From contig NZ_LT706987.1 in the NCBI RefSeq assembly GCF_900155655.1, forward strand, positions 2,523,466-2,587,465: a stretch of 64,000 nucleotides of DNA, given 5' to 3'. Within the stretch, counting starts at the first letter, position 1. Each line of letters begins with the position of its first letter. Below are positions 1-64,000 of the stretch, piece after piece. Both the position numbers and the translations under genes were made by a program. Under the pieces are notes generated by a model. The model was not told where the DNA came from, did not search any database, and saw only the letters and a list, made by a program, of their open reading frames with translations. This DNA comes from Prevotella ihumii (GTDB lineage Bacteria; Bacteroidota; Bacteroidia; Bacteroidales; Bacteroidaceae).

Positions 1-1464
1 ATAACAGCAGAAACTAAGGGATTTGCAATCGGATACAATTTGGTTGCTGGCAATCAAGGTAAAATAACCATCGGAAAGAATGGTGTAAACTCTTATAGAG
101 GTAATCTATATACTTATTTTGAAAGAACAAACGAATGGATAAACCGTTCTACAACCCAGCCATTGACATTGCCATTGCAATTGGTAGTAGAACCTGCTGC
201 TGGAACAACTATGAGCGAACTGGTGGTCAGCCATATCGAATTGCCAAATTATACTGAGGTTGGAAAAGCCATTAATGTAGATTATTGGCTAACCAATGCA
301 AGCTCAACACCGATAAACGACTTTGAACTTGACGTTCAGATAGACAATAAGAGCGTAAAGACCATAACAGTGGAAGAAGGTGTTGGAGTAGGAGAAACTA
401 ACAAGAAGTTTAGTATTGCTGAACTTCAGCCGAATATCTCTACTGCAGGTAAGCACAATCTTGCCTTGGTATTGAAGAAGGTAAACGGAAAGGAACTTAA
501 AGATGTGAAGGGCGTTGAGAACAATCACAAGGTTCTTTATTATAAAGAGGTGGTTGCACGCCAAAAGACATTGGTGGAAGAATATACTTCTGAACGTTGC
601 AGTAACTGCTATAGAGGTATTCAGAATATCAAAGAACTCAAGAAGCGACAGCCTGATATGGTCATGGTTGCAGTACACCTTAACGAAAGAGAATATCCTG
701 ATGATGTAGCTGCACCAGAGAGCCAGTTTATCAAGCGAATGGCAAATGTCCGTGGATTGCCTTCTTTTGCTTGCAATAGAACTGCTTTTATTTACAATAA
801 GCAGGAAACCATAGCAAATCCCAGCATTGCTGGTGAGTCTTCTCCTCAGCTTGTAGAGGTGATTGATAAATTCTACAATTTTTCAAAGGAGAATACTTGC
901 GTGTTCTCAACACTTGGCATCGTGAACAAATACGATAAGGACAGCAAGAAGATAAAAATAACAGTTACAGGCACAGGCGTGAACAAGGCGAAGGAGTTGC
1001 TCGAAGACTATGCGCTCTTTGTTCTTGTTACGGAGAATAATGTAGACGGACACCAAGGCAACGAAAATGGATTTCTCGTGGAAGCGAAGCACCAAGATGT
1101 ACTTCGTGGATATGTTTCAGATGTAAAGGGCGACAACGACCTTGTGTGGGAAGGTGATAACTTCACAAAGACTTACGACTTTGCCATACAGAACGATTGG
1201 AAGCCTGTTGAGTTGGAAGTAGTAGCATTTATTGCTCCTAAAATAAAGGAAATCGGTGCGAATCTTGAGAGCTTGGCTGTGCAGAACTGCGTAAGCGAGC
1301 CTCTTTCCAAAGACCATAATGCTATTGAAAATGTAGCAACAGACTTGACTGCAAAGGAAATCGGACGCTACAATATCAAAGGTCAGCGCATATCAGCACC
1401 ACAAAAGGGAATCAACATTGTGAAGTTCTCTGATGGAAAGGTGTTGAAAGAAATAGTCAAGTAA
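1..1464 (+). CDS. Omp28-like secreted protein, 5' end outside window
   Basis: The frame is open from base 1, so the true start and signal peptide lie upstream; the TTG at 40 is only an in-frame codon. The protein has an N-terminal beta-rich region, then a stretch beginning near 'LVEEYTSERCSNCYRG' that matches the thioredoxin-like CxxC region of Omp28-related outer-membrane proteins, with a following 'VAVHLNE' strand. The last ~35 residues (RYN, GQRI, P.KGINIVKFSDGK) resemble the C-terminal sorting tail of type IX secretion cargo and recur in the proteins at 2524 and 55794. Probable role: exported or surface protein of unknown biochemical function. Paralogous stretches occur at 32580 and 55794. 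Followed by a terminator hairpin at 1475-1516. Confidence 0.75.
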   Translation: MTAETKGFAIGYNLVAGNQGKITIGKNGVNSYRGNLYTYFERTNEWINRSTTQPLTLPLQLVVEPAAGTTMSELVVSHIELPNYTEVGKAINVDYWLTNASSTPINDFELDVQIDNKSVKTITVEEGVGVGETNKKFSIAELQPNISTAGKHNLALVLKKVNGKELKDVKGVENNHKVLYYKEVVARQKTLVEEYTSERCSNCYRGIQNIKELKKRQPDMVMVAVHLNEREYPDDVAAPESQFIKRMANVRGLPSFACNRTAFIYNKQETIANPSIAGESSPQLVEVIDKFYNFSKENTCVFSTLGIVNKYDKDSKKIKITVTGTGVNKAKELLEDYALFVLVTENNVDGHQGNENGFLVEAKHQDVLRGYVSDVKGDNDLVWEGDNFTKTYDFAIQNDWKPVELEVVAFIAPKIKEIGANLESLAVQNCVSEPLSKDHNAIENVATDLTAKEIGRYNIKGQRISAPQKGINIVKFSDGKVLKEIVK

Positions 1465-1474
1465 CGATTAAAAG

Positions 1475-1516
1475 AGATATGCTGTTCCGCAGAAATGATG
1501 GAACGCATATCTTTTT
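1475..1516 (+). terminator. rho-independent terminator after Omp28-like gene
   Basis: AGATATGCTGTTCC pairs, with one bulge, to GGAACGCATATCT and is followed by a T run. The T run is also the apparent target site of the adjacent MITE-like element. Confidence 0.7.
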
Positions 1517-1774
1517 AGGTTCATCAGGAATTTGGAGTGATAGATATAATCAACGTTGTCGTAGAAGATAACAAACCTCCATTATAACAGCTTTATATAA
1601 AAGGATTTAACGATGTCGCACAGCAGTTCGGCAACGCCGACTTTAGAAAAGCTTGAATTATGATTTTTTGTTTTTATAAAATGGCTTTTTATAGGCTTTT
1701 AGTGGAGACTATTACTTCGTAACTATATGAATATAAGAGCTTATGGTTCATCACTCCAAATTTCGGAAGAACCT
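1517..1774. repeat. 258-bp MITE-like element with 25-bp terminal inverted repeats
   Basis: The left end (1517-1541) reads AGGTTCATCAGGAATTTGG onward, and the right end (1750-1774) is its inverse with three mismatches. Both sides are flanked by CTTTTT (1511-1516 and 1775-1780), which looks like a 6-bp target duplication. There is no transposase ORF inside. The ends resemble termini of ISL3-type elements, but that is from memory and not checked. The element fills the gap between the Omp28-like gene and the thioredoxin gene. Confidence 0.7.
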
Positions 1775-1832
1775 CTTTTTATTCCAACGAATGCAAGACA
1801 ATTTTATTTATTAACAATTAATACATAATGTC

Positions 1833-2321
1833 ATGAAAAAATTTTTTTTATCACTTTTAGTACTACTTACTTGCGCTATCAGCACAGTTAGTGCGCAATT
1901 ACCATCGGTAACGCTTAAAGACATTAATGGCAAAACTGTACGTACAGATACTTTATCAAATAATGGAAAGCCATTCATTATTGATTTTTTTGCAACTTGG
2001 TGTAAGCCTTGCAACCGTGAGCTGAAGGCTATTAGCGAAGTATATAATGAATGGCGTGAAGAAACTGGTGTGAAAATCTATGCTGTCTCTATTGACCAAG
2101 CACAGAATGTGAACAAGGTAAAGCCACTTGTAGACGAGAACGGCTGGGAGTATGAAGTGTTGCTCGACCCGAACAGTGAGTTTAAGCGCGCTTTAGGCAT
2201 ACAGATGATTCCTTATGTTCTTATTTGCGATGGCAAGGGGAATATTGTGTATAAGCACAACGGCTATACAGAAGGAGCCGAAAACGAGTTGATAGAAAAA
2301 GTTCGTGAACTTGTAAAATAG
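1833..2321 (+). CDS. TlpA-family thioredoxin-like secreted protein
   Basis: 162 aa. It has an N-terminal signal peptide (about 21 residues, ending VSAQ), then a thioredoxin fold with the redox motif WCKPC in 'FFATWCKPCNRE' and the cis-proline region 'IQMIPYVLI'. Family knowledge: periplasmic thiol-disulfide oxidoreductases of the TlpA/ResA type reduce disulfides in exported proteins or cytochromes. The predicted mature N-terminus is Gln. The gene sits between Omp28-like and other exported proteins, and a remnant ORF starts 9 bp downstream, so it was probably the first gene of an operon whose second gene has been deleted. Specific substrate unknown. Confidence 0.85.
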   Translation: MKKFFLSLLVLLTCAISTVSAQLPSVTLKDINGKTVRTDTLSNNGKPFIIDFFATWCKPCNRELKAISEVYNEWREETGVKIYAVSIDQAQNVNKVKPLVDENGWEYEVLLDPNSEFKRALGIQMIPYVLICDGKGNIVYKHNGYTEGAENELIEKVRELVK

Positions 2322-2330
2322 CAAATCGTT

Positions 2331-2480
2331 ATGAAAAAAGGTATCTGGTTGTTATGTCTGCTTGCTCTTGGTGCAGTAAAGGCTACTGCACAAGGGCAGG
2401 ACGATACCGACAACGGGAAGGTCTCTGTTACAGGAAGACCTCAAGATTGGGTCGCCAAGTACAAAGTAAACAATATGTAA
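2331..2480 (+). pseudogene. 49-aa exported remnant, likely 5' end of a larger gene
   Basis: ATG at 2331, 9 bp after the thioredoxin stop, gives 49 residues. It has a clean signal peptide (KKGIWLLCLLALGAVKATAQ), a short 'GQDDTDNGKVSVTG' segment, then 'RPQDWVAKYKVNNM' and a stop. The length and abrupt end after a signal peptide suggest the 5' remnant of a longer exported-protein gene with an internal deletion or frameshift. I suspect a DUF6029-type outer-membrane protein, which in memory begins similarly, but this is unverified. It could instead be a genuine small secreted protein. Confidence 0.5.
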
Positions 2481-2523
2481 ATAGCTAATAATATTTTTAA
2501 AGTTAATAAGAAAGGGAAAAACA

Positions 2524-3195
2524 ATGAAAAGAATACTATTTTTAGCAGCTGTGTTGCTCTCAATGGGTATGGGTGCAATGGCTCAAAGTGCAAAATCTGC
2601 ACTTCAGTTTGTTGATGACAAAGGAAATGTAATAGCTGATGGGGCTGTTTTTGAAGTTACTGAAGTGACAGTTGATACTGACTTTGGTACAACTTATATG
2701 AAACCCCATCTGTTTGTAAAGAATGTAGCTCCTCAGAGTAAAACGGTAGCGGTGAAGCTTGATTTTACTTCTATGCCTTATGGAAACTTTCAATGTTGTG
2801 TGGGGCAGTGTAAAACATTTGAAGAGCCTTCTGTGGAAATGTCAGATACAAAGGCTGTAAATTCTGGCGAGTCTTTAGATATTCAAGCAGAATGGTTCCC
2901 TACAGGAGAAGCCAATTCTCCAACAACTTGGATTGCAACGCTGACAACAGGTTATGCTGAACAGACAAACAGCCCATATGGAGTGCCTGAAACTAAGATG
3001 ACAGACGAAGGTCCTTCAGTTAAAGTTAAATTCGTTTATGACCCAACGGGTGTTGCCTCTGTTAAGGACAGCAATGCAACTGTAACCGAAGTTGAGCGTT
3101 ACAACGTTCAAGGTCAGAAGATTTCAAAGCCTTGCAAGGGCATTAATATCATCAAGCTCTCTAACGGAAAGACCGTTAAGAAGTTGATGCAGTAA
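2524..3195 (+). CDS. secreted protein with T9SS-like C-terminal tail
   Basis: 223 aa. It has a signal peptide (cleavage after AMA, mature Gln), a beta-rich central domain with a 'CCVGQC' cysteine cluster near residue 92, and a C-terminal tail RYNVQGQKIS..KGINIIKLSNGK that matches those of the Omp28-like proteins at 1 and 55794. No catalytic motif recognised; function unknown. The tail suggests export through the type IX system or an equivalent outer-membrane route, although no T9SS machinery gene is present in this window. A good Shine-Dalgarno-like purine stretch (aagaaaggg) precedes the ATG. A strong terminator follows at 3279-3326. Confidence 0.75.
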   Translation: MKRILFLAAVLLSMGMGAMAQSAKSALQFVDDKGNVIADGAVFEVTEVTVDTDFGTTYMKPHLFVKNVAPQSKTVAVKLDFTSMPYGNFQCCVGQCKTFEEPSVEMSDTKAVNSGESLDIQAEWFPTGEANSPTTWIATLTTGYAEQTNSPYGVPETKMTDEGPSVKVKFVYDPTGVASVKDSNATVTEVERYNVQGQKISKPCKGINIIKLSNGKTVKKLMQ

Positions 3196-3278
3196 TGTGC
3201 AATGACGGGCAGAACTACCTGCTCTAAAGAAGCAAAGGTCTTGTAATTTACTAAGTTCGTATAAATACAAGGTTATAT

Positions 3279-3326
3279 AAAAGCCATATCTTTTTTCTGT
3301 TAAGGGATTAAGATATGGCTTTTTTA
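3279..3326 (+). terminator. rho-independent terminator
   Basis: AAAAGCCATATCTT pairs perfectly with AAGATATGGCTTTT and is followed by a T run. It closes the 1-3195 gene group. Confidence 0.85.
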
Positions 3327-3352
3327 TTTTAACGTGAGTTTGAGAATTATAA

Positions 3353-3436
3353 GGGGTCAGTCGTAAAACCCAGCTGCATCCCCTCTCCCCTCCCCTCATA
3401 CACATAATTTCATAAGTATTTGTTACGACTGACCCC
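3353..3436. repeat. 84-bp element with perfect 14-bp inverted ends
   Basis: GGGGTCAGTCGTAA (3353-3366) and its exact complement TTACGACTGACCCC (3423-3436) flank a pyrimidine-rich interior (cccctctcccctcccctc). It lies 9 bp from the IS66 terminus. No coding potential. Confidence 0.6.
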
Positions 3437-3445
3437 AAATGATAC

Positions 3446-3889
3446 GTAAGCATCCAATATTAGCCGACTTTCACACCAACAAATAACCCTTATATGTCTG
3501 GCAGCATATAAGGGTTATCTGTTATTTGAAGTTTGAAGGTAGCATTTTCGTGAGTTCCTCCTCCGTCATATCTGGCAGGGACCTTGAAAGAACTTCCTTC
3601 ATCCATTTGTATGGCTCTATGTCTGCTTCCCTGCAACACGCCACGAAGGTATAGAAGATGGCATTGTTCTCCGCTCCCTCATTGTTACCACAGAACAGGT
3701 AGTTCTTTCTTCCAAGCGTGATGGGCCTGATGGCCTGTTCCATGAGGTTGTTGTCTATGTTGAAGCGTCCGTCCTGCACATACCTGCCAATGCGTATCCA
3801 TACGGCGAAGGCATAACGCAGTGCCTTCTCCATAGCTTCGCCTGGGGTGTACTGTTTGTGTACATCCAACATATAGGTCTCCATATACT
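3446..3889 (-). mobile_element. IS66-family remnant (3' part only)
   Basis: The left edge reads GTAAGC, the usual terminal hexamer of IS66-family ends as I know them. Inside are a perfect 14-bp hairpin (3483-3496 with 3505-3518) and the C-terminal part of an IS66 transposase. The element is cut off at 3889 by IS5 copy 1, and no other IS66 half is present beyond 5425, so a deletion accompanied or followed the IS5 insertion. Confidence 0.75.
3522..3889 (-). pseudogene. truncated IS66 transposase, C-terminal ~120 aa
   Basis: The residues 'GRFNIDNNLMEQAIRPITLG' and 'NYLFCGNNEGAENNA' are the catalytic-glutamate region of the IS66 DDE transposase, followed by the IS66 C-terminal domain ('EPYKWMKEVLSRSLPDM'). 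The N-terminal domains (zinc-binding and the first catalytic aspartates) are missing. The apparent upstream extension to 3947 reads into IS5 copy 1 and is not IS66 sequence. Non-functional. Confidence 0.85.
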
Positions 3890-5425
3890 TAGTCTCCCCT
3901 TGAAAAGTATTTAACCATCTGGTTATCAATAAAATAATCGTTCTCAAACTTGCATATTTCTACAAAGTTTTGTATCTTTGTATAGTAAAATCTTGCAATT
4001 CAACGATGTATAAATCTCCATCCAAAGTCCGTCAGGCATCATTATTCTGGGATCTTGAGACAATGCTCTCTCCCAAGAATTCCCTGTACAAGTTAGCCAA
4101 TCTGATTGATTGGAATCTGTTTGAGCAGTCTTTTGCCCCTCTTTACAGCAAGGACACTGGCCGTATGGCCAAGCCCATCCGTCTGATGGTCGGTCTGCTG
4201 ATCTTGAAACACCTTCGTGACGTTTCAGACGAGAGCGTCGTGGAGCAGTTCTCGGAGAACGCCTACTTCCAGTATTTTTGCGGGATGGAGGCATTCCGCA
4301 CCGACGCTCCCTGCGTTCCCACCGAGCTTGTCGAGTTCCGCCGTCGCATCGGTGAATCTGGCATGGAGCTGATACTCAAGGAAAGCATCCGCATCAATCT
4401 TTTAATCGGCGACCACAGAAAAGAGGAGATGCAGGGGAAAGACGGCAAGGATGGACGTGGACGCAAGCCCGATGCGGAGCATACCGCATTCATCGACACG
4501 ACGGTGCAGGAGAAGAACGTGACCTTCCCCACGGACTCGAAACTCCTGAACAAGGTGATAGACTTTTGCCACGGCGTGGCGGAGAAGGAAAACCTCAAGG
4601 TCCGCCAGAGCTATGCCAAGGAGATAAAGGAACTGAAGCTCGTTCAGCGTTTCAGGGGTAGGAAGAACAGCAAGGCCAAAGTCAGGAAGGCCGACAAGCG
4701 GATGCGCACCATTGCGGGCAGGTTGCTCAGGGAGCTGCTTCGCCTGCTGCCCGATAGAAATGCCTACCAGGAGCGGATTGACATCTGCATGAGGCTTGTC
4801 AACGGCGAGCGGTTGGACGGCCATAAGATCTACTCGCTTCACGAGCCAGACGTGCTTTGTATCAGCAAGGGAAAAGAGGGCAAGAAGTACGAGTTCGGCA
4901 ACAAGGTCTCCATCGTCAGACTATGGGACGGACTCATCATCGGTGCGCTGTCATTCCGCAATGAGTATGACGGCCATACGATAGACAAGGCAATGGAGCA
5001 GGTTAGGCGGCTGTATGACAGGAAAATAAAAACACTTGCCTGCGACAGGGGATACCGAGGACAAAGCATGAGTGGGCAGACACAAATCATAATTCCGGAC
5101 ACGCCCAAGAAAACAGACTCACGGTACGCCAAGAACAAAAAGCACAAACTCTTCCGCAAGCGGGCAGGAATAGAGCCTGTCATTGGCCACTGCAAGGCAG
5201 ACCACCGGTTGGGGAGGAACTTCTACAAGGGTCTCTTCGGAGACTCCATCAATGTTATGCTTGCAGCTGCCGCATTTAACTTCAAAAGAGCCATGAGGCT
5301 TCTTTTGTGCCTAATTGAAAGAGTGATTATGTGGTGCTGTGGAAGACAAGAATTAAATTTTCAACACCAATTCTTCCCGCAGGGCTATATGAAAAATGCG
5401 ATGTCGCCTTTTTGAGGGTCGACTA
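3890..5425 (+). mobile_element. IS5-like insertion sequence, copy 1 (1536 bp)
   Basis: Its boundaries come from comparison with the near-identical copy at 38741: identity starts at TAGTCTCCCC and stops at GGGTCGACTA. The ends are imperfect inverted repeats (TAGTCTCCCCTTGAAAAG versus TAGTCGACCCTCAAAAAG). The flanks here (TACT left, TTTA right) do not match, so there is no target duplication. That fits a deletion or recombination at this copy and explains the missing half of IS66. Confidence 0.85.
4006..5415 (+). CDS. IS5-family transposase (copy 1)
   Basis: 469 aa from the ATG at 4006, which follows a TATCTTTG promoter box at 3973-3980; an in-frame TTG at 3970 is less likely. The N-terminal DUF772-type domain ('RLMVGLLILKHLRDVSDESV') is followed by a DDE transposase domain: 'AFIDTTVQEKNVTFPTDSKL' carries the first Asp, 'ACDRGYRG' the second and 'RAGIEPVIGHCKADHRLGRN' the Glu. 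Compared with copy 2, one A is missing in the homopolymer near 5391, so the last residues differ (NAMSPF). The GC content of this gene is visibly higher than that of the flanks, as expected of an acquired element. Confidence 0.88.
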   Translation: MYKSPSKVRQASLFWDLETMLSPKNSLYKLANLIDWNLFEQSFAPLYSKDTGRMAKPIRLMVGLLILKHLRDVSDESVVEQFSENAYFQYFCGMEAFRTDAPCVPTELVEFRRRIGESGMELILKESIRINLLIGDHRKEEMQGKDGKDGRGRKPDAEHTAFIDTTVQEKNVTFPTDSKLLNKVIDFCHGVAEKENLKVRQSYAKEIKELKLVQRFRGRKNSKAKVRKADKRMRTIAGRLLRELLRLLPDRNAYQERIDICMRLVNGERLDGHKIYSLHEPDVLCISKGKEGKKYEFGNKVSIVRLWDGLIIGALSFRNEYDGHTIDKAMEQVRRLYDRKIKTLACDRGYRGQSMSGQTQIIIPDTPKKTDSRYAKNKKHKLFRKRAGIEPVIGHCKADHRLGRNFYKGLFGDSINVMLAAAAFNFKRAMRLLLCLIERVIMWCCGRQELNFQHQFFPQGYMKNAMSPF

Positions 5426-5622
5426 TTTATACCCTACATCTTAATACTTAAGGCTTATACATTATAAAATAAAGAAATGTATATCATCAGCAAAGAACCA
5501 TAGCTACCAAATGCGCAATAGATGATACTTACGCCCTTGCAGATGTATATAAACAGAAAAGGAACATATCAATCTAATGACATATCCCTTTTCGATATTT
5601 ATAGTTTATTGAAGCGTTCCTC

Positions 5623-5790
5623 TTATTCTTCTAAATCGATAACTTCATCGTCACCGTTCCAAGGCTTAGCTTCCATTTCTTGGTTTGTTTCAAATGAGTG
5701 AGTTTGCAAGTTACCTGCTGTTTCTGCTATGCTACCCGAAAGGTTCAATGTAATAACTTCCGAAGTAGGTTGATTATATTTCTTTTTCAT
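5623..5790 (-). CDS. 55-aa acidic small protein downstream of BspA-like gene
   Basis: ATG at 5790 (reverse strand) to TAA at 5623 encodes MKKKYNQPTSEVITLNLSGS followed by about 35 residues ending in an acidic tail (NGDDEVIDLEE). It is co-oriented with and 53 bp downstream of the BspA-like gene. It has no signal peptide and no Cys. The 'YNQPTSEVITLNL' opening resembles a class of short unannotated ORFs I associate with Prevotella. Function unknown. Confidence 0.6.
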   Translation of the reverse strand: MKKKYNQPTSEVITLNLSGSIAETAGNLQTHSFETNQEMEAKPWNGDDEVIDLEE

Positions 5791-5843
5791 TGTTTATTGT
5801 CGTCTTTAGTTGTAAATTATGAATGGTTAAAGCTAAACGCTTA

Positions 5844-7922
5844 TTATCGAATAACCACCTTTTTGCCATTCACGATATAGATACCCTTTGATGGGTTCTC
5901 TACTCTGCGACCTTGCATATCGTAAATCACAGGTTTAGTATTTTCTGCTTCTACATCAAGGCTCTTCACACCTGTTGGTTCGCTTCCTCCAGGCATATCA
6001 AAGTCGAAGAAGAGGGCTTCACGTGCAGCAGCTGCCATTGCGTTAGGCACAGCTAAAGCAGCCTTATGTGGAGTTATATTAACCGACTTACCACCTGTAC
6101 CTTGTTGATAATAGAAACCATACTTGTCTGCATACTTTGTGCCTGTTGAACCCATTGCCAATATATAATAGGTGGTGTTTGCTTCAGCGAACTGCTTCTT
6201 TTGTGGTTCTACACCCTTAGTTTCAACGCCAACACCTACCATCAAGCTACCTACTGCACTCTTTTCTGTACCTGTTGTCATAGCCACACGGTAATCTGCA
6301 CCGTATGCGCTTCCCTTCTTTGCCAACGAATTATCGGTATTTACGCTACACAAGAAGAAACCAGTCTTTGCTGGTATCAAGCTACCTGCCTCACAACGAG
6401 TAGTCTTAATATACTTATCACTGCCCACACCTGTAATAATAAAGCCCATCATACCTGCTGGCACTTCAAAGTTTTCGTTGTTAAGGAAGTAAGTAGTATA
6501 ACCATTCTTACCCACTGTCAATGTTTCGTGTACACGGTCTTCAGCTTTTAAAGATGCAGTTATAACAGCATCTTTTGTTTTTAAATTCTTTTTATATAGA
6601 TAACCATAATCTACAGGTGTGTAAAGCTTTGCTGTGGTAGGAATCTTAAAGAACGAATATTTTGCGAATGTTGGAATTACAGCTGTTCCGTGGAAACGCA
6701 AATATTCTAAATTTGATCTGTAGTCCATACAAAAAGCATAATCGCCAACACTTGCCAATGTACCAGGAAGTTCCATTGACTTTAATGATAAGCAATTTCT
6801 AAAAGCCTGAGAACCTATAATTTCTGTTTTGTCATTAAGTTTCACATCAGTAAGAGCAAAACATCCACTAAATGCTTCTGCAGCCACATTGGTTACCTTT
6901 GTCTTTTTAAGATCAATACTTTCTAAAACTGAAGCATATCTAAAAGCTTTTTGACCTAAAGTAGTTAAAGAAGAAGGCAATTTAATATTAGTCATAGAAA
7001 TTGTGCCTTCAAAGCAACTTTCAGGAATGCTTGTAAATAAAGCTTTGCTAAAATCAAGTGTTTCCACCTTGTCAGCAGAAAGAAATGCAGTTGCACCTAA
7101 AGTTGTTATACCATCAGGAAAAGTTATCATTGAAGCTTTACAACCTCTAAAGGCATTATCAGGAATAATGCTTACATTCGACTTCTCTAACGATACGAGA
7201 ACAGCATAACTATTTTTAAAACATCCTTCACCCAAAGTATTAAGGGTTGAAGGAGCTCTAAATGCAAAGTTGCCAGATTGCGTATTAGCAAATGCTTCTT
7301 TACCAACAGAGGTTATTTGTGTATTTTCTATATTTAAACTTTGAAGAGCACTACCATAAAAAGCTTTCTCACCAATAGAAGTAACAGAAGGGTCTAACTT
7401 CACCGTTTTTAGATTAGGACAATCGCAAAACAGTTCAGCAGGAATAGAACTATCTTTTGGTGAATGCCAACCCGTAAGGTCTGCTGTTTCTACGGTTACT
7501 GCTCCTTTAAAACAACCATTAGGGAAAAATACGTATTTATAACCATTCGCTTCGATTGCCTTAGGAAAAGCTATATAATTAATATGCGCATCTACCAACT
7601 TTTTTATAGCACCTTCTTTAGGCTCACAGCTGCTTAGTATGAAATGTCGCGTAGTCTTATAACTTCCACTGGTTGTAGTAATTGCTAATGTCTCAGGAAA
7701 AATTAAATCTGGCTTAGATTCTCTATCAAATTCCCAATCAACAATTTTAATTTCTCCAAAGCTGCCTCCAGCGGGATCTTTTAAAATTTCGCATACAAAG
7801 GTTTTAGCAGGGTCTTTATCGGATGCTATTTTGACAATCTCACCCACATACGCATTTACATTTAGCCAAGTACTAAGCAAGCAGCAGAGTGCCAGCCACC
7901 TTTTGGTAATTCTACTTTTCAT
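5844..7922 (-). CDS. BspA-type leucine-rich-repeat secreted protein
   Basis: 692 aa. Signal peptide (residues 1-24), then a ~130-aa N-terminal region, then LRR_5 (BspA/TpLRR) repeats from about residue 160 to 420, with recurrent units such as 'SIGEKAFYGS', 'TLGQKAFRYAS' and 'IIGSQAFRNCLSL' on a ~23-residue period. A ~200-aa beta-rich domain follows, and the end 'GIYIVNGKKVVIR' resembles a T9SS sorting tail. Family knowledge: BspA proteins mediate binding to host matrix, host cells and co-aggregating bacteria in oral Bacteroidota. Likely cell surface. An 8-C homopolymer lies ~140 bp upstream. Confidence 0.85.
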   Translation of the reverse strand: MKSRITKRWLALCCLLSTWLNVNAYVGEIVKIASDKDPAKTFVCEILKDPAGGSFGEIKIVDWEFDRESKPDLIFPETLAITTTSGSYKTTRHFILSSCEPKEGAIKKLVDAHINYIAFPKAIEANGYKYVFFPNGCFKGAVTVETADLTGWHSPKDSSIPAELFCDCPNLKTVKLDPSVTSIGEKAFYGSALQSLNIENTQITSVGKEAFANTQSGNFAFRAPSTLNTLGEGCFKNSYAVLVSLEKSNVSIIPDNAFRGCKASMITFPDGITTLGATAFLSADKVETLDFSKALFTSIPESCFEGTISMTNIKLPSSLTTLGQKAFRYASVLESIDLKKTKVTNVAAEAFSGCFALTDVKLNDKTEIIGSQAFRNCLSLKSMELPGTLASVGDYAFCMDYRSNLEYLRFHGTAVIPTFAKYSFFKIPTTAKLYTPVDYGYLYKKNLKTKDAVITASLKAEDRVHETLTVGKNGYTTYFLNNENFEVPAGMMGFIITGVGSDKYIKTTRCEAGSLIPAKTGFFLCSVNTDNSLAKKGSAYGADYRVAMTTGTEKSAVGSLMVGVGVETKGVEPQKKQFAEANTTYYILAMGSTGTKYADKYGFYYQQGTGGKSVNITPHKAALAVPNAMAAAAREALFFDFDMPGGSEPTGVKSLDVEAENTKPVIYDMQGRRVENPSKGIYIVNGKKVVIR

Positions 7923-8059
7923 AAAATATCTCCTTTAAAGTTATGTTGATTTATAATAATTTTTGAAAATCCTTGAATCTGAATTATGAATAAAACAGAA
8001 CAAGTATTTAATATAATACTGAATAATTGTTGCAAATATAATCATTCAAGCTTGATTTA

Positions 8060-8067
8060 CCCCCCCC
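8060..8067. repeat. C8 homopolymer upstream of BspA-like gene
   Basis: Eight consecutive C on the plus strand, about 138 bp upstream of the BspA-like start codon. The rest of 7923-8150 is AT-rich leader with no gene visible. A tract of this length can slip during replication; a regulatory effect is inference. Confidence 0.4.
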
Positions 8068-8159
8068 TATAGGTTAAACATTGTTAAAAATAGAATATAG
8101 TTATGAGTTTTGAAAATAGGAAATGCGAAATAGTTTGTTTTACAGGTGTTTAGATGAAG

Positions 8160-8230
8160 CAGACCTGTCAGACTTGTCGGACTTGTCGGACTTGTCAGAC
8201 TTGTCCGACCTGTCCGACCTGTCCGACAAG
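8160..8230. repeat. 9-bp tandem array (GTCNGAC-NN), about 8 units
   Basis: Units read GTCAGACTT, GTCGGACTT (twice), GTCAGACTT, GTCCGACCT (twice) and GTCCGACAA. The change from G/A to C at the centre base halfway gives partial self-complementarity of the two halves. It sits in the gap between the divergent BspA-like gene and the TPR gene's 3' end. It reads open in several frames (TCP, TCR tripeptides), but I see no real gene. Confidence 0.8.
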
Positions 8231-8271
8231 CCTGAATAATGAGAATGTCAAAGTGATGAGAGTAGTTAGGG

Positions 8272-9213
8272 CTATTTCTTTAGCTTTTTCTTCATATCGT
8301 CTACCTTTGTTTGCAGTTCCTTATCCTCTTGATAAGCCAAAGCATAGCTCCAATAAAGTGTAGCCAAGCGCAGGTCGTTGACGCTTTGTTTGGCATCACC
8401 CATTGCACGATAAATGACAAACATAATGGTTTTATTGGGTTCGTAGAGCTTTGTAGCCGTTTTGAGATGCTCCACCGCCTTATCATATTCGCCAAGCTTA
8501 TTCTCTACCATTCCCAATCTGTAAAATCCCACAGCCAACTTGGGTTCACGTGCTATTGCCTTGCTAAAGTAGACTGCTGCCGAATCATTGTGGTTCAGGT
8601 ATTCAAATGCACCACCTGTGTAATACAACGAGTTGTAGGTGGTGTCGCCTTGCTGATGCACGCGAGCGTAAGTTTCGATACATTTTTCATAAAACCCTGT
8701 CATAAAATAAGCCTCTCCCAATGCTCTGTTCACCTCATTGTTGGTAGAATCACGGTCAACATAAAGTTGTCCACGCTTTAAAGCGAAAATAGGTTTATCG
8801 ACAGCATCTGAAGTATAAAGCCTCATCACATCAGCCAAAATTTTACTATCCATTGGGTAACGTATAGCAATAAGGTCGCCCAAAAAGAGCTGTTTCTTAA
8901 TATCTTTCACAGCACCTGCACCGTAATAAAACATTCGCAATGCGTCGTGGGTAAGGCTGTCTTGGGGTATCGCCTCCAAAATCTCGTTGCTTTTGCTATA
9001 GTTAGTGCGTTGGTAATAACACTCAGCCAACTTCATTCTCAGCTTGTACGAAGCGTTCAAAGCAGACGCCTTTTCATAGTAACCGATGGCGTTATGATAG
9101 TCGTAAGCCTTCATACAGCTATCGCCAGCAATGGTCAACTGCTGCAACGTTTGTGCTTTCACACCTGTTACATATATAATAAGGTAAGCGAAGAAGATTA
9201 TTCTATATTTCAT
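8272..9213 (-). CDS. exported tetratricopeptide-repeat protein
   Basis: 313 aa. Signal peptide (1-20, ending VKAQ). TPR units cover most of the rest, for example 'AYDYHNAIGYYEKASALNA' near residue 37, 'NRALGEAYFMTGFYEKCIET' near 163 and 'AVGFYRLGMVENKLGEYDKA' near 226, and a basic coil ends the protein (DDMKKKLKK). Expected role: periplasmic or outer-membrane-associated scaffold for protein interactions; no enzymatic motif. Mature N-terminus Gln. It is separated from the upstream M56 gene by repeat elements and is likely monocistronic. Confidence 0.8.
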   Translation of the reverse strand: MKYRIIFFAYLIIYVTGVKAQTLQQLTIAGDSCMKAYDYHNAIGYYEKASALNASYKLRMKLAECYYQRTNYSKSNEILEAIPQDSLTHDALRMFYYGAGAVKDIKKQLFLGDLIAIRYPMDSKILADVMRLYTSDAVDKPIFALKRGQLYVDRDSTNNEVNRALGEAYFMTGFYEKCIETYARVHQQGDTTYNSLYYTGGAFEYLNHNDSAAVYFSKAIAREPKLAVGFYRLGMVENKLGEYDKAVEHLKTATKLYEPNKTIMFVIYRAMGDAKQSVNDLRLATLYWSYALAYQEDKELQTKVDDMKKKLKK

Positions 9214-9239
9214 ACAGCGTTTTATTAGATTATTGTTTA

Positions 9240-9499
9240 AGGCTGGTTCTATAAATTACCACCGCATATAGTCATTAAATTTTTATGAAATACGTTTTGT
9301 TATCTTTTGGTTTCTTTTTATATAAAACGGGCTGCGCCTCAACAATTCAAACAAGTTTGATTGCATTCGGCTTGCTCCGTTTTTGGTTCAAAATGTAAGT
9401 TCGTTCAGTCGTGTAGCTCGCTACACTCCTTCACTCTCTTGCATTTTGACCTCAAAAATAAGCTCAAAATCTAACAAAGCTAATTTATAGAACCAGCCT
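9240..9499. repeat. F1 MITE-like element, copy A (260 bp)
   Basis: Inverted ends AGGCTGGTTCTATAAATTA (9240-9258) and TAATTTATAGAACCAGCCT (9481-9499). Compared with the 195-bp copies at 46113 and 51990 it carries a 65-bp internal insertion (about 9320-9384). The interior has the palindrome GTAGCTCGCTAC. No ORF of its own. Confidence 0.85.
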
Positions 9500-9617
9500 T
9501 AATCCAAATCGGTCGTTAGCCTTCTTCGAGATTTGCGAGCTTATTTTGAGCTATTTTTGGTTGTTTTTGAAGACGTTAAAAAGCCTTTGCGGGCTAATAA
9601 CCGAGTTGGGTTTAAGA
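9500..9617. repeat. F2 element, short variant
   Basis: It abuts F1 copy A. It begins with a variant of AACCCAAATCGGTCGTTAGA (aatccaaatcggtcgttagc) and ends with the inverse (ggctaataaccgagttgggttt). It lacks the central TTTAGCGAGCTAAA part found at 23622 and 46686. The remaining ~125 bp to the M56 stop show no feature. Confidence 0.7.
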
Positions 9618-9742
9618 GAAAATACAACGAAAGGTTGCAAGAAAGACAAATAACAGCACCTCACCTGCAACCTTACATTTATTACGACAGACACATTGGC
9701 GACAAACTTTTGAGTTTCATCGTTTTGTCGCCCAAGGTCTAC

Positions 9743-11116
9743 TTATTTTGACTTAAACGTAACAGGGAGGGTGTACCAAACACTTATATTCTTACCGTCC
9801 ACTTTTCCAGGCTTCCATTTTGGCATCGCATTTACCACACGGATAGCCTCTTGATCCAAAGCAGGCGAAACACTACGCACCAACTCTGCATCTCTCACTT
9901 GTCCGTCTGAATCTACTACAAACTTCACAATAACGCGTCCCTCTTCCTTGTTCTTCATTGCCTCGGCTGGATACTTCACGTTCTGAAAAAGCCATTCCGT
10001 TATGTTTCCGTCAAATTGTGGCATCTCTTCTGCAACTTTGTAAACTTTCTTAACAGGTTCTTCAACCGCCTTAGACACAACTGTTTCAGCTGCCTTCTCT
10101 TTCTTTACAACAGCTTCTTGCTTCACAACAGGCTTTCTTTTCTGTGTGGCTCTCACTACCTTCTTGTACCTGTGCTGCGGCTTGCCCTGTGCATCTGCTT
10201 CGGTTTTTGCCGACATTTGGGCAATATTGGTTACTGTGGTGCGCATCTCTCTTGCCACCGTTTCTATATTGCTTACAACGAGTAGGGTTGCAGCCATTGG
10301 CACTATCAAGGCATATTTGGCCTTTGCAATGCCGTTTGTACGCTTTTTGTTCATCATCTTAATACGCTTTTTAAGGGGTAAAACATTGAAATTATTTGAT
10401 ATTGTAGCTACATTCTTACTGTAAGTCAGTCCTAACAAGTGGTACTGATACGCCTTGCTATCTGCTCCCGTCGACAACACTTTATGGTCTGCCAAATACT
10501 CTAAATTGAGTCGCACCTCACGCTTTAAGAGCCATACAAAAGGATTGAACCAAAACAACACGCCAAATAGCTCGGTAAAGAGTATGTCTACCGAATGGCG
10601 TTCCTTACAATGGGTGAGCTCGTGGGTGAGGATAGCCTCTGTCTCTTTTGCGTTATGGTGAGCAGGATTGATAAATATCCAATTGAAAAAGGAGAATGGT
10701 CCTTCCTTGCCCGTCAGCTTATACACTTCTATTCCGTTCATTTCTACGATGTTACAACGCTTCTTTAGGCGAACGATAGACACTATCTGCCACACAAAAC
10801 GCAACAGCAACAGAAGGGTAACAATGCCGTAAATGGCTTCACAGATGGGTATCCAAAGCGCAGCTGTGCCTCCTTCGGCAGTGATGGTAACTGTAGGCAA
10901 TACCACATCGGCATAGTCATTCGCTATTGCCACCATCTCTGTATTGGCATTTGCCCAATAGGTGAAGTTGAGACTTGGCACAACAGCTGCCAAAAGATAA
11001 ATACCTATAAGTGTAGCACGCCGCCACGTAAAGAAGGTATCGCCCGTGAATATCATCTTGTAGAACCCATAGAGTACTACGAGGGCAAGGTTTATTTTAA
11101 TCATATAGATTGCCAT
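9743..11116 (-). CDS. BlaR1-type M56 metallopeptidase with C-terminal TonB domain
   Basis: 457 aa. Membrane helices at about residues 5-22, 33-50, 88-115 and 265-283. An M56 peptidase domain carries the zinc motif HELTH (165-169) and a downstream Glu region 'RLNLEYLADHKVL'. A Lys/Val/Glu-rich linker (~310-360) follows, then a TonB C-terminal domain ('VKYPAEAMKNKEEGRVIVKF', 'MPKWKPGKVDGK'). Family knowledge: BlaR1/MecR1-like membrane proteases sense envelope signals and cleave BlaI-type repressors; Bacteroidota versions often carry a TonB domain in place of the penicillin sensor. The BlaI-like gene lies 26 bp upstream on the same strand, so they form an operon. The actual inducer is unknown. 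Confidence 0.88.
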   Translation of the reverse strand: MAIYMIKINLALVVLYGFYKMIFTGDTFFTWRRATLIGIYLLAAVVPSLNFTYWANANTEMVAIANDYADVVLPTVTITAEGGTAALWIPICEAIYGIVTLLLLLRFVWQIVSIVRLKKRCNIVEMNGIEVYKLTGKEGPFSFFNWIFINPAHHNAKETEAILTHELTHCKERHSVDILFTELFGVLFWFNPFVWLLKREVRLNLEYLADHKVLSTGADSKAYQYHLLGLTYSKNVATISNNFNVLPLKKRIKMMNKKRTNGIAKAKYALIVPMAATLLVVSNIETVAREMRTTVTNIAQMSAKTEADAQGKPQHRYKKVVRATQKRKPVVKQEAVVKKEKAAETVVSKAVEEPVKKVYKVAEEMPQFDGNITEWLFQNVKYPAEAMKNKEEGRVIVKFVVDSDGQVRDAELVRSVSPALDQEAIRVVNAMPKWKPGKVDGKNISVWYTLPVTFKSK

Positions 11117-11142
11117 AGTCGCATCTGTTTAGTTTGAGGTTA

Positions 11143-11505
11143 TTATTCCTGTCCGCGCTCTATCTCGTCGATGATGTCTTGCAATTCTTCAGGAGTTATC
11201 TTTTGTTCCTTTGCAAAGAACGACACCATCTCACGAAACGAATTTTTGAAGTAATTGTCTACAAAACCTTTCATAAACTCGCGCTTGTATTCACTCTTTC
11301 CGATGCGTGGCGAATAGTAGTAGGTTATGCCCTTTTGCTCCGCCGATACATATTGCTTGCGCTTTAGATTTTGAAACACAGATGCTAAGGTAGTGTAAGG
11401 CGGTTTAGGTTCGGGCATCAGCTCCAACACTTGTTTCACCGTAGCCACCCCCGTTTGCCATATCAGCAGCATCACTTCTTCTTCTTGCTTTGTCAGTTTC
11501 TCCAT
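11143..11505 (-). CDS. BlaI/MecI/CopY-family repressor
   Basis: 120 aa from the ATG at 11505 (MEKLTKQEEEVM); the longer frame to 11559 lacks a plausible start region. It has a winged helix ('VKQVLELMPEPKPPYTTLAS', 'LKRKQYVSAEQKG') and a C-terminal dimerisation helix with the acidic end 'DIIDEIERGQE'. Family knowledge: it represses its own operon until cleaved by the partner M56 protease encoded next. A dyad TTACGA-n5-TCGTAA at 11616-11632 is a candidate operator or promoter-proximal site. Target genes beyond the operon cannot be inferred. Confidence 0.88.
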   Translation of the reverse strand: MEKLTKQEEEVMLLIWQTGVATVKQVLELMPEPKPPYTTLASVFQNLKRKQYVSAEQKGITYYYSPRIGKSEYKREFMKGFVDNYFKNSFREMVSFFAKEQKITPEELQDIIDEIERGQE

Positions 11506-11615
11506 ATTCGAATTGGTTTTTGTCTGTGGCAAATGTACGATAAATTCGTAATAGCGCAAATTTTCAGAAGTTAATAAATGTTATAAACTAAAAATAATAC
11601 CATTTTATCAGTGCA

Positions 11616-11632
11616 TTACGAGTGTTTCGTAA
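11616..11632. promoter_or_regulatory. dyad TTACGA-n5-TCGTAA, candidate operator
   Basis: Perfect 6-bp arms, 111 bp upstream of the BlaI-like start codon. Position and symmetry suit a repressor site, but the sequence is not the classical TACA/TGTA BlaI operator. Low certainty. Confidence 0.3.
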
Positions 11633-11837
11633 CAAGTGCACATTATTATAAAAACAATGTTACGTATTTTTCGGAGGTATGATACGCACAAGAAAACAAG
11701 ATCCAATAGTCGAAACCGAACGAGGCTTACAACAAGATAGACAAAAAAGAGAGAAAGGAAAAATAGACCAATGCAAAACGAATAACAAAGGGATAGAAAC
11801 ACATTTGTAAACAGTTCATTGTCAATACATTACACGC

Positions 11838-11992
11838 TTAGTTCTCAAAGTTAAACTTTGACCACCCCAAACATATATATATTACCGCCTCAAAGTTGAA
11901 CTTTGGGAAGCCCAAACATATATGTTTTGCGTCCGTAAGATAGATGTTTCGGTAAGAATAGATTTAGTGGTTATAAATAGAACAATACGTGC
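11838..11992. repeat. F4 palindrome element (11.8 kb copy)
   Basis: It contains CAAAGTTAAACTTTG, AAACATATATATATT, CAAAGTTGAACTTTG and AAACATATATGTTT in order and ends near ATAAATAGAACAATA. The gap 11633-11837 before it is AT-rich with no supported gene. Confidence 0.65.
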
Positions 11993-12000
11993 AGCAGGGT

Positions 12001-12390
12001 TTATCGTCCCAATGCTTCACGTATTTTTGTCATCTTTGCCTTTCTATCCATAGAATAAACGTTGTGATGTGCATCAACATAGGCAAACAGGTTGTAAGCC
12101 TTTTCGAGGAGCATAGCACGCAATGGGTTTACCTTATAGCTCGCCTCAACATACAAAAGTTCGGCTACCATCTCTAAGCGTTGCACCCTTTCGGCGGCTT
12201 TCCATTCGTCTTGGGCATAGGCGATGAGTTCCTCCACACTCATATTTCGCAATAAAGCATAGTCGCCTACATACTGACGATATAGGTCTTTCAAGTCGTC
12301 GTCCTTGTTCTCTTTCTTTTTCTCTAAGAAAAGGGCTATGGCTGCAAAGAATTCTTCTAACACTCTCAAAAAATAATCTTGTTGTATCAT
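12001..12390 (-). CDS. conserved small alpha-helical protein (DUF6483-like?)
   Basis: 129 aa, cytosolic (no signal peptide), predicted all-helical and rich in Glu, Lys, Leu and Ala. It opens MIQQDYFLRVLEEFFAAIAL, a start I associate with the DUF6483 group; that assignment is from memory only. No catalytic motif. Transcribed in the same direction as the helicase upstream, but separated from it by the hairpin array at 12409-12516, so probably a separate transcript. Function unknown. Confidence 0.6.
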   Translation of the reverse strand: MIQQDYFLRVLEEFFAAIALFLEKKKENKDDDLKDLYRQYVGDYALLRNMSVEELIAYAQDEWKAAERVQRLEMVAELLYVEASYKVNPLRAMLLEKAYNLFAYVDAHHNVYSMDRKAKMTKIREALGR

Positions 12391-12408
12391 TGATTTAAAT
12401 TAAAAATT

Positions 12409-12516
12409 AAGCCCCAATCGCTCGTCAGACCAGTCGGACCAGTCAGACCAGTCGGACCAGTCGGACCAGTCGGACGTGTCTGACTGGTCAGACTGGTCTG
12501 ACGACCGATTTGGGTT
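12409..12516. repeat. F2-type ends enclosing a 9-bp GTCNGAC array; long hairpin
   Basis: The outer ends are AAGCCCCAATCGCTCGTCAG and the inverse of AACCCAAATCGGTCGTCAG. The interior is nine GTCNGAC units with spacer CA on the left and TG on the right, switching at a GT in the middle. The two arms can pair over ~40 bp with a few mismatches, leaving about three units as the loop. Its right edge supplies the TAA stop of the helicase gene on the minus strand. Confidence 0.8.
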
Positions 12517-14449
12517 AAAACACAGGTGCTTCATCGTTGATTTGCTGAATATAGTCAAACAACGCTTTATAGAACTTATGATGGCACATTGTTGTGGCAT
12601 TTCCAAGAATGATGAGTTTCATTCTGGCACGTGTTATGGCAACATTCATACGGCGAAGGTCCTTTAAGAAACCTATTTCGCCATTGTCGTTGGCACGCAC
12701 CATTGAGATAAGAATAACATCACGTTCCTGCCCTTGGAAGCCGTCTACCGTGTTTACGGTGATGAGGTGGCGATAAGGCTTAAAGAACTCACCCTTCTTG
12801 ATAAGCCTACGTAGGTATTGCACCTGTGCACGATAGGGCGAAATAACGCCAACATCTATCTTTTCATCTAAGATGCGCTGTTTGCCTATTTTCGTAAAAT
12901 ATTGTTCTAAACTTTTTAGGGTAAGTTCTGCCTCGCCTTTGTTTATGCGTCCGAAACTCTCACCTACAAACTGCTCGTTGAAAGTAGGTTCGTCGTCGCC
13001 CACTTCCACCTCGCTCGTGTCTAACCACATTATAGGGTAGTCGTAGTCTAATATGCCCCGATACTTTATTTGTGGTGCGCTCTCCACCTCGCCTTTGTAA
13101 AACCAGTTGGACGAAAAGCGCATTATCTGTTCGTTCATGCGATATTGCACCTTGAGGAGGGTTACTACTTCGGGCTTGTTCTCCACAATGCGTTCCATCA
13201 GGGTTTTGCCCAATCCTGCGTTCAGTGCGGGCAGACTCTTTACAGTAGGTGGCAATTGGCAGTGGTCGCCTGCCAATATCACACGTGAAGCACGGCGAAT
13301 GGCTATCCAGCACGCTGCTTCTAAGGCTTGGGCAGCCTCATCTATAAAGAGCGTTGTAAACTTTTGCCCTTCCATTATGCGACTATTTGCCCCTACAAGG
13401 GTGGAGGCTACTACCCTTGCTTCGCCAAAGAGTTCGCTGTTGATGCGTATTTCCAATTCGGTGGCACGACTTTTCAGTCTATCCATCTTTTGGTGATAGC
13501 TGTCCGAGCCACGCCCTTTACCACTTTTCAGTTGGCGAATGGCTTTGCGGATAGACCATAGTTGGTCGTAGTCGGGGTGAGCCTCAAAGCGTCTTTCATA
13601 CGTGAAACCAAGCATTTTGTCGTTCACACGGGTGGGATTGCCTATGCGCAAAACATTGATACCGCGGTCTACAAGTTTCTCGCAAATCCAGTCTACCGCC
13701 ATATTGCTTTGCGCACACACCATTACTTGGCTCTCTCGCATCAGTGTTTCGTTGATGGCTTCTACCAATGTGGTGGTCTTTCCTGTTCCTGGAGGTCCGT
13801 GTACTACGGCTACATCTTTAGCCCACAACACCTCGTTGACGGCTTTTTCTTGTGTGGGGTTGAGCCAAGGAAAGCGTGTAGCTGCAAAGGCGAAACGCTC
13901 GGCTTTATGGTGTGTGTAGAAAAGGTCGCGTAGATAAGCCAAGCGGCCGTTCTTTGCGTTGATTACACGGTCGAGTGCATCGAACATCATTTGGTAAGAC
14001 GTTTCGTCAAACGACAATTGGCAACCTATGGGCGTGGACGAATTTTGCAAGTCTATCACAGGTGCAGCATCAGGAAGGCTCACTACCATACGTTCGCCAT
14101 CTACATACGACACCGTTCCCGTAAAGTTGTAATAGCTTATTTTTGTCGCTTCGGAAGTTGGGGCATCGGCCTTTTGCTTGATGTTGAAGAAGGTTACGGG
14201 ACGCCCAAACTCAAAGTTATGCTCCACGTCCAAATCTTCGGTGCGGAACACCTCTACTACTCGCTGATTTAACGAGTTGTAATAGCTTTTTCCCACTCGA
14301 ACGGGAAACCACGCATCGCCACGTTTGGTCTTCCGCCGAATACCTATCGTCTCGGTAAGTTTGCGAAACGACTCTTTTTCAGCGTAATATTCCATTTGTA
14401 ACAATACTTTTTGGCGTTGCAGGAGTTGTATGGGCGATTCTTGAAGCAT
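12515..14449 (-). CDS. SF1 DNA/RNA helicase, IGHMBP2/Upf1-like
   Basis: 644 aa from the ATG at 14449 (MLQESPIQLL); the extension to 14500 has no clear start. An N-terminal beta-barrel-like region is followed by a Walker A 'VHGPPGTGKTTTLVEAI', DEAA box 'FIDEAAQALEAA', motif III 'ILAGDHCQLPPTV', motif IV/V 'VDGFQGQERDVILISMVRAN' and motif VI 'RRMNVAITRARMKLIILG'. Family knowledge: ATP-dependent 5'-3' helicases of the Upf1-like group; the cellular role in Bacteroidota is not established. The stop codon TAA coincides with the end of the repeat at 12409-12516. Confidence 0.88.
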   Translation of the reverse strand: MLQESPIQLLQRQKVLLQMEYYAEKESFRKLTETIGIRRKTKRGDAWFPVRVGKSYYNSLNQRVVEVFRTEDLDVEHNFEFGRPVTFFNIKQKADAPTSEATKISYYNFTGTVSYVDGERMVVSLPDAAPVIDLQNSSTPIGCQLSFDETSYQMMFDALDRVINAKNGRLAYLRDLFYTHHKAERFAFAATRFPWLNPTQEKAVNEVLWAKDVAVVHGPPGTGKTTTLVEAINETLMRESQVMVCAQSNMAVDWICEKLVDRGINVLRIGNPTRVNDKMLGFTYERRFEAHPDYDQLWSIRKAIRQLKSGKGRGSDSYHQKMDRLKSRATELEIRINSELFGEARVVASTLVGANSRIMEGQKFTTLFIDEAAQALEAACWIAIRRASRVILAGDHCQLPPTVKSLPALNAGLGKTLMERIVENKPEVVTLLKVQYRMNEQIMRFSSNWFYKGEVESAPQIKYRGILDYDYPIMWLDTSEVEVGDDEPTFNEQFVGESFGRINKGEAELTLKSLEQYFTKIGKQRILDEKIDVGVISPYRAQVQYLRRLIKKGEFFKPYRHLITVNTVDGFQGQERDVILISMVRANDNGEIGFLKDLRRMNVAITRARMKLIILGNATTMCHHKFYKALFDYIQQINDEAPVF

Positions 14450-14520
14450 AGTTTTCTTTGAAAGGAAAAATAAATAATTAGGAGACTTTAGATAGTCCAA
14501 AATCTCCTAATTATTTTACG

Positions 14521-14558
14521 GGTGGTTCTATAAATTAGCTTTGTTAGATTTTGAGCTT
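14521..14558. repeat. F1 end fragment overlapping a gene's stop codon
   Basis: TGGTTCTATAAATTAGCTTT and the following ~16 bases match the right-hand end of F1 (compare 51993 onward), then identity ceases. The fragment encodes the last codons (KLKI and TAA) of the C1 peptidase. Confidence 0.75.
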
Positions 14559-15746
14559 TACTTTCTTTGCCATAGTTTTGGTTACAGCATTCTTGTTTAG
14601 AAAGATGTAAACCGTGTTGTCGGCAATGTAGTTGCGCGACATATACCACGTGCCATCGTAATGGGTGTTAGTACCCCACGAGTTTTTCACCATATAGTAG
14701 GTTTTTCCGTTCTGATCCTTGGCACGACCATAGATTACCATAACGTGATCGTAGGTCATACGCCAGTTATCGAAACGCTTTTGGCGGCGTTCCTGAGATG
14801 CTGTAACCTCTGGAGTATTTGCTCCTAACGCTTCCAACTTGGCTGCTCGTTCGCTCTTAGATAGGCGCAACCACCTTGCTGCATCGGTACCTCCGAGCGA
14901 TTTCATTGAGCTATTGTCTACATTGAGTGCTAATCCGTTGCGTGTGAAACCATCTTCACTAACGTCACCACCCCACGCCACGGTGTAGCCAGCGTCCAAT
15001 GCTTCGTCTATGATGGTCATCATATCGTTTAAAGGTACATTGTGGCTCAAGCTCCAGCGCCATTTGTAAGGAGCTTCGATGGCAAATTTCTCATAGAAAG
15101 GATGATGCGTGAAACTTGTAATGCTGATATAGTCGTTCCAGTTCAAGCCCAATGAGGCAGCGTAAGTCTGTGGAGTGTAGCTCTTGCCTTCGTAAGTGAA
15201 ACTTGTAGGACACTTGCCCATATACGCATCTATGATACCTTGAACGCCATTCGTCCACGCTGGACTTAGTTCCTTGTGTTCCTCTTCGGCAATAGATGCC
15301 ACATACTTTTCCAACGAAGGGAAAAATTCGGTGAAGTCGGCTAAGGTATCGCCCACCATTGACCCAGGTTGTGCCATTACGCTTTCGGGAACAACGCCGT
15401 GTGCCTTAATCATTTCTAACGCATCATCGCAGCTTCCGCCTTCCGAAAATCGGCTCATTCCGTGCATACGGGTATGGAATATTGCCTCATCAAGGTAGTT
15501 TTTGTTTGCCACAAACATTTCGCTAAGGTCTACTGTTTTACCCGTAGCACGCAACACTTCGCTCTCGAAGAAACCCAAGGTAGCGTAACACCAGCAAGTA
15601 CCACTCTTGTATTGGTTCTTAATGGGAGTAATGGGGTTTGCTTTGATGGTTGTAAACTGCAACTTTGCACCATTCTCGGCTGCTTTATCTTGTGCATTTG
15701 CACTCAAAGCGAGTGTCATCAATGCAAATGTAAGGTATTTTTTCAT
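14544..15746 (-). CDS. exported C1-family (bleomycin hydrolase/PepC-like) cysteine peptidase
   Basis: 400 aa from the ATG at 15746 (MKKYLTFALM); the reading frame extends upstream but with no signal peptide. Signal peptide 1-19 (SANAQ). Papain-fold catalytic set: Gln45 and Cys51 in 'NQYKSGTCWCYA', His in 'TYDHVMVIYG' and Asn in 'MVKNSWGTN'. Family knowledge: PepC/bleomycin hydrolase aminopeptidases are usually cytosolic; Bacteroidota often encode exported versions for peptide use. The last four residues come from an F1 fragment, so the original C-terminus may have been a few residues different. Confidence 0.88.
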   Translation of the reverse strand: MKKYLTFALMTLALSANAQDKAAENGAKLQFTTIKANPITPIKNQYKSGTCWCYATLGFFESEVLRATGKTVDLSEMFVANKNYLDEAIFHTRMHGMSRFSEGGSCDDALEMIKAHGVVPESVMAQPGSMVGDTLADFTEFFPSLEKYVASIAEEEHKELSPAWTNGVQGIIDAYMGKCPTSFTYEGKSYTPQTYAASLGLNWNDYISITSFTHHPFYEKFAIEAPYKWRWSLSHNVPLNDMMTIIDEALDAGYTVAWGGDVSEDGFTRNGLALNVDNSSMKSLGGTDAARWLRLSKSERAAKLEALGANTPEVTASQERRQKRFDNWRMTYDHVMVIYGRAKDQNGKTYYMVKNSWGTNTHYDGTWYMSRNYIADNTVYIFLNKNAVTKTMAKKVKLKI

Positions 15747-15902
15747 CTTAGTTTCTATATTTTCGTTCGTTCTATTTGTCCACCTTTGTATATATAAAGG
15801 TAAGGCAAAGTTACGCATTTTTTTCAATACAGCACCATGATAGCTTAAAAAAGGGAGGTTTTCTGCTAATAATCAGCACGTAAAAAGATGAAAGGAAACA
15901 TA

Positions 15903-16098
15903 AACCCCAATCGGTCATTAGACCAGTTTAGGTGCTTACTTTATTATTTTTGAAACTTATGAGCTGTCTTTTGGATTATTTTGGCTTTATTTTACCTATA
16001 TCTGCAGTCACATAGCCCGCTATGATCCTTTGATATATGCAAAATAAATCTCAAAATAATCGCAAAATACATTCTCATTCTAACGACCGATGTGGGAT
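15903..16098. repeat. F2 element, diverged copy
   Basis: Ends AACCCCAATCGGTCATTAGA and the inverse TCTAACGACCGATGTGGG; the central palindrome is ATAGCCCGCTAT instead of TTTAGCGAGCTAAA. The same left-end variant (CGGTCATTAGACCAGTTTAG) recurs at 26657. No coding potential. Confidence 0.75.
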
Positions 16099-16194
16099 AA
16101 ACAGAAAATAAACTTTACATTTGCAATCCAAAAACAAGACCACACAAGACTCTTATTGTCCTATTTTTCCTCGCCCATACTTTTAAAAATCATA

Positions 16195-16362
16195 CATTGA
16201 TGTTTCGTTTCCAAAACATATATGTTTGGCATTATCAAAGTTCAACTTTGAGGGGCTAAAACATATATGTTTTGAAATAGGATTATAACGCTTTAATAAT
16301 CAATAAGTTGCAAACTAAACTTTAATACATCAAGTGAAAAATAAGGTTGTTCTATTCTTCCA
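16195..16362. repeat. F4 palindrome element (16.2 kb copy)
   Basis: AAACATATATGTTT at about 16216, CAAAGTTCAACTTTG at about 16238 and AAACATATATGTTTT at about 16260, ending near TTGTTCTATTCTTCC. The remaining leader to 16630 is AT-rich with no gene seen. Confidence 0.65.
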
Positions 16363-16633
16363 CAAACCAACACGCTACTATTTTTCTCAATTCCTTTACA
16401 TATATCATCGTTTTACACCCTAAATAGAGAAAAAAGAGAATACTTCATTGCACACCATAGACGTAAATGAGCAATGTAGTAAGTATCTGTGTTATATATC
16501 GTAATTCGATAAATAATTACTGAAAAGCACACATAAAATCGCATTTCTGCAATTTTACAGTATATTTATTCCATAAAATCGCTATAATTGCTGATAATTA
16601 GCAAATTAGTTACTAAATTCTATTAAAATATTA

Positions 16634-16661
16634 TTGCATTTAGAGATTTTATGTACCTTTG
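16634..16661 (+). promoter_or_regulatory. Bacteroidota-type promoter of the M16 peptidase gene
   Basis: TTG at 16634-16636 and TACCTTTG at 16654-16661 fit the -33/-7 arrangement with ~17-20 bp spacing; the predicted leader is ~30 nt. Confidence 0.6.
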
Positions 16662-16698
16662 TAAGCAGAAACAAAACATTATTTTAATAAATCTAAAG

Positions 16699-19518
16699 AT
16701 GAAACTAAAACATTTACTTTTTGCTGCTCTTGTTTTCGTTTCGGGAATGGCTTCTGCACAGCAGATGGGTCCTATCCCCGTAAACAAGAACGTGAGACAG
16801 GGTAAGCTCAGCAATGGTTTGACTTACTACATTCTACACAACGAATGGCCAGAGAAGGTTGCTAACTTTTACATCGCACAGCGTGTAGGTGCTATTCAGG
16901 AAGAAGAAAGCCAGCGTGGTTTGGCTCACTTCTTGGAACATATGGCATTCAACGGCTCGGAACACTTCCCTGACTCTACCCTCCTTGAGTTTACACGCTC
17001 GCTCGGTGTTGAGTTTGGTAGCGACCTCAATGCGTTTACTTCTATCGAAGAAACTGTTTACCGTGTGTGCAACGTACCTGTACAACGTCAATCGGCTTTG
17101 GACTCTTGCTTGCTCATTATGAAAGACTGGTCGAACGGTCTTACACTTGCTGACAAGGAAATAGACAAAGAACGTGGCGTAATTCACCAAGAATGGCAGT
17201 TGAACCAAAACGCTACAATGCGTATTCTTGAGCGTTCACTTCCTAAGATGTACCCTAACTGTAAGTATGGTCTCCGCTTGCCTATCGGTTTGATGAGCGT
17301 TGTTGACCACTTCAAGTATCAGGCATTGCGCGACTACTATCACAAGTGGTATCGCCCAGACAACCAGTGTATCATTGTTGTAGGTGATGTGGATGTGGAC
17401 AAGATTGAAGCTCAGATTAAGAAGCTTTGGGCTAACGTACCTGCTCCTGGTGCTGACGCTGCACAGGTAGTACCTGTACCAGTTCCAGACAATGATAAGG
17501 CTATCTACATCTTTGAGAAGGATAAGGAAATGCAGCACAGTAGCGTAGGTATCTATATGAAGCATGAGGCATTCCCTAAGGAAATGAAGAGCGATCAGTA
17601 TTACTATATCGATGCTTACTTAAAAGAAATTATGGCAATGATGCTTAACCAACGTTTCCAAGAAATGGCTATCAAGGCTGACTGCCCATTCATCAACGCA
17701 TACGGCTACGATGGCAAGTTTATCCTCTCAAGCACTAAGGACGCATTCACATTGGGTGCTACTCCTAAGGAAGGCAAAGAGCTTGAAGCATTCAAGGCTA
17801 TCTACCGTGAAGCACAGCGTGTACGCCAATTTGGTTTCACACCTGGTGAGTTCGACCGTATGAAGGCTGAATACCTTTCTAAGTTGGAAGCATTGTATCA
17901 GAACCGTAACAAGGTGAAGAACGACCAATATGGTGATGAGCTCCGCGACCACTTCCTCAAGAACGAACCTATCCCAAGCAAGGAAGACGAATATGCTATT
18001 ATGAAGCAGTTCATCGAAATGCCTATGTTGAACGTTCAGTTGGTTAACGAGTATGTTAAGCAACTCATCTCTGACAACGATAGCAACTTTATTGCAAACA
18101 TCTATGTTCAGGAAAAGGCTGGCGCAAACTATCCTACTGAAGACAAGATGGCTAAGGCTATCAGCGAGGTACGTGCAGAAAAGTTGGAACCATACGTGGA
18201 CAACACAAAGCAAGAACCATTGGTAGACGAAACAAAATTGCCAAAGGCTGGTAAGATAGTTAAGGAAACCGAGAACAAAAAGTTAGGTTACAAGGAACTC
18301 ACATTGAGCAATGGCGCACGTGTAATCTTGAAAAAGACCAACTTTAAGGAAAACGAAGTACGCTTCAGCGCTGTTGCTAAGGGTGGTTCAGGTTCATACG
18401 GCAAGGCTGACTATGACAACTTGAAGCTCTTCAACTCTATCATCGGCATCAGCGGTTTGGGCAACTTCTCTAACCAAGAATTGCAGAAGGCACTCTATGG
18501 TAAGCAGGCAAGCATCAGCTTGAGCCTCGGCAACTACTTCCAGACAGTAAGCGGTCACGCTGTACCAAAGGACGTTGAAACTATGTTGCAGTTGCTTTAT
18601 CTCAACTTTACCAAGGTGGCTAAGGACCAACAGTCGTACGACGCAGTTATGGTTCAGTTAGAACAAGCATTGAAGAACAAGGACTTATCGCCTGAAAGCG
18701 TATTCTCTGATTCTATTTCATTGACCCTCAACGCTGACAAGGAACGCAATGCACCATTGTCAATGAAGACTTTGAAGGGTGTAAACTACGACCGTATTCT
18801 CCAGATATGGAAAGAACGCTTCACAAACCCAAGCCAGTATGTGTACACATTCGTTGGTAACTTTGACGAAGCTACACTCCGTCCATTGATTGAGAAGTAT
18901 ATCGGTTGCTTCCCTAAAGGCAAGACAGAAAACTGGAAGGAAGTTCCTAACTACAGAACAGGTAAGGTTTCAAACAAGTTCACCAACAAGTCTGAAACTC
19001 CAAAGGCTATCGGTTTCGAGTTCTGGCACAAGGAAATGCCTTACACTGTTGAAAATGCTATCCTCGCAGATGCAGCAGGTCAGATTTTGTCAATGCAGTA
19101 TTTGAAGGACATTCGTGAAGACCAAGGTGCTGCTTACTCAGTAAGTGCAAGTGGTGCATTGATCTTCCGTGGCAACAAGAGCTACGCTGTAATGCAGGCT
19201 TATTGCCCAATGGACCCTAACAAGGCTGAATTGGCAGTGAAACTCCTCAACGATGGTATCAAGGCTAACAGCATTAAGGTAGACGCTGACAAACTTCAGA
19301 AGGTGAAAGACTTTATGTTGAAGCAGGCAGACATCGATGCTAAGGGCAACGGCCACTGGATGGGTGTACTTGATACATACACATGGTATGGCATCGATAC
19401 TGAATCTACTTGCAAGGCAACTATTCAAGCATTGACTCCTGAAAAGGTAGCTAACTTTATCAAGACTTTGATGAGTGCAGGCAACCAAGTTGAAGTTGTA
19501 ATGACTCCTGCTAAGTAA
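16699..19518 (+). CDS. exported M16-family zinc peptidase (pitrilysin-like, two-domain)
   Basis: 939 aa from the ATG at 16699 (MKLKHLLFAA). Signal peptide 1-20 ending ASAQ. An N-terminal M16 domain carries the inverted zinc motif HxxEH as HFLEH (77-81) with the distal Glu in 'SIEETVYRVCNVP', and a C-terminal inactive M16 domain begins around residue 530 ('KLGYKELTLSNGARVILKKT'). Length is typical for full two-domain exported Bacteroidota M16 proteins. Role: periplasmic degradation of oligopeptides (inferred from family). Codon choice is strongly biased and GC somewhat higher than neighbours, which fits high expression. A strong terminator follows. Confidence 0.92.
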   Translation: MKLKHLLFAALVFVSGMASAQQMGPIPVNKNVRQGKLSNGLTYYILHNEWPEKVANFYIAQRVGAIQEEESQRGLAHFLEHMAFNGSEHFPDSTLLEFTRSLGVEFGSDLNAFTSIEETVYRVCNVPVQRQSALDSCLLIMKDWSNGLTLADKEIDKERGVIHQEWQLNQNATMRILERSLPKMYPNCKYGLRLPIGLMSVVDHFKYQALRDYYHKWYRPDNQCIIVVGDVDVDKIEAQIKKLWANVPAPGADAAQVVPVPVPDNDKAIYIFEKDKEMQHSSVGIYMKHEAFPKEMKSDQYYYIDAYLKEIMAMMLNQRFQEMAIKADCPFINAYGYDGKFILSSTKDAFTLGATPKEGKELEAFKAIYREAQRVRQFGFTPGEFDRMKAEYLSKLEALYQNRNKVKNDQYGDELRDHFLKNEPIPSKEDEYAIMKQFIEMPMLNVQLVNEYVKQLISDNDSNFIANIYVQEKAGANYPTEDKMAKAISEVRAEKLEPYVDNTKQEPLVDETKLPKAGKIVKETENKKLGYKELTLSNGARVILKKTNFKENEVRFSAVAKGGSGSYGKADYDNLKLFNSIIGISGLGNFSNQELQKALYGKQASISLSLGNYFQTVSGHAVPKDVETMLQLLYLNFTKVAKDQQSYDAVMVQLEQALKNKDLSPESVFSDSISLTLNADKERNAPLSMKTLKGVNYDRILQIWKERFTNPSQYVYTFVGNFDEATLRPLIEKYIGCFPKGKTENWKEVPNYRTGKVSNKFTNKSETPKAIGFEFWHKEMPYTVENAILADAAGQILSMQYLKDIREDQGAAYSVSASGALIFRGNKSYAVMQAYCPMDPNKAELAVKLLNDGIKANSIKVDADKLQKVKDFMLKQADIDAKGNGHWMGVLDTYTWYGIDTESTCKATIQALTPEKVANFIKTLMSAGNQVEVVMTPAK

Positions 19519-19565
19519 AAGACAACTATTAGGTAGGTTCTGAACAACGAACTACTTAAAACTAT

Positions 19566-19609
19566 AAAAGCTATATTAAACTCGGAAACGGGTTTGATAT
19601 AGCTTTTTT
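19566..19609 (+). terminator. rho-independent terminator after M16 gene
   Basis: AAAAGCTATATTAAAC pairs with GTTTGATATAGCTTTT and is followed by further T. The segment 19610-19684 holds nothing else recognisable before the IS. Confidence 0.85.
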
Positions 19610-19689
19610 CATTCCACGAAATAATGTTTTAACCCCTACACGCCCTTGCACACATTAAGATCTATTTCAAAAGGAGCTTTCTTGTGAAT

Positions 19690-21294
19690 CCTTAATTCCG
19701 CAGTATTTTTTCTTGTGAGAAAATTTTATATGTTGAGATGTCTTTTTGGGGCTCTATATGTTGATATGAGGTGCTTCGGTGTTTTTGGGGTCTTTTCTAA
19801 GCATAAAATCCCCCACCCAAACCAATGGGGAAGTATGAAAAACCACAAAAAATGATGTTTATTCAATAAAGACCTCAGCGTAGTAGTTTTTATTTGTATA
19901 TAGGTTCAGAACGTTCTGCCTTCCAGTGCGCACCCATTTTGCTGGTACGTTGACAAAATGGAGGATAAAGGCTTTCAGCCTGCTTGTCTTTTTCAACGGC
20001 TTGACCTTATCGCTGATATGACGGACGAGATAGAGATAGAAGTTCTTCAGCATGGCGGTAACCATCATAAAAACCATATTCTCAGCCATAAAGGAAAAGG
20101 GCAGATGTGACCATCCGAAGTCATTGTTCTGTATGTCGAAGTTCTTTTCGCTTGCTCCACGCTCATTATAAAATGTAATGATGTCTTTCTCGGTAGACAT
20201 CCAGTTATTGGTGAGGATACAGCGGTATGTGTATATTACTCCGAACATATCTGTCTGTTGCTTGCCATCCTTGTCTTTCAAAGGACTACGCTGTACGACA
20301 AGCCTGTATGACTTTCCTTCTATTAAGTTGTCTATGCTGACGGAGGTGACATCGCATCTCTCATAATCAACCTCAACACTCTTCCATTCTTTCAGCTGGC
20401 GGAAGTCCTCGTGTCGGCTGCCGCAGTTGGCAGCACGTATATAGAACGTGTTGCAGCGCTGCTCTACGGTTTGGATAATTTCCTTTGAGAACGATCCGCA
20501 ATCAGCACGGAAACGCTCTATTACCACACCAAGTTCTGAGGTTACACGGTCCATAATGCGACGGAGCGTGTCTTCTTGATGGAATCTCACATTGGTGTTT
20601 CCGTCACGATTCTCACCTCCGACTATGATTCCCCCAATGGAAGCCCAACCAGGGAAATAGCCAAAATCCTGCTTGTAAGAATATTTTGCATCGAACTTGT
20701 GGGCTGGAATAAACTGGTGATCAAAGTCTAAGTCAACATGACTGCCCACCTTTATAAGCCCCATTCTTCGTATCATCCGTAAAAGTAAGGTATTCAACTT
20801 TTCTGCTGTGTTGAAACTATACGACTTGTCGGAGGTCTTGCTCTTATAGACAATATTTTTCTCGGTAAGCTCCTTTAGTCCGCGCCCCACAGTGTCGGCA
20901 CCGGGTAACAGCGTATCAGGTCTTTGCTTGAACTGCCCAATAAGCGCATTGATGTCCTCAAGGCATTCTCCACCACAAAGGTAACTGAAGAAGAGAGATC
21001 CAAAAATACTTCCATAACAGAATGCTTTGCCGCTACTTCCACGTTTGCCCAATACAGATTCGGTAAGTTTTTCAAAGCCCAACTTTGAGAAAACGTCCAT
21101 AATATGATAAATTCCACCGAAAGAAGTGATATTCTCGTTTTTAATTGCTACCTTTGCCATATCAGTTTTTTTTGCTTACTTGTTATGTTTACAGCACCAA
21201 GATAGGTGAAATTTCTGACATATCCAAGTGTTTTGAGAACTTTGTTTCTCAGGCACTTGGAGTTCTTACAAGAATTTATGCTGCGGAATTAAGG
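19690..21294 (-). mobile_element. IS1380-like insertion sequence, complete (1605 bp)
   Basis: Terminal inverted repeats CCTTAATTCCGCAG at 19690 and its complement ending at 21294. Direct repeat TGAAT flanks it at 19685-19689 and 21295-21299, a 5-bp target duplication. One intact transposase gene. Intact ends plus duplication suggest a recent insertion between the M16 and xerD genes. Confidence 0.85.
19859..21160 (-). CDS. IS1380-family transposase
   Basis: 433 aa, DDE transposase. First Asp in 'HVDLDFDHQFIPAH', second in 'IERFRADCGSFSKE', Glu region in 'YNERGASEKNFDIQNNDFGW'; C-terminal 'RHISDKVKPLKKTSRLKAF'. The length agrees with IS1380 transposases. No frameshift. Confidence 0.85.
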   Translation of the reverse strand: MAKVAIKNENITSFGGIYHIMDVFSKLGFEKLTESVLGKRGSSGKAFCYGSIFGSLFFSYLCGGECLEDINALIGQFKQRPDTLLPGADTVGRGLKELTEKNIVYKSKTSDKSYSFNTAEKLNTLLLRMIRRMGLIKVGSHVDLDFDHQFIPAHKFDAKYSYKQDFGYFPGWASIGGIIVGGENRDGNTNVRFHQEDTLRRIMDRVTSELGVVIERFRADCGSFSKEIIQTVEQRCNTFYIRAANCGSRHEDFRQLKEWKSVEVDYERCDVTSVSIDNLIEGKSYRLVVQRSPLKDKDGKQQTDMFGVIYTYRCILTNNWMSTEKDIITFYNERGASEKNFDIQNNDFGWSHLPFSFMAENMVFMMVTAMLKNFYLYLVRHISDKVKPLKKTSRLKAFILHFVNVPAKWVRTGRQNVLNLYTNKNYYAEVFIE

Positions 21295-21374
21295 TGAATA
21301 TTTTAGTTTAACAGAGATATACATAAAGAGTAGCTAAAGTTGAGATAGACGAGATGCGTTTTGCAGAGAGCCAT

Positions 21375-22307
21375 CTACAATTTGTGCTCCTCTCGGTAAC
21401 GAATGTTTCGAGGGTGATGCTCCAATATCTCTTTGCGCAGGGTTGTAGTATCGATGTGTGTATAGATTTCGGTTGTAGCTATACTTTCGTGACCCAACAT
21501 CGCTTGAATGGCACGAAGGTTGGCTCCACCCTCCAACAATGCTGTGGCAAAGGAGTGGCGCAGGGTATGGGGCGAGATGGTTTTCTCTATTCCAGCCTCT
21601 TTGGCATATTGTTTTAGCATTATGAGTATCATCGTTCGGGTGAGATGCGCCCCACGACGATTAAGAAAAACATAGTCTTCTTCGCCCTCTTTTATCTTCA
21701 TTTGGTTGCGGTCGATAAACCAATAGCCCAATTCGTCTAAAGCCCGTGGCGATATAGGTACTAATCGTTCTTTAGAGCCCTTTCCCATAACACGCACAAA
21801 TTGTTCGTCTATATAAAGGTGTGAGAGCTTCAGTTGGGTAAGTTCTGACACACGCAGTCCGCACGAGAACAATACCTCTATGATGGCTTTGTTACGATGC
21901 CCTTCCCACTTAGATAGGTCTATGGCTTGCTGTATCTGGTCGACTTCGGCTGTGGAAAGTACTTCAGGGAGATGTTGGGATTGTTTAGGCGATTCGAGCA
22001 GTTCGGTAGGGTCGTTCTTAATGTAGCCATCAAGCACGAGATAGCGATAGAATTGACGCACACCGCTTAGAATACGAGCCAACGAACGTGCACCAATGCC
22101 AAGGTCGCGCACGGTTGCAGCGAAGTGCTCTATATCTTCCAACTCTGCTTCAAGCGGACTTTTGCCTTCCCCTTGAAAGTAGTTTAAGAGCTTATCTAAG
22201 TCGCGCAAATAAGCGTCCAACGTATTTTCAGGATGCCCTTTCTCAAGCTTCAAATAACGTTGATACCGCTTTACAAGATTAGAAGATGTTTCTTTGCTCG
22301 TTTCCAT
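21375..22307 (-). CDS. xerD: tyrosine recombinase XerD
   Basis: 310 aa. N-terminal SAM-like core-binding domain ('RYQRYLKLEKGHPENTLDAY'), C-terminal catalytic domain with Arg in 'SCGLRVSELTQLKL', 'HTLRHSFATALLEGG' (HxxR), 'LGHESIATTEIYTHID' with His and the nucleophile Tyr. Family knowledge: with XerC it resolves chromosome dimers at dif during division. Divergently transcribed from aroQ with a short intergenic space. The length is normal for chromosomal XerD rather than an integrase of a mobile element, and no attachment sites are seen nearby. Confidence 0.9.
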   Translation of the reverse strand: METSKETSSNLVKRYQRYLKLEKGHPENTLDAYLRDLDKLLNYFQGEGKSPLEAELEDIEHFAATVRDLGIGARSLARILSGVRQFYRYLVLDGYIKNDPTELLESPKQSQHLPEVLSTAEVDQIQQAIDLSKWEGHRNKAIIEVLFSCGLRVSELTQLKLSHLYIDEQFVRVMGKGSKERLVPISPRALDELGYWFIDRNQMKIKEGEEDYVFLNRRGAHLTRTMILIMLKQYAKEAGIEKTISPHTLRHSFATALLEGGANLRAIQAMLGHESIATTEIYTHIDTTTLRKEILEHHPRNIRYREEHKL

Positions 22308-22362
22308 TTAAATGTGTATTTTTGCATCTTTGAGTACAAAGATAAGTAATTTCGGTGTAATA

Positions 22363-22791
22363 ATGAAAATAATCATCATCAATGGTCCTAACCTCAACTT
22401 GTTAGGCACACGCGAACCCAATGTGTATGGCACACAAACAATGGAAACCTACTTTCAAACATTAAAGGAGCGTTATCCTGACATCGTGTTAGAATACTTC
22501 CAAAGCAACGTTGAGGGCGAACTCATTAATAAGCTGCAACAAGTGGGCTTTACTTACAACGGCATTGTGCTCAATGCAGGAGCATATACGCACACAAGTA
22601 TAGCCTTATTAGACTGCATCAAGGCTATCACAACGCCTGTGGTCGAGGTGCATATCAGCAACGTAAACAGCCGTGAGGACTTCCGCCGCCACTCAATGAT
22701 TGCACCTGCCTGCCGTGGAACAATACAAGGTTTCGGAATGGATAGCTACCGATTGGCAGTGGAAGCAATAAGCGAGATGGCAAAGGGATAA
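22363..22791 (+). CDS. aroQ: type II 3-dehydroquinate dehydratase
   Basis: 142 aa from the ATG at 22363 (MKIIIINGPNLNLLG); upstream in-frame codons are leader. The signature 'INGPNLNLLGTREPNVYG', catalytic Tyr/His region ('LNAGAYTHTSIALLDC') and 'VEVHISNVNSREDFRRHS' are all present. Reaction: 3-dehydroquinate to 3-dehydroshikimate in the shikimate pathway, dodecameric cytosolic enzyme. A CATCTTTG -7-like box lies about 40 bp upstream. An array of 9-bp repeats separates it from the next gene. Confidence 0.94.
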   Translation: MKIIIINGPNLNLLGTREPNVYGTQTMETYFQTLKERYPDIVLEYFQSNVEGELINKLQQVGFTYNGIVLNAGAYTHTSIALLDCIKAITTPVVEVHISNVNSREDFRRHSMIAPACRGTIQGFGMDSYRLAVEAISEMAKG

Positions 22792-22808
22792 TTCTCTTTG
22801 ATGAATAA

Positions 22809-22858
22809 GACTGGTTGGGCAAGTCGGACAAGTCGGACAAGTCGGACAAGTCCGAATT
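22809..22858. repeat. 9-bp array, about 4.5 units
   Basis: GACTGGTTGGGCAA followed by GTCGGACAA three times and GTCCGAATT. It occupies the whole gap between aroQ and the methyltransferase gene, ending 11 bp before its ATG, so it would lie in the leader or near the ribosome binding site. Confidence 0.8.
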
Positions 22859-22869
22859 AATAAAAAACA

Positions 22870-23508
22870 ATGAACGAGAATACAGATCTTGATAATTACG
22901 TCCTCAATCATATTGATGCCGAGGGCGACTACTTATACCGCCTTTATCGTGCCACCAACATTCACACCGTACACGGTCGTATGGCAAGCGGACACCTTCA
23001 AGGCAGACTGTTGAAGATGTTGGTAAGAATGGTGCAACCCAAGAATGTTTTGGAGGTAGGAACTTTCAGCGGCTACTCTGCCATCTGCATCGCCGAAGGC
23101 TTAGAGGAGGGCGGAAAGCTCTACACATTCGAGATAAACGATGAGATGGAAGACTTCACACGCCCGTGGATAGAGGGTTCTGCCGTGGCTGACAAGATAG
23201 ATTTTCGCATTGGCGATGCCAACATAGAAGCTCCAAAACTCGGCGTTGAGTTTGATATGGCTTTTGTAGATGGCGACAAGCGCACCTATATGGAAACTTA
23301 TGAAATGGTGTTGTCCATACTCCGCAAGGGTGGTTACATCTTAGCCGACAACACGCTGTGGGACGGACACGTTACCGACGAGGCTTATCAAAAGGACAGT
23401 CAGACTCAAGGCATCTGCCGTTTCAACGACTTTGTAGCACAAGACGGACGAGTAGAAAAGGTGATATTGCCCCTAAGAGACGGTCTGACCATCATCAGAA
23501 AGAAGTAA
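22870..23508 (+). CDS. class I SAM-dependent O-methyltransferase
   Basis: 212 aa, COMT-like family. SAM-binding motif I 'NVLEVGTFSGYSAICIAEG', acidic post-I 'LYTFEINDEME', metal-binding 'DMAFVDGDKRTYMETYEMVL' and 'GGYILADNTLWDG'. Family knowledge: Mg-dependent catechol/caffeoyl-CoA-like O-methyltransferases, in bacteria also tRNA (TrmR-type) hydroxyuridine methylases. U32-type hydroxylation protein is encoded at 52529, so a tRNA role is possible but not shown. Cytosolic. Confidence 0.88.
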   Translation: MNENTDLDNYVLNHIDAEGDYLYRLYRATNIHTVHGRMASGHLQGRLLKMLVRMVQPKNVLEVGTFSGYSAICIAEGLEEGGKLYTFEINDEMEDFTRPWIEGSAVADKIDFRIGDANIEAPKLGVEFDMAFVDGDKRTYMETYEMVLSILRKGGYILADNTLWDGHVTDEAYQKDSQTQGICRFNDFVAQDGRVEKVILPLRDGLTIIRKK

Positions 23509-23542
23509 GAGCAATACACAAAAAGAAAGGGTAGAGATACAA

Positions 23543-23587
23543 TTTAGCCCCCTATCACAAGCCGAAACTTGAGGATAGGGGGCTAAA
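23543..23587. terminator. strong hairpin between convergent genes
   Basis: TTTAGCCCCCTATC (23543-23556) is exactly complementary to GATAGGGGGCTAAA (23574-23587). No T run follows, so it may act as a bidirectional transcription barrier or RNA 3'-end protector between the methyltransferase gene and mutS. Confidence 0.6.
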
Positions 23588-23621
23588 TCGTAATAGATTT
23601 TAGAGATATAGAAATACATCT

Positions 23622-23818
23622 TATCCCAAATCGGTCGTTAGACTTCTTCGAGATTTGCGAGCTTATTTTGAGCTATTTTTGGGTGTTTTTGAAGACGTTT
23701 AGCGAGCTAAACAACTGAAAAAACAAACGAAAAGAGCCAAAATAAGGTGCAAAGACGAAGAAAAGCATAACAGCTAAACGCTTTAAAAAGCCTTTGCGGG
23801 CTAATGACCGATTTGGGT
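23622..23818. repeat. F2 element, full copy (~197 bp)
   Basis: Ends TCCCAAATCGGTCGTTAGAC and the inverse ATGACCGATTTGGGTT; central palindrome TTTAGCGAGCTAAA near 23699. The right edge touches the mutS stop codon. The same structure is inverted at 46686. Confidence 0.8.
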
Positions 23819-26482
23819 TTATCTGCCATTCACAATTTTCTTAATCTCGTTCAGCTTGTTTAAAGCCTCAACAGGGGTAAGGTTGTTGATGTCGAGACCA
23901 AGAATTTCGTCACGTATTTGGGTCAGTACAGGGTCGTCTAATTGGAAGATGGAGAGTTGCATTCCCTCACGTGTTTGGTCTATGCTTTCGGCATTGGGCT
24001 TGCGCATACTGCCCGTAGCCTGCGAATTGTCGTTTTCCAATTGTTTCAACACCACATTGGCACGTTTCACAATAGAGCGTGGCATACCTGCAATATCGGC
24101 TACGTGAATACCAAACGAGTGTTCGCTGCCTCCTCGTGCTAACTTGCGAAGGAAGATAATTTTGCCCTCGTTCTCACGTACCGATACGTTGTAATTCTTA
24201 ATACGATGGAATATCTTTTCCATTTCGTTCAGTTCGTGGTAGTGAGTAGCAAAGAGCGTGCGAGCTTGCGCTTTGGGTTGTTCGTGCAGATATTCCACAA
24301 TTGCCCACGCTATACTGATGCCGTCGTAGGTGCTTGTGCCTCGTCCAAGTTCATCAAATAGGATTAACGAACGTGGAGTAACGTTGTTGAGAATGTTAGA
24401 TGCTTCGGTCATCTCTACCATAAAGGTAGATTCGCCCAACGAAATATTGTCTGATGCGCCCACACGGGTGAAGATTTTATCCACCAACCCTATTTTTGCT
24501 CCTTCGGCAGGTACGAAACAGCCCACTTGTGCAAGCAGTACAATAAGTGCCGTTTGGCGCAACAGAGCCGACTTACCTGCCATATTGGGACCCGTAATCA
24601 TCATTATTTGTTGACGTTCGTTGTCCAATAGTACGTCATTCGGCACATACTGTTCGCCCAAAGGCAGTTGTGTTTCTATTACAGGGTGGCGACCTTGCTT
24701 AATGTCGATTACTTCTGTGGTGTCTACCACTGGTCGTACATAATGATGTTCTTCAGAAGTAACCGCAAAAGAGAGCAAGCAATCCAAATGAGCAATGAGG
24801 TTGGCATTGATTTGAATTTGTGGAATAAACTTCTGCATATCTTGTATCAACTCGTTGAAGAGCTTTGTTTCTAATGCCAATATCTTTTCGTCAGCTCCCA
24901 ATATTTTAGCCTCGTATTCCTTTAGTTCGGGAGTAATGTAGCGTTCTGCCTGTGCAAGGGTTTGCTTGCGTATCCATTCTTCAGGCACTTTGTCCTTAAA
25001 CGTATTGCGCACTTCAAGGTAATAGCCAAATACGTTGTTGAAACCTATTTTTAATGAACTAATGCCTGTCTTTTCGGCTTCCTTTTCTTGTATTTCTAAA
25101 AGGTATTGCTTGCCGTTGTCACGAATAGAGCGAAGGTCGTCAAGTTCGGCATTAAAGCCGTGGGCTATCACATCGCCTTTGTTGATAAGCTGTGGTGGGT
25201 CGGGTTTAATTTCACGTTCTATGCGTTCACGTATCGACTCGCAAAGGTTCAGCTGTTCGCCAATGGCTTTCAAAGCCTCCTTATTGGCATAGAGGCAAGC
25301 TGTCTTAATGGGCTGAATAGCCATCAATGCCGTTTTGAGTTGTACAACCTCACGGGGCGAAACTCGTCCTACTGCCACCTTAGAGATGATGCGCTCTAAA
25401 TCGCCAATGCGATGCATCTGTTCGTCCAAACATTGACGGAAGTCGGGTTCACGAAAGTAATAGTCTACAATATCCAATCGTTCGTTGATAGGTTTTTCCT
25501 CTTTGAGGGGGAAAACAAGCCATCTGCGCAACAAACGACCACCCATTGGAGTAATGGTGCGGTCTATTACGTTGAGCAACGACAAACCATCTTCCTGCAT
25601 TGGGGTTACCAATTCGAGCGAACGAATAGTAAAACGGTCTAAGCGTACGTACTTTTCTTCCTCTATGCGAGCAAGGGAAGTGATGTGATTGATGTTTGTA
25701 TGCTGGGTAATCTCAAGGTATTGCATAATTGCTCCTGCAGCAATCACACCATTGTTAAGATGGTCTACACCAAAGCCTTTGAGGTTTTTTGTACCGAAAT
25801 GTTTGAGTAGTTTTTGTCGTGCGGTTTGGTCGGTAAATACCCAATCGTCTAACTCGAACGTACAAAGTCGTGTTCCGAAATGGCGTTCAAAGTCGTTTTT
25901 CTTACCTCGCTCATACAATACCTCTTTAGGAGAGAAGTTGCCGATGAGTTTTTCCACATAGTCGAATGTGCCTTCGCCTGTAAGAAACTCGCCTGTGGAA
26001 ATATCTAAGAAGCTGATACCACACGCTCCACGACCGAAGTGAACCGCTGCAAGGAAGTTGTTTTCTTTATAATTGAGCACGTTATCGCCCATTGCCACAC
26101 CCGGGGTAACAAGTTCGGTGATGCCACGCTTCACCATCTTGTCTTCAGCCGATACCCCTTTCTTTCCTTTAAGTTCTTCTTTCTTTTTTTTAGGGTCTTC
26201 CAATTGGTCGCAAATGGCTACACGTTTACCTGCACGAATGAGCTTTGGCAGAAACGTATCCAAGGCGTGATGAGGGAAACCAGCCATCTCGTCGCCTGCT
26301 GCCGCTCCATTGTTACGGCGTGTAAGCGTAATACCAAGAATACGTGAGGCCTCTATGGCATCATCGCAATACGTCTCATAGAAGTCGCCACATCTAAAGA
26401 GCATCAATGCATCAGGATGTTTCGCTTTCATTGAGAAGAATTGTCGCATCATTGGGGTCAGCCCCTTATCGTTTTTTGCCAT
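23819..26482 (-). CDS. mutS: DNA mismatch repair protein MutS
   Basis: 887 aa. Mismatch-binding Phe-x-Glu in domain I ('[16 protein letters not shown]'), connector, core/lever, clamp, then the ATPase domain with Walker A '[20 protein letters not shown]', Walker B '[12 protein letters not shown]' and '[14 protein letters not shown]'. C-terminal helix-turn-helix dimer part complete. Family knowledge: recognises mispairs and recruits MutL. Monocistronic; the TAA stop lies at the edge of the F2 element at 23622-23818. A promoter is likely in 26483-26570. Confidence 0.95.
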
Positions 26483-26575
26483 AGTCGTTGGTTTTCTTTT
26501 ATTATTTTATTGGGAGCGATACATTTATTATCAGCTCTTATTACCCTATTTACTTAAGATGCAAAAATACAAAAA

Positions 26576-26636
26576 TAAGGTTGAACCGCAAAGCCTTTAT
26601 AAGACTTTAGATGCGGTTCAACCTTATTTTTACATT
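26576..26636 (-). terminator. bidirectional terminator-like hairpin
   Basis: AATAAGGTTGAACCGCA (26573 onward) pairs with TGCGGTTCAACCTTATT, with A tracts before and T tracts after. It follows the lipoprotein gene, read on the minus strand, and precedes mutS. Confidence 0.7.
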
Positions 26637-26647
26637 TTGTTTGTTGG

Positions 26648-26760
26648 GTTTAACACAAGTCGGTCATTAGACCAGTTTAGGTGCTTTTACCTCTATTTAT
26701 GAAACTTATGAGATATTTTTTGTCTTATTTGTTGGGGTAAAGCCATATCTTATGTTTAAT
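26648..26760. repeat. degenerate F2 half-element
   Basis: Left part GTCGGTCATTAGACCAGTTT matches the F2 variant at 15918 and is followed by a tail (gaaacttatgagat) shared with 15952 and 51629. No matching right end found. Confidence 0.55.
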
Positions 26761-26771
26761 TTCATTCCATT

Positions 26772-27347
26772 TTAGTTTACCCTTAACAAGCCGTTCGGAC
26801 CTGTTGTGCTGGCACGATAACGATATAGTGTTCTGCCTTTATCACCGCTAACGATGTTTCCGCCCGTGTTAAGGTTGTAAGTTCGTTTGCAATGGGTACA
26901 GGTGGCAATGCCTTGTGCATCTATCTTGAGTTCGTACGAACGAAGGGGATAGGCATCAGGAGTGAAACAATTAGGACACTGAAGGTCGTATGCATAGAAG
27001 CGGGCGGGGTTGTCAAGATTGCCATAACCTACTATCAATCCATTGTTCATACCGATGTGCAATTGGTTCTGAAGTCGCACATCAATGGCAGTAAACGGCT
27101 TTTCGGAAGCAAGTTTGTGATTGTTGGCAAACTGATAATAGTTTACCCCGCTCTTGTACTGGGTCTTAATGATGGTAAAGATGCCTGGCGACAGTGCATT
27201 CATAGCACTTGCAAGCGTTGCATCAAGATGAACGCTATTGTCTAACGTGAGATTTGAATGGTAGTCGGTATATTCGTATTCTACCTGATTGCCACACGCT
27301 GTAAACGCAACAAGGGCTATAAGGGTGTAAATCCAGTTCTTTATCAT
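26772..27347 (-). CDS. lipoprotein with Cys4 motif in a Rieske-like C-terminal fold
   Basis: 191 aa. Lipobox 'ALVAFTAC' gives Cys19 as the lipidated residue. The C-terminal third holds CPNC (~124-127) and CTHC (~155-158) followed by 'KRTYNLNTGGNIVSGDKG', an arrangement like the Rieske ferredoxin loops but with Cys instead of His in the second position of both loops. I infer a zinc-ribbon variant of the Rieske fold, or a rubredoxin-like iron site. No operon partner overlaps; function unknown. Likely anchored in the inner or outer membrane facing the periplasm. Confidence 0.7.
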   Translation of the reverse strand: MIKNWIYTLIALVAFTACGNQVEYEYTDYHSNLTLDNSVHLDATLASAMNALSPGIFTIIKTQYKSGVNYYQFANNHKLASEKPFTAIDVRLQNQLHIGMNNGLIVGYGNLDNPARFYAYDLQCPNCFTPDAYPLRSYELKIDAQGIATCTHCKRTYNLNTGGNIVSGDKGRTLYRYRASTTGPNGLLRVN

Positions 27348-27468
27348 ATTAATGGAATGGAGTTTTAGAATTTTCAGACTTGTCGGACGGGGGTTATTCG
27401 TCTGATAAGTCCATCAAATCTTTCTATTGACAAGCAATCGCTGCATTATTTATATTAGGGCATCATTC

Positions 27469-27882
27469 CTACTGATAAGGAATTATAGCCAACGCATCGG
27501 CTATCTTTTCGATACCTTCCTGAAGCGGACCTGATACCATTCCCTTTGCAAAGAAAGGTATATCGGCATCAATGGTCAGCTTCATCTTCGAGTTTTGCTC
27601 GTCTGTCGGGAGCATCTGAATCCAGAAGTTGAAGCCCATAGGCGAGTTTTCGCTTGCAAACTTGATGGTTTTAGGCTCTTCACGCTCAATGATACGCATC
27701 GAAACCTGCCCAACGGGTGGCACGCTAACAGAGATGGTGTCTTTATCGAAAGTCAAGTCCTTCAGCTTATCTCCAGGAATTTTGTCTTTTACACGTTCTA
27801 TATTGGTAAGGTCGCTCAACATATTGTAAACACTCTGTTGAGGATAAGGAATTTGCTTTACGCTGCTTTCAAATTTACTCAT
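27469..27882 (-). CDS. SRPBCC (START-like) family protein
   Basis: 137 aa, cytosolic. Pattern of a START/polyketide-cyclase fold: 'SVYNMLSDLTNIERVKDKIP' at the N-terminal helix, beta-sheet segments 'ISVSVPPVGQVSMRIIEREE' and the long C-terminal helix 'GPLQEGIEKIADALAIIPY'. Family knowledge: binds hydrophobic ligands; no specific substrate can be assigned. It follows pyrE by 24 bp on the same strand and is probably co-transcribed with it. Confidence 0.78.
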   Translation of the reverse strand: MSKFESSVKQIPYPQQSVYNMLSDLTNIERVKDKIPGDKLKDLTFDKDTISVSVPPVGQVSMRIIEREEPKTIKFASENSPMGFNFWIQMLPTDEQNSKMKLTIDADIPFFAKGMVSGPLQEGIEKIADALAIIPYQ

Positions 27883-27906
27883 TTACGATATTGTGAGTTT
27901 TAAATA

Positions 27907-28539
27907 TTATCCTTTATAATTTGCAGGGTCTTTGCGCCATTCGTTAAGTGTCGCAACTTGCTCTTTGGTGATATACCCTGTCTCCACTGCCTTTTCCACC
28001 ACGCTGTTGTAATCGGTCAGAGTTACGAGCTTCACACCTGCTTCTGCAAATGCCTTTTCTGCCACATCAAAGCCGTATGTGTACGATGCCACCATACCCA
28101 CAACTTCGAAACCAGCCTCGCGCAATGCTGCCACTGCCTTCAAAGAAGAGCCGCCCGTAGAGATAAGGTCTTCTACTACTACCACCTTCGAACCCACTGG
28201 CAATTCGCCTTCTATCTGGTTTTTCATTCCGTGGTCTTTTGGTTTAGGACGCACGTATGCGTATGGCATAGCCAATTCGTCGGCCACGAGTGCGCCTTGA
28301 GCTATTGCTCCTGTTGCCACACCTGCAACGGCAGTAGCTTCAGGGAAATGCTTTAGAATAGCGTGGGTCAGTTCCAACTTCACAAACGAGCGAACATCGT
28401 GGAACGAAAGTGTCTTACGATTGTCGCAATAGAAAGGTGATAACCAACCGCTTGCCCAAGTGAAAGGGTCGTTGGGTTGCAACTTGATTGCTTTAATACC
28501 GAGCAGTTTGCCTGCAAATAACTTTTTTAAATCTTCCAT
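27907..28539 (-). CDS. pyrE: orotate phosphoribosyltransferase
   Basis: 210 aa. PRPP-binding motif 'VVVVEDLISTGGSSLKAVAA' and the flexible-loop lysines 'RPKPKDHGMKNQIEGEL' are present; N-terminal 'LQPNDPFTWASGWLSPFYCD' matches PyrE. Reaction: orotate plus PRPP to OMP plus PPi in de novo pyrimidine synthesis, cytosolic dimer. First gene of a two-gene unit with the SRPBCC gene. The minus-strand promoter box TATCTTTGCA lies in the dyad at 28649-28666. Confidence 0.95.
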   Translation of the reverse strand: MEDLKKLFAGKLLGIKAIKLQPNDPFTWASGWLSPFYCDNRKTLSFHDVRSFVKLELTHAILKHFPEATAVAGVATGAIAQGALVADELAMPYAYVRPKPKDHGMKNQIEGELPVGSKVVVVEDLISTGGSSLKAVAALREAGFEVVGMVASYTYGFDVAEKAFAEAGVKLVTLTDYNSVVEKAVETGYITKEQVATLNEWRKDPANYKG

Positions 28540-28648
28540 TATATTGTTTTAACTTAATCTTATAATCTGCTGCGTGCTACTATCCCTATACAAAGAGATT
28601 ACCAACGAATGCAATCCCAACTTGTCTGCAAATTGCTGCACGCAGCCA

Positions 28649-28666
28649 TATCTTATGCAAAGATAA
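28649..28666 (-). promoter_or_regulatory. promoter dyad TATCTT-ATGC-AAAGATA upstream of pyrE
   Basis: Read on the minus strand this is TTATCTTTGCATAAGATA, containing a -7 box TATCTTTG. The identical 18 bases occur at 42257-42274 upstream of the DUF59 gene, both preceded by GCAGCC. Confidence 0.5.
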
Positions 28667-28819
28667 ATAATATTCAAGTGAAGTGCAAAGCTAATTATAT
28701 TTTTTTGTTGAAAAGATATTCAATTATCATCTTTTTTAAAACAATTCTTAAATGTAATAGATTGATTGAAAGTAAATTACTACATTTGTAATGTTCATCA
28801 ATTTAAAATCATTAAGCTA

Positions 28820-29263
28820 ATGAAAACAAAATTTTTCTTAAGTTGTGTATGTGCGTTTCTTATGAGTTTAAGCTCTTCAGCTCAAGACTTGAATACCTTT
28901 ATCAGCAAGTATGAAGGCATAAAAGGTAGCAAACGAAAACAAGTAGCCGAACTTAACCTTGACACCTCCTTGCAGAAAGCAATGTTCGAATCATTTGCTA
29001 AAGCTTCAGGAAACAAGCAGGCGACTGACATAAAACCCACAAAAGGGTTTGAAAAAATAGACCTGCTTATTATTCCCGATAATGAACAAAAGCATTACGC
29101 TGATATTCAAAAGGATTTAGCAGTCTTTGCCAAGAATACCGAAAGCACTGCATCTGACAAAGGGCAGATGTCGTATTGGACTACTGAAAATGAAGTAATT
29201 ACAGTAGTCTATAAGGAAGCCTTAAAGGTTACTTTGCTTTATAGTGCCAAGGTGAAAAGCTAA
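28820..29263 (+). CDS. exported DUF4252-like protein
   Basis: 147 aa from the ATG at 28820 (MKTKFFLSCVCAF); the earlier in-frame ATG at 28766 lies before the AT-rich leader. Signal peptide ending SSAQ, then 'DLNTFISKYEGIKGSKRKQV' and 'KIDLLIIPDN', a pattern like DUF4252 proteins of Bacteroidota. Function unknown; periplasmic. The gene is free-standing, with a terminator shared with comF downstream. Confidence 0.7.
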   Translation: MKTKFFLSCVCAFLMSLSSSAQDLNTFISKYEGIKGSKRKQVAELNLDTSLQKAMFESFAKASGNKQATDIKPTKGFEKIDLLIIPDNEQKHYADIQKDLAVFAKNTESTASDKGQMSYWTTENEVITVVYKEALKVTLLYSAKVKS

Positions 29264-29285
29264 GGCTAAGTGCTATTATCATACT

Positions 29286-29326
29286 GCTATCAAGGTGGTG
29301 TTAAAGGCTCTTTGATAGCTTTTTTA
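29286..29326. terminator. terminator between convergent DUF4252 and comF genes
   Basis: GCTATCAAGG pairs with CTTTGATAGC, followed by TTTTTT on the plus strand; it slightly overlaps the comF stop. Confidence 0.75.
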
Positions 29327-30022
29327 TTTTCCTTTTGTATGACAAAGCGAAAGCACACTTATTTTCACATCTTTAGCTTTCAATATCTCTTTGGCTAAGG
29401 CTGTTATCGTAGCTCCCGTAGTGATAACATCGTCTATCAAGAGCAGGTGTTTACCTTGCAAAAGATCAGGTCTGAGCAGGTGGAAAGCGTGTTCTACATT
29501 TTCATTGCGTTCACTACGCACCTTTTGGGTTTGACTTCCCTCAAACGAATTGCGCTTTACAGCTTTCTTTATAATAGGCAATCGTGTAACCAAACTCACG
29601 CCTTGAGCTATCATATCGCTTTGATTATAACCTCGTTGTAGCACTCTCTTGCGTGCAAGAGGTACTGAAACAATGGCATCAATGCCCTCGAAGAAGTCAG
29701 AATGTTGACATTCGTCAGCAAAGATTTGTCCCAATTCGATGCCCAACTCTGGTTGATTGCCATACTTCAGACTGTATATCATATTACTCGAAGGAGAGTT
29801 GGCTTGATAAAAGAAGAACGCTGCCGCCTTTTCGATAGGTATTCTGCCCCAAAACACTTTTGCCAATTCGTTTTCTAATGCGTCTTGGTGATAGTTAGTG
29901 CGAGGCAAAGTGAGGTTGCAAGCTCCACACAAAACGTGCTCGCTAATGCCCAATCGCTTCCCACACATCACACAAGCACGTGGCGCAATGAGGTCTATCA
30001 GTCTGCTCCAAATGCTAATCAT
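29324..30022 (-). CDS. comF: ComF-family phosphoribosyltransferase-like protein
   Basis: 232 aa. N-terminal zinc ribbon CVMCGK...CGAC (residues ~17-36), central 'DAIVSVPLARKRVLQRGYNQ' and the PRPP loop 'HLLLIDDVITTGATITALAK'. Family knowledge: ComF/GntX proteins participate in DNA uptake or processing in competent bacteria; exact activity is unknown. It overlaps recX by 8 bp and follows prmC, forming a translationally coupled prmC-recX-comF operon. Confidence 0.9.
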   Translation of the reverse strand: MISIWSRLIDLIAPRACVMCGKRLGISEHVLCGACNLTLPRTNYHQDALENELAKVFWGRIPIEKAAAFFFYQANSPSSNMIYSLKYGNQPELGIELGQIFADECQHSDFFEGIDAIVSVPLARKRVLQRGYNQSDMIAQGVSLVTRLPIIKKAVKRNSFEGSQTQKVRSERNENVEHAFHLLRPDLLQGKHLLLIDDVITTGATITALAKEILKAKDVKISVLSLCHTKGK

Positions 30023-30530
30023 CGGCTGTTATATCAAAATCAACATCATCTACCATTGTTGCATCGTCCACGCACTGTCGAATTAAGTCGATTGTGAAAC
30101 CTCTTCCCATCGCAAACTTAATGAGCTTCATAGCTCGCTCATAGTCTGTTTCAGCCTTGATAGTCTTATACTTGCTTTTCATCAGTGGGCGCAACACCTC
30201 CAAATACTCCTCATCTTTCACCTCGTCCAATATAGGTTGCGAGATGCGTTTGTCTATCTTTTTAATCCATAACGCTTGTTCTATCTTCCTTCGCCCCCAC
30301 TTGTTATAAGCTATCTTATCACGCACAAACGCCTGTGTAAAGCGTTCATCATCAATGTATTTTAAGTCGATAAGACGGTCAATAATACGCTCTTGCACCT
30401 CAGCTACCAATCCCCATTTGCGCATCTTTTCCGCTATCTCGCCCGAACAATGCTCGCTGCGAGCACAGAGGTCGCCCAACTTCCTCAATGCTTCTGCTTC
30501 CGTAACGGGTTTCTTTTGTATCATAACCAT
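30015..30530 (-). CDS. recX: RecX-family regulatory protein
   Basis: 171 aa, all-helical with three repeated helical units ('ALRKLGDLCARSEHCSGEIA', 'RLIDLKYIDDERFTQAFVRD', 'KTIKAETDYERAMKLIKFAM'). Family knowledge: RecX inhibits or modulates RecA filaments. Here it is not adjacent to recA but lies between prmC and comF, overlapping both (10 and 8 bp). Confidence 0.88.
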   Translation of the reverse strand: MVMIQKKPVTEAEALRKLGDLCARSEHCSGEIAEKMRKWGLVAEVQERIIDRLIDLKYIDDERFTQAFVRDKIAYNKWGRRKIEQALWIKKIDKRISQPILDEVKDEEYLEVLRPLMKSKYKTIKAETDYERAMKLIKFAMGRGFTIDLIRQCVDDATMVDDVDFDITADD

Positions 30531-31378
30531 ATAGCCTTTGTAAATCGTCTTTTACCGAATTGGTCTTCTTTCACCTCAATATGAACATATCCCAATTCGG
30601 ACATCATTCCCACCACTTGTTCTATATAGCGCGGATTGGTCTCAAAGTACAATGCCCCACCTCGTTTCAGCGCCTTTTGTCCATACTTAGCAATGGCAGT
30701 ATAAAACCGCAATGGGTCATCATTAGGCACAAAGAGAGCTGTGTCGGGTTCATAGTCCAACACATTTTGGTGCATCTCTGCTTGTTCGTCCATACATATA
30801 TAAGGTGGATTGCTCACAATAACGTCAAACTGCCGTTTGTCTTCCGATGGATCGAGTGCGTCTTCCAACTCAAAGTTTACCCTTGCTTCCATCGCCATAG
30901 CATTTCTCCGAGCTATCAAGAGTGCGTCTCCAGATATATCCCAAGCCGTAACTTCAACGTTATCAATATCTTTTTGCAACGTAATGGCGATACAACCACT
31001 ACCCGTCCCCACGTCCAACACCTGTAAGGGTTTAGGCGGTTGAAGTGCACAATAAGGTTGATTAAAGTCGGCTGCTATCCAACGGCACAACACCTCTGTC
31101 TCTATTCGTGGAATAAGTACGCCTTCTACCACATAAAACGTTCGTCCACAAAACATCGCTTCGCCCAAAACATACTGCACAGGTTCGCCTTTCTCTAATC
31201 GAGCTATTATTTTTTCGAGTTCAGCGTTGTCTTCTGCCGATAATTCACTAACTTTGCCTGTGTATATATCGGTAAGCGATAGTCCATAGCGACTTTCCAA
31301 CACCGTGCGCACAATGGCTTTCGCTTCACCCAAGGGATAAAGCGGTGTAAGTCGTTCGTAAAGCGTTTGATACATCAT
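30521..31378 (-). CDS. prmC: peptide chain release factor N5-glutamine methyltransferase
   Basis: 285 aa. N-terminal helical domain, then a SAM-binding Rossmann domain with 'QVLDVGTGSGCIAITLQKD' and the substrate motif NPPY in 'DVIVSNPPYICMDEQ'. Function: methylates the GGQ glutamine of RF1/RF2, SAM-dependent, cytosolic. First gene of the prmC-recX-comF operon; a minus-strand TATCTTTG box is visible at 31502-31509. Confidence 0.92.
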   Translation of the reverse strand: MMYQTLYERLTPLYPLGEAKAIVRTVLESRYGLSLTDIYTGKVSELSAEDNAELEKIIARLEKGEPVQYVLGEAMFCGRTFYVVEGVLIPRIETEVLCRWIAADFNQPYCALQPPKPLQVLDVGTGSGCIAITLQKDIDNVEVTAWDISGDALLIARRNAMAMEARVNFELEDALDPSEDKRQFDVIVSNPPYICMDEQAEMHQNVLDYEPDTALFVPNDDPLRFYTAIAKYGQKALKRGGALYFETNPRYIEQVVGMMSELGYVHIEVKEDQFGKRRFTKAIWL

Positions 31379-31400
31379 AGATTTCTGATGGTTTATAATA

Positions 31401-31474
31401 TGTAGGGGCTCGATTTATCGAGTTCCGCATACCCCACATTCAGTATTTGGAACTCGATAAATCGAGCCCCTACA
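31401..31474. repeat. 74-bp palindromic element (P3), copy 1
   Basis: Perfect 26-bp inverted ends beginning TGTAGGGGCTCGATTTATCG; each end itself holds the small hairpin CTCGAT-TTATCGAG. Between the divergent prmC and ribD promoters. Confidence 0.85.
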
Positions 31475-31523
31475 CCGCAGCAACTAAGCTGTTTTGATTT
31501 GCAAAGATAAACAATAAAACAAT

Positions 31524-32579
31524 ATGAAACAAGAAGAAATAGACGATATATATATGTACCGTTGTTTGCAGTTAGCAGCCAACGGTCGCCAACTTGCCAA
31601 GCCCAACCCTATGGTGGGGGCTGTAATCGTAAGCCAAGACGGCCGCATCATTGGCGAAGGCTACCACGTGCGTTGCGGAGAAGGACATGCCGAAGTGAAC
31701 GCTTTCCGTTCTGTGCGTCCCGAAGACGAACACCTCTTGCCACAAGCCACCATCTATGTGAGCCTTGAGCCCTGTTCGCATCACGGCAAAACCCCTCCTT
31801 GTGCCGACCTCATTGTGCGCAAAGGCGTGCGCCGTGTGGTGTGTGGTTGCATAGACCCCTTTGCCGAAGTGCAAGGGCGAGGCATAGCACGCATACGCGA
31901 GGCAGGTATCGAGGTTAAAGTAGGCGTATTAGAAAAGGAATGTTTGGCACTAAACCGACAATTCATAGTGCGCAACAAACAGCACAGACCTTACATTATT
32001 CTGAAGTGGGCGCAAACCGACAATGGAAAGATAGCCTACTCTCCCACACGTAAACCCTATACACCACTGCAAATCTCTACACCTTTTACCAAAATGTTGG
32101 TACACAAACTGCGTGCCGAAAGCGATGCTATCCTTGTAGGAAATACCACACAAATGCTTGAAAATCCTCAACTCAACGTGCGTGAATGGAGCGGCAACCA
32201 CCCTCAAAAGCTTGTTCTTTCGCACACACATACTGCTGATGATGGTATCACTATTCATTCTTTAGAAGAGGTTGTGCGGTTATCGAAAAAGTCGGACGGG
32301 TCAGATAAGTCAGACTGGGCTGACAATTCTGCCCAACCTAACAAAAGTCACTCACACCATACCATTCCTTCTCGTCCTATCACCTCACTTATTGTGGAGG
32401 GTGGTGCGCAAACCTTAGAAAGTTTTATTGCTCAAGGCTTATGGGACGAAATACGCATTGAGACTGCTCCTTTCAGCATTGCCGAGGGTATAGATGCCCC
32501 AGAGCTGCCTAAAAACGCTGTACTGCAAAGCATAGCCCACTACGAGAACACCATAAAGACCTATATGCGCTCAGAATAA
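31524..32579 (+). CDS. ribD: riboflavin biosynthesis RibD (deaminase/reductase) with 9-bp repeat insert
   Basis: 351 aa. N-terminal cytidine-deaminase domain with zinc motif 'HAEVNAF' and 'EPCSHHGKTPPCADL'; C-terminal DHFR-like reductase with 'ILKWAQTDNGKIA', 'ESDAILVGNTTQMLENP' and 'LIVEGGAQTLESFIAQGLWD'. Converts DAHWP-type pyrimidine through deamination and reduction in riboflavin synthesis. Residues ~254-270 (KKSDGSDKSDWADN) are encoded by GTCNGAC repeats with 9-bp period, an in-frame low-complexity insertion in a surface region before the last conserved block. Because the repeat is a multiple of 3, the frame is kept; activity is presumed. Confidence 0.92.
   Translation: MKQEEIDDIYMYRCLQLAANGRQLAKPNPMVGAVIVSQDGRIIGEGYHVRCGEGHAEVNAFRSVRPEDEHLLPQATIYVSLEPCSHHGKTPPCADLIVRKGVRRVVCGCIDPFAEVQGRGIARIREAGIEVKVGVLEKECLALNRQFIVRNKQHRPYIILKWAQTDNGKIAYSPTRKPYTPLQISTPFTKMLVHKLRAESDAILVGNTTQMLENPQLNVREWSGNHPQKLVLSHTHTADDGITIHSLEEVVRLSKKSDGSDKSDWADNSAQPNKSHSHHTIPSRPITSLIVEGGAQTLESFIAQGLWDEIRIETAPFSIAEGIDAPELPKNAVLQSIAHYENTIKTYMRSE
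32291..32324 (+). repeat. 9-bp array inside ribD
   Basis: GTCGGACGG, GTCAGATAA, GTCAGACTG then GGCTGAC: units at 32291, 32300 and 32309. In the ribD frame they read SDG, SDK, SDW. Confidence 0.75.
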
Positions 32580-32936
32580 TCAAAAAAAAGGTGCACCACT
32601 TTCCATCTCTTTAAATTTAGGGTCGTATTCAGCAAGATACATTGGGTCTTGGTATACATTTTGGTTATAACGGTGAATTGCAATGCCTACCATTTGTTCA
32701 GGATAAGCATCACGCAACTCCTTCATACCTACCATTCCACGTGGACAGTTCATACAAAGTCTGCCTGTATTTTCTTCTACCAATACACCATGACGGAATA
32801 CTCTTTCTAAAGTTTCCAATGTACCTGTACTTACAGTAGCATTGGTAGCATTAGGTTTGGTGAGGTCGGACCAGTCGGACCAGTCAGACAAGTCCGACCA
32901 GTCCGACCAATTTTCCACATCTTGCCCACACAACAT
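32580..32936 (-). pseudogene. Omp28-like gene fragment fused to a 9-bp array
   Basis: Residues ~40-118 (GTLETLERVFRHGVLVEENTG, then CMNCPRGMVGM) are homologous to the CxxC region of the Omp28-like protein at 55794 (HGVLVEELTGLTCPNCPMGW). There is no signal peptide; the first ~30 residues are read from the GTCNGAC array at 32865-32910. Both ends of the parent protein are missing. A gene remnant; translation is doubtful. Confidence 0.75.
32865..32910. repeat. 9-bp array, about 5 units
   Basis: GTCGGACCA (twice), GTCAGACAA, GTCCGACCA (twice). The pairing of G- and C-centred units allows a hairpin. Joined to the Omp28-like fragment. Confidence 0.8.
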
Positions 32937-32958
32937 TTGACGCTAACTCCTTAAAAAA

Positions 32959-33837
32959 TCAACTTGCTTTCTTTTGTTTTAAAATAATCAATATTACGGC
33001 CGAGAGGATAAGAACAATACCTGAAGCAAGACGGAAAGTGAGGCTCTCGCCAAAAAGCAAACAACTGATAGCCACAGCAGTTACAGGTTCTAATGCGCCA
33101 AGAATAGACGATGCCGTGCTTCCAATAATGTTGATGGAAACATTCATACAATAGAGCGAAAGCAAAGTAGGGAACAATGCCAACTGAACGGAAAACAACC
33201 ACTCTTCGGTTTCATCAAGTATTTGCAGCGGATCGCCCACAAACACCATATAACCCACTATGGTTAACCACCCGAAAAAAGTAATCCAAAAGGTGTATTT
33301 CACAGGCGACATCGTTATTTTAAACTGTTTTACATAGACAATATATAAGGCATAAAGCAGCGAAGAACCTAAGACGAGCAAAATACCTGTAAGACTTAAC
33401 GTTGTGCCACCTTCACCCCGATAGAGCAAACCTATACCTATAATGGCAAGAAGAATGGAGAGTGCAGTGGCCCAAGTGATACGTTCGTGATAGAAAACCA
33501 CCATCAACACAGCCGTGATAATGGGGTAAGAGAAAAGAATGGTAGAGGCTACACCTGCATTCATATAAAGAAAGCTAAGGAAAAGTAGCACCGACGAGAT
33601 GCCACAAAACGAACCAAGGGTGGCAAACTTTATAGCGTGTCCTATCTTGATTTTGAAGCCTTCGCCTGTAAACAGCAGCCATACGGCAAACATCAGTGCA
33701 GCCATTCCATACCGATAAAAGAGCACATTGCCCGAAGAAAGTCCGTGTGCATACAGCGGAAGTGCACCTAAAGGGTTCGTTCCGTAAAAGATGGCAGCCA
33801 AAATTCCTGCCGTAAAGCCTTTAATGTTTTGATTCAT
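32959..33837 (-). CDS. EamA-family (DMT) membrane transporter
   Basis: 292 aa with about ten predicted transmembrane helices in two EamA halves (first 'GILAAIFYGTNPLGALPLYA', second 'LSLTGILLVLGSSLLYALYIV'). Drug/metabolite transporter superfamily, inner membrane, likely exporter of a metabolite or amino acid; substrate unknown. Ends in the basic tail LKQKKAS. Separated from pncB by a 9-bp array. Confidence 0.88.
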   Translation of the reverse strand: MNQNIKGFTAGILAAIFYGTNPLGALPLYAHGLSSGNVLFYRYGMAALMFAVWLLFTGEGFKIKIGHAIKFATLGSFCGISSVLLFLSFLYMNAGVASTILFSYPIITAVLMVVFYHERITWATALSILLAIIGIGLLYRGEGGTTLSLTGILLVLGSSLLYALYIVYVKQFKITMSPVKYTFWITFFGWLTIVGYMVFVGDPLQILDETEEWLFSVQLALFPTLLSLYCMNVSINIIGSTASSILGALEPVTAVAISCLLFGESLTFRLASGIVLILSAVILIILKQKKAS

Positions 33838-33893
33838 AATTTTTTTAAGCTCAAGCTATGTGTAGATGATGATGGAAGATTTGCCAACCTAAA

Positions 33894-33963
33894 TCAGACT
33901 TGTCCGACCAGTCCGACTCGTCCGACCAGTCCGACCCGTCCGACCCGTCCAACTCGTCCAACA
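33894..33963. repeat. 9-bp array, about 7 units
   Basis: CAGACTT, GTCCGACCA, GTCCGACTC, GTCCGACCA, GTCCGACCC (twice), GTCCAACTC, GTCCAACAA. The last units are decayed (GTCCAAC). Lies in the divergent gap between EamA and pncB. Confidence 0.8.
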
Positions 33964-34052
33964 AATCAGCCCCGACCAACAAAATTTCGTGCAAAGGTAC
34001 ACATTCTTTTGGTTTTATTGATGGGAAAGAACAAAGAGTAAAAAAAAATACG

Positions 34053-34060
34053 TACTTTTG
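34053..34060 (+). promoter_or_regulatory. -7 box TACTTTTG of pncB
   Basis: TACTTTTG 36 bp upstream of the chosen pncB start; fits Bacteroidota TAnnTTTG. Confidence 0.5.
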
Positions 34061-34095
34061 CAAAAGTCTAACCATAGACTATGGTGTTAATCACA

Positions 34096-35328
34096 ATGAA
34101 AAAATCTATGCAGCAAATTATAAAACATTTCACAGATAACGATGCTTACACCTTTAGCTGTCAGCATTATGTGTTGCAAACTTATCCTCGTGCAGAAGTA
34201 GAATATACCTTCTTTGACAGAAAAGATACAGTGTATCCTGAAGGATTTGCCGAACTCTTAAACGAGCAATTAGGATATATGCCCAACGTAATCATTACCG
34301 AGGAGGAAATAGCGTTTATGAAACGACGAATGTACTATCTGCCAGAATGGTACTTCACCTTCCTCCGTGGCTACCGTTTCGACCCTCACGAAGTGACGGT
34401 AACACAAGATGAAGCAGGCCATTTAGATGTGTCGGTACGTGGAAAGTGGTACTCTGCCATTATGTGGGAAATGCCCATACTCAGCATTGTGTCAGAATTG
34501 ATGCACATATTGCGGGGCGATTTAGAGCATTACAACCTTGAACAAGAGCGCGAACGTTGCATAGAGAAAACCCAAAAGATACTCTCTAATGGGCTTATCC
34601 TTGGCGATATGGGCACAAGACGTCGTATGTCGTTCGACCATCATAGTATGATAATCCGCACAATGAAAGAGGTTTACGCACAAGGGGGCTATGATGACGA
34701 GCAAGGTCACCACACGTGGACAGGCAAATTTACAGGTACGAGCAATGTGTACTTAGCAATGAAGAACGACCTCTTGGCCATTGGTACGATGAGTCATCAG
34801 CTTATAGAGTTTGAAGAGAACGTTAGCGGCATCTTTGAATGTAATTTCAACGTGATGAAGAAGTTCAGTGACGTCTATGATGGCGACAATGGAATTTACT
34901 TGTACGATTGTTTTGGTGACAAGGTGTTCTTTGGCAACCTCTCAAAGCGTATGGCAATGATGTTTACAGGTTTGCGTGTAGACAGCGGAATAGAAGAAGA
35001 ACAGATAGAAAAGATTATCGCTAAATATCAGTCGTTGGGTATCGACCCTGCTACAAAGCAAGTAGTTTTCAGCAACGGACTTAATATTGAGCGTGCCATA
35101 GAGTTACACAAATATGTCAACGGACGTGTAAAAGATAGTTATGGTATGGGTACTTTCCTCACGTGTGATGTAGAGAACGTGAAGCCAATGAATATTGTTG
35201 TGAAGCTCACACGTATGCGCATTACCGAGAAACGTGAATGGCACGACTGTGTAAAACTATCGTGCGACAAGGGAAAGACCGTGGGTAATCCTGAAAAATG
35301 TGAATATTTGCTGAAGCTAATCGGCTAA
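34096..35328 (+). CDS. pncB: nicotinate phosphoribosyltransferase
   Basis: 410 aa from the ATG at 34096 (MKKSMQQIIK). NAPRTase signatures: 'TDNDAYTFSCQHYVL' near the N-terminus, 'MGTRRRMSFDHH', 'FTGTSNVYLAMKNDLLAIGT' with 'MSHQ', and 'VFSNGLNIERAIELH'. The catalytic His lies in 'RRRMSFDHHS' or 'TMSHQ', as far as I can tell from the pattern. Reaction: nicotinate plus PRPP (ATP-stimulated) to nicotinate mononucleotide, Preiss-Handler NAD salvage; cytosolic. Monocistronic. Confidence 0.93.
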   Translation: MKKSMQQIIKHFTDNDAYTFSCQHYVLQTYPRAEVEYTFFDRKDTVYPEGFAELLNEQLGYMPNVIITEEEIAFMKRRMYYLPEWYFTFLRGYRFDPHEVTVTQDEAGHLDVSVRGKWYSAIMWEMPILSIVSELMHILRGDLEHYNLEQERERCIEKTQKILSNGLILGDMGTRRRMSFDHHSMIIRTMKEVYAQGGYDDEQGHHTWTGKFTGTSNVYLAMKNDLLAIGTMSHQLIEFEENVSGIFECNFNVMKKFSDVYDGDNGIYLYDCFGDKVFFGNLSKRMAMMFTGLRVDSGIEEEQIEKIIAKYQSLGIDPATKQVVFSNGLNIERAIELHKYVNGRVKDSYGMGTFLTCDVENVKPMNIVVKLTRMRITEKREWHDCVKLSCDKGKTVGNPEKCEYLLKLIG

Positions 35329-35452
35329 TATTAGCATCGAACTAAGCATAATAAAAGGGCGTAATTTTGCACTTTTCGCTTCTATAAACCTAAAATAGGG
35401 AGATAGAAGATAGAAACATAAAGTGGAAAATTAAGCCCTTTTGCTTTTTGAT

Positions 35453-35602
35453 AATCAAGCCCCTACACTACAGCAACAAAACTATTGGCTTTTAAGTCCT
35501 AAGCGAGGAACGAGCGATAACTCCTTTTAACTCCCCTAACTCCTAAAAGAACTCCTCTAACTCCTTGATAAGCGGAACTCGGTGAACCGAGCCCCTACCC
35601 TT
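35453..35602. repeat. AACTCC-rich repeat plus half P3 palindrome
   Basis: Five spaced TAACTCC/AACTCC motifs between 35517 and 35568 run into GGAACTCGGTGAACCGAG at 35574, a half P3 element with a compensated inner hairpin. The same order (AACTCC motifs then GGAACTCGATAAATTGAG) occurs at 50831-50889. No gene seen in 35329-35602. Confidence 0.65.
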
Positions 35603-36604
35603 TTACTCAAAAGCTTTTGCTTCTGCAGCCTCAACAATGTTTTCTCTTTCTACAATGTGTTCGGCAGCTTCGCTTATTTCTTCTTTGATGATAGATGCAG
35701 CTATTGGAGTTTCTATATCAACCGCTGGCGCATTGTTGATAGCCTCATCACCTGCCAAAGTAGTTACGGGTGCAGCTACAAGATGGGTATCTAACCCCTC
35801 TTCGTATTCAGCTTTTTCGGTATTTTCCTGCAATCGTTGCTCCTTTGCAGCATATATCTTGTCAGCGTAATACGCCTCTTTGCGAATAGCGTGATAGGTG
35901 ATGCGAGCCGCTTCTTGCTGACTTTCTTTCTTTGTATAACCATAGCCTTCGCCACACGAGATGCCTTCTGCCACTACCTTATATCTGAATGTAGGGTTGC
36001 CGTCTTTATCTTTAACGTTCTCAATAAGCTCAAAATCGAGTTGTACCTTGTTCTTCTGACTCCATTCTAATAGCTTCGACTTAAAATTCATTTCCTTATA
36101 AGCCACCTTATTGATGTTGATGCGATTGCCCAAAATCTGCTTTTGCATAAACTGCATACACGCCATATAGCCGTGATCAAGGTATAACGCACCCACTAAA
36201 GCCTCGAAAGCATTGCCGCCGAGGTAACTATTATGAGAAGAAGAGTGACCGTTTGACAATACCAACTCAGTAAGTCCTAACTCTTTTGCCAACCTATTCA
36301 ATGTGTCACGTTGCACTATCTTTGAGCGTGTGTTGGTGAGAAATCCCTCACGCTTTCCAGGGAAATGCGCATAAACAATGTCGCCAACGACTGCATCAAG
36401 TATTGCATCGCCAAGAAATTCTAAGCGTTCATTGTTTACAGGCTTACCTTTGTTGTTGCGACGTGCTACGCTTTTGTGTAAAAGAGCTGTTTTGTAGTAG
36501 TCAATATTGTGAGGTAGCACCCCAATAATTCGGTATAAAGCCAAATAAAGCTCCTTCTCCTTTCGGAAAGGGAGCTTTATTCGGTCGATTATCTTATTCA
36601 GCAT
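35603..36604 (-). CDS. rnc: ribonuclease III with long C-terminal extension
   Basis: 333 aa. RNase III signature 'NERLEFLGDAILDAVVGDIV' with the catalytic Glu/Asp, second acidic pair in 'EALVGALYLDHG', then a dsRBD ('NFKSKLLEWSQKNKVQLDFE', 'KKESQQEAARITYHAIRK'). The last ~80 residues are an acidic low-complexity tail (EISEAAEHIVERENIVEAAE) not part of the usual ~230-260 aa enzyme. Processes rRNA and structured mRNAs. Its start overlaps the fabF stop by 11 bp, so they are coupled; the whole unit is acpP-fabF-rnc. Confidence 0.93.
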   Translation of the reverse strand: MLNKIIDRIKLPFRKEKELYLALYRIIGVLPHNIDYYKTALLHKSVARRNNKGKPVNNERLEFLGDAILDAVVGDIVYAHFPGKREGFLTNTRSKIVQRDTLNRLAKELGLTELVLSNGHSSSHNSYLGGNAFEALVGALYLDHGYMACMQFMQKQILGNRININKVAYKEMNFKSKLLEWSQKNKVQLDFELIENVKDKDGNPTFRYKVVAEGISCGEGYGYTKKESQQEAARITYHAIRKEAYYADKIYAAKEQRLQENTEKAEYEEGLDTHLVAAPVTTLAGDEAINNAPAVDIETPIAASIIKEEISEAAEHIVERENIVEAAEAKAFE

Positions 36605-37856
36605 ACTTCTTGAATATCACACAAGCGTTGTGCCCACCGAAGCCGAAAGTGTTGCTAAGAGCAGCACGCACTTCACGCTTCTGCGCCTTATTGAAGGTAA
36701 AGTTCAAATTGTAATCCAATTCAGCATCTTTATCCTCGTCCTCGTGATTGATAGTTGGAGGAATGATGTCGTTCTGTACAGCCAATACACAAGCCATAGC
36801 TTCCACTGCACCAGCCGCACCAAGCAAGTGACCTGTCATACTCTTTGTAGACGAGATGTTGAGCTTGTAAGCAGCATCGCCAAACAATTGTACGATAGCC
36901 TTAGCTTCTGAAACATCGCCCACAGGAGTTGATGTGCCGTGAACATTGATATAGTCGATGTCTTCAGCCTTCATTTGAGCATCGTCAAGGGCAGCTTGCA
37001 TTACCAAGTGTGCGCCCAAGCCTTCAGGGTGTGAAGCTGTAATGTGATGAGCGTCAGCCGATGCGCCTTCGCCTACGAGCTCTGCATAAATCTTAGCACC
37101 ACGTGCCTTAGCGTGTTCCAACTCTTCAAGGATTAAGCAGCCTGCACCTTCACCCATAACAAAGCCGTCGCGGCTTGCCGAGAATGGACGTGAAGCACGT
37201 GTAGGGTCGTCGTTGCGAGTTGAAAGGGCGTGCATAGCGTTGAATCCGCCTACCCCACCTGGGGTAATAGCTGCCTCTGCACCACCGCTAACAATCATAT
37301 CGGCTTTGCCCAAGCGGATAAGGTTGAAAGCTGTACCCAATGCGTTTGTACTTGAAGCACAAGCCGAAGTGGTGGTAAAGTTAGGGCCGTGGAAACCGAA
37401 ACGGATACTGATGTGACCTGAAGCAATGTCGGAAATCATCTTAGGAATGAAGAATGGATTAAACTTAGGTCCCATTTCTTCGTGTTTAGCATAATTGCCT
37501 ATTTCTTCTTCAAAGGTCTTTATACCACCGATACCCACACCGTAAACTACGCCAATACGATTTTTGTTGGCTGTTTCAAGGTCGATGCCGCAGTCTTGAA
37601 TACCCTGAATGGCACTAATCATTGCCAATTGGGTGTAGCGGTCGAGCTTGCGAGCTTCCTTGCGGTCGATGTAATCATTTATATTGAGGTCTTTCACTTC
37701 GCACGCAAACTTAGTCTTAAAGTTTGCTGTATCGAAATGAGTAATAGGTCCAGCACCACTTTTTCCTTCCAACATAGCCTTCCAAGTGTCTTCAGCATTG
37801 TTGCCCAATGGTGTCACTGCGCCCAAACCTGTTACTACTACTCTTTTTAGTTCCAT
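36594..37856 (-). CDS. fabF: beta-ketoacyl-ACP synthase II
   Basis: 420 aa. Catalytic Cys in 'TTTSACASSTNALGTAFN', His in 'INVHGTSTPVGDVSE' and His/Lys in 'SSTKSMTGHLLGAAGAVEA'; glycine-rich C-terminal 'NTFGFGGHNACVIFKK'. Elongates fatty acyl-ACP with malonyl-ACP in type II fatty acid synthesis. Normal length. The acyl carrier gene lies 363 bp upstream on the same strand, a larger gap than usual for acpP-fabF. Confidence 0.95.
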   Translation of the reverse strand: MELKRVVVTGLGAVTPLGNNAEDTWKAMLEGKSGAGPITHFDTANFKTKFACEVKDLNINDYIDRKEARKLDRYTQLAMISAIQGIQDCGIDLETANKNRIGVVYGVGIGGIKTFEEEIGNYAKHEEMGPKFNPFFIPKMISDIASGHISIRFGFHGPNFTTTSACASSTNALGTAFNLIRLGKADMIVSGGAEAAITPGGVGGFNAMHALSTRNDDPTRASRPFSASRDGFVMGEGAGCLILEELEHAKARGAKIYAELVGEGASADAHHITASHPEGLGAHLVMQAALDDAQMKAEDIDYINVHGTSTPVGDVSEAKAIVQLFGDAAYKLNISSTKSMTGHLLGAAGAVEAMACVLAVQNDIIPPTINHEDEDKDAELDYNLNFTFNKAQKREVRAALSNTFGFGGHNACVIFKKYAE

Positions 37857-38014
37857 TAATCTATGAATTTAATGTTTATAAAGTTAGGACATTTTGCTTC
37901 GTTTTGACATTCAAAACTCAGGTTGTCCCACTATCTTTTCTTTTTAGGCGAACATTGATATTGCTCACCTTTGGTGATTGTTTGCCTTGAAATATCCCAT
38001 TTCTATGCAAACAA

Positions 38015-38097
38015 ATAAGGAGTTAAGCTAATGTTCCACATCTATGTATCCCATAAAAGAGCTGCATAATTGCAAAACGATTGGCTTAACTCCTTAA
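38015..38097. repeat. inverted repeat in the acpP-fabF gap
   Basis: TAAGGAGTTAAGC (38016-38028) is complementary to GCTTAACTCCTTA (38084-38096). It shares the GGAGTTAAG core with the terminator at 50771. It may form a hairpin separating acpP from fabF; otherwise 37857-38219 shows no feature. Confidence 0.5.
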
Positions 38098-38219
38098 TTT
38101 TCTTATGCCATTACTATTTTCGTAATTGAAAAAACTTAGAATGATATAAGTTTATTACTAATGAATAAGAATGGGCGTTGCTCTCGTAAAGAAAGCCCTA
38201 TCCCATAAATTGCTTATTC

Positions 38220-38456
38220 TTACTTAGCGTTTTCTTCAATGTAAGAAATAGCATCGCCTACTGTAGCGATCTTTTCAGCCTTATCGTCTGGAATAGAGAT
38301 ACCGAATTCCTTTTCGAACTCCATAATGAGCTCTACTGTATCCAAAGAGTCAGCGCCGAGGTCGTTTGTGAAGCTTGCTTCTGGCTTAACTTCTGCCTCA
38401 TCTACACCAAGTTTATCTACGATAATTGCCTTTACCTTTGATTCAAATTCTGACAT
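38220..38456 (-). CDS. acpP: acyl carrier protein
   Basis: 78 aa, acidic, four-helix. The phosphopantetheine Ser37 lies in '[18 protein letters not shown]'. Carries growing acyl chains in fatty-acid and lipid A synthesis. IS5 copy 2 starts 285 bp upstream of its start, so the element lies in or near its promoter region. Confidence 0.97.
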
Positions 38457-38740
38457 AATTGTAAGTTTTAAAATGTTTTATTATACTTTCAAATCTAAAA
38501 TTCAGCTGCAAAGGAAAGATAAATTTTCCAAGTACGCAAATTTTTGAGTTAAAAAAGTAACCAATTATGCACAAACCCTATATGGTTGTGCATAAATTTA
38601 GGGCTTTTTATAGCTCTATCTACACAAAAAGTAAAATTATGGGTTATCTTTTTGGCTTTCAGTCGCTGTCGGTAAATCACTAAACCTTAAATATAACACA
38701 AGCAATGATACAAAGCCCGAAAAACACTACTTTTACTATA

Positions 38741-40277
38741 TAGTCTCCCCTTGAAAAGTATTTAACCATCTGGTTATCAATAAAATAATCGTTCTCAAAC
38801 TTGCATATTTCTACAAAGTTTTGTATCTTTGTATAGTAAAATCTTGCAATTCAACGATGTATAAATCTCCATCCAAAGTCCGTCAGGCATCATTATTCTG
38901 GGATCTTGAGACAATGCTCTCTCCCAAGAATTCCCTGTACAAGTTAGCCAATCTGATTGATTGGAATCTGTTTGAGCAGTCTTTTGCCCCTCTTTACAGC
39001 AAGGACACTGGCCGTATGGCCAAGCCCATCCGTCTGATGGTCGGTCTGCTGATCTTGAAACACCTTCGTGACGTTTCAGACGAGAGCGTCGTGGAGCAGT
39101 TCTCGGAGAACGCCTACTTCCAGTATTTTTGCGGGATGGAGGCATTCCGCACCGACGCTCCCTGCGTTCCCACCGAGCTTGTCGAGTTCCGCCGTCGCAT
39201 CGGTGAATCTGGCATGGAGCTGATACTCAAGGAAAGCATCCGCATCAATCTTTTAATCGGCGACCACAGAAAAGAGGAGATGCAGGGGAAAGACGGCAAG
39301 GATGGACGTGGACGCAAGCCCGATGCGGAGCATACCGCATTCATCGACACGACGGTGCAGGAGAAGAACGTGACCTTCCCCACGGACTCGAAACTCCTGA
39401 ACAAGGTGATAGCCTTTTGCCACAGCGTGGCGGAGAAGGAAAACCTCAAGGTCCGCCAGAGCTATGCCAAGGAGATAAAGGAACTGAAGCTCGTTCAGCG
39501 CTTCAGGGGTAGGAAGAACAGCAAGGCCAAAGTCAGGAAGGCCGACAAGCGGATGCGCACCATTGCGGGCAGGTTGCTCAGGGAGCTGCTTCGCCTGCTG
39601 CCCGATAGAAATGCCTACCAGAAGCGGATTGACATCTGCATGAGGCTTGTCAACGGCGAGCGGTTGGACGGCCATAAGATCTACTCGCTTCACGAGCCAG
39701 ACGTGCTTTGTATCAGCAAGGGAAAAGAGGGCAAGAAGTACGAGTTCGGCAACAAGGTTTCCATCGTCAGACTATGGGACGGACTCATCATCGGCGCGCT
39801 GTCATTCCGCAATGAGTATGACGGCCATACGATAGACAAGGCAATGGAGCAGGTCAGGCGGCTGTATGACAGGAAAATAAAAACACTTGCCTGCGACAGG
39901 GGATACCGAGGACAAAGTATGAGCGGGCAGACACAAATCATAATTCCGGACACGCCCAAGAAAACAGACTCACGGTACGCCAAGAACAAAAAGCACAAAC
40001 TCTTCCGCAAGCGGGCAGGAATAGAGCCTGTCATTGGCCACTGCAAGGCAGACCACCGGTTGGGGAGGAACTTCTACAAGGGTCTCTTCGGAGACTCCAT
40101 CAATGTCATGCTTGCAGCTGCAGCATTTAACTTCAAAAGAGCCATGAGGCTTCTTTTGTGCCTAATTGAAAGAGTGATTATGTGGTGCTGTGGAAGACAA
40201 GAATTAAATTTTCAACACCAATTCTTCCCGCAGGGCTATATGAAAAAATGCGATGTCGCCTTTTTGAGGGTCGACTA
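38741..40277 (+). mobile_element. IS5-like insertion sequence, copy 2 (1537 bp)
   Basis: Same ends as copy 1 (TAGTCTCCCC and GGGTCGACTA). Flanked by TATA on both sides (38737-38740 and 40278-40281), consistent with a 4-bp target duplication. Differs from copy 1 by a handful of substitutions and one A insertion. Confidence 0.88.
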
Positions 40278-40284
40278 TATATAA
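38857..40284 (+). CDS. IS5-family transposase (copy 2)
   Basis: 475 aa from the ATG at 38857. Same DUF772 plus DDE organisation as copy 1. The extra A near 40247 shifts the last codons to KKCDVAFLRVDYI, and the TAA stop lies 7 bp beyond the element in the target TATATATAA, so translation ends in host DNA. Amino-acid changes to copy 1 include D-to-A and G-to-S near residue 185. Confidence 0.88.
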   Translation: MYKSPSKVRQASLFWDLETMLSPKNSLYKLANLIDWNLFEQSFAPLYSKDTGRMAKPIRLMVGLLILKHLRDVSDESVVEQFSENAYFQYFCGMEAFRTDAPCVPTELVEFRRRIGESGMELILKESIRINLLIGDHRKEEMQGKDGKDGRGRKPDAEHTAFIDTTVQEKNVTFPTDSKLLNKVIAFCHSVAEKENLKVRQSYAKEIKELKLVQRFRGRKNSKAKVRKADKRMRTIAGRLLRELLRLLPDRNAYQKRIDICMRLVNGERLDGHKIYSLHEPDVLCISKGKEGKKYEFGNKVSIVRLWDGLIIGALSFRNEYDGHTIDKAMEQVRRLYDRKIKTLACDRGYRGQSMSGQTQIIIPDTPKKTDSRYAKNKKHKLFRKRAGIEPVIGHCKADHRLGRNFYKGLFGDSINVMLAAAAFNFKRAMRLLLCLIERVIMWCCGRQELNFQHQFFPQGYMKKCDVAFLRVDYI

Positions 40285-40369
40285 TAAGGTGGAAAGCGAG
40301 CTTAAACTACAAAAAAACTGATAATGAAACATTATAAATATTCGAAACAAGGAATAATTGATGGTAGCC

Positions 40370-40605
40370 GAAAAACAGAACAATTACTTTTTGAACATCA
40401 ACCTAAAAAATGCAATTGGTAACTTATTGATAATAAAACACTTACAAAAGCGTTCCAATACATATATGTTTTACCACCCAAAATATATATGTATTGGCGT
40501 ATCAAAGTTGAACTTGGGGAAGCTCAAACATATATGTTTTGGAAACAAAAGATGGATGTATGATTTGGAAGAGATGGAAGGAAGAAATATAAAACAATAA
40601 AATAT
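40370..40605. repeat. F4 palindrome element (40.4 kb copy)
   Basis: From CAGAACAATTAC to AAACAATAAAAT; contains ACATATATGTTTT, AAATATATATGTATT, CAAAGTTGAACTTGG and AAACATATATGTTTT. Structure parallels 51218-51450. The remainder of 40606-40886 is AT-rich with no gene. Confidence 0.7.
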
Positions 40606-40886
40606 AGGGATAAAAAAAGAAAAGGTAATTGTCATCTCGACAACCACCTTTTTGACTAAACTTAATCTACAAACCTGAGTTTTATTCTAAATGATGAATT
40701 TCTATCCAATCTTATTAATTTTCAAAATTCAACATCGGGTTAGCTTATCTTGAAGTTTCCCCGATAAAGCTTTTATGTTGCAAATATACTAAAAGTATAT
40801 TAATTGTACAAATTCTTTTAGTGAAAAGTTTTAATAATTCAGTAAAAATCTTACTTTTAACGCATTTTCGCACAATTTTGTTCTAT

Positions 40887-41651
40887 TTATGGTTTACTTT
40901 CACCTTCTACATAGTCTTCTAAGAACAGGTGTTCGCCATCGAAAACAGCGTATGTAAACTGCCAAATCCAGTCGCCTAAGATTATCATTCGTGTGGTATC
41001 GTTGAGCGGAAGGTCGAGCTTGATGTGTCGATGTCCATAAATAAAGAAGTCAATGTCCTTGTGCTGCGCCATATATTCTTTGGTATAACGCACCAAATAT
41101 TCTTTGTCTTCGCCAAGGAATGGCATTTCCTTGCCGTCTTCGCGCTTCATACGACTCTTCTTTGCCCAATTCAGCCCTAACTGCATACCCCACCAAGGGT
41201 GCACAAAGTTGAGCAATCGCTGGCAAGCCCTGTTGTGGAACACGCGTCTAAGGATTTTAAATAAGGGGTCGGGGTCGCCCAATCCATCGCCGTGGGCAAG
41301 ATAGAACACCTTGTCGCTTATCTCTGTGGTGATGTCTTTGCGGTGGAGAATTACGCCACATTCTTGTTCAAGATACCCATAGGTCCATATATCGTGATTG
41401 CCAATGAAGTAGTGCACCTCTACGCCCATATCGGTCAATTCCGAAATCTTGCCCAAAAAGCGTGTGTAACCTTTAGGCACAACGTATGCGTATTCGTTCC
41501 AGAAGTCGAACATATCGCCCAACAGATAAACAGCACTTGCCTTGTGCTTTATACTATCAAGGAAGTTCACCAATCGGCGTTCGTGTGTACGCTTGTGCTC
41601 GATGGCTAATGAGCCAAGATGAGCATCTGAAAGGAAATATACATTCATCAT
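40887..41651 (-). CDS. lpxH: UDP-2,3-diacylglucosamine pyrophosphatase-like phosphoesterase
   Basis: 254 aa (a second ATG one codon later is equally possible). Calcineurin-like metallophosphoesterase motifs: 'FLSDAHLG' (D-x-H), 'YLLGDMFDFW' (GDxxD), 'FIGNHDIWTYG' (GNHD), 'LAHGDGLGDPD' and 'FIYGHRHIKLDLP' (GHxH). Family knowledge: LpxH hydrolyses UDP-2,3-diacylglucosamine to lipid X in lipid A synthesis at the inner membrane. Assignment rests on fold and length; another YbbF-type phosphoesterase is possible. Confidence 0.82.
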   Translation of the reverse strand: MMNVYFLSDAHLGSLAIEHKRTHERRLVNFLDSIKHKASAVYLLGDMFDFWNEYAYVVPKGYTRFLGKISELTDMGVEVHYFIGNHDIWTYGYLEQECGVILHRKDITTEISDKVFYLAHGDGLGDPDPLFKILRRVFHNRACQRLLNFVHPWWGMQLGLNWAKKSRMKREDGKEMPFLGEDKEYLVRYTKEYMAQHKDIDFFIYGHRHIKLDLPLNDTTRMIILGDWIWQFTYAVFDGEHLFLEDYVEGESKP

Positions 41652-41768
41652 ACTTGGGAGGTGTTAAGATGTTGTGTTGGGCGCACAATATCGGTTTTTA
41701 ATTTAACCCAATTTGTTTTTTAAACTAAATAAGGTCAACTTTATATTGTCTCAATATGCGAATTGGGA

Positions 41769-42089
41769 TCAATCAAAACCCAATTCTACACGTGCCTCTT
41801 CGGACATCATACTTTGATCCCATACGGGTTCGAATACAAGATTGATGTTGGCACACTTCACACCCTTAACGCTTTCCACCTTTGTGCGTACGTCTTCAAA
41901 GATGAAGTCTGCAGCTGGGCACGATGGCGATGTAAAGGTCATATCCATATCGAGCGACCCATCGTCCTGCATATCTATCTTGTAAATCATTCCTAAGTCG
42001 TAGATATTCACAGGTATTTCGGGGTCATAAACGGTCTTCAACACCTCTACAATATCTTCTTGTATCTTGTTTTTCTCTTCTTGTGTCAT
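41769..42089 (-). CDS. DUF59/SufT-type Fe-S assembly factor
   Basis: 106 aa from the ATG at 42089 (MTQEEKNKIQ); the longer frame to 42149 has no good start. DUF59 (MIP18) motif 'DPEIPVNIYDLGMIYKID' and the cysteine region 'FTSPSCPAADFIF'. Family knowledge: carries Fe-S clusters to target proteins. SufE is encoded at 54304. The promoter is the dyad at 42257-42274. Confidence 0.85.
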   Translation of the reverse strand: MTQEEKNKIQEDIVEVLKTVYDPEIPVNIYDLGMIYKIDMQDDGSLDMDMTFTSPSCPAADFIFEDVRTKVESVKGVKCANINLVFEPVWDQSMMSEEARVELGFD

Positions 42090-42165
42090 ATCGTTATCTG
42101 TTTTTAAGTTCTTTTTTGTGCCGTCTAACTTATAGAAAGAAAGTATCAACGAACGTATTTTTTAA

Positions 42166-42239
42166 TGTAGGGGCTCGATTTATCGAGTTCCTTATGGTAA
42201 AGATTAGGTGTTTTGAACTCGATAAATCGAGCCCCTACA
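42166..42239. repeat. 74-bp palindromic element (P3), copy 2
   Basis: Same 26-bp ends as copy 1 (25 of 26 on the right) and same total length; sits in the divergent gap between the DUF59 and Lrp-type genes. Confidence 0.85.
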
Positions 42240-42256
42240 CCTTGCCGAGTGCAGCC

Positions 42257-42274
42257 TATCTTATGCAAAGATAA
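42257..42274 (-). promoter_or_regulatory. promoter dyad, second copy
   Basis: Identical to 28649-28666, preceded by GCAGCC; on the minus strand it contains TATCTTTG, 168-175 bp upstream of the DUF59 gene's start. Confidence 0.5.
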
Positions 42275-42538
42275 TGAAATAATTTCACATTAAAGATATA
42301 TAATGTTGAAAAATAATAGAAAGAAAATGAAGTGTAAAATATCGAAAAACCACTGTAAATATTTATAAATTCAATATTCTTGGCACGTTCAAACTGTAAA
42401 AAAACTACAAAAAACAAACAAAATGCACGGTTTAATACATTTTTTTGTTCCTTTTTGTTGCTCAATTCATTTATAATGTCTAATTTTGCTTTCACTTTGT
42501 AACAATAATCTTCTTGCGTAAGGCAAATTCTAAACCTA

Positions 42539-43015
42539 ATGAAAATGGACAAAATAGACAAATTAGACAAAAAGATACTCGGTATCTTGTCACACAACGC
42601 ACGTATTCCTTTCAAAGATGTAGCTGCAGAATGTGGCGTTTCGCGTGCAGCAATCCATCAACGTGTTCAGCATCTCATCGAAAATGGTGTCATCACAGGC
42701 AGCAGTTTCTCTATCAACCCTAAAAGTTTGGGCTATACCACTTGCACCTATGTGGGTCTAAACCTTGAGCGTGGCTCTATGTACAAGGAAGTAGTGGAGC
42801 GCATCAACAAAATTCCTGAAGTGATAGAGTGTCACTTTACAACAGGTCCTTATACCAGTTTGGTGAAGCTTTATGCCAAAGACAACGAACAACTGATGGA
42901 CTTGCTCAACAATAAGTTGCAAACTATCCCAGGTGTAATGTCTACCGAAACACTTATTTCGTTAGAGCAAAGCATTAAGAGAGAAATACCTGTAGCAGGT
43001 GAAGAGGAAGAATAA
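42539..43015 (+). CDS. Lrp/AsnC-family transcriptional regulator
   Basis: 158 aa. N-terminal HTH ('LDKKILGILSHNARIPFKDV', 'GVSRAAIHQRVQHLIENGVI') and C-terminal RAM ligand-binding domain ('VIECHFTTGPYTSLVKLYAK'). Amino-acid or metabolite responsive global or local regulator, probably octameric. An alternative start two codons later (MDKIDKLD) is possible. Ligand and targets unknown; the adjacent peptidase genes are candidates by proximity only. Confidence 0.9.
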   Translation: MKMDKIDKLDKKILGILSHNARIPFKDVAAECGVSRAAIHQRVQHLIENGVITGSSFSINPKSLGYTTCTYVGLNLERGSMYKEVVERINKIPEVIECHFTTGPYTSLVKLYAKDNEQLMDLLNNKLQTIPGVMSTETLISLEQSIKREIPVAGEEEE

Positions 43016-43187
43016 AGGCTGGTTCACAATAAATATATAGATACGAAAACGATAAAACAAAAACTTATAAAACCATTAGTAGCTATTCGACTAAGATATA
43101 ACGCTAAAGCAAAAGCTATTATTTATTAGCAAAATAACCGTTGACCTCTTGATGCTGAAACGTAGTATTGAAAAAAAGTAAATAACA

Positions 43188-45053
43188 ATGAATTACAATA
43201 TTGATGCTTACTTGGAAAAGGTGTACGATGCCTTTCCAGAAAGCAATCATCAACCCATAATAGGACTTGTTACCAACTATAATGATGTTGACGCAACAAT
43301 TCGTGAGGTCTATTATAAGCAAGTAGTAGATGCTGGAGCTACACCTTTGCTCATCCCGCCTATCAACGATGGACGTTTGTTAACAAATATCCTCGACAAG
43401 ATAGACGGACTGATACTTACTGGTGGGGCTGATGTCAACCCGCTTTGGGTGGGCGAAGAACCTGTAAGAGGGCTAAGCAATATCAATGCAAAGCGCGATT
43501 TATCCGAACTTCTTATTACTCGATTGGCTTTCAATCGTCAAATTCCAATCCTCGGAATATGTCGTGGTATTCAGGTTTTGGCTATGGCTTTAGGTGGCAA
43601 AAACCAACAGCACATCTACGATCCTTATATAGAAGTGGAGGAAACTGTAGAGAAAAAGCTTGCCAAAGCAAAGAGTATCACAACCTTGCACGCAGCCAAA
43701 CTGAAACATTCGCAAGATGCTCCGAAGAACGAAGCTACACACAGCGTACGTGTAGAACAAGGTTCGGTGCTACATTCTATCTATAATGAAGATACCATCT
43801 ATGTAAATTCGTTCCACCATCAGGCTGTGAGCGACCCTGGGAAACGATTTAAGGTAACAGGAACAGCCACCGATGGCGTGATAGAATGTATAGAAAGCAC
43901 AGAGTTGAAGCCTATCCTCGGTGTGCAATGGCACCCAGAATGGATGGAGGAAGAGGGATTGAAGCTCTTCCAATGGCTCGTAAATGAGGCTGAGAACTTC
44001 AAACTTGCCAAGCGTTTGCACAACAAAATTCTTACTTTAGATACACATTGCGACACACCTATGTTCTTCCCTCAAGGGGTGGAATTTGGAAAGCGCGACC
44101 CTCGTATATTGTACGATCTCCATAAAATGAGCGAAGGCAGACAAGACGCAGTTACAATGGCGGCTTACTTGCCACAACCTCGCATTGGCGAAACCTTCTC
44201 GTCAAAGATAGATATAGAAGGTCTGAAAAAGTTCAATCCTGAACTCTCTGAGGTGTTAGACAACCTCAGTCCCGAAAAATACACCAATCTTATATTCGAT
44301 AAAATAGAAAAGATAGTGAAGCAAAACAGCAGCTATCTCTCTATTGCACGTACACCTTCCGACCTTTATGAGGACAAGCGAAAGGGCAGAAAAAGCATTA
44401 TGTTTGCCATTGAGAATGGACTTGCATTGGAGCATAAGATAGAGAATGTAAAGCATTTTGCACAACGTGGTGTAACTTACATTACGCTCTGTCACAATGG
44501 CGATAACGACATTTGCGACTCGGCACGTGGAAGTAATATGCACGGAGGTGTGAGCAAATTCGGCATAGAGGTAATACAGGAAATGAACAAGAATGGCATT
44601 ATGGTAGACCTAAGCCACGGCGGAGAAAAGAGTTTCTACGATGCTTTGGAAATTAGTAGCGTACCTATTGTTTGCAGCCATTCCAATTCAAAAGCCTTAT
44701 GCGATGTTCCTCGCAATCTCACCGACGACCAAATGCGTGCCTTGGCTAAAAAGGGGGGTGTAGCACACACAACTTTGTTCAGCGGATTTTTACGTAAAAG
44801 CGTCCATGCAAACATTTTAGACGTGATAAACCACCTTGAACACGCCATCAAAATTATGGGTATCGACCACGTAGGTATAGGTACCGACTTCGATGGCGAC
44901 GGCACTGTGCACGGAATGGCTGATGCAAGCGAAATGATAAACTTAACCAAGCACTTGTTAAAACGCAGATACAGCGAACGCGACATTGAAAAAATATGGG
45001 GCGGAAACTGGCTTCGTGTAATGGCACAAGTACAAGCTGCAAGGAAAAAATAA
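43188..45053 (+). CDS. fusion of C26 glutamine-hydrolase-like domain and M19 membrane-dipeptidase domain
   Basis: 621 aa with no signal peptide. Residues 1-270 are a class I glutamine amidotransferase-like (gamma-glutamyl hydrolase, C26) domain: nucleophile Cys125 in 'ILGICRGIQVLAMALGG' and 'GVQWHPEWMEEEG'. Residues 275-621 are M19 renal-dipeptidase-like: 'LTLDTHCDTPMFFPQG' (HxD), 'GVTYITLCHNGDNDICDS', 'VDLSHGGEKSFYDAL' , 'PIVCSHSNSKALCDVPRN' and 'MGIDHVGIGTDFDGDG'. Together they could cleave gamma-glutamyl compounds then dipeptides (for example from glutathione). Followed by the QC-like gene 15 bp on. Confidence 0.85.
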   Translation: MNYNIDAYLEKVYDAFPESNHQPIIGLVTNYNDVDATIREVYYKQVVDAGATPLLIPPINDGRLLTNILDKIDGLILTGGADVNPLWVGEEPVRGLSNINAKRDLSELLITRLAFNRQIPILGICRGIQVLAMALGGKNQQHIYDPYIEVEETVEKKLAKAKSITTLHAAKLKHSQDAPKNEATHSVRVEQGSVLHSIYNEDTIYVNSFHHQAVSDPGKRFKVTGTATDGVIECIESTELKPILGVQWHPEWMEEEGLKLFQWLVNEAENFKLAKRLHNKILTLDTHCDTPMFFPQGVEFGKRDPRILYDLHKMSEGRQDAVTMAAYLPQPRIGETFSSKIDIEGLKKFNPELSEVLDNLSPEKYTNLIFDKIEKIVKQNSSYLSIARTPSDLYEDKRKGRKSIMFAIENGLALEHKIENVKHFAQRGVTYITLCHNGDNDICDSARGSNMHGGVSKFGIEVIQEMNKNGIMVDLSHGGEKSFYDALEISSVPIVCSHSNSKALCDVPRNLTDDQMRALAKKGGVAHTTLFSGFLRKSVHANILDVINHLEHAIKIMGIDHVGIGTDFDGDGTVHGMADASEMINLTKHLLKRRYSERDIEKIWGGNWLRVMAQVQAARKK

Positions 45054-45068
45054 CAAACCAAAAAGACT

Positions 45069-46088
45069 ATGAATTCGAAACTAAAATTGATAATAGGTTG
45101 TGCTATGATGACTGCCGTAACAAGTTTTGCGTGCAGTTGTAAGGGTCAGAAGGGTGGAGAAACTACCGAAACCACCGACTCGACAAGCATCGCAAAACCT
45201 GTAGGACCTAAGTTTAATCCCGACTCGGCATACGCTTTCACAGCTGCACAATGCGATTTCGGACCTCGTGTAATGAACTCTGCTGCCCACGATAAGTGCG
45301 AAGCGTGGATTATCAGCAAGTTTAAGCAGTATGGGTGTGAAGTGCAAACACAGAAAGCCGACCTCAAAGGCTATGATGGAACTACACTGAAAGCTACCAA
45401 TATTATAGCTTCGTTCAATCCAAAGGCACAGCGTCGCATTATGCTTTGCGCACACTGGGACAGCCGTCCTTGGGCTGACAACGACCCCGACTCTACTAAT
45501 CACCGCAAACCTGTTATGGCTGCCAACGATGGGGCATCAGGTGTGGCAGTGATGATAGAGATAGCTCGACAGTTGCAAGCAGATAGCAGCCTGAATGTAG
45601 GTGTAGACTTTATCTGTTTCGATGCGGAAGATTGGGGCGTTCCACAGTGGGAAACAGCACAGCAAGGGAGCGAGAACAGTTGGGCATTGGGCGCACAATA
45701 CTTCTCTAAAAACCTCCCTCAAGGCTACCAACCCGAATTTGGCATTCTCTTGGATATGGTAGGTGGAGAAGGCGCACAATTCTTTAAGGAAGGCATCTCA
45801 AAGCGTTACGCCCTCAATATTGTAGATAAGGTATGGGAAGCAGCCAGAACAGCAGGCTACGAAAGCTATTTTCCTACGGCAGAAGGTGGTATGATAACCG
45901 ACGACCACGTGCCCATCAATCAGAATGCAAATATCCCTACAATCGACATCATTCCGTATTATGCCGATTGTCAGCAAAGCAATTTTGGTCCTACGTGGCA
46001 CACCATAAACGACACGATGGAGCATATAGACAAGAACACATTGCTTGCCGTGGGGCAAACCGTAATACAAGTGCTCTACTCGCTCTAA
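45069..46088 (+). CDS. M28-family glutaminyl-peptide cyclotransferase-like lipoprotein
   Basis: 339 aa. Probable signal peptide with 'SFACSCKG' (candidate lipidated Cys). M28 zinc motifs: 'LCAHWDSRPWADNDPDS', 'ANDGASGVAVMIEIARQL', 'FICFDAEDWG' and 'GMITDDHVPINQNANIPTID'. 'AHWDSR' and 'FDAEDWG' match glutaminyl cyclases of P. gingivalis and human type, which convert N-terminal Gln to pyroglutamate, rather than aminopeptidases. Periplasmic role: cap proteins whose mature N-terminus is Gln, as for most exported proteins in this window. Probably an operon with the C26-M19 gene. Confidence 0.85.
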   Translation: MNSKLKLIIGCAMMTAVTSFACSCKGQKGGETTETTDSTSIAKPVGPKFNPDSAYAFTAAQCDFGPRVMNSAAHDKCEAWIISKFKQYGCEVQTQKADLKGYDGTTLKATNIIASFNPKAQRRIMLCAHWDSRPWADNDPDSTNHRKPVMAANDGASGVAVMIEIARQLQADSSLNVGVDFICFDAEDWGVPQWETAQQGSENSWALGAQYFSKNLPQGYQPEFGILLDMVGGEGAQFFKEGISKRYALNIVDKVWEAARTAGYESYFPTAEGGMITDDHVPINQNANIPTIDIIPYYADCQQSNFGPTWHTINDTMEHIDKNTLLAVGQTVIQVLYSL

Positions 46089-46112
46089 ACATAGAGAAAC
46101 TTCACCTTACAT

Positions 46113-46307
46113 AGGCTGGTTCTATAAATTACCACCGCATATAGTCATTAAATTTTTATGAAATACGTTTTGTTATCTTTTGGCTTCTTTTTGGTTCAAA
46201 ATGTAAGTTCGTTCAGTCGTGTAGCTCGCTACACTCCTTCACTCTCTTGCATTTTGACCTCAAAAATAAGCTCAAAATCTAACAAAGCTAATTTATAGAA
46301 CCAGCCT
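46113..46307. repeat. F1 MITE-like element, copy B (195 bp)
   Basis: Inverted ends AGGCTGGTTCTATAAATTA and TAATTTATAGAACCAGCCT, central GTAGCTCGCTAC. Flanked by TA on both sides. Confidence 0.88.
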
Positions 46308-46314
46308 ATAATAA

Positions 46315-46366
46315 GGAGGCACCTTTTAGGTTTCTATTCATAGAACCTAAAAGATGCCTTTTTTCG
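46315..46366 (+). terminator. rho-independent terminator after the QC-like gene
   Basis: AGGCACCTTTTAGGTT pairs with AACCTAAAAGATGCCTTTTTT; separated from the gene by F1 copy B. Confidence 0.8.
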
Positions 46367-46389
46367 GCTCTATAGGTTAAGGTTCTAAA

Positions 46390-46685
46390 ATAGAACAATC
46401 GGAGAAAACAAGTGAAAACCGAATATAACGACATTTAGACCAATGAAAACAAAATATGAGTAGTTTTATAACCATTTATCTATCAACGAGTTATAAACAC
46501 GAAAATATAAGTTTCCCAAAGTTCAACTTTGAGCGTGCAAAACATATATGTATTAGGTGGCAAAAGTTGAACTTTGGGAAGCTCATACCTATATGTTTTA
46601 CAGCCTCAAAGTTATGGTTTGGAATTTAGAACATTATGCTATTAAGACCTAAAAATCGTTGCTGAAGAAGAATAGAACAATCATA
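46390..46685. repeat. F4 palindrome element (46.5 kb copy)
   Basis: Contains CAAAGTTCAACTTTG, AAACATATATGTATT, AAAGTTGAACTTTG and further half sites between AATAGAACAATC at ~46392 and GAATAGAACAATC at ~46671. Confidence 0.65.
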
Positions 46686-46883
46686 AACCCAAATCAATCA
46701 TTAGCCCGCAAAGGCTTTTTAAAGCGTTTAGCTGTTATGCTTTTCTTCGTCTTTGCACCTTATTTTGGCTCTTTTCGTTTGTTTTTTCAGTTGTTTAGCT
46801 CGCTAAACGTCTTCAAAAACAACCAAAAATAGCTCAAAATAAGTGCACAAATCTCGAAGAAGTCTAACGACCGATTTGGGTTA
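46686..46883. repeat. F2 element, full copy, inverted
   Basis: Ends AACCCAAATCAATCATTAGC and the inverse TCTAACGACCGATTTGGGTT; near-identical to 23622-23818 in opposite orientation. Confidence 0.85.
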
Positions 46884-46952
46884 AAAAGCTAATCAAAAGC
46901 CTCAACAAAACATATTGATATGTGTTTTCTACCTCGATACATACCTAAAAAG

Positions 46953-47282
46953 TGTGGATAAGTGTGTGGATAACCCTACTAATAACCCCTGTATAACCCT
47001 TTTATAAACATATACTTATCCACCAAGATGGGTGGATAACCCCAAGAGTGTGGATATTAACAAAGTTATTAACGGGGTTTTAGGGAAGTTTTACACAAGT
47101 TTTACGCCGAAAAAGTTATAAACTTATTATCTTTGCATTAGAATGTGGAAATGTGGATAACTATTGTATAGTGTCTGAAAATCAATAAGTAAGCTTAAAA
47201 ACTGAATGTTGATAACTCAAACTCTAAAGTTTACAACTTCATACGCAAGAAAATCGATAAAAAGATATAAACACTATCCACA
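46953..47282. other. candidate oriC: cluster of DnaA boxes
   Basis: Exact TGTGGATAA at 46953, 46965 and 47152. One-mismatch boxes: TTATCCACC (47016), GGTGGATAA (47031), TGTGGATAT (47049), TGTTGATAA (47208), CTATCCACA (47274). Eight boxes in 330 bp, followed by an AT-rich stretch (47283-47342, almost only A and T) that could be the unwinding element. A TATCTTTG box at 47128 would also give a promoter. The nearest gene, the DUF3108 protein at 47367, is not a usual oriC marker. dnaA itself is not in this window. Confidence 0.6.
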
Positions 47283-47366
47283 GCATATCATATACAATAT
47301 TCCTTTTTAAAATAAAAAAGAAAAGAATATATATATGATATAATGAAATTCAAAAATAGGACGATC

Positions 47367-48176
47367 ATGAAACAACTGAAGATTTATTTAATAGCCTTGA
47401 TGGCACTTATAGGTGTAAGCACATCGGCTCAGTGTACTTACAAGAACACAGCTTTCAACAGCGGAGAATACTTAACGTACAACCTTTATTACAATTGGAA
47501 ATTTGTGTGGGTGAAGGCTGGTATGGCATCGTGGTACACAGTATCGTCAGTATATCAAGGCAAACCTGCCTATCGTGCATCGCTCACCACACGAGGTAAT
47601 GGTAAATTGGACGATTATTTTGTGCTTCGCGATACGCTACTCTGCTATAATACAAAGGATATGGCACCGCTCTACTTCCGCAAAGGTGCAAAGGAAGGCA
47701 AACGATATACCGTGGACGAAGTGTTTTATAGTTATCCTAATGGGAAGTCGCACATCAAGCAGCATCGCATAGACAATGACGGCAAACACCACTGGAAAGA
47801 TGTTTCGCCTAACGAGTGTGTGTTTGATATGATGAGTATATTCCTACGTGCACGCAGTTTCGACCCTACAAGTTGGAAAAAAGGCTTTGTGGTCAATTTC
47901 CCAATAGTTGACGGAAACAGTATGAATGCTGCACACCTCACCTACTCAGGCAAAAGGTTTATTAAAGCAGATAATGGTATAAAATACCGTTGTTTGAAAC
48001 TTTCGTATAGCGAATATGAAAATAAAAAATGGCGAACCATTGCCGATTTTTACGTTACCGATGATGCTAACCATATTCCCATTCGTTTGGATATGCACCT
48101 AAAGTTTGGTTCTGCCAAAGCCTTCCTTGTATCGATGAAAGGCATTAGATATAAGATAGATTCGCAAGTGAAGTAG
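47367..48176 (+). CDS. exported DUF3108-domain protein
   Basis: 269 aa from the ATG at 47367 (MKQLKIYLIALMAL); the earlier ATG at 47343 gives a less regular signal peptide. Signal peptide ending TSAQ. Sequence 'SGEYLTYNLYYNWKFVWVKA' and 'YHIT-like VTDDANHIPIRLDM' are typical of DUF3108, a periplasmic or outer-membrane beta fold. Function unknown. It lies just after the candidate oriC. Confidence 0.75.
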   Translation: MKQLKIYLIALMALIGVSTSAQCTYKNTAFNSGEYLTYNLYYNWKFVWVKAGMASWYTVSSVYQGKPAYRASLTTRGNGKLDDYFVLRDTLLCYNTKDMAPLYFRKGAKEGKRYTVDEVFYSYPNGKSHIKQHRIDNDGKHHWKDVSPNECVFDMMSIFLRARSFDPTSWKKGFVVNFPIVDGNSMNAAHLTYSGKRFIKADNGIKYRCLKLSYSEYENKKWRTIADFYVTDDANHIPIRLDMHLKFGSAKAFLVSMKGIRYKIDSQVK

Positions 48177-48214
48177 AATTGGTCGAAATACAATAAGGAT
48201 TTGGTCGAAACATA

Positions 48215-48247
48215 TTTGCAAGTTTCTTATCTTATACCTTAACTTTG
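48215..48247 (+). promoter_or_regulatory. promoter of the TonB-dependent receptor gene
   Basis: TTTG at 48215-48218 and TAACTTTG at 48240-48247 with 21 bp between them. Confidence 0.55.
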
Positions 48248-48278
48248 CATACAGAAACAATAAATAAATGAAACAATT

Positions 48279-50747
48279 ATGATGAAGCGAATACTCTTTA
48301 CACTGTGTTTAGGAACGTGTGCAATGGCAATGAGTGCGCAGTCGACTACCATTTCAGGCGAATTGGTAGACTCACTGACACACGAAACAGAACCATTTGC
48401 AACCATTCGTATATTTAAGTCGAAGATTAGCGAAAAGCCAGCTTATATGTTAGTAGCTGATGAGAATGGTAAGTTCTCACAGGTGGTTCAGGGCAGCGGA
48501 CAATATGTTATTACCTTCAATTCGGTGGGCAGAAAGGAGATTGTACGTCGTCTGAAACTTTCTTCGGACAACAATTCCGTGCTCAATCTTGGTACACTTC
48601 TCGTCCAAGACGACCCAAAACAGTTGGCAGGAGTTACAGTTACGGCACAAAAACCATTGGTAAAAATGGAGACCGACAAGATGACTTACGATGTTCAGAA
48701 CGATGTGGATGCCAAGGCAAACACCGTGCTTGATATGCTTCGCAAAGTACCTATGGTAACTGTTGATGGGCAAGACAACATCTCTGTGAATGGTTCAGGC
48801 TCGTTCAAAGTATATGTAGACGGAAAGCCTAATGTAATGTTTTCAGCCAATCCGTCGCAGATATTCAAGTCGATGCCTGCAAGTTCGGTAAAGTCTATTG
48901 AGGTTGTTACCAACCCAGGGGCAAAGTATGACGCTGAAGGAGTTGGAGGTGTACTCAACATTATTATGAACAAAGTGGGCGGACAGACCCAAAAAATGAA
49001 TGGATACAATGGTAATGTAAGTTTTACGGGTACGAACTATGGTTGGCGTGGGAACGCTTTCTTTAGTGGACAACAAGGCAAATTGACTTACAGCATTAAT
49101 GGAATGTACAACTATATGACATCTAAGAACGTTGAAACCATAATGGATCGGGTGTCAAAGGACGGTTCTTCGATGCACTACTATCAAAAAGGAAAGACCA
49201 ATATACCATTCGCAATGGGCAATTTGAGTTTGAATTACGAGATAGACTCTGTAAGCAACATCGGTGCATCTGTAGGTATGACCAAGTATAATATGAAGAG
49301 CACAGGTCACCCAACAACTACTTTCAGCGGTGGAATATATGGCTCTGGCTTCTCATACGGCAACGAAATGATGATGAATATGGGTAATACGTCTATCAAT
49401 ACCTCAGTGGACTATCAGCGATTTTTGAACAAAGAGCGTACAAGCAACATCACCTTGAGTTATCTCTTTACCACTTCACCCGGTATAAACGAGAACGCTC
49501 GCACCTACGACCCTTTGTCGCCAGATGTGCATCTTTCGCTTAACGACCTTTATTCTAAAGCCGATACACGTGGTACAGAGCATACTTTCCAAGCCGACTA
49601 TACCACTCCAGTGGGCAAGGGACACACTTTCAATGCTGGACTCAAGTTTATAGGACGTCGAAACACATCAGATTCGCGCTATTACGATATTATTAACGGG
49701 CTTCAGACTTTCAACACTGAGAACAGTGTGAACTACAAAAACAAGCAAAGCATTCTTGCTTCGTACGTAGAATATACACTCACAGCAGGCAAGTTTGGAG
49801 CTAAGGTAGGCACACGATACGAATATACTTGGGAAAACGTAGACTTCGTATTGGGACGAGGTGCAGACTTTAAGAAGAATTATGGCAACCTTGTGCCTTC
49901 AGCAAGCATTACTTACAACATTGCACCTGCAGTTAACATTGGGGTAACTTACGGAATGCGCATCTCACGCCCAGGTATTACCTTCCTCAACCCCTACATC
50001 GACCGTTCTAACCCTACCATATTGAGCTATGGTAATCCAGATTTGGCAGTAGAAAAGAGTCATAACGTGGGCTTGGTGTTCAACGCTTTCACTCCAAAGT
50101 TTATGATGAACCTTACTTTGGCTGAAAATTTTGCGGACAACCAAATAGAGCAATACTCGTTTTTAGACAACAATGGCGTGCTAAACACCACCTATGGCAA
50201 CATAGTACGTAGTCGTTGGACCAACTTCAGTACCTTTATGAACTATGCGATCACACCTAAAACACGCATTATGCTCAATGCGGCAGTGGATTATGGTGAC
50301 ATCAGATCCGAACAGATAGGACAGCGCAACCACGGTTGGCAAGCCACTGCCTTCTTAGGATTGCAACAAACATTGCCTTGGAACATAAAGTTTAGCATCT
50401 TTACAGGTGGTATGACAAAGAAATACACCCTTCAAGGGCACGGCAACTCATTCAATATGATAACTTCAACCGTGGCTAAGAGCTTCTTTAAGGACAAGTT
50501 GGACGTGAGTGTGATGTTCTTATCACCATTAACAGGTAAGATGCGACACAACCAATACAGCAGTGGTCTCGACTTTACACAAAGCACTCAGATACTTGTT
50601 CCTGTAAAGCAGATAGGTGTAACTGTAACTTGGAACTTTGGTAATACAAAGAAACAATTCCAACAACACCAAAGTAAGATTACTAACGACTTCCAAGAAC
50701 GCAAGGACAACAACCAAATGGGTGTTGGAACAGGTGTAGGAATGTAA
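48279..50747 (+). CDS. TonB-dependent-receptor-like outer-membrane protein
   Basis: 822 aa. Signal peptide (MSAQ cleavage), a carboxypeptidase-like beta sandwich (residues ~23-115), plug domain ('ANTVLDMLRKVPMVTVDGQD', 'PGAKYDAEGVGGVLNIIMNK') and a large beta-barrel with aromatic-ended strands to the C-terminus. Belongs to the outer-membrane beta-barrel family common in Bacteroidota, uptake receptor or biogenesis factor; substrate unknown. The usual partner SusD lipoprotein gene is absent next to it, so it is not a standard SusC/D polysaccharide locus. Monocistronic, with a strong terminator. Confidence 0.88.
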   Translation: MMKRILFTLCLGTCAMAMSAQSTTISGELVDSLTHETEPFATIRIFKSKISEKPAYMLVADENGKFSQVVQGSGQYVITFNSVGRKEIVRRLKLSSDNNSVLNLGTLLVQDDPKQLAGVTVTAQKPLVKMETDKMTYDVQNDVDAKANTVLDMLRKVPMVTVDGQDNISVNGSGSFKVYVDGKPNVMFSANPSQIFKSMPASSVKSIEVVTNPGAKYDAEGVGGVLNIIMNKVGGQTQKMNGYNGNVSFTGTNYGWRGNAFFSGQQGKLTYSINGMYNYMTSKNVETIMDRVSKDGSSMHYYQKGKTNIPFAMGNLSLNYEIDSVSNIGASVGMTKYNMKSTGHPTTTFSGGIYGSGFSYGNEMMMNMGNTSINTSVDYQRFLNKERTSNITLSYLFTTSPGINENARTYDPLSPDVHLSLNDLYSKADTRGTEHTFQADYTTPVGKGHTFNAGLKFIGRRNTSDSRYYDIINGLQTFNTENSVNYKNKQSILASYVEYTLTAGKFGAKVGTRYEYTWENVDFVLGRGADFKKNYGNLVPSASITYNIAPAVNIGVTYGMRISRPGITFLNPYIDRSNPTILSYGNPDLAVEKSHNVGLVFNAFTPKFMMNLTLAENFADNQIEQYSFLDNNGVLNTTYGNIVRSRWTNFSTFMNYAITPKTRIMLNAAVDYGDIRSEQIGQRNHGWQATAFLGLQQTLPWNIKFSIFTGGMTKKYTLQGHGNSFNMITSTVAKSFFKDKLDVSVMFLSPLTGKMRHNQYSSGLDFTQSTQILVPVKQIGVTVTWNFGNTKKQFQQHQSKITNDFQERKDNNQMGVGTGVGM

Positions 50748-50770
50748 TTTCTTCGAAGAATATTTAGAAG

Positions 50771-50835
50771 TTAGAGGAGTTAAGATGGCTTTGTCGGATG
50801 GGTCAGACAAAGCCATCTTAACTCCTCTAATTTTT
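50771..50835 (+). terminator. terminator with 25-bp perfect stem and 9-bp units in its loop
   Basis: Bases 50771-50795 pair perfectly with 50806-50830, followed by TTTTT. The loop GGATGGGTCA plus the adjoining GTC and GAC of the stem make two GTCNGAC units. Confidence 0.88.
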
Positions 50836-51023
50836 AAAATAACTCCTTTAACTGCTAAAAAGCGGAACTCGATAAATTGAGCCCCTACATTACCCTCTAA
50901 ACATTTATTTGGTACTCTCTTTGAGTGCTATAAGGAATATTTAGCAAGGTGTAGGGGCTCGATTTATCGAGTTTCGCATAATGCAAATAGGATGTGTGGA
51001 ACGTGATAAATCACGCCCCTACA
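50831..51023. repeat. AACTCC motifs, half P3 and full P3 copy 3
   Basis: AACTCCTTTAACTG, then half P3 at 50864-50889, then a 74-bp P3 at 50950-51023 whose right inner hairpin is CGTGATAAATCACG instead of CTCGATAAATCGAG. 51024-51217 holds nothing recognisable. Confidence 0.8.
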
Positions 51024-51217
51024 TTCTATTCTTTGTGATTAAATAATTATATAAAATTTGTCACTTTTTTGTCGCACTTGTTTCTAAATACCTTATTTTG
51101 AATGATTTAGACCCACTTAATATATCATCTAAAACGCATTCATAATATATTATCGTTGAGGTAAGAGCATTGAGAATTAGAAGATTTATACTGCTACTTC
51201 TCAATTTTTGGAAAAGG

Positions 51218-51450
51218 AAGAATAGAACAATATTAAAAAGAGATTAATCTGATAAAAACAGATTTGCAACCTATTGATTATAAGAATGTTACAAATGCGT
51301 TCTGAAACATATATGTTTGACTCTGCAAAACATATATGTTTTACCCTCCCAAAGTTCAACTTTGACACCCTCAAACATATATGTTTTGGAAACAAAAGAT
51401 TAAACTATTGCTTTTCAAAGGTCAAGAGGTTATAAATAGAACAATAAAAG
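51218..51450. repeat. F4 palindrome element (51.3 kb copy)
   Basis: From GAATAGAACAATATT to AAATAGAACAATAAA: AAACATATATGTTTG, AAACATATATGTTTT, CAAAGTTCAACTTTG, AAACATATATGTTTT. This is the most regular copy. Confidence 0.75.
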
Positions 51451-51481
51451 GCATAGAATAAGAGCTTTATTCTACGCCTTT

Positions 51482-51648
51482 TAACCCAAATCGGTCGTTA
51501 GACTTCTTCGAGATTTGCGCGCTTATTTTGAGCTTATTTTTGGTTGTTTTTGAAGACGTTTAGCGAGCTAAACAACTGAAAAAACAAACGAAAAGAGCCA
51601 AAATAAAGCCAAAATAAGGCAAAAAGATATCTCATAAGTTTCGGGTTA
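51482..51648. repeat. F2 element, 3'-diverged copy
   Basis: Left end AACCCAAATCGGTCGTTAGA is intact, central TTTAGCGAGCTAAA present, right end decayed to TTTCGGGTTAA, which forms the stop codon of the YbjQ-like gene. Confidence 0.75.
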
Positions 51649-51963
51649 AATACGTACGGCAGTTCCCGAACACGCTACCATTAGCATTGACCCCGACTGC
51701 CCCACTGTTTCATAATCGATGTCGACACCCACAATGGCATTTGCGCCCATTGCTGCTGCACGCTGCATCATTTCGTTAAGCGATGTGTTCTTTCCTTCAA
51801 TGAGAACTTGCTCATACGAGCCACTTCTACCGCCGATAACGTCTCTAATGCTTGCAAAAAAGTCTTTTACGATGTTTGCACCGATGATGGTTTCACCTGT
51901 TACAATACCCTTATATTCAAGTATTTGATGCCCCTCAATGGTTGGTGTGGTTGTGATAATCAT
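51646..51963 (-). CDS. YbjQ/UPF0145 (heavy-metal-binding-like) protein
   Basis: 105 aa. Typical pattern: '[20 protein letters not shown]', '[15 protein letters not shown]' , '[17 protein letters not shown]' and '[10 protein letters not shown]'. Pentameric beta-rich protein of unknown function, domain YbjQ/DUF74; cytosolic. The TAA stop overlaps the degenerate end of an F2 element. Confidence 0.85.
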
Positions 51964-51989
51964 ACGTTTACGTTTTGTTTTAAGTTTTT

Positions 51990-52184
51990 AGGCTGGTTCT
52001 ATAAATTAGCTTTGTTAGATTTTGAGCTTATTTTTGAGGTCAAAATGCAAGAGCGTGAAGGAGTGTAGCGAGCTACACGACTGAACGAACTTACATTTTG
52101 AACCAAAAAGAAGCCAAAAAATAACAAAACGTATTTCATAAAAATTTAATGACTATATGCGGTGGTAATTTATATAACCAGCCT
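51990..52184. repeat. F1 MITE-like element, copy C (195 bp, inverted)
   Basis: Complement of copy B, with one mismatch in the right end (TATAACC for TAGAACC). Flanked by TA. The rest of 52185-52490 is AT-rich, with a TATCTTTG -7 box at 52503. Confidence 0.87.
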
Positions 52185-52502
52185 ATATTATTTCCATCTC
52201 AAACGAAGAGATGATTTGTCTGCAAAGTAACAGATTTTTATCCGAATACTACGTAAAATAATGTTTATTTTTACTAAATATCACCCTTCACGCTTATAAA
52301 GCCTACGATATATAAAAATATTTATAAGCTATGAAATTGCGAAAGTTTACAGAATATAACGTAAATAATAATATAATATAAATTAAAAATTAATCGTTCG
52401 ACTAATTTCTCTTTCTCTTTCGCTTCTTCACGTTGCATATATGCACCTGTATTTTGATGATAATAAGCCTATAAGAAATCTGTTTATTCTCATATATTTT
52501 GA

Positions 52503-52510
52503 GTATCTTT
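52503..52510 (+). promoter_or_regulatory. -7 box TATCTTTG of the U32 gene
   Basis: 19 bp upstream of the ATG at 52529; the predicted leader is short. Confidence 0.5.
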
Positions 52511-52528
52511 GCCGAGTAAAAGATAATA

Positions 52529-53779
52529 ATGGATATACAAGATTTTGAAATAATGGCGCCTGTTGGCTCACGCGAAAGTCTCGCAGCAGCTATTCAGGCA
52601 GGAGCAGGCTCAATCTATTTTGGCATTGGGCAGCTCAATATGAGGTCGCATTCAGCGAACCATTTCACGATAGAAGATTTGAAGGAGATAGCCGAAACTT
52701 GCAATGCGCGAGGCATAAAGACATATCTCACCGTCAATACAGTAATCTATGGCGAAGACATCGCTGCAATGCACGAAATAATAGATGCAGCAAAGGCAGC
52801 TAATATCACGGCAGCCATTGTGAGCGATGTGGCAGTAATGGTGTATTGCCGTCAAGTGGGAATGGAGGTTCACTTGTCTACACAGCTCAACATCTCTAAC
52901 ATTGATGCACTGAAATTCTATGCCCAGTTTGCCGATGTGGCAGTTTTGGCACGTGAATTGAATATGACTCAGGTGGCAGAAATCTACCGCCAGATAGAAG
53001 AACAAGATATTAGAGGTCCTCGAGGCGAATTGGTTCGTATCGAAATGTTCTGCCACGGTGCGTTCTGTATGGCTATTTCGGGCAAATGCTATATGAGTTT
53101 GCACGACTCAAATCGCTCTGCCAATCGTGGTCAATGCACACAGATATGTCGCCGTTCGTACACCGTAACCGATAACGAGACGGGCAATCAGCTTGAAATA
53201 GACAACAAATACATTATGAGTCCGAAGGATTTGAAGTCGATAGCCTTTATCGACAAGATGATGAAAGCGGGCGTAAGGGTATTTAAGATAGAAGGCCGTG
53301 CGCGTGGTCCTGAATATGTTTACGAGGTAGTAACCTGCTACAAGGAGGCTATACAGAGCGTTCTTGACGGCACGTTTACAGAGGAGAAGAAGGCAGACTG
53401 GGACGTCAGACTCTCCACAGTATTTAACCGTGGCTTCTGGGACGGTTACTATCAAGGACAAAAGATGGGCGAATGGACAAAGAACTACGGCAACAAAGCC
53501 ACCGAAAAGAAAATGCTGGTGGGCAAGGTGTTGAAGTATTTCTCTAAATTGGGTGTGGCTGAGATAGCTGTTGAGGCTTCTGAGATAGCGCTCAATGAGT
53601 TGATGCTCATCACAGGCACTACCACAGGCGTGATGAAGTTTAAGGCTGAGGAGATACGTTACGACCTTGAACCCGTTGAAAAAGCTGAAAAGGGTTGGCG
53701 TGTGTCGTTGCCTGTGCCTGATAAGGTGCGCCCTAACGATAAGGTTTATAAACTGATAAAGACAAACATAGAAGAATAA
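52529..53779 (+). CDS. U32-family peptidase/tRNA-hydroxylation-type protein
   Basis: 416 aa. 'EIMAPVGSRESLAAAIQAGAG' at the N-terminus and the U32 signature 'EMFCHGAFCMAISGKCYMSL' with 'NRGQCTQICRRSY' supplying the Cys that bind an Fe-S cluster, and 'KIEGRARGPEYVYEVV' later. Family knowledge: TrhP/RlhA-type U32 proteins participate in prephenate-dependent tRNA or rRNA hydroxylation; some annotated as collagenases. First gene of a probable operon with DoxX, SufE and TrmH genes. Cytosolic. Confidence 0.88.
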   Translation: MDIQDFEIMAPVGSRESLAAAIQAGAGSIYFGIGQLNMRSHSANHFTIEDLKEIAETCNARGIKTYLTVNTVIYGEDIAAMHEIIDAAKAANITAAIVSDVAVMVYCRQVGMEVHLSTQLNISNIDALKFYAQFADVAVLARELNMTQVAEIYRQIEEQDIRGPRGELVRIEMFCHGAFCMAISGKCYMSLHDSNRSANRGQCTQICRRSYTVTDNETGNQLEIDNKYIMSPKDLKSIAFIDKMMKAGVRVFKIEGRARGPEYVYEVVTCYKEAIQSVLDGTFTEEKKADWDVRLSTVFNRGFWDGYYQGQKMGEWTKNYGNKATEKKMLVGKVLKYFSKLGVAEIAVEASEIALNELMLITGTTTGVMKFKAEEIRYDLEPVEKAEKGWRVSLPVPDKVRPNDKVYKLIKTNIEE

Positions 53780-53825
53780 AAGCACGAAGGCAAGGGCTGA
53801 TGTGCTGAAAACCAATAAAAGACGT

Positions 53826-54284
53826 ATGATAGAATTACGACAAATAGCCAAGCTCTTTTTACGTGTTGCTGTGGCTTCGTCAATGCTTTCAGCTGTTGCC
53901 GACCGCTTTGGCATCTGGTCAAAAGAGCTTTGTACGTGGGGAAGTATGGATAAGTTTATCGCTTACACACAGTCGCTTATCCCCTACGTTCCCACCTCGG
54001 TAGTACCCGTATTGGCGTGGACAGCTACCGTATTGGAGATATTGCTCCCCCTAATGTTGCTCTTGGGCTTGAAACTGAAGTGGAGTGCTACGCTTTCGGG
54101 ACTAATGATACTCACCTTTGCTTTGGCTATGGTAACCTCATTGAGCATCAAAGCACCGTTAGACTACTCTGCCTTCACTGCATCGGCTGCAGCTTTTGGC
54201 ATTCTTGCTTGCGGACGAGGGTTCTGGGAGATGGACAATCTGTTTGTGAAAAAGAGAAGTAGAAGAATTAATACGTTTAATTAG
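53826..54284 (+). CDS. DoxX-family membrane protein
   Basis: 152 aa from the ATG at 53826 (MIELRQIAKL). Four transmembrane helices; 'LRVAVASSMLSAVADRFGIW' and 'VPVLAWTATVLEILLPLMLL' match DoxX. Function in redox membrane complexes is only generally known. 46 bp from the U32 gene and 19 bp before sufE, same strand. Confidence 0.8.
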   Translation: MIELRQIAKLFLRVAVASSMLSAVADRFGIWSKELCTWGSMDKFIAYTQSLIPYVPTSVVPVLAWTATVLEILLPLMLLLGLKLKWSATLSGLMILTFALAMVTSLSIKAPLDYSAFTASAAAFGILACGRGFWEMDNLFVKKRSRRINTFN

Positions 54285-54303
54285 TAGATAAAATAAATTA
54301 AAA

Positions 54304-54723
54304 ATGTCAATCAACGAAATACAAGACGAGGTGATAGCAGAGTTCAGCGAGTTTACTGACTGGATGGACAAATACCAAATGCTTATCGACCTTGGAAACG
54401 AGCTTGACGCATTGGATGCACAATACAAGACGGAACAAAACCTCATAGATGGTTGTCAGAGCCGTGTGTGGCTGCAATGCGATATGGAGGAAGGCAACCT
54501 CGTTTTCACAGCCGACTCTGATGCCTTGATAACCAAAGGTATTATTGCGCTGCTCATTCGTGTAATTAGCGGACACACACCACAGGAGATTATAGATGCC
54601 GACCTTTACTTTATAGAGCAAATAGGTCTGCATCAGCACCTTAGCCCAACACGTAGCAATGGTTTGCTCTCTATGGTGAAGAAAATAAAAGCATACGCCT
54701 TGGCATTTAATTTGAAGGGTTAA
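54304..54723 (+). CDS. sufE: SufE cysteine-desulfurase partner
   Basis: 139 aa. SufE signature around the sulfur-accepting Cys: 'NLIDGCQSRVWLQCDMEEGN' (Cys51) and 'IIALLIRVISGHTPQEIID', C-terminal 'LGLHQHLSPTRSNGL'-like. Accepts sulfur from SufS in Fe-S assembly. Separated by 3 bp from the downstream methyltransferase gene, so co-translated. Confidence 0.93.
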   Translation: MSINEIQDEVIAEFSEFTDWMDKYQMLIDLGNELDALDAQYKTEQNLIDGCQSRVWLQCDMEEGNLVFTADSDALITKGIIALLIRVISGHTPQEIIDADLYFIEQIGLHQHLSPTRSNGLLSMVKKIKAYALAFNLKG

Positions 54724-54726
54724 GCA

Positions 54727-55260
54727 ATGCGCAAGCTACGAACAATAGAAATGAACCGACTTACCCTTGACGAGTTTAAGGAAGCCGAAAAATTGCCCCT
54801 CATTGTGGTATTGGACGATGTACGCTCGCTCCACAATGTGGGCAGTGTGTTTCGTTCGTGTGATGCCTTTCGAGTGGAGGCGGTGTATCTTTGCGGCATT
54901 ACAGCCACACCCCCTAATGCCGAAATCCACAAAACAGCACTCGGTGGCGAGGATTCAGTGGAATGGAAATACTTTAAAAACACTGAAGATGCCATTGTCG
55001 ACTTGCACCAGCGCAACTGCTTTGTCTATGCTGTGGAGCAGGTGGAAGGATCTACAAAGTTGCAACACTTTACCCCTGATGTCGCTGTAGAACGTTATGC
55101 AGTGGTGTTTGGTAATGAGGTAAAGGGTGTAAAGCAAAGTGTTGTAGACCTTAGCGATGGGTGTTTGGAAATCCCACAGTTCGGCACAAAACACTCGCTG
55201 AACGTGAGTGTAACGGCAGGAATTGTGGTTTGGGAGTTTGCACGTAAACTCTTACTTTAA
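54727..55260 (+). CDS. SpoU/TrmH-family RNA 2'-O-methyltransferase
   Basis: 177 aa. SPOUT motifs: 'VVLDDVRSLHNVGSVFRSCD' (motif 1, Arg/Asn), 'AVVFGNEVKGVKQSVVDLSD' (motif 2) and 'CLEIPQFGTKHSLNVSVTAG' (motif 3). A trefoil-knot enzyme using SAM; target nucleotide unknown (tRNA or rRNA). Last gene of the U32-DoxX-SufE unit. No terminator with T run; a hairpin lies at 55445-55492. Confidence 0.9.
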   Translation: MRKLRTIEMNRLTLDEFKEAEKLPLIVVLDDVRSLHNVGSVFRSCDAFRVEAVYLCGITATPPNAEIHKTALGGEDSVEWKYFKNTEDAIVDLHQRNCFVYAVEQVEGSTKLQHFTPDVAVERYAVVFGNEVKGVKQSVVDLSDGCLEIPQFGTKHSLNVSVTAGIVVWEFARKLLL

Positions 55261-55444
55261 GAAAGATAATTGGAAAATAACTTAAAATACAGTCTGGGAT
55301 AGATTGTAAATAGATTAGCTCAAGATGTGAGCTGCCACTTTGGATTAAGTAATTTAAATAAATTGGATATATGATGAACTTATTGGGTTTGTTGTTTTAG
55401 ATGTATTATCAATCTGCGTGAATGGTAAGCACACTATTAATCTA

Positions 55445-55492
55445 ACCCGTTGGCGGAATTAATTTAGTGCATACTTAATTCTGCCAATGGGT
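55445..55492. terminator. hairpin after the TrmH-like gene
   Basis: ACCCGTTGGCGGAATTAA (55445-55462) pairs with TTAATTCTGCCAATGGGT (55475-55492) with two mismatches (one a wobble). No T run. The remaining 55493-55630 is AT-rich with no gene. Confidence 0.5.
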
Positions 55493-55632
55493 ATTCGTAC
55501 TTTTATAAGTTCAACGTTATAAATCGTAACATAGATATGCAACTACTTAAAATACATAAAACAAAATATTTCAGTATTAATATACAGAATTTATATATAA
55601 ACCTTGTGATTTTAAAATTTTTGTTATTATTA

Positions 55633-55664
55633 TTTGAATTTTGTAATATTATTTCTTATATTTG
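55633..55664 (+). promoter_or_regulatory. promoter of the split Omp28-like gene
   Basis: TTTG at 55633-55636 and TATATTTG at 55657-55664 with 20 bp between; leader about 120 nt. Confidence 0.6.
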
Positions 55665-57379
55665 TAGCAAATTAAGAAGAATTGTCGAATAAAGACTTCG
55701 TTACGATGCATATTCATTCCGTTAAAAGTACATAGACTGTTTTTAAAAACAGGCGGACAATAATCTTTATTAATAACCATAAACCATATTATTATGATGA
55801 AAAGGAATTTACTATTCGCACTTTTAGTAGCTTTTGGAGGTTCTTTCACCCTTCAAGCACAAACTTTGCAGAGAGCTACTACGAACATTGTAACTAAAAA
55901 CCATATCAAGGTAAAAGCAAAAGTTGCTATTACTGATAACCAAAAGTGGTGGGGCTATGGCTCAGAGAACGATGAACGCGCTGCTGTAGGTTTAAAACGA
56001 GATGGTGAATACGACCAAGCTATTCACCTCAGTGGTAAAAATCCACTCTTTAAAAACAAAACTATCAAGGGTATACGCTTTTACTTGCGTTCTACTGAAG
56101 GCTTATCTAATGTAAAAGTATGGGCATCTAAATATCGTGTAACCAACCTTGATAACGCTGACGTAATTCAGAGTTTAGATGTATCTAAACTACAAGGTGG
56201 GGACGAAGGTGATAAGAGACAAGGTTTCGTAAACGAAGTTTTATTCGAGAAACCTTATACTATTACAAATAGCGGCGTGAATGTTGGTCTTTCATTTAAG
56301 ACTTCAGGAACAGACAGCCCTCAAATTTTTCCAATTGTAGTTTACAAGACTACTGACCCTAATCTCAAACTTTATCTACGTCACAAAGGACAATTTGGAA
56401 CATCTTGGAAGGAGTTTGATGCTGCTGACAATGGTATTCCAGCTATTCAAGTATTGCTCGAAGGCGATTATAAGCCTATTGAAGTTTTAGCAAAAGATTT
56501 TGGTTCAGTATCTGTAGGTGTTGGTAAAACAACCAAAGTTACTATACCTTTGATGAACCTTAGCAAAATGAATGACCCTATTACAAGCATCACTTATAAG
56601 GTGCTTACTGATGGTGTAGGAGGTGAAGAGCAAACTATAAATCTTGCAAAGCCATTTACAGGTTTTGGTATATGGACACCTGTTGAATTTGAACTTAAAG
56701 GCGATACAAAGGATAGCGAAGCTAAGAAGGAAATTAAGATTACTAAGGTAAATGGTAAGCCTAATGCTGCTGATGCTGTATCAAGTAAAGGTGTATTGCA
56801 AACCTTGGCTAAAGAGTTCCCACATGGTGTACTTGTAGAAGAACTTACAGGACTTACTTGCCCTAATTGTCCAATGGGTTGGGTAGGAATGGCTAATCTT
56901 CACAAGGCGTTCCCTGACAATTTTGTAGGCGTAGCTATCCATAGTTATTCAAATGGAATTTCAGAAGATGCAATGTTTTTCCCACTCTATGATTCTAATT
57001 TGTACAGGATATTAAATGCTGCACCTACGGCTACTATCGAACGTGCACCTAGTATTCATGCATACGGAATGGAAAAATCGTTTGCTAAAGCCTTAGCTCG
57101 TCTCCCTTATACAGGTATCACATTGAATGCTACGTATAGTGCAGATGGCAAGCAAGTTATTGCTAAAACACAAGTAGAAACATTACGTGATGGCAACTTT
57201 AAGTTGGCTTATGTTCTTGTAGCTGATGGCCTTACAGGTACAACAAGCAATTGGAAGCAATACAATGGTTTGTCAAGATTTAAAAAAGATGCCTTACCTG
57301 AAGATCTTAAAATCTTTGGTCAAGGCGGTCAATATGGTAAATCTACTGTAGCATTGGTTTATGATGATGTAGCTATAGG

Positions 57380-58760
57380 CAATACTTCGTTAATTCCAAT
57401 GTAATCGTTTGAAAATGAGAGAGTTAATTAACTTAATATAACTAATAAAATTTGGGCAAGTGGCTGATTATCAGTAACTTTATAGTAGCAAAAACATAAA
57501 GCAAATGACATCAGAACCACTCGACCAATATACAGAAATCTGCAGAGATGCCATCAAAAGCTCATCTGCAAAATTAGGCAAAACTTTTGAGAATCTACTC
57601 TTGGAAATACTCTTATTGTACATGGCGATACAAAGAAAGATAAATTTCACTCAAATGGAGCGTTACGGCACCCATTGCGAGCAGACCTACAGAACGAATT
57701 TCAACCGCAGCCGGGCTAAGTGCATCAACTGGGTTAAGTTCAACCTCTCCCTTTCCCGGCGTTATCTGAACATGGACGGACTGTTGGCTATAGCCATAGA
57801 TCCGAGCTACATCAGTAAGTCAGGCAAGAAGACTCCGCATGTTGGTACTTTCTGGTCCGGCTGTGCAGGTTCCATGAAACACGGACTTGAAATCATGGGA
57901 CTTGCCCTTGTCGATGTCTACGCCAACAACTGTATGATGCTTCGTGCCCATCAAACCCCTTCTACAAGAGAGTTGAAACTGCGTAGCATGACTCTTGTGC
58001 AGCATTACATTGCCGTCATCAAACGCTACAGGAAAGAATTGTTGAAGGTCACCGATATTGTTGTCGCTGATGCTTTCTTCTCTATCCGTCCGTTTGTGGA
58101 GGGAATCAAGGAGCAAGGCTTTCATCTTGTCAGCCGTTTCAGGGATACGGCGAGCCTATACTATGTGTACACGGGACCTCGTTCCAATAAGCCCGGGCGT
58201 CCCAAAACACTTGACGGGAAAATCAATTACAAGAAACTCGACCTCATGCGTATGGCGAAGATGCATATCGAAGGACTTGAAGGCACAGCCTACACACTCA
58301 TTGCCTATTCAAAGGCACTGAAGCAGAAAGTGCGTCTTGTCATTTGGGTGATGCCGAACAGCAAGCACAAGCTTTTCTTCTCCACAAAGACATCCATGTC
58401 GGGTGAGGAAGTATTGCGCACATACCGCTCAAGATTCCAAATCGAGTTTTGCTTCCGTGATGCCAAGCAGTATACCGGACTCGCGCATTGCCAGGCAAGG
58501 CACAAGAATCAGTTGGACTTCTCCTACAACGCATCATTCGCATCACAGAATGTGGCAAAGGTGATGATGAAGGAAAACGGGCTACCGTATTCCATGGCTT
58601 CTTTCAAGGAGCTCATAGCGAGCACATACATTGCAAAATTAATTTTCGACAGGTGTCGGAGCATACCGAACCGAAAGTTAATTAGTCATACTATCAAAGA
58701 ACTCTTTGGCTGGCAGAGGAAAGCTGCGTAGCAATTATCTCAAATTTTAACGAACTATTG
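57380..58760 (+). mobile_element. IS4-superfamily insertion sequence (1381 bp)
   Basis: Inverted ends CAATACTTCGTTAATT (57380) and CAATAGTTCGTTAAAATT (reverse, ending at 58760). Direct repeat TATAGG at 57374-57379 and 58761-58766. Inserted into the Omp28-like gene, same orientation. Confidence 0.88.
57505..58731 (+). CDS. DDE transposase, IS4-superfamily (family not fixed)
   Basis: 408 aa. First Asp in 'LLAIAIDPSYISKSGKKTPH', second in 'DIVVADAFFSIRPFVEG', Glu in 'TYRSRFQIEFCFRDAKQYTG'. The last motif (YxxRFQIEFxFRDxK) is the YREK-like signature. IS4, IS1634 or ISH3 groups are all possible; a 6-bp duplication fits IS1634 better than IS4 proper. Confidence 0.82.
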   Translation: MTSEPLDQYTEICRDAIKSSSAKLGKTFENLLLEILLLYMAIQRKINFTQMERYGTHCEQTYRTNFNRSRAKCINWVKFNLSLSRRYLNMDGLLAIAIDPSYISKSGKKTPHVGTFWSGCAGSMKHGLEIMGLALVDVYANNCMMLRAHQTPSTRELKLRSMTLVQHYIAVIKRYRKELLKVTDIVVADAFFSIRPFVEGIKEQGFHLVSRFRDTASLYYVYTGPRSNKPGRPKTLDGKINYKKLDLMRMAKMHIEGLEGTAYTLIAYSKALKQKVRLVIWVMPNSKHKLFFSTKTSMSGEEVLRTYRSRFQIEFCFRDAKQYTGLAHCQARHKNQLDFSYNASFASQNVAKVMMKENGLPYSMASFKELIASTYIAKLIFDRCRSIPNRKLISHTIKELFGWQRKAA

Positions 58761-59228
58761 TATAGGAAGTTCTTGGAAAAATGGACGCAACACAGTAGAA
58801 ACTCCAGCGTTCGGAAAGGGAAAGGTTGTTGAGAATACTTTCACTTTGAATCTTCCTACTTATAGCGCACTTCTAAATGCGCTTAAGAGAGACCAAGTAT
58901 ATGTTGTAGCTATTGTTTTCAATCCTAATGGAACTGTAGACAACGCAAAGAAAGTAAAGGTAAATCCTAACGATCCAGCAGGTATCACCGAGACCAAGGA
59001 TAATGGAACTGAACTTCGTGAAGTAGCACGTTACAATGCTAACGGACAGCGCATTAATGCTCCTGTTCGTGGTGTCAATATTGTGAAGTTCTCTGATGGT
59101 AGTATTGTCAAAGTAATGGTGAAATAAGAATTATCTTTTATCGGAACGAAGCAGTATTATCTGCTTTGTTCCGATAATCCAAACATTATTTTTCTTGCAG
59201 TATAGGAATACTTTTATCAATTAAACCC

Positions 59229-59330
59229 AGATCGGTCGTTAGACCAGTCAGACCAGTCGGACCAGTCGGACGTGTCAGACAAGTCCGATTGGTCTGACTG
59301 GTCTGACTGGTCTGACGACCGATCTATTTT
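59229..59330. repeat. F2-type ends and 9-bp array forming a 43-bp stem, terminator-like
   Basis: Bases 59229-59271 pair with 59283-59325 with three wobble-type mismatches, leaving an 11-base loop; a TATTTTTCTC stretch follows. The units are GTCAGACCA, GTCGGACCA, GTCGGAC, and on the other arm GTCTGACTG. Downstream of the Omp28-like gene, so it may end its transcript. Confidence 0.85.
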
Positions 59331-59371
59331 TCTCATTTGATGCGCTGAAGTGTTAATCGCATCGACCATAC

Positions 59372-59422
59372 AGCCCGTATTTGCGTCTAACAAGCAAGTT
59401 GTGTGCAAATACGGGCTCTTTT
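59372..59422 (+). terminator. second terminator-like hairpin after the Omp28-like gene
   Basis: AGCCCGTATTTGC pairs with GCAAATACGGGCT, then CTTTTTG. Confidence 0.7.
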
Positions 59423-59467
59423 TGTGTGCATTTGCAAACTATTGATAGATAACGGATTATAAGGATA

Positions 59468-60908
59468 TATTGCTGTCCGGTAAAACTCAAAAGAGCATAA
59501 ATATCCTCCCCGAAGCCCCGTAAAATAGGACTTTTAGGTTTATTTTTTCAAAAGTAAGCCCCCCTAATCGAAAAGACTTGGTTCAGGTGGCGCTTTTTGC
59601 ATCTCCTTTGCAAGGAAATCATTCCAAGTTTTTTCGGGATTTTCCATGAATGCGATAAAATCAACGTAGTACATAAGCATAAGTCTTATCATGGTAACAA
59701 CTTGCGAGAATGCACAGTGTCTCTTAATGCTTCTTGACAAGACTGTTATCAGCAGATTCGCAATCAAGACTACCCATGTCTGTATTTGTATGGCATTGAC
59801 GCTGTCCCCATAGAAGAAATGAAGCGGGAAGTTCTGTTTAAGCTGTTTGTACAACGACTCGATAGCCCATCTTAGGCGGTAGATTTCAGCAATGTCCTCA
59901 ACAGTAAAGTCAAAGTTGTTGGTCAATAGTACAACAGGTCTCTTTGTCTCGTAAAATATCTCCACCCTTCGTGCCTCGTGGGTGAGTTCTCCTCTTGTAA
60001 AAAGCACTTTCTGATCAATATGCGTTACGAGGCCCTCTGCATTGACATACGTAACGGATTTAAGTACCTCATACTTAAGGTTTTTCTTCATTTTGGTCAC
60101 GTAGCAAACGCCCTCTTCTGTAAGACGTTGGAATTGCGCGACATCGACATAACCACGGTCCATTGCTAAAGTGGCGTCTTTGGGCAGATGCACCTCTTTG
60201 AGCAGGTAATGGTCGTGTTTTGCAGCTGAAGTGAGTTGCACCACCATTGGCACGCCGACATGATACTTCATTACCGTATGCACTTTCATACCGCCTTTCT
60301 TCTTGCCTGATTTTGGATGCCGCCCGACACCTTTGAGTATGTTGTCAAAGAGCGTTATAGTGGTAGAATCCATCATGTAAAGCAACTTCTCCCAGTCTTT
60401 AGGCTCGTGCGTCTGCCCCTTATAGCACTTGGAAGGGCGGCTGTCCGCTAAAAATTTGGCATACTTCTCCAAAAGATACGCATAAACACTTGCAAAGAAC
60501 TCCTGAGGGCGGCGTATATTGGCCTCAGCAAGCGTGCTGCGACGAACCAAATAGCTCATTCCGAGGTGTCTGAGCTTGTGAGCCTCAGCCTTCATGCCTA
60601 TCTCAAGTTCGCGCAGAGAATCAAAGTGTTTGAGTATGCCGAACAGCATTACGACGAGATGTTGGTAGCCGTCAAAGCGCTTCACGTAAGCCTCGCTTCC
60701 TTTCGTTTCGCAGCTTATCTGAAGAATTTTCTCTTTGTCGAGTAACTTTAATACTTGACTATAGACCGGCTGTCCGGTAAAATGACTATCTTTGTTCATG
60801 GTTATGTTTTATTTTAGTAAAGACAAAGATAACCAAAAGGGCTGACACCTCGTGAGATGTGTCAGCCCTAATTTATTTTGTTTGAAAAAGTTTTACCGGA
60901 CAGCAATA
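59468..60908 (-). mobile_element. IS4-family insertion sequence, copy A (1441 bp)
   Basis: Ends TATTGCTGTCCGG and CCGGACAGCAATA. Direct repeat ATAAGGATA at 59459-59467 and 60909-60917 (possibly 10 bp with the next T). Confidence 0.9.
59564..60799 (-). CDS. IS4-family transposase (copy A)
   Basis: 411 aa with an N-terminal DUF4372-like region ('LKLLDKEKILQISCETKGSE') and a DDE domain: 'LYMMDSTTITLFDNILKG', 'DATLAMDRGYVDVAQFQRL' and the YREK-like 'YRLRWAIESLYKQLKQNFPL'. Differs from copy B by one residue (A for T in 'KRHCAFSQ'). Confidence 0.9.
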   Translation of the reverse strand: MNKDSHFTGQPVYSQVLKLLDKEKILQISCETKGSEAYVKRFDGYQHLVVMLFGILKHFDSLRELEIGMKAEAHKLRHLGMSYLVRRSTLAEANIRRPQEFFASVYAYLLEKYAKFLADSRPSKCYKGQTHEPKDWEKLLYMMDSTTITLFDNILKGVGRHPKSGKKKGGMKVHTVMKYHVGVPMVVQLTSAAKHDHYLLKEVHLPKDATLAMDRGYVDVAQFQRLTEEGVCYVTKMKKNLKYEVLKSVTYVNAEGLVTHIDQKVLFTRGELTHEARRVEIFYETKRPVVLLTNNFDFTVEDIAEIYRLRWAIESLYKQLKQNFPLHFFYGDSVNAIQIQTWVVLIANLLITVLSRSIKRHCAFSQVVTMIRLMLMYYVDFIAFMENPEKTWNDFLAKEMQKAPPEPSLFD

Positions 60909-61085
60909 ATAAGGATATAGCTTTTTGTGTGCAAAAAATAGGGTCTATTGTATCGTAAATATAGAACTATAAGAAGAAAGAAACGAATATATTGCTGTCC
61001 GGTAAAACTCAAAAGAGCATAAATATCCTCCCCGAAGCCCCGTAAAATAGGACTTTTAGGTTTATTTTTTCAAAAGTAAGCCCCC

Positions 61086-62321
61086 CTAATCGAAAAGACT
61101 TGGTTCAGGTGGCGCTTTTTGCATCTCCTTTGCAAGGAAATCATTCCAAGTTTTTTCGGGATTTTCCATGAATGCGATAAAATCAACGTAGTACATAAGC
61201 ATAAGTCTTATCATGGTAACAACTTGCGAGAATGTACAGTGTCTCTTAATGCTTCTTGACAAGACTGTTATCAGCAGATTCGCAATCAAGACTACCCATG
61301 TCTGTATTTGTATGGCATTGACGCTGTCCCCATAGAAGAAATGAAGCGGGAAGTTCTGTTTAAGCTGTTTGTACAACGACTCGATAGCCCATCTTAGGCG
61401 GTAGATTTCAGCAATGTCCTCAACAGTAAAGTCAAAGTTGTTGGTCAATAGTACAACAGGTCTCTTTGTCTCGTAAAATATCTCCACCCTTCGTGCCTCG
61501 TGGGTGAGTTCTCCTCTTGTAAAAAGCACTTTCTGATCAATATGCGTTACGAGGCCCTCTGCATTGACATACGTAACGGATTTAAGTACCTCATACTTAA
61601 GGTTTTTCTTCATTTTGGTCACGTAGCAAACGCCCTCTTCTGTAAGACGTTGGAATTGCGCGACATCGACATAACCACGGTCCATTGCTAAAGTGGCGTC
61701 TTTGGGCAGATGCACCTCTTTGAGCAGGTAATGGTCGTGTTTTGCAGCTGAAGTGAGTTGCACCACCATTGGCACGCCGACATGATACTTCATTACCGTA
61801 TGCACTTTCATACCGCCTTTCTTCTTGCCTGATTTTGGATGCCGCCCGACACCTTTGAGTATGTTGTCAAAGAGCGTTATAGTGGTAGAATCCATCATGT
61901 AAAGCAACTTCTCCCAGTCTTTAGGCTCGTGCGTCTGCCCCTTATAGCACTTGGAAGGGCGGCTGTCCGCTAAAAATTTGGCATACTTCTCCAAAAGATA
62001 CGCATAAACACTTGCAAAGAACTCCTGAGGGCGGCGTATATTGGCCTCAGCAAGCGTGCTGCGACGAACCAAATAGCTCATTCCGAGGTGTCTGAGCTTG
62101 TGAGCCTCAGCCTTCATGCCTATCTCAAGTTCGCGCAGAGAATCAAAGTGTTTGAGTATGCCGAACAGCATTACGACGAGATGTTGGTAGCCGTCAAAGC
62201 GCTTCACGTAAGCCTCGCTTCCTTTCGTTTCGCAGCTTATCTGAAGAATTTTCTCTTTGTCGAGTAACTTTAATACTTGACTATAGACCGGCTGTCCGGT
62301 AAAATGACTATCTTTGTTCAT
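61086..62321 (-). CDS. IS4-family transposase (copy B)
   Basis: 411 aa, one residue different from copy A; complete. The IS30 lies upstream of its start (in the element's promoter-side end), so its expression may be altered. Confidence 0.9.
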   Translation of the reverse strand: MNKDSHFTGQPVYSQVLKLLDKEKILQISCETKGSEAYVKRFDGYQHLVVMLFGILKHFDSLRELEIGMKAEAHKLRHLGMSYLVRRSTLAEANIRRPQEFFASVYAYLLEKYAKFLADSRPSKCYKGQTHEPKDWEKLLYMMDSTTITLFDNILKGVGRHPKSGKKKGGMKVHTVMKYHVGVPMVVQLTSAAKHDHYLLKEVHLPKDATLAMDRGYVDVAQFQRLTEEGVCYVTKMKKNLKYEVLKSVTYVNAEGLVTHIDQKVLFTRGELTHEARRVEIFYETKRPVVLLTNNFDFTVEDIAEIYRLRWAIESLYKQLKQNFPLHFFYGDSVNAIQIQTWVVLIANLLITVLSRSIKRHCTFSQVVTMIRLMLMYYVDFIAFMENPEKTWNDFLAKEMQKAPPEPSLFD

Positions 62322-62388
62322 GGTTATGTTTTATTTTAGTAAAGACAAAGATAACCAAAAGGGCTGACACCTCGTGAGATGTGTCAGC

Positions 62389-63539
62389 GTGAATTCAACA
62401 AGCAAGTGCAAATTTACTTAATTAGTTCGTAAAAGCACTCATATGGTGTTCTAAATTCTAATTTCTTTCTTGGTCTCATGTTAATTTTCTTTGAATACTT
62501 TGTTATTTGTTGATGACTGACATGTTCAAACGTTTCTTTTTTTGGCACGTATTGTCTAATCAGTCCGTTAGCATTTTCTATAGCCCCTTTCTGCCATGAA
62601 GCGTATGGGTCAGCAAAATAGACGGTGACACCAAGGCTTTTGCTTATCATTTCATGGCAAGCGAATTCTGTGCCGTTGTCCGTTGTAATAGACTTGACAT
62701 ACTCTTTGAATGGAGATAGCAAATGTATTACAGTGCGTGCTAACTCCTTGGCATTCTTTCCCTTTTTAAGTTTTCTCATAAATAGCATATTTGTACTGCG
62801 TTCTATCAGTGTCACAATAGCACCATGATTTCCTCTTCCAACAATTGTATCCATCTCGAAGTCCCCAAAGCGTTTTCCGTCAACTTCAGTAGGTCTCTCG
62901 CTGATACTTGTTCTATTGGGTATGGATATACGTCTGCTACCAACAGGCTTGGCACGATGCTTTAGCTTGTGACGACAGTGTTTATATAGTGTTCCACCTT
63001 TTGCCTTGTCCTTACGTATCGTACGATATATGGTTTCATGGCTAATACGTTTACCTTCCTTAGCCAACACGCCAGATATTTGTTCAGGAGACCATTGTTC
63101 TGTAATAAGAAGACGTATCGCTTCATCCATAACATCCTTTTTGATTGAATGATTGCCTGGCTTTTTTCGCTTTGTGAGAGCTGCATTTGCTTGGGCAGTT
63201 TCCCAATTATACTGTCCTTTGGTCCCACTATTACGTTTTATTTCACGAGATACTGTACTTGGACATACTTTTATCGCTTTCGCAATATCTTTTAATTTAA
63301 TTCCATTTTGGAGTAGCACAGAAATTGTGTACCTTTGCTCCGAGGTTAATTGTTTGTACATAACAATGCAAAATTAATTAATCTTTGGGAGACAGAGGTC
63401 TCCCTTTTTTATTTTTTAAGCATTGCTTGTTGATTTTCCACTCATGGGGGCTGCTCGCCCCCAAACCCCTCGGTGTTTTCTGGTATAGATTATTAAGCTA
63501 AACCTACACCTGAAATTGCAGTTCTATGTTGAACTTGTG
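62389..63539 (-). mobile_element. IS30-family insertion sequence nested in IS4 copy B (1151 bp)
   Basis: Imperfect ends sharing the core TTCAACA-n3-AA-n-TGCAA. Direct repeat CAGC at 62385-62388 and 63540-63543. The uninterrupted sequence (GTGTCAGCCCTAATTT) is seen in copy A. Confidence 0.88.
62414..63361 (-). CDS. IS30-family transposase
   Basis: 315 aa. N-terminal HTH ('LTSEQRYTISVLLQNGIKLK', 'ICPSTVSREIKRNSGTKGQ' region) and a DDE core: 'GDFEMDTIVGRGNHGAIVTL', 'SITTDNGTEFACHEMI' and 'ASWQKGAIENANGLIRQYVP'. Complete. Confidence 0.92.
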   Translation of the reverse strand: MYKQLTSEQRYTISVLLQNGIKLKDIAKAIKVCPSTVSREIKRNSGTKGQYNWETAQANAALTKRKKPGNHSIKKDVMDEAIRLLITEQWSPEQISGVLAKEGKRISHETIYRTIRKDKAKGGTLYKHCRHKLKHRAKPVGSRRISIPNRTSISERPTEVDGKRFGDFEMDTIVGRGNHGAIVTLIERSTNMLFMRKLKKGKNAKELARTVIHLLSPFKEYVKSITTDNGTEFACHEMISKSLGVTVYFADPYASWQKGAIENANGLIRQYVPKKETFEHVSHQQITKYSKKINMRPRKKLEFRTPYECFYELIK

Positions 63540-63636
63540 CAGCCCTAATTTATTTTGTTTGAAAAAGTTTTACCGGACAGCAATAAAACGAATAGTATAG
63601 GCGGTTTTTATTGAGATATTGGACGCTGAAAGTTGA

Positions 63637-63752
63637 TGTTTGAGCACGCCAAAGTTCAACTATGACGAGGTGAAACATATATGTTTGGCATTGTCAAAGT
63701 TGAACTTTGAGAAGCCTTGTATTGTTATTTGGGGTTTTAGAACAATAAATAA
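63637..63752. repeat. F4 palindrome element (63.7 kb copy)
   Basis: CAAAGTTCAACTATG, AAACATATATGTTTG and CAAAGTTGAACTTTG, ending near TTAGAACAATAAATAAG. Confidence 0.7.
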
Positions 63753-63858
63753 GATATACAGAATTATCCTATTTCGTAGATTGAAATGTTAAAACGCTAT
63801 AAAAAAAAAACGAAGTATATTTTTGCTGTTATTATTCGTTATTACCAGATTATGGTAG

Positions 63859-63866
63859 TATCTTTG
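63859..63866 (+). promoter_or_regulatory. -7 box TATCTTTG of the last gene
   Basis: 47 bp upstream of the ATG at 63913. The remaining 63753-63858 is AT-rich. Confidence 0.5.
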
Positions 63867-63912
63867 CAGCTCAAAAAATTAATAACAATTTATCAAGCAA
63901 GTAATTAAAAAA

Positions 63913-64000
63913 ATGAAAAAATTAGGACTCACATTGATGGCTGTTCTTTTGGCAGCTGTGGCAGTTAATGCCCAAACCACTAAAAAGTTGCTCAGCTTAA
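63913..64000 (+). CDS. exported protein, 3' end outside window
   Basis: ATG at 63913 after a purine-rich leader. Only ~29 residues are visible: a signal peptide (MKKLGLTLMAVLLAAVAVNA) with predicted mature N-terminus QTTKKLLSL. Family cannot be told. Confidence 0.65.
   Translation, partial: MKKLGLTLMAVLLAAVAVNAQTTKKLLSL

Follow-up and report, generated by a model that had tools for sequence, protein, structure and literature searches.

At oriC, the replication origin of E. coli, strong DnaA boxes are combined with weaker phased sites, and an A+T-rich region for unwinding flanks them on one side. Adjacency of a bacterial oriC to dnaA is common but not required. In Bacteroidetes, oriC is commonly located far from dnaA, according to a report on Prevotella intermedia OMA14, which placed the predicted oriC of the first chromosome at 1,498,452-1,498,927, at a GC-skew switch and far from dnaA (PMC4755523). 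A basal unwinding system, consisting of a DnaA box, a short spacer and DnaA-trios, is known from B. subtilis, with predictions extending to 1755 of 2070 species; by its rule, three or more NAN triplets come within 16 bp after a DnaA box (PMC8287927). No experimentally mapped Prevotella origin was found in the open-licence literature that we searched.

Here we describe a region, 46953-47342, that almost certainly serves as the main-chromosome oriC in a bacterium of the Prevotella type. It is a known kind of object, an ordinary and expected part of a chromosome. Like the OMA14 oriC, as described in that report, it contains multiple DnaA boxes, lies far from dnaA in a member of the same genus, and coincides with a GC-skew switch, seen in our case in three relatives. 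The OMA14 origin is presented there as a software prediction for one species, whereas the present core was traced genus-wide; the two, compared by description only, are expected to be homologous. With E. coli oriC the locus shares the strong boxes, the weaker phased sites and the one-sided A+T-rich region. It differs from E. coli oriC in its neighbours and box order, and an IHF-type site was not established at the core: the sequence ATCAA at about 47181 is conserved in our alignment but lacks the rest of the IHF consensus.

A cluster of DnaA boxes beside an A+T-rich tract

The window, i.e. the whole stretch of 64,000 nucleotides that was analysed, corresponds to C1:2523466-2587465 (plus strand) of a 3.32-Mb genome in 19 contigs. 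In it, a peptidase M28 gene ending at 46088 and a DUF3108 open reading frame starting at 47343 are separated by 1254 non-coding bases, and the boxes and the A+T tract occupy the last 390 bp of this stretch. The original prediction described the region as non-coding, in agreement with our finding that no listed ORF of at least 80 amino acids overlaps 46115-47342. Its figure of about 50% A+T for the intergenic DNA has to be corrected: the G+C content is 32%, i.e. more A+T-rich, compared to 41.8% for the window. No match to an Rfam family was obtained in the window, and no similar DNA was found in the plasmid collection searched. The dnaA gene is not adjacent; it is found at C1:1593038, at a distance of 977 kb.

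DnaA boxes were scanned for on both strands, allowing at most one mismatch to TTATCCACA. Between 46953 and 47282 (330 bp) the scan returned exactly eight boxes, three of them exact, as many as had been claimed, and the predicted stretch of about 60 bp composed almost only of A and T follows them with 15% G+C. The assertion that such a density exceeds chance also held: when the 1254-bp intergenic stretch was dinucleotide-shuffled 3000 times, the mean was 0.37 boxes and the maximum 3 in any 330 bp, and three exact boxes were never obtained (0/3000). The locus thus presents, in non-coding DNA, a box cluster above chance, as expected of a bacterial oriC. Genome-wide, TTATCCACA is not enriched (51 exact sites, compared to 68 for the reversed pattern). 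Among these 51, the putative oriC contains the only cluster of three, and the sole other pair of exact boxes within 500 bp is located at C1:2097375/2097432.

Table 1. Features at the putative origin, in window coordinates. Fractions give the sequences of the 33-row alignment that carry a box with at most one mismatch at that column, unless stated otherwise.
Feature	Position	Strand	Conservation or basis
Putative oriC: DnaA-box region and A+T-rich unwinding region (unwinding side right)	46953..47342	+	
First exact DnaA box of a head-to-tail pair with 12-bp phasing	46953..46961	-	22/33
Exact DnaA box, second of the pair	46965..46973	-	18/33
Pair of degenerate ATAACC repeats resembling boxes, in the same 11-12 bp phase	46977..46999	-	Sequence reading and alignment consensus
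DnaA box, 1 mismatch	47016..47024	+	20/33
DnaA box, 1 mismatch	47031..47039	-	Column not conserved, <5/33
DnaA box, 1 mismatch	47049..47057	-	7/33
27-bp block AAAAGNTATAAACTTATTANNTTTGCA	47111..47137	+	Near-invariant in the alignment
Exact DnaA box, the most conserved one	47152..47160	-	32/33, 25 exact
DnaA box, 1 mismatch	47207..47215	-	19/33
DnaA box, 1 mismatch, adjoining the A+T-rich tract	47274..47282	+	8/33 and 5/33 at two adjacent columns
A+T-rich tract, putative duplex unwinding element, 15% G+C	47283..47342	.	11-26% G+C in 33 sequences
DUF3108 protein gene, right-hand neighbour reading away; outside the origin	47343..48176	+	Pfam PF11306

The number of boxes with at most one mismatch ranges from 3 to 10 per sequence in the alignment, three relatives having only three. 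The degenerate repeats, which are presumed from their sequence to be low-affinity DnaA sites, are matched by such boxes at nearby columns in just 9/33 and 5/33 sequences. At 47049..47057 the consensus of the relatives is the palindrome-like GGATATCCACA, and a plus-strand box is found five columns further on in 19/33. The rightmost box, a weaker site in most relatives, has the orientation expected for the basal unwinding system, and the sequences lacking a box at its two columns carry weaker sites there.

This anatomy suggests how the region would work. DnaA would occupy the strong boxes at 46953, 46965 and 47152, and spread from them over the weaker, 11-12 bp phased sites until the filament arrives at the box at 47274, which points at the A+T-rich tract. 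There it would melt the duplex and capture one strand, upon which the replicative helicase would be loaded and two forks would depart in opposite directions.

A dense set of boxes far from dnaA might also act as a DnaA reservoir, of the datA or DARS type, binding or reloading DnaA and thereby timing initiation at an origin located elsewhere. We consider this very unlikely, since the genome offers no second triple cluster of exact boxes to serve as that origin, and since a conserved A+T-rich tract lies next to an outward-pointing box; the skew data presented below argue in the same direction.

A conserved core with changing neighbours

A blastn search with the 414-bp stretch gave matches in 59 of 100 genus genomes, the own genome included (36 of the 51 good ones). 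Relatives were represented by 33 loci, the 29 best foreign genus places by blastn and four named contigs (P. corporis, P. falsenii and two MAGs), which could be aligned over 275-417 bp of non-coding DNA at 62-70% identity. Two of these loci are the same contig (L106 = L005), so that 32 relatives are distinct; the 33-row alignment consists of these and the window, with L106 and L102 (the window again) left out. With 246 bp, the core (47045-47290) of the window is marginally longer than that of the 32 distinct relatives, where it spans 242-245 bp.

A sequence-only model, R1, was built from a 32-row alignment, A2, from which L109 was additionally left out, and used to search 100 genus genomes, each at least 95% complete. 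It matched 90/100 at E <= 0.01 and 85/100 at E <= 1e-9, figures that describe the genus and are no independent test, as the set includes the own genome and many of those that supplied rows. Stray second matches reach 9e-6, so that the five weak genomes are doubtful and at noise level, and R1 found no match in 10/100. In most genomes there is one strong copy of the core, in line with the expectation that a bacterial oriC occurs once per main chromosome and is conserved in relatives.

Three genomes depart from this picture in their own ways. G251, a two-contig member of the genus, has no R1 match, and its origin may differ or have diverged. G044, with a listed contamination of 2%, has three copies of the core on contigs C13, C26 and C30, which could mean mixed genomes or several origins. 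In the single-contig G117 the match is split between C1:1-68 and 3454457-3454626, near both contig ends, and the contig appears to have been cut open inside the origin core.

The genes around the core were compared at 59 genus loci (29 from blastn and 30 from the R1 search, the own locus included and some genomes counted twice). At all 59 the gene on the right points away from the core. By Pfam it is DUF3108 in the window and close relatives (18 loci) and nadA, encoding quinolinate synthase, elsewhere in the genus (41 loci), with no locus having both or neither; the nadA of the own genome is located away from the core, at C1:316515. The left-hand neighbours vary and include glycosyltransferase 9, the ribonucleotide reductase small chain, cyclophilin and others. 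Since the neighbours change while the core stays, what is conserved is the DNA itself, which is not tied to one gene. The reverse comparison was made with 80 named DUF3108 contigs: only four (L002-L005) have at least six boxes in the 500 bp upstream of the gene, and the other 76, among them L072 with just 29 bp of upstream sequence, have at most two, so that a box cluster is lacking where DUF3108 occurs without the core. Among the named contigs found, which may miss nearer relatives, the DUF3108 proteins of P. corporis and P. falsenii are the closest to that of the window (74% each).

The constant orientation of the right-hand gene could be taken to mean that the core is the regulatory region of this gene, with DUF3108 or nadA under the control of DnaA or some other factor. 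The two genes that follow the core are unrelated, though, and regulation alone would explain neither the conserved array of boxes, about 330 bp long, nor the skew switch. As the sole function of the core, we regard it as extremely unlikely.

Several repeat elements crowd the left edge of the origin. MITE-like repeats, about 190-260 bp long and bounded by inverted ends that match (GGCTGGTTCTATAAATTA), are found at 46111-46309, and also at 9241-9498 and 51991-52183; further inverted-repeat families are represented by AAAGTTCAACTTTG palindromes at 46495-46598 and by CCCAAATCGGTCGTTAGAC-type ends at 46686-46882. The AsnC/M19/M28 gene block on the left side of the origin (42539-46088 in the window) is flipped with respect to the origin in L004 (L004:979-4568), a rearrangement near the edge of the origin.

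GC skew and other types of origin

GC skew was sampled in three relatives with long contigs, G045, G084 and G075 (core contigs of 3.33, 1.97 and 2.33 Mb, one strong copy of the core per genome), using 20 blocks of 20 kb from each. The resolution is the sampling step of 98-166 kb, and the terminus was assumed to be opposite; G024, G010, G016, G061 and other relatives with long contigs are outside this sample. In G045, the strand-corrected third-position contrast at the core, 0.210, was the maximum (permutation p 0.0002), with the highest values at 2.67-2.83 Mb and the core at 2.764 Mb. The contrast in G084 was 0.133 at the core (0.272 Mb) compared to a maximum of 0.138 at 0.31-0.39 Mb (permutation 0/5000), and the plain skew peaked at 0.22-0.30 Mb. 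For G075, the value at the core, 0.055, was again the maximum (permutation p 0.039; highest values at 0.60-0.70 Mb, core at 0.610 Mb). A GC-skew switch therefore coincides with the core in 3/3 sampled relatives, within the sampling step, with 5-10% of all positions in each relative scoring as high as the core. A DnaA reservoir would not be expected at this place.

The own contig was sampled in 40 spaced blocks and the window. GC skew of this genome had been proposed as a check, and the outcome is weak: the plain skew gave no signal near the site; the strand-corrected third-position skew peaked at 2.50-2.53 Mb, and the contrast at the site (2.571 Mb) ranked among the top 2.9% of positions (permutation p 0.097). 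Both were obtained from spaced blocks of a gapped scaffold. Two of the first 20 blocks contain N stretches of 1-2 kb and the order of the scaffold is not to be trusted, so that we give the skew of the own genome little weight either way. Gene-strand bias, tried as another marker, was uninformative in 3/4 genomes; in G075 its peak, at 480-580 kb, was near the position of the core (610 kb).

Two chromosomes can be present in Prevotella species, and the OMA14 report calls the origin of the second one unknown (PMC4755523), which raises the question of whether the core might be a second-chromosome origin, or the origin of a plasmid or integrative element. In G084, the larger contig (1.97 vs 0.71 Mb) carries the strong match to the core, and in G010 and G075 the core is on the contig holding most of the assembly. 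Scanning six neighbouring ORFs with Pfam revealed no Rep family, and the two Rep_3 genes of the genome are elsewhere, at C1:261036 and C1:2233933; the combination of a Rep gene with iterons beside it, typical of the Rep_3/iteron type, was thus not found at the core. The probability of such an origin is in our view close to nil.

One of the Rep_3 loci deserves a comment. In L162 (G000:C1:259536-262988), the Rep_3 match starts at 1501, with 22-bp iterons just upstream (L162:1097-1206), and similar 22-bp repeats occur near Rep_3 genes on G597:C2, a contig of 1.43 Mb in a genome of two contigs, and on G010:C3. Judging from this arrangement, loci of the L162 type are candidate plasmid-type origins, perhaps of second chromosomes. 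As a second-chromosome origin, the Rep_3/iteron locus of G597:C2 was not supported by the skew, the contrast being -0.005 and the best position 1.13-1.17 Mb (16 samples, the last 0.3 Mb of the contig lying outside the sample).

Taken together, the conservation of the core amid changing neighbours, the skew switch in three relatives, the ordered boxes with their A+T tract and the single strong copy in most genomes all support the original prediction of a chromosomal origin.

The promoter-like block, the putative unwinding region and the origin in Bacteroidales

The 27-bp block was found as an exact match in 96/299 genus genomes, once each except in G044, and was absent from 203/299; its reversed control was never found in the 299. 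Among 295 order genomes only one, our own, contains it. The invariance seen in the alignment is overstated, as the best blastn places and four close named contigs supplied the rows. On its right the block ends in TAnnTTTG, the Bacteroidetes -7 element, the two n being where copies differ. A TTTG 21-23 bp further upstream, a possible -33 element, is present in 16/33 sequences and missing in the window and 16 others. The first two features would fit regulation of the neighbouring gene, and the last one speaks against it. A scan for sigma-70-type promoters and terminators gave no excess over shuffles. Returning to the origin, the core may well combine origin function with promoter activity, and the block may also drive transcription rightward through the tract into the neighbouring gene. 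Its conservation, well beyond that of a promoter element, suggests that the block may have a second role in the origin.

An A+T-rich tract, the putative unwinding region, lies beside the last box in 33/33 sequences, with a median of 18% G+C. The arrangement resembles the basal unwinding system in that the rightmost box is followed by a 4-bp spacer in 33/33, and then by triplets with a middle T (3'-NAN-5' on the other strand). Runs of at least three DnaA-trios were counted in 25/33 and of at least four in 18/33 (17 in the count to which the shuffles below refer), the first two triplets being fixed by the anchor. The middle T is present in 25/33 in the third triplet and in 21/33 in the fourth, compared to 4-9/33 at the flanking bases. 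Shuffled tails gave a mean of 18.3/33 for runs of three (max 29) and of 9.8 for runs of four (max 20). Unlike what the rule calls for, the window's own copy has two triplets in the conserved register; a run further right would, as read from the letters, pass a loose trio rule. The signal for a trio-type unwinding module at the right end of the core is therefore modest and suggestive only.

In the window, the tract is also a long inverted repeat with a DNA hairpin z of -5.5 (-6.1 in a repeat run), weaker in the few relatives that have it. As a conserved part of the origin the hairpin was rejected, as z fell below -2 in 7/33 sequences (window included) and in 6/31 control upstream regions.

Searching 60 genomes of the order with R1 gave any match in 19/60, the own genome included, with one strong foreign match (G326, 1.1e-9). 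Among 14 foreign order loci, nadA is immediately to the right and in the same orientation in 6/14 and not in 8/14, and all six belong to the matches that extend to the model's right end. Because of this nadA adjacency, some of the weak matches are probably true origins and others probably noise, and the placement of oriC beside nadA may be old in Bacteroidales. No statement of this pairing was found in the literature searched; the indicator-gene tables of Ori-Finder/DoriC may list it. It is tempting to speculate that Bacteroidales have a common, vertically inherited oriC, ancestrally beside nadA, with the promoter-like block belonging to the initiation machinery and not to any one gene, and that the group to which the window belongs swapped nadA for DUF3108 through a break at the edge of the origin, leaving the origin of about 390 bp and its internal promoter intact. 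This scenario is tentative, and we consider it possible rather than probable.

Prevotella is a major human and rumen genus whose origin has been little studied. A genus-wide core model with fixed anatomy would place origins in draft genomes and metagenome bins, for use e.g. in growth-rate estimates from coverage, and the core gives a defined fragment for testing. Less ordinary about this origin are an anatomy that is fixed across the genus, the promoter-like block, and the fact that the neighbouring gene was naturally exchanged, a case of an origin kept intact while the gene beside it changed.
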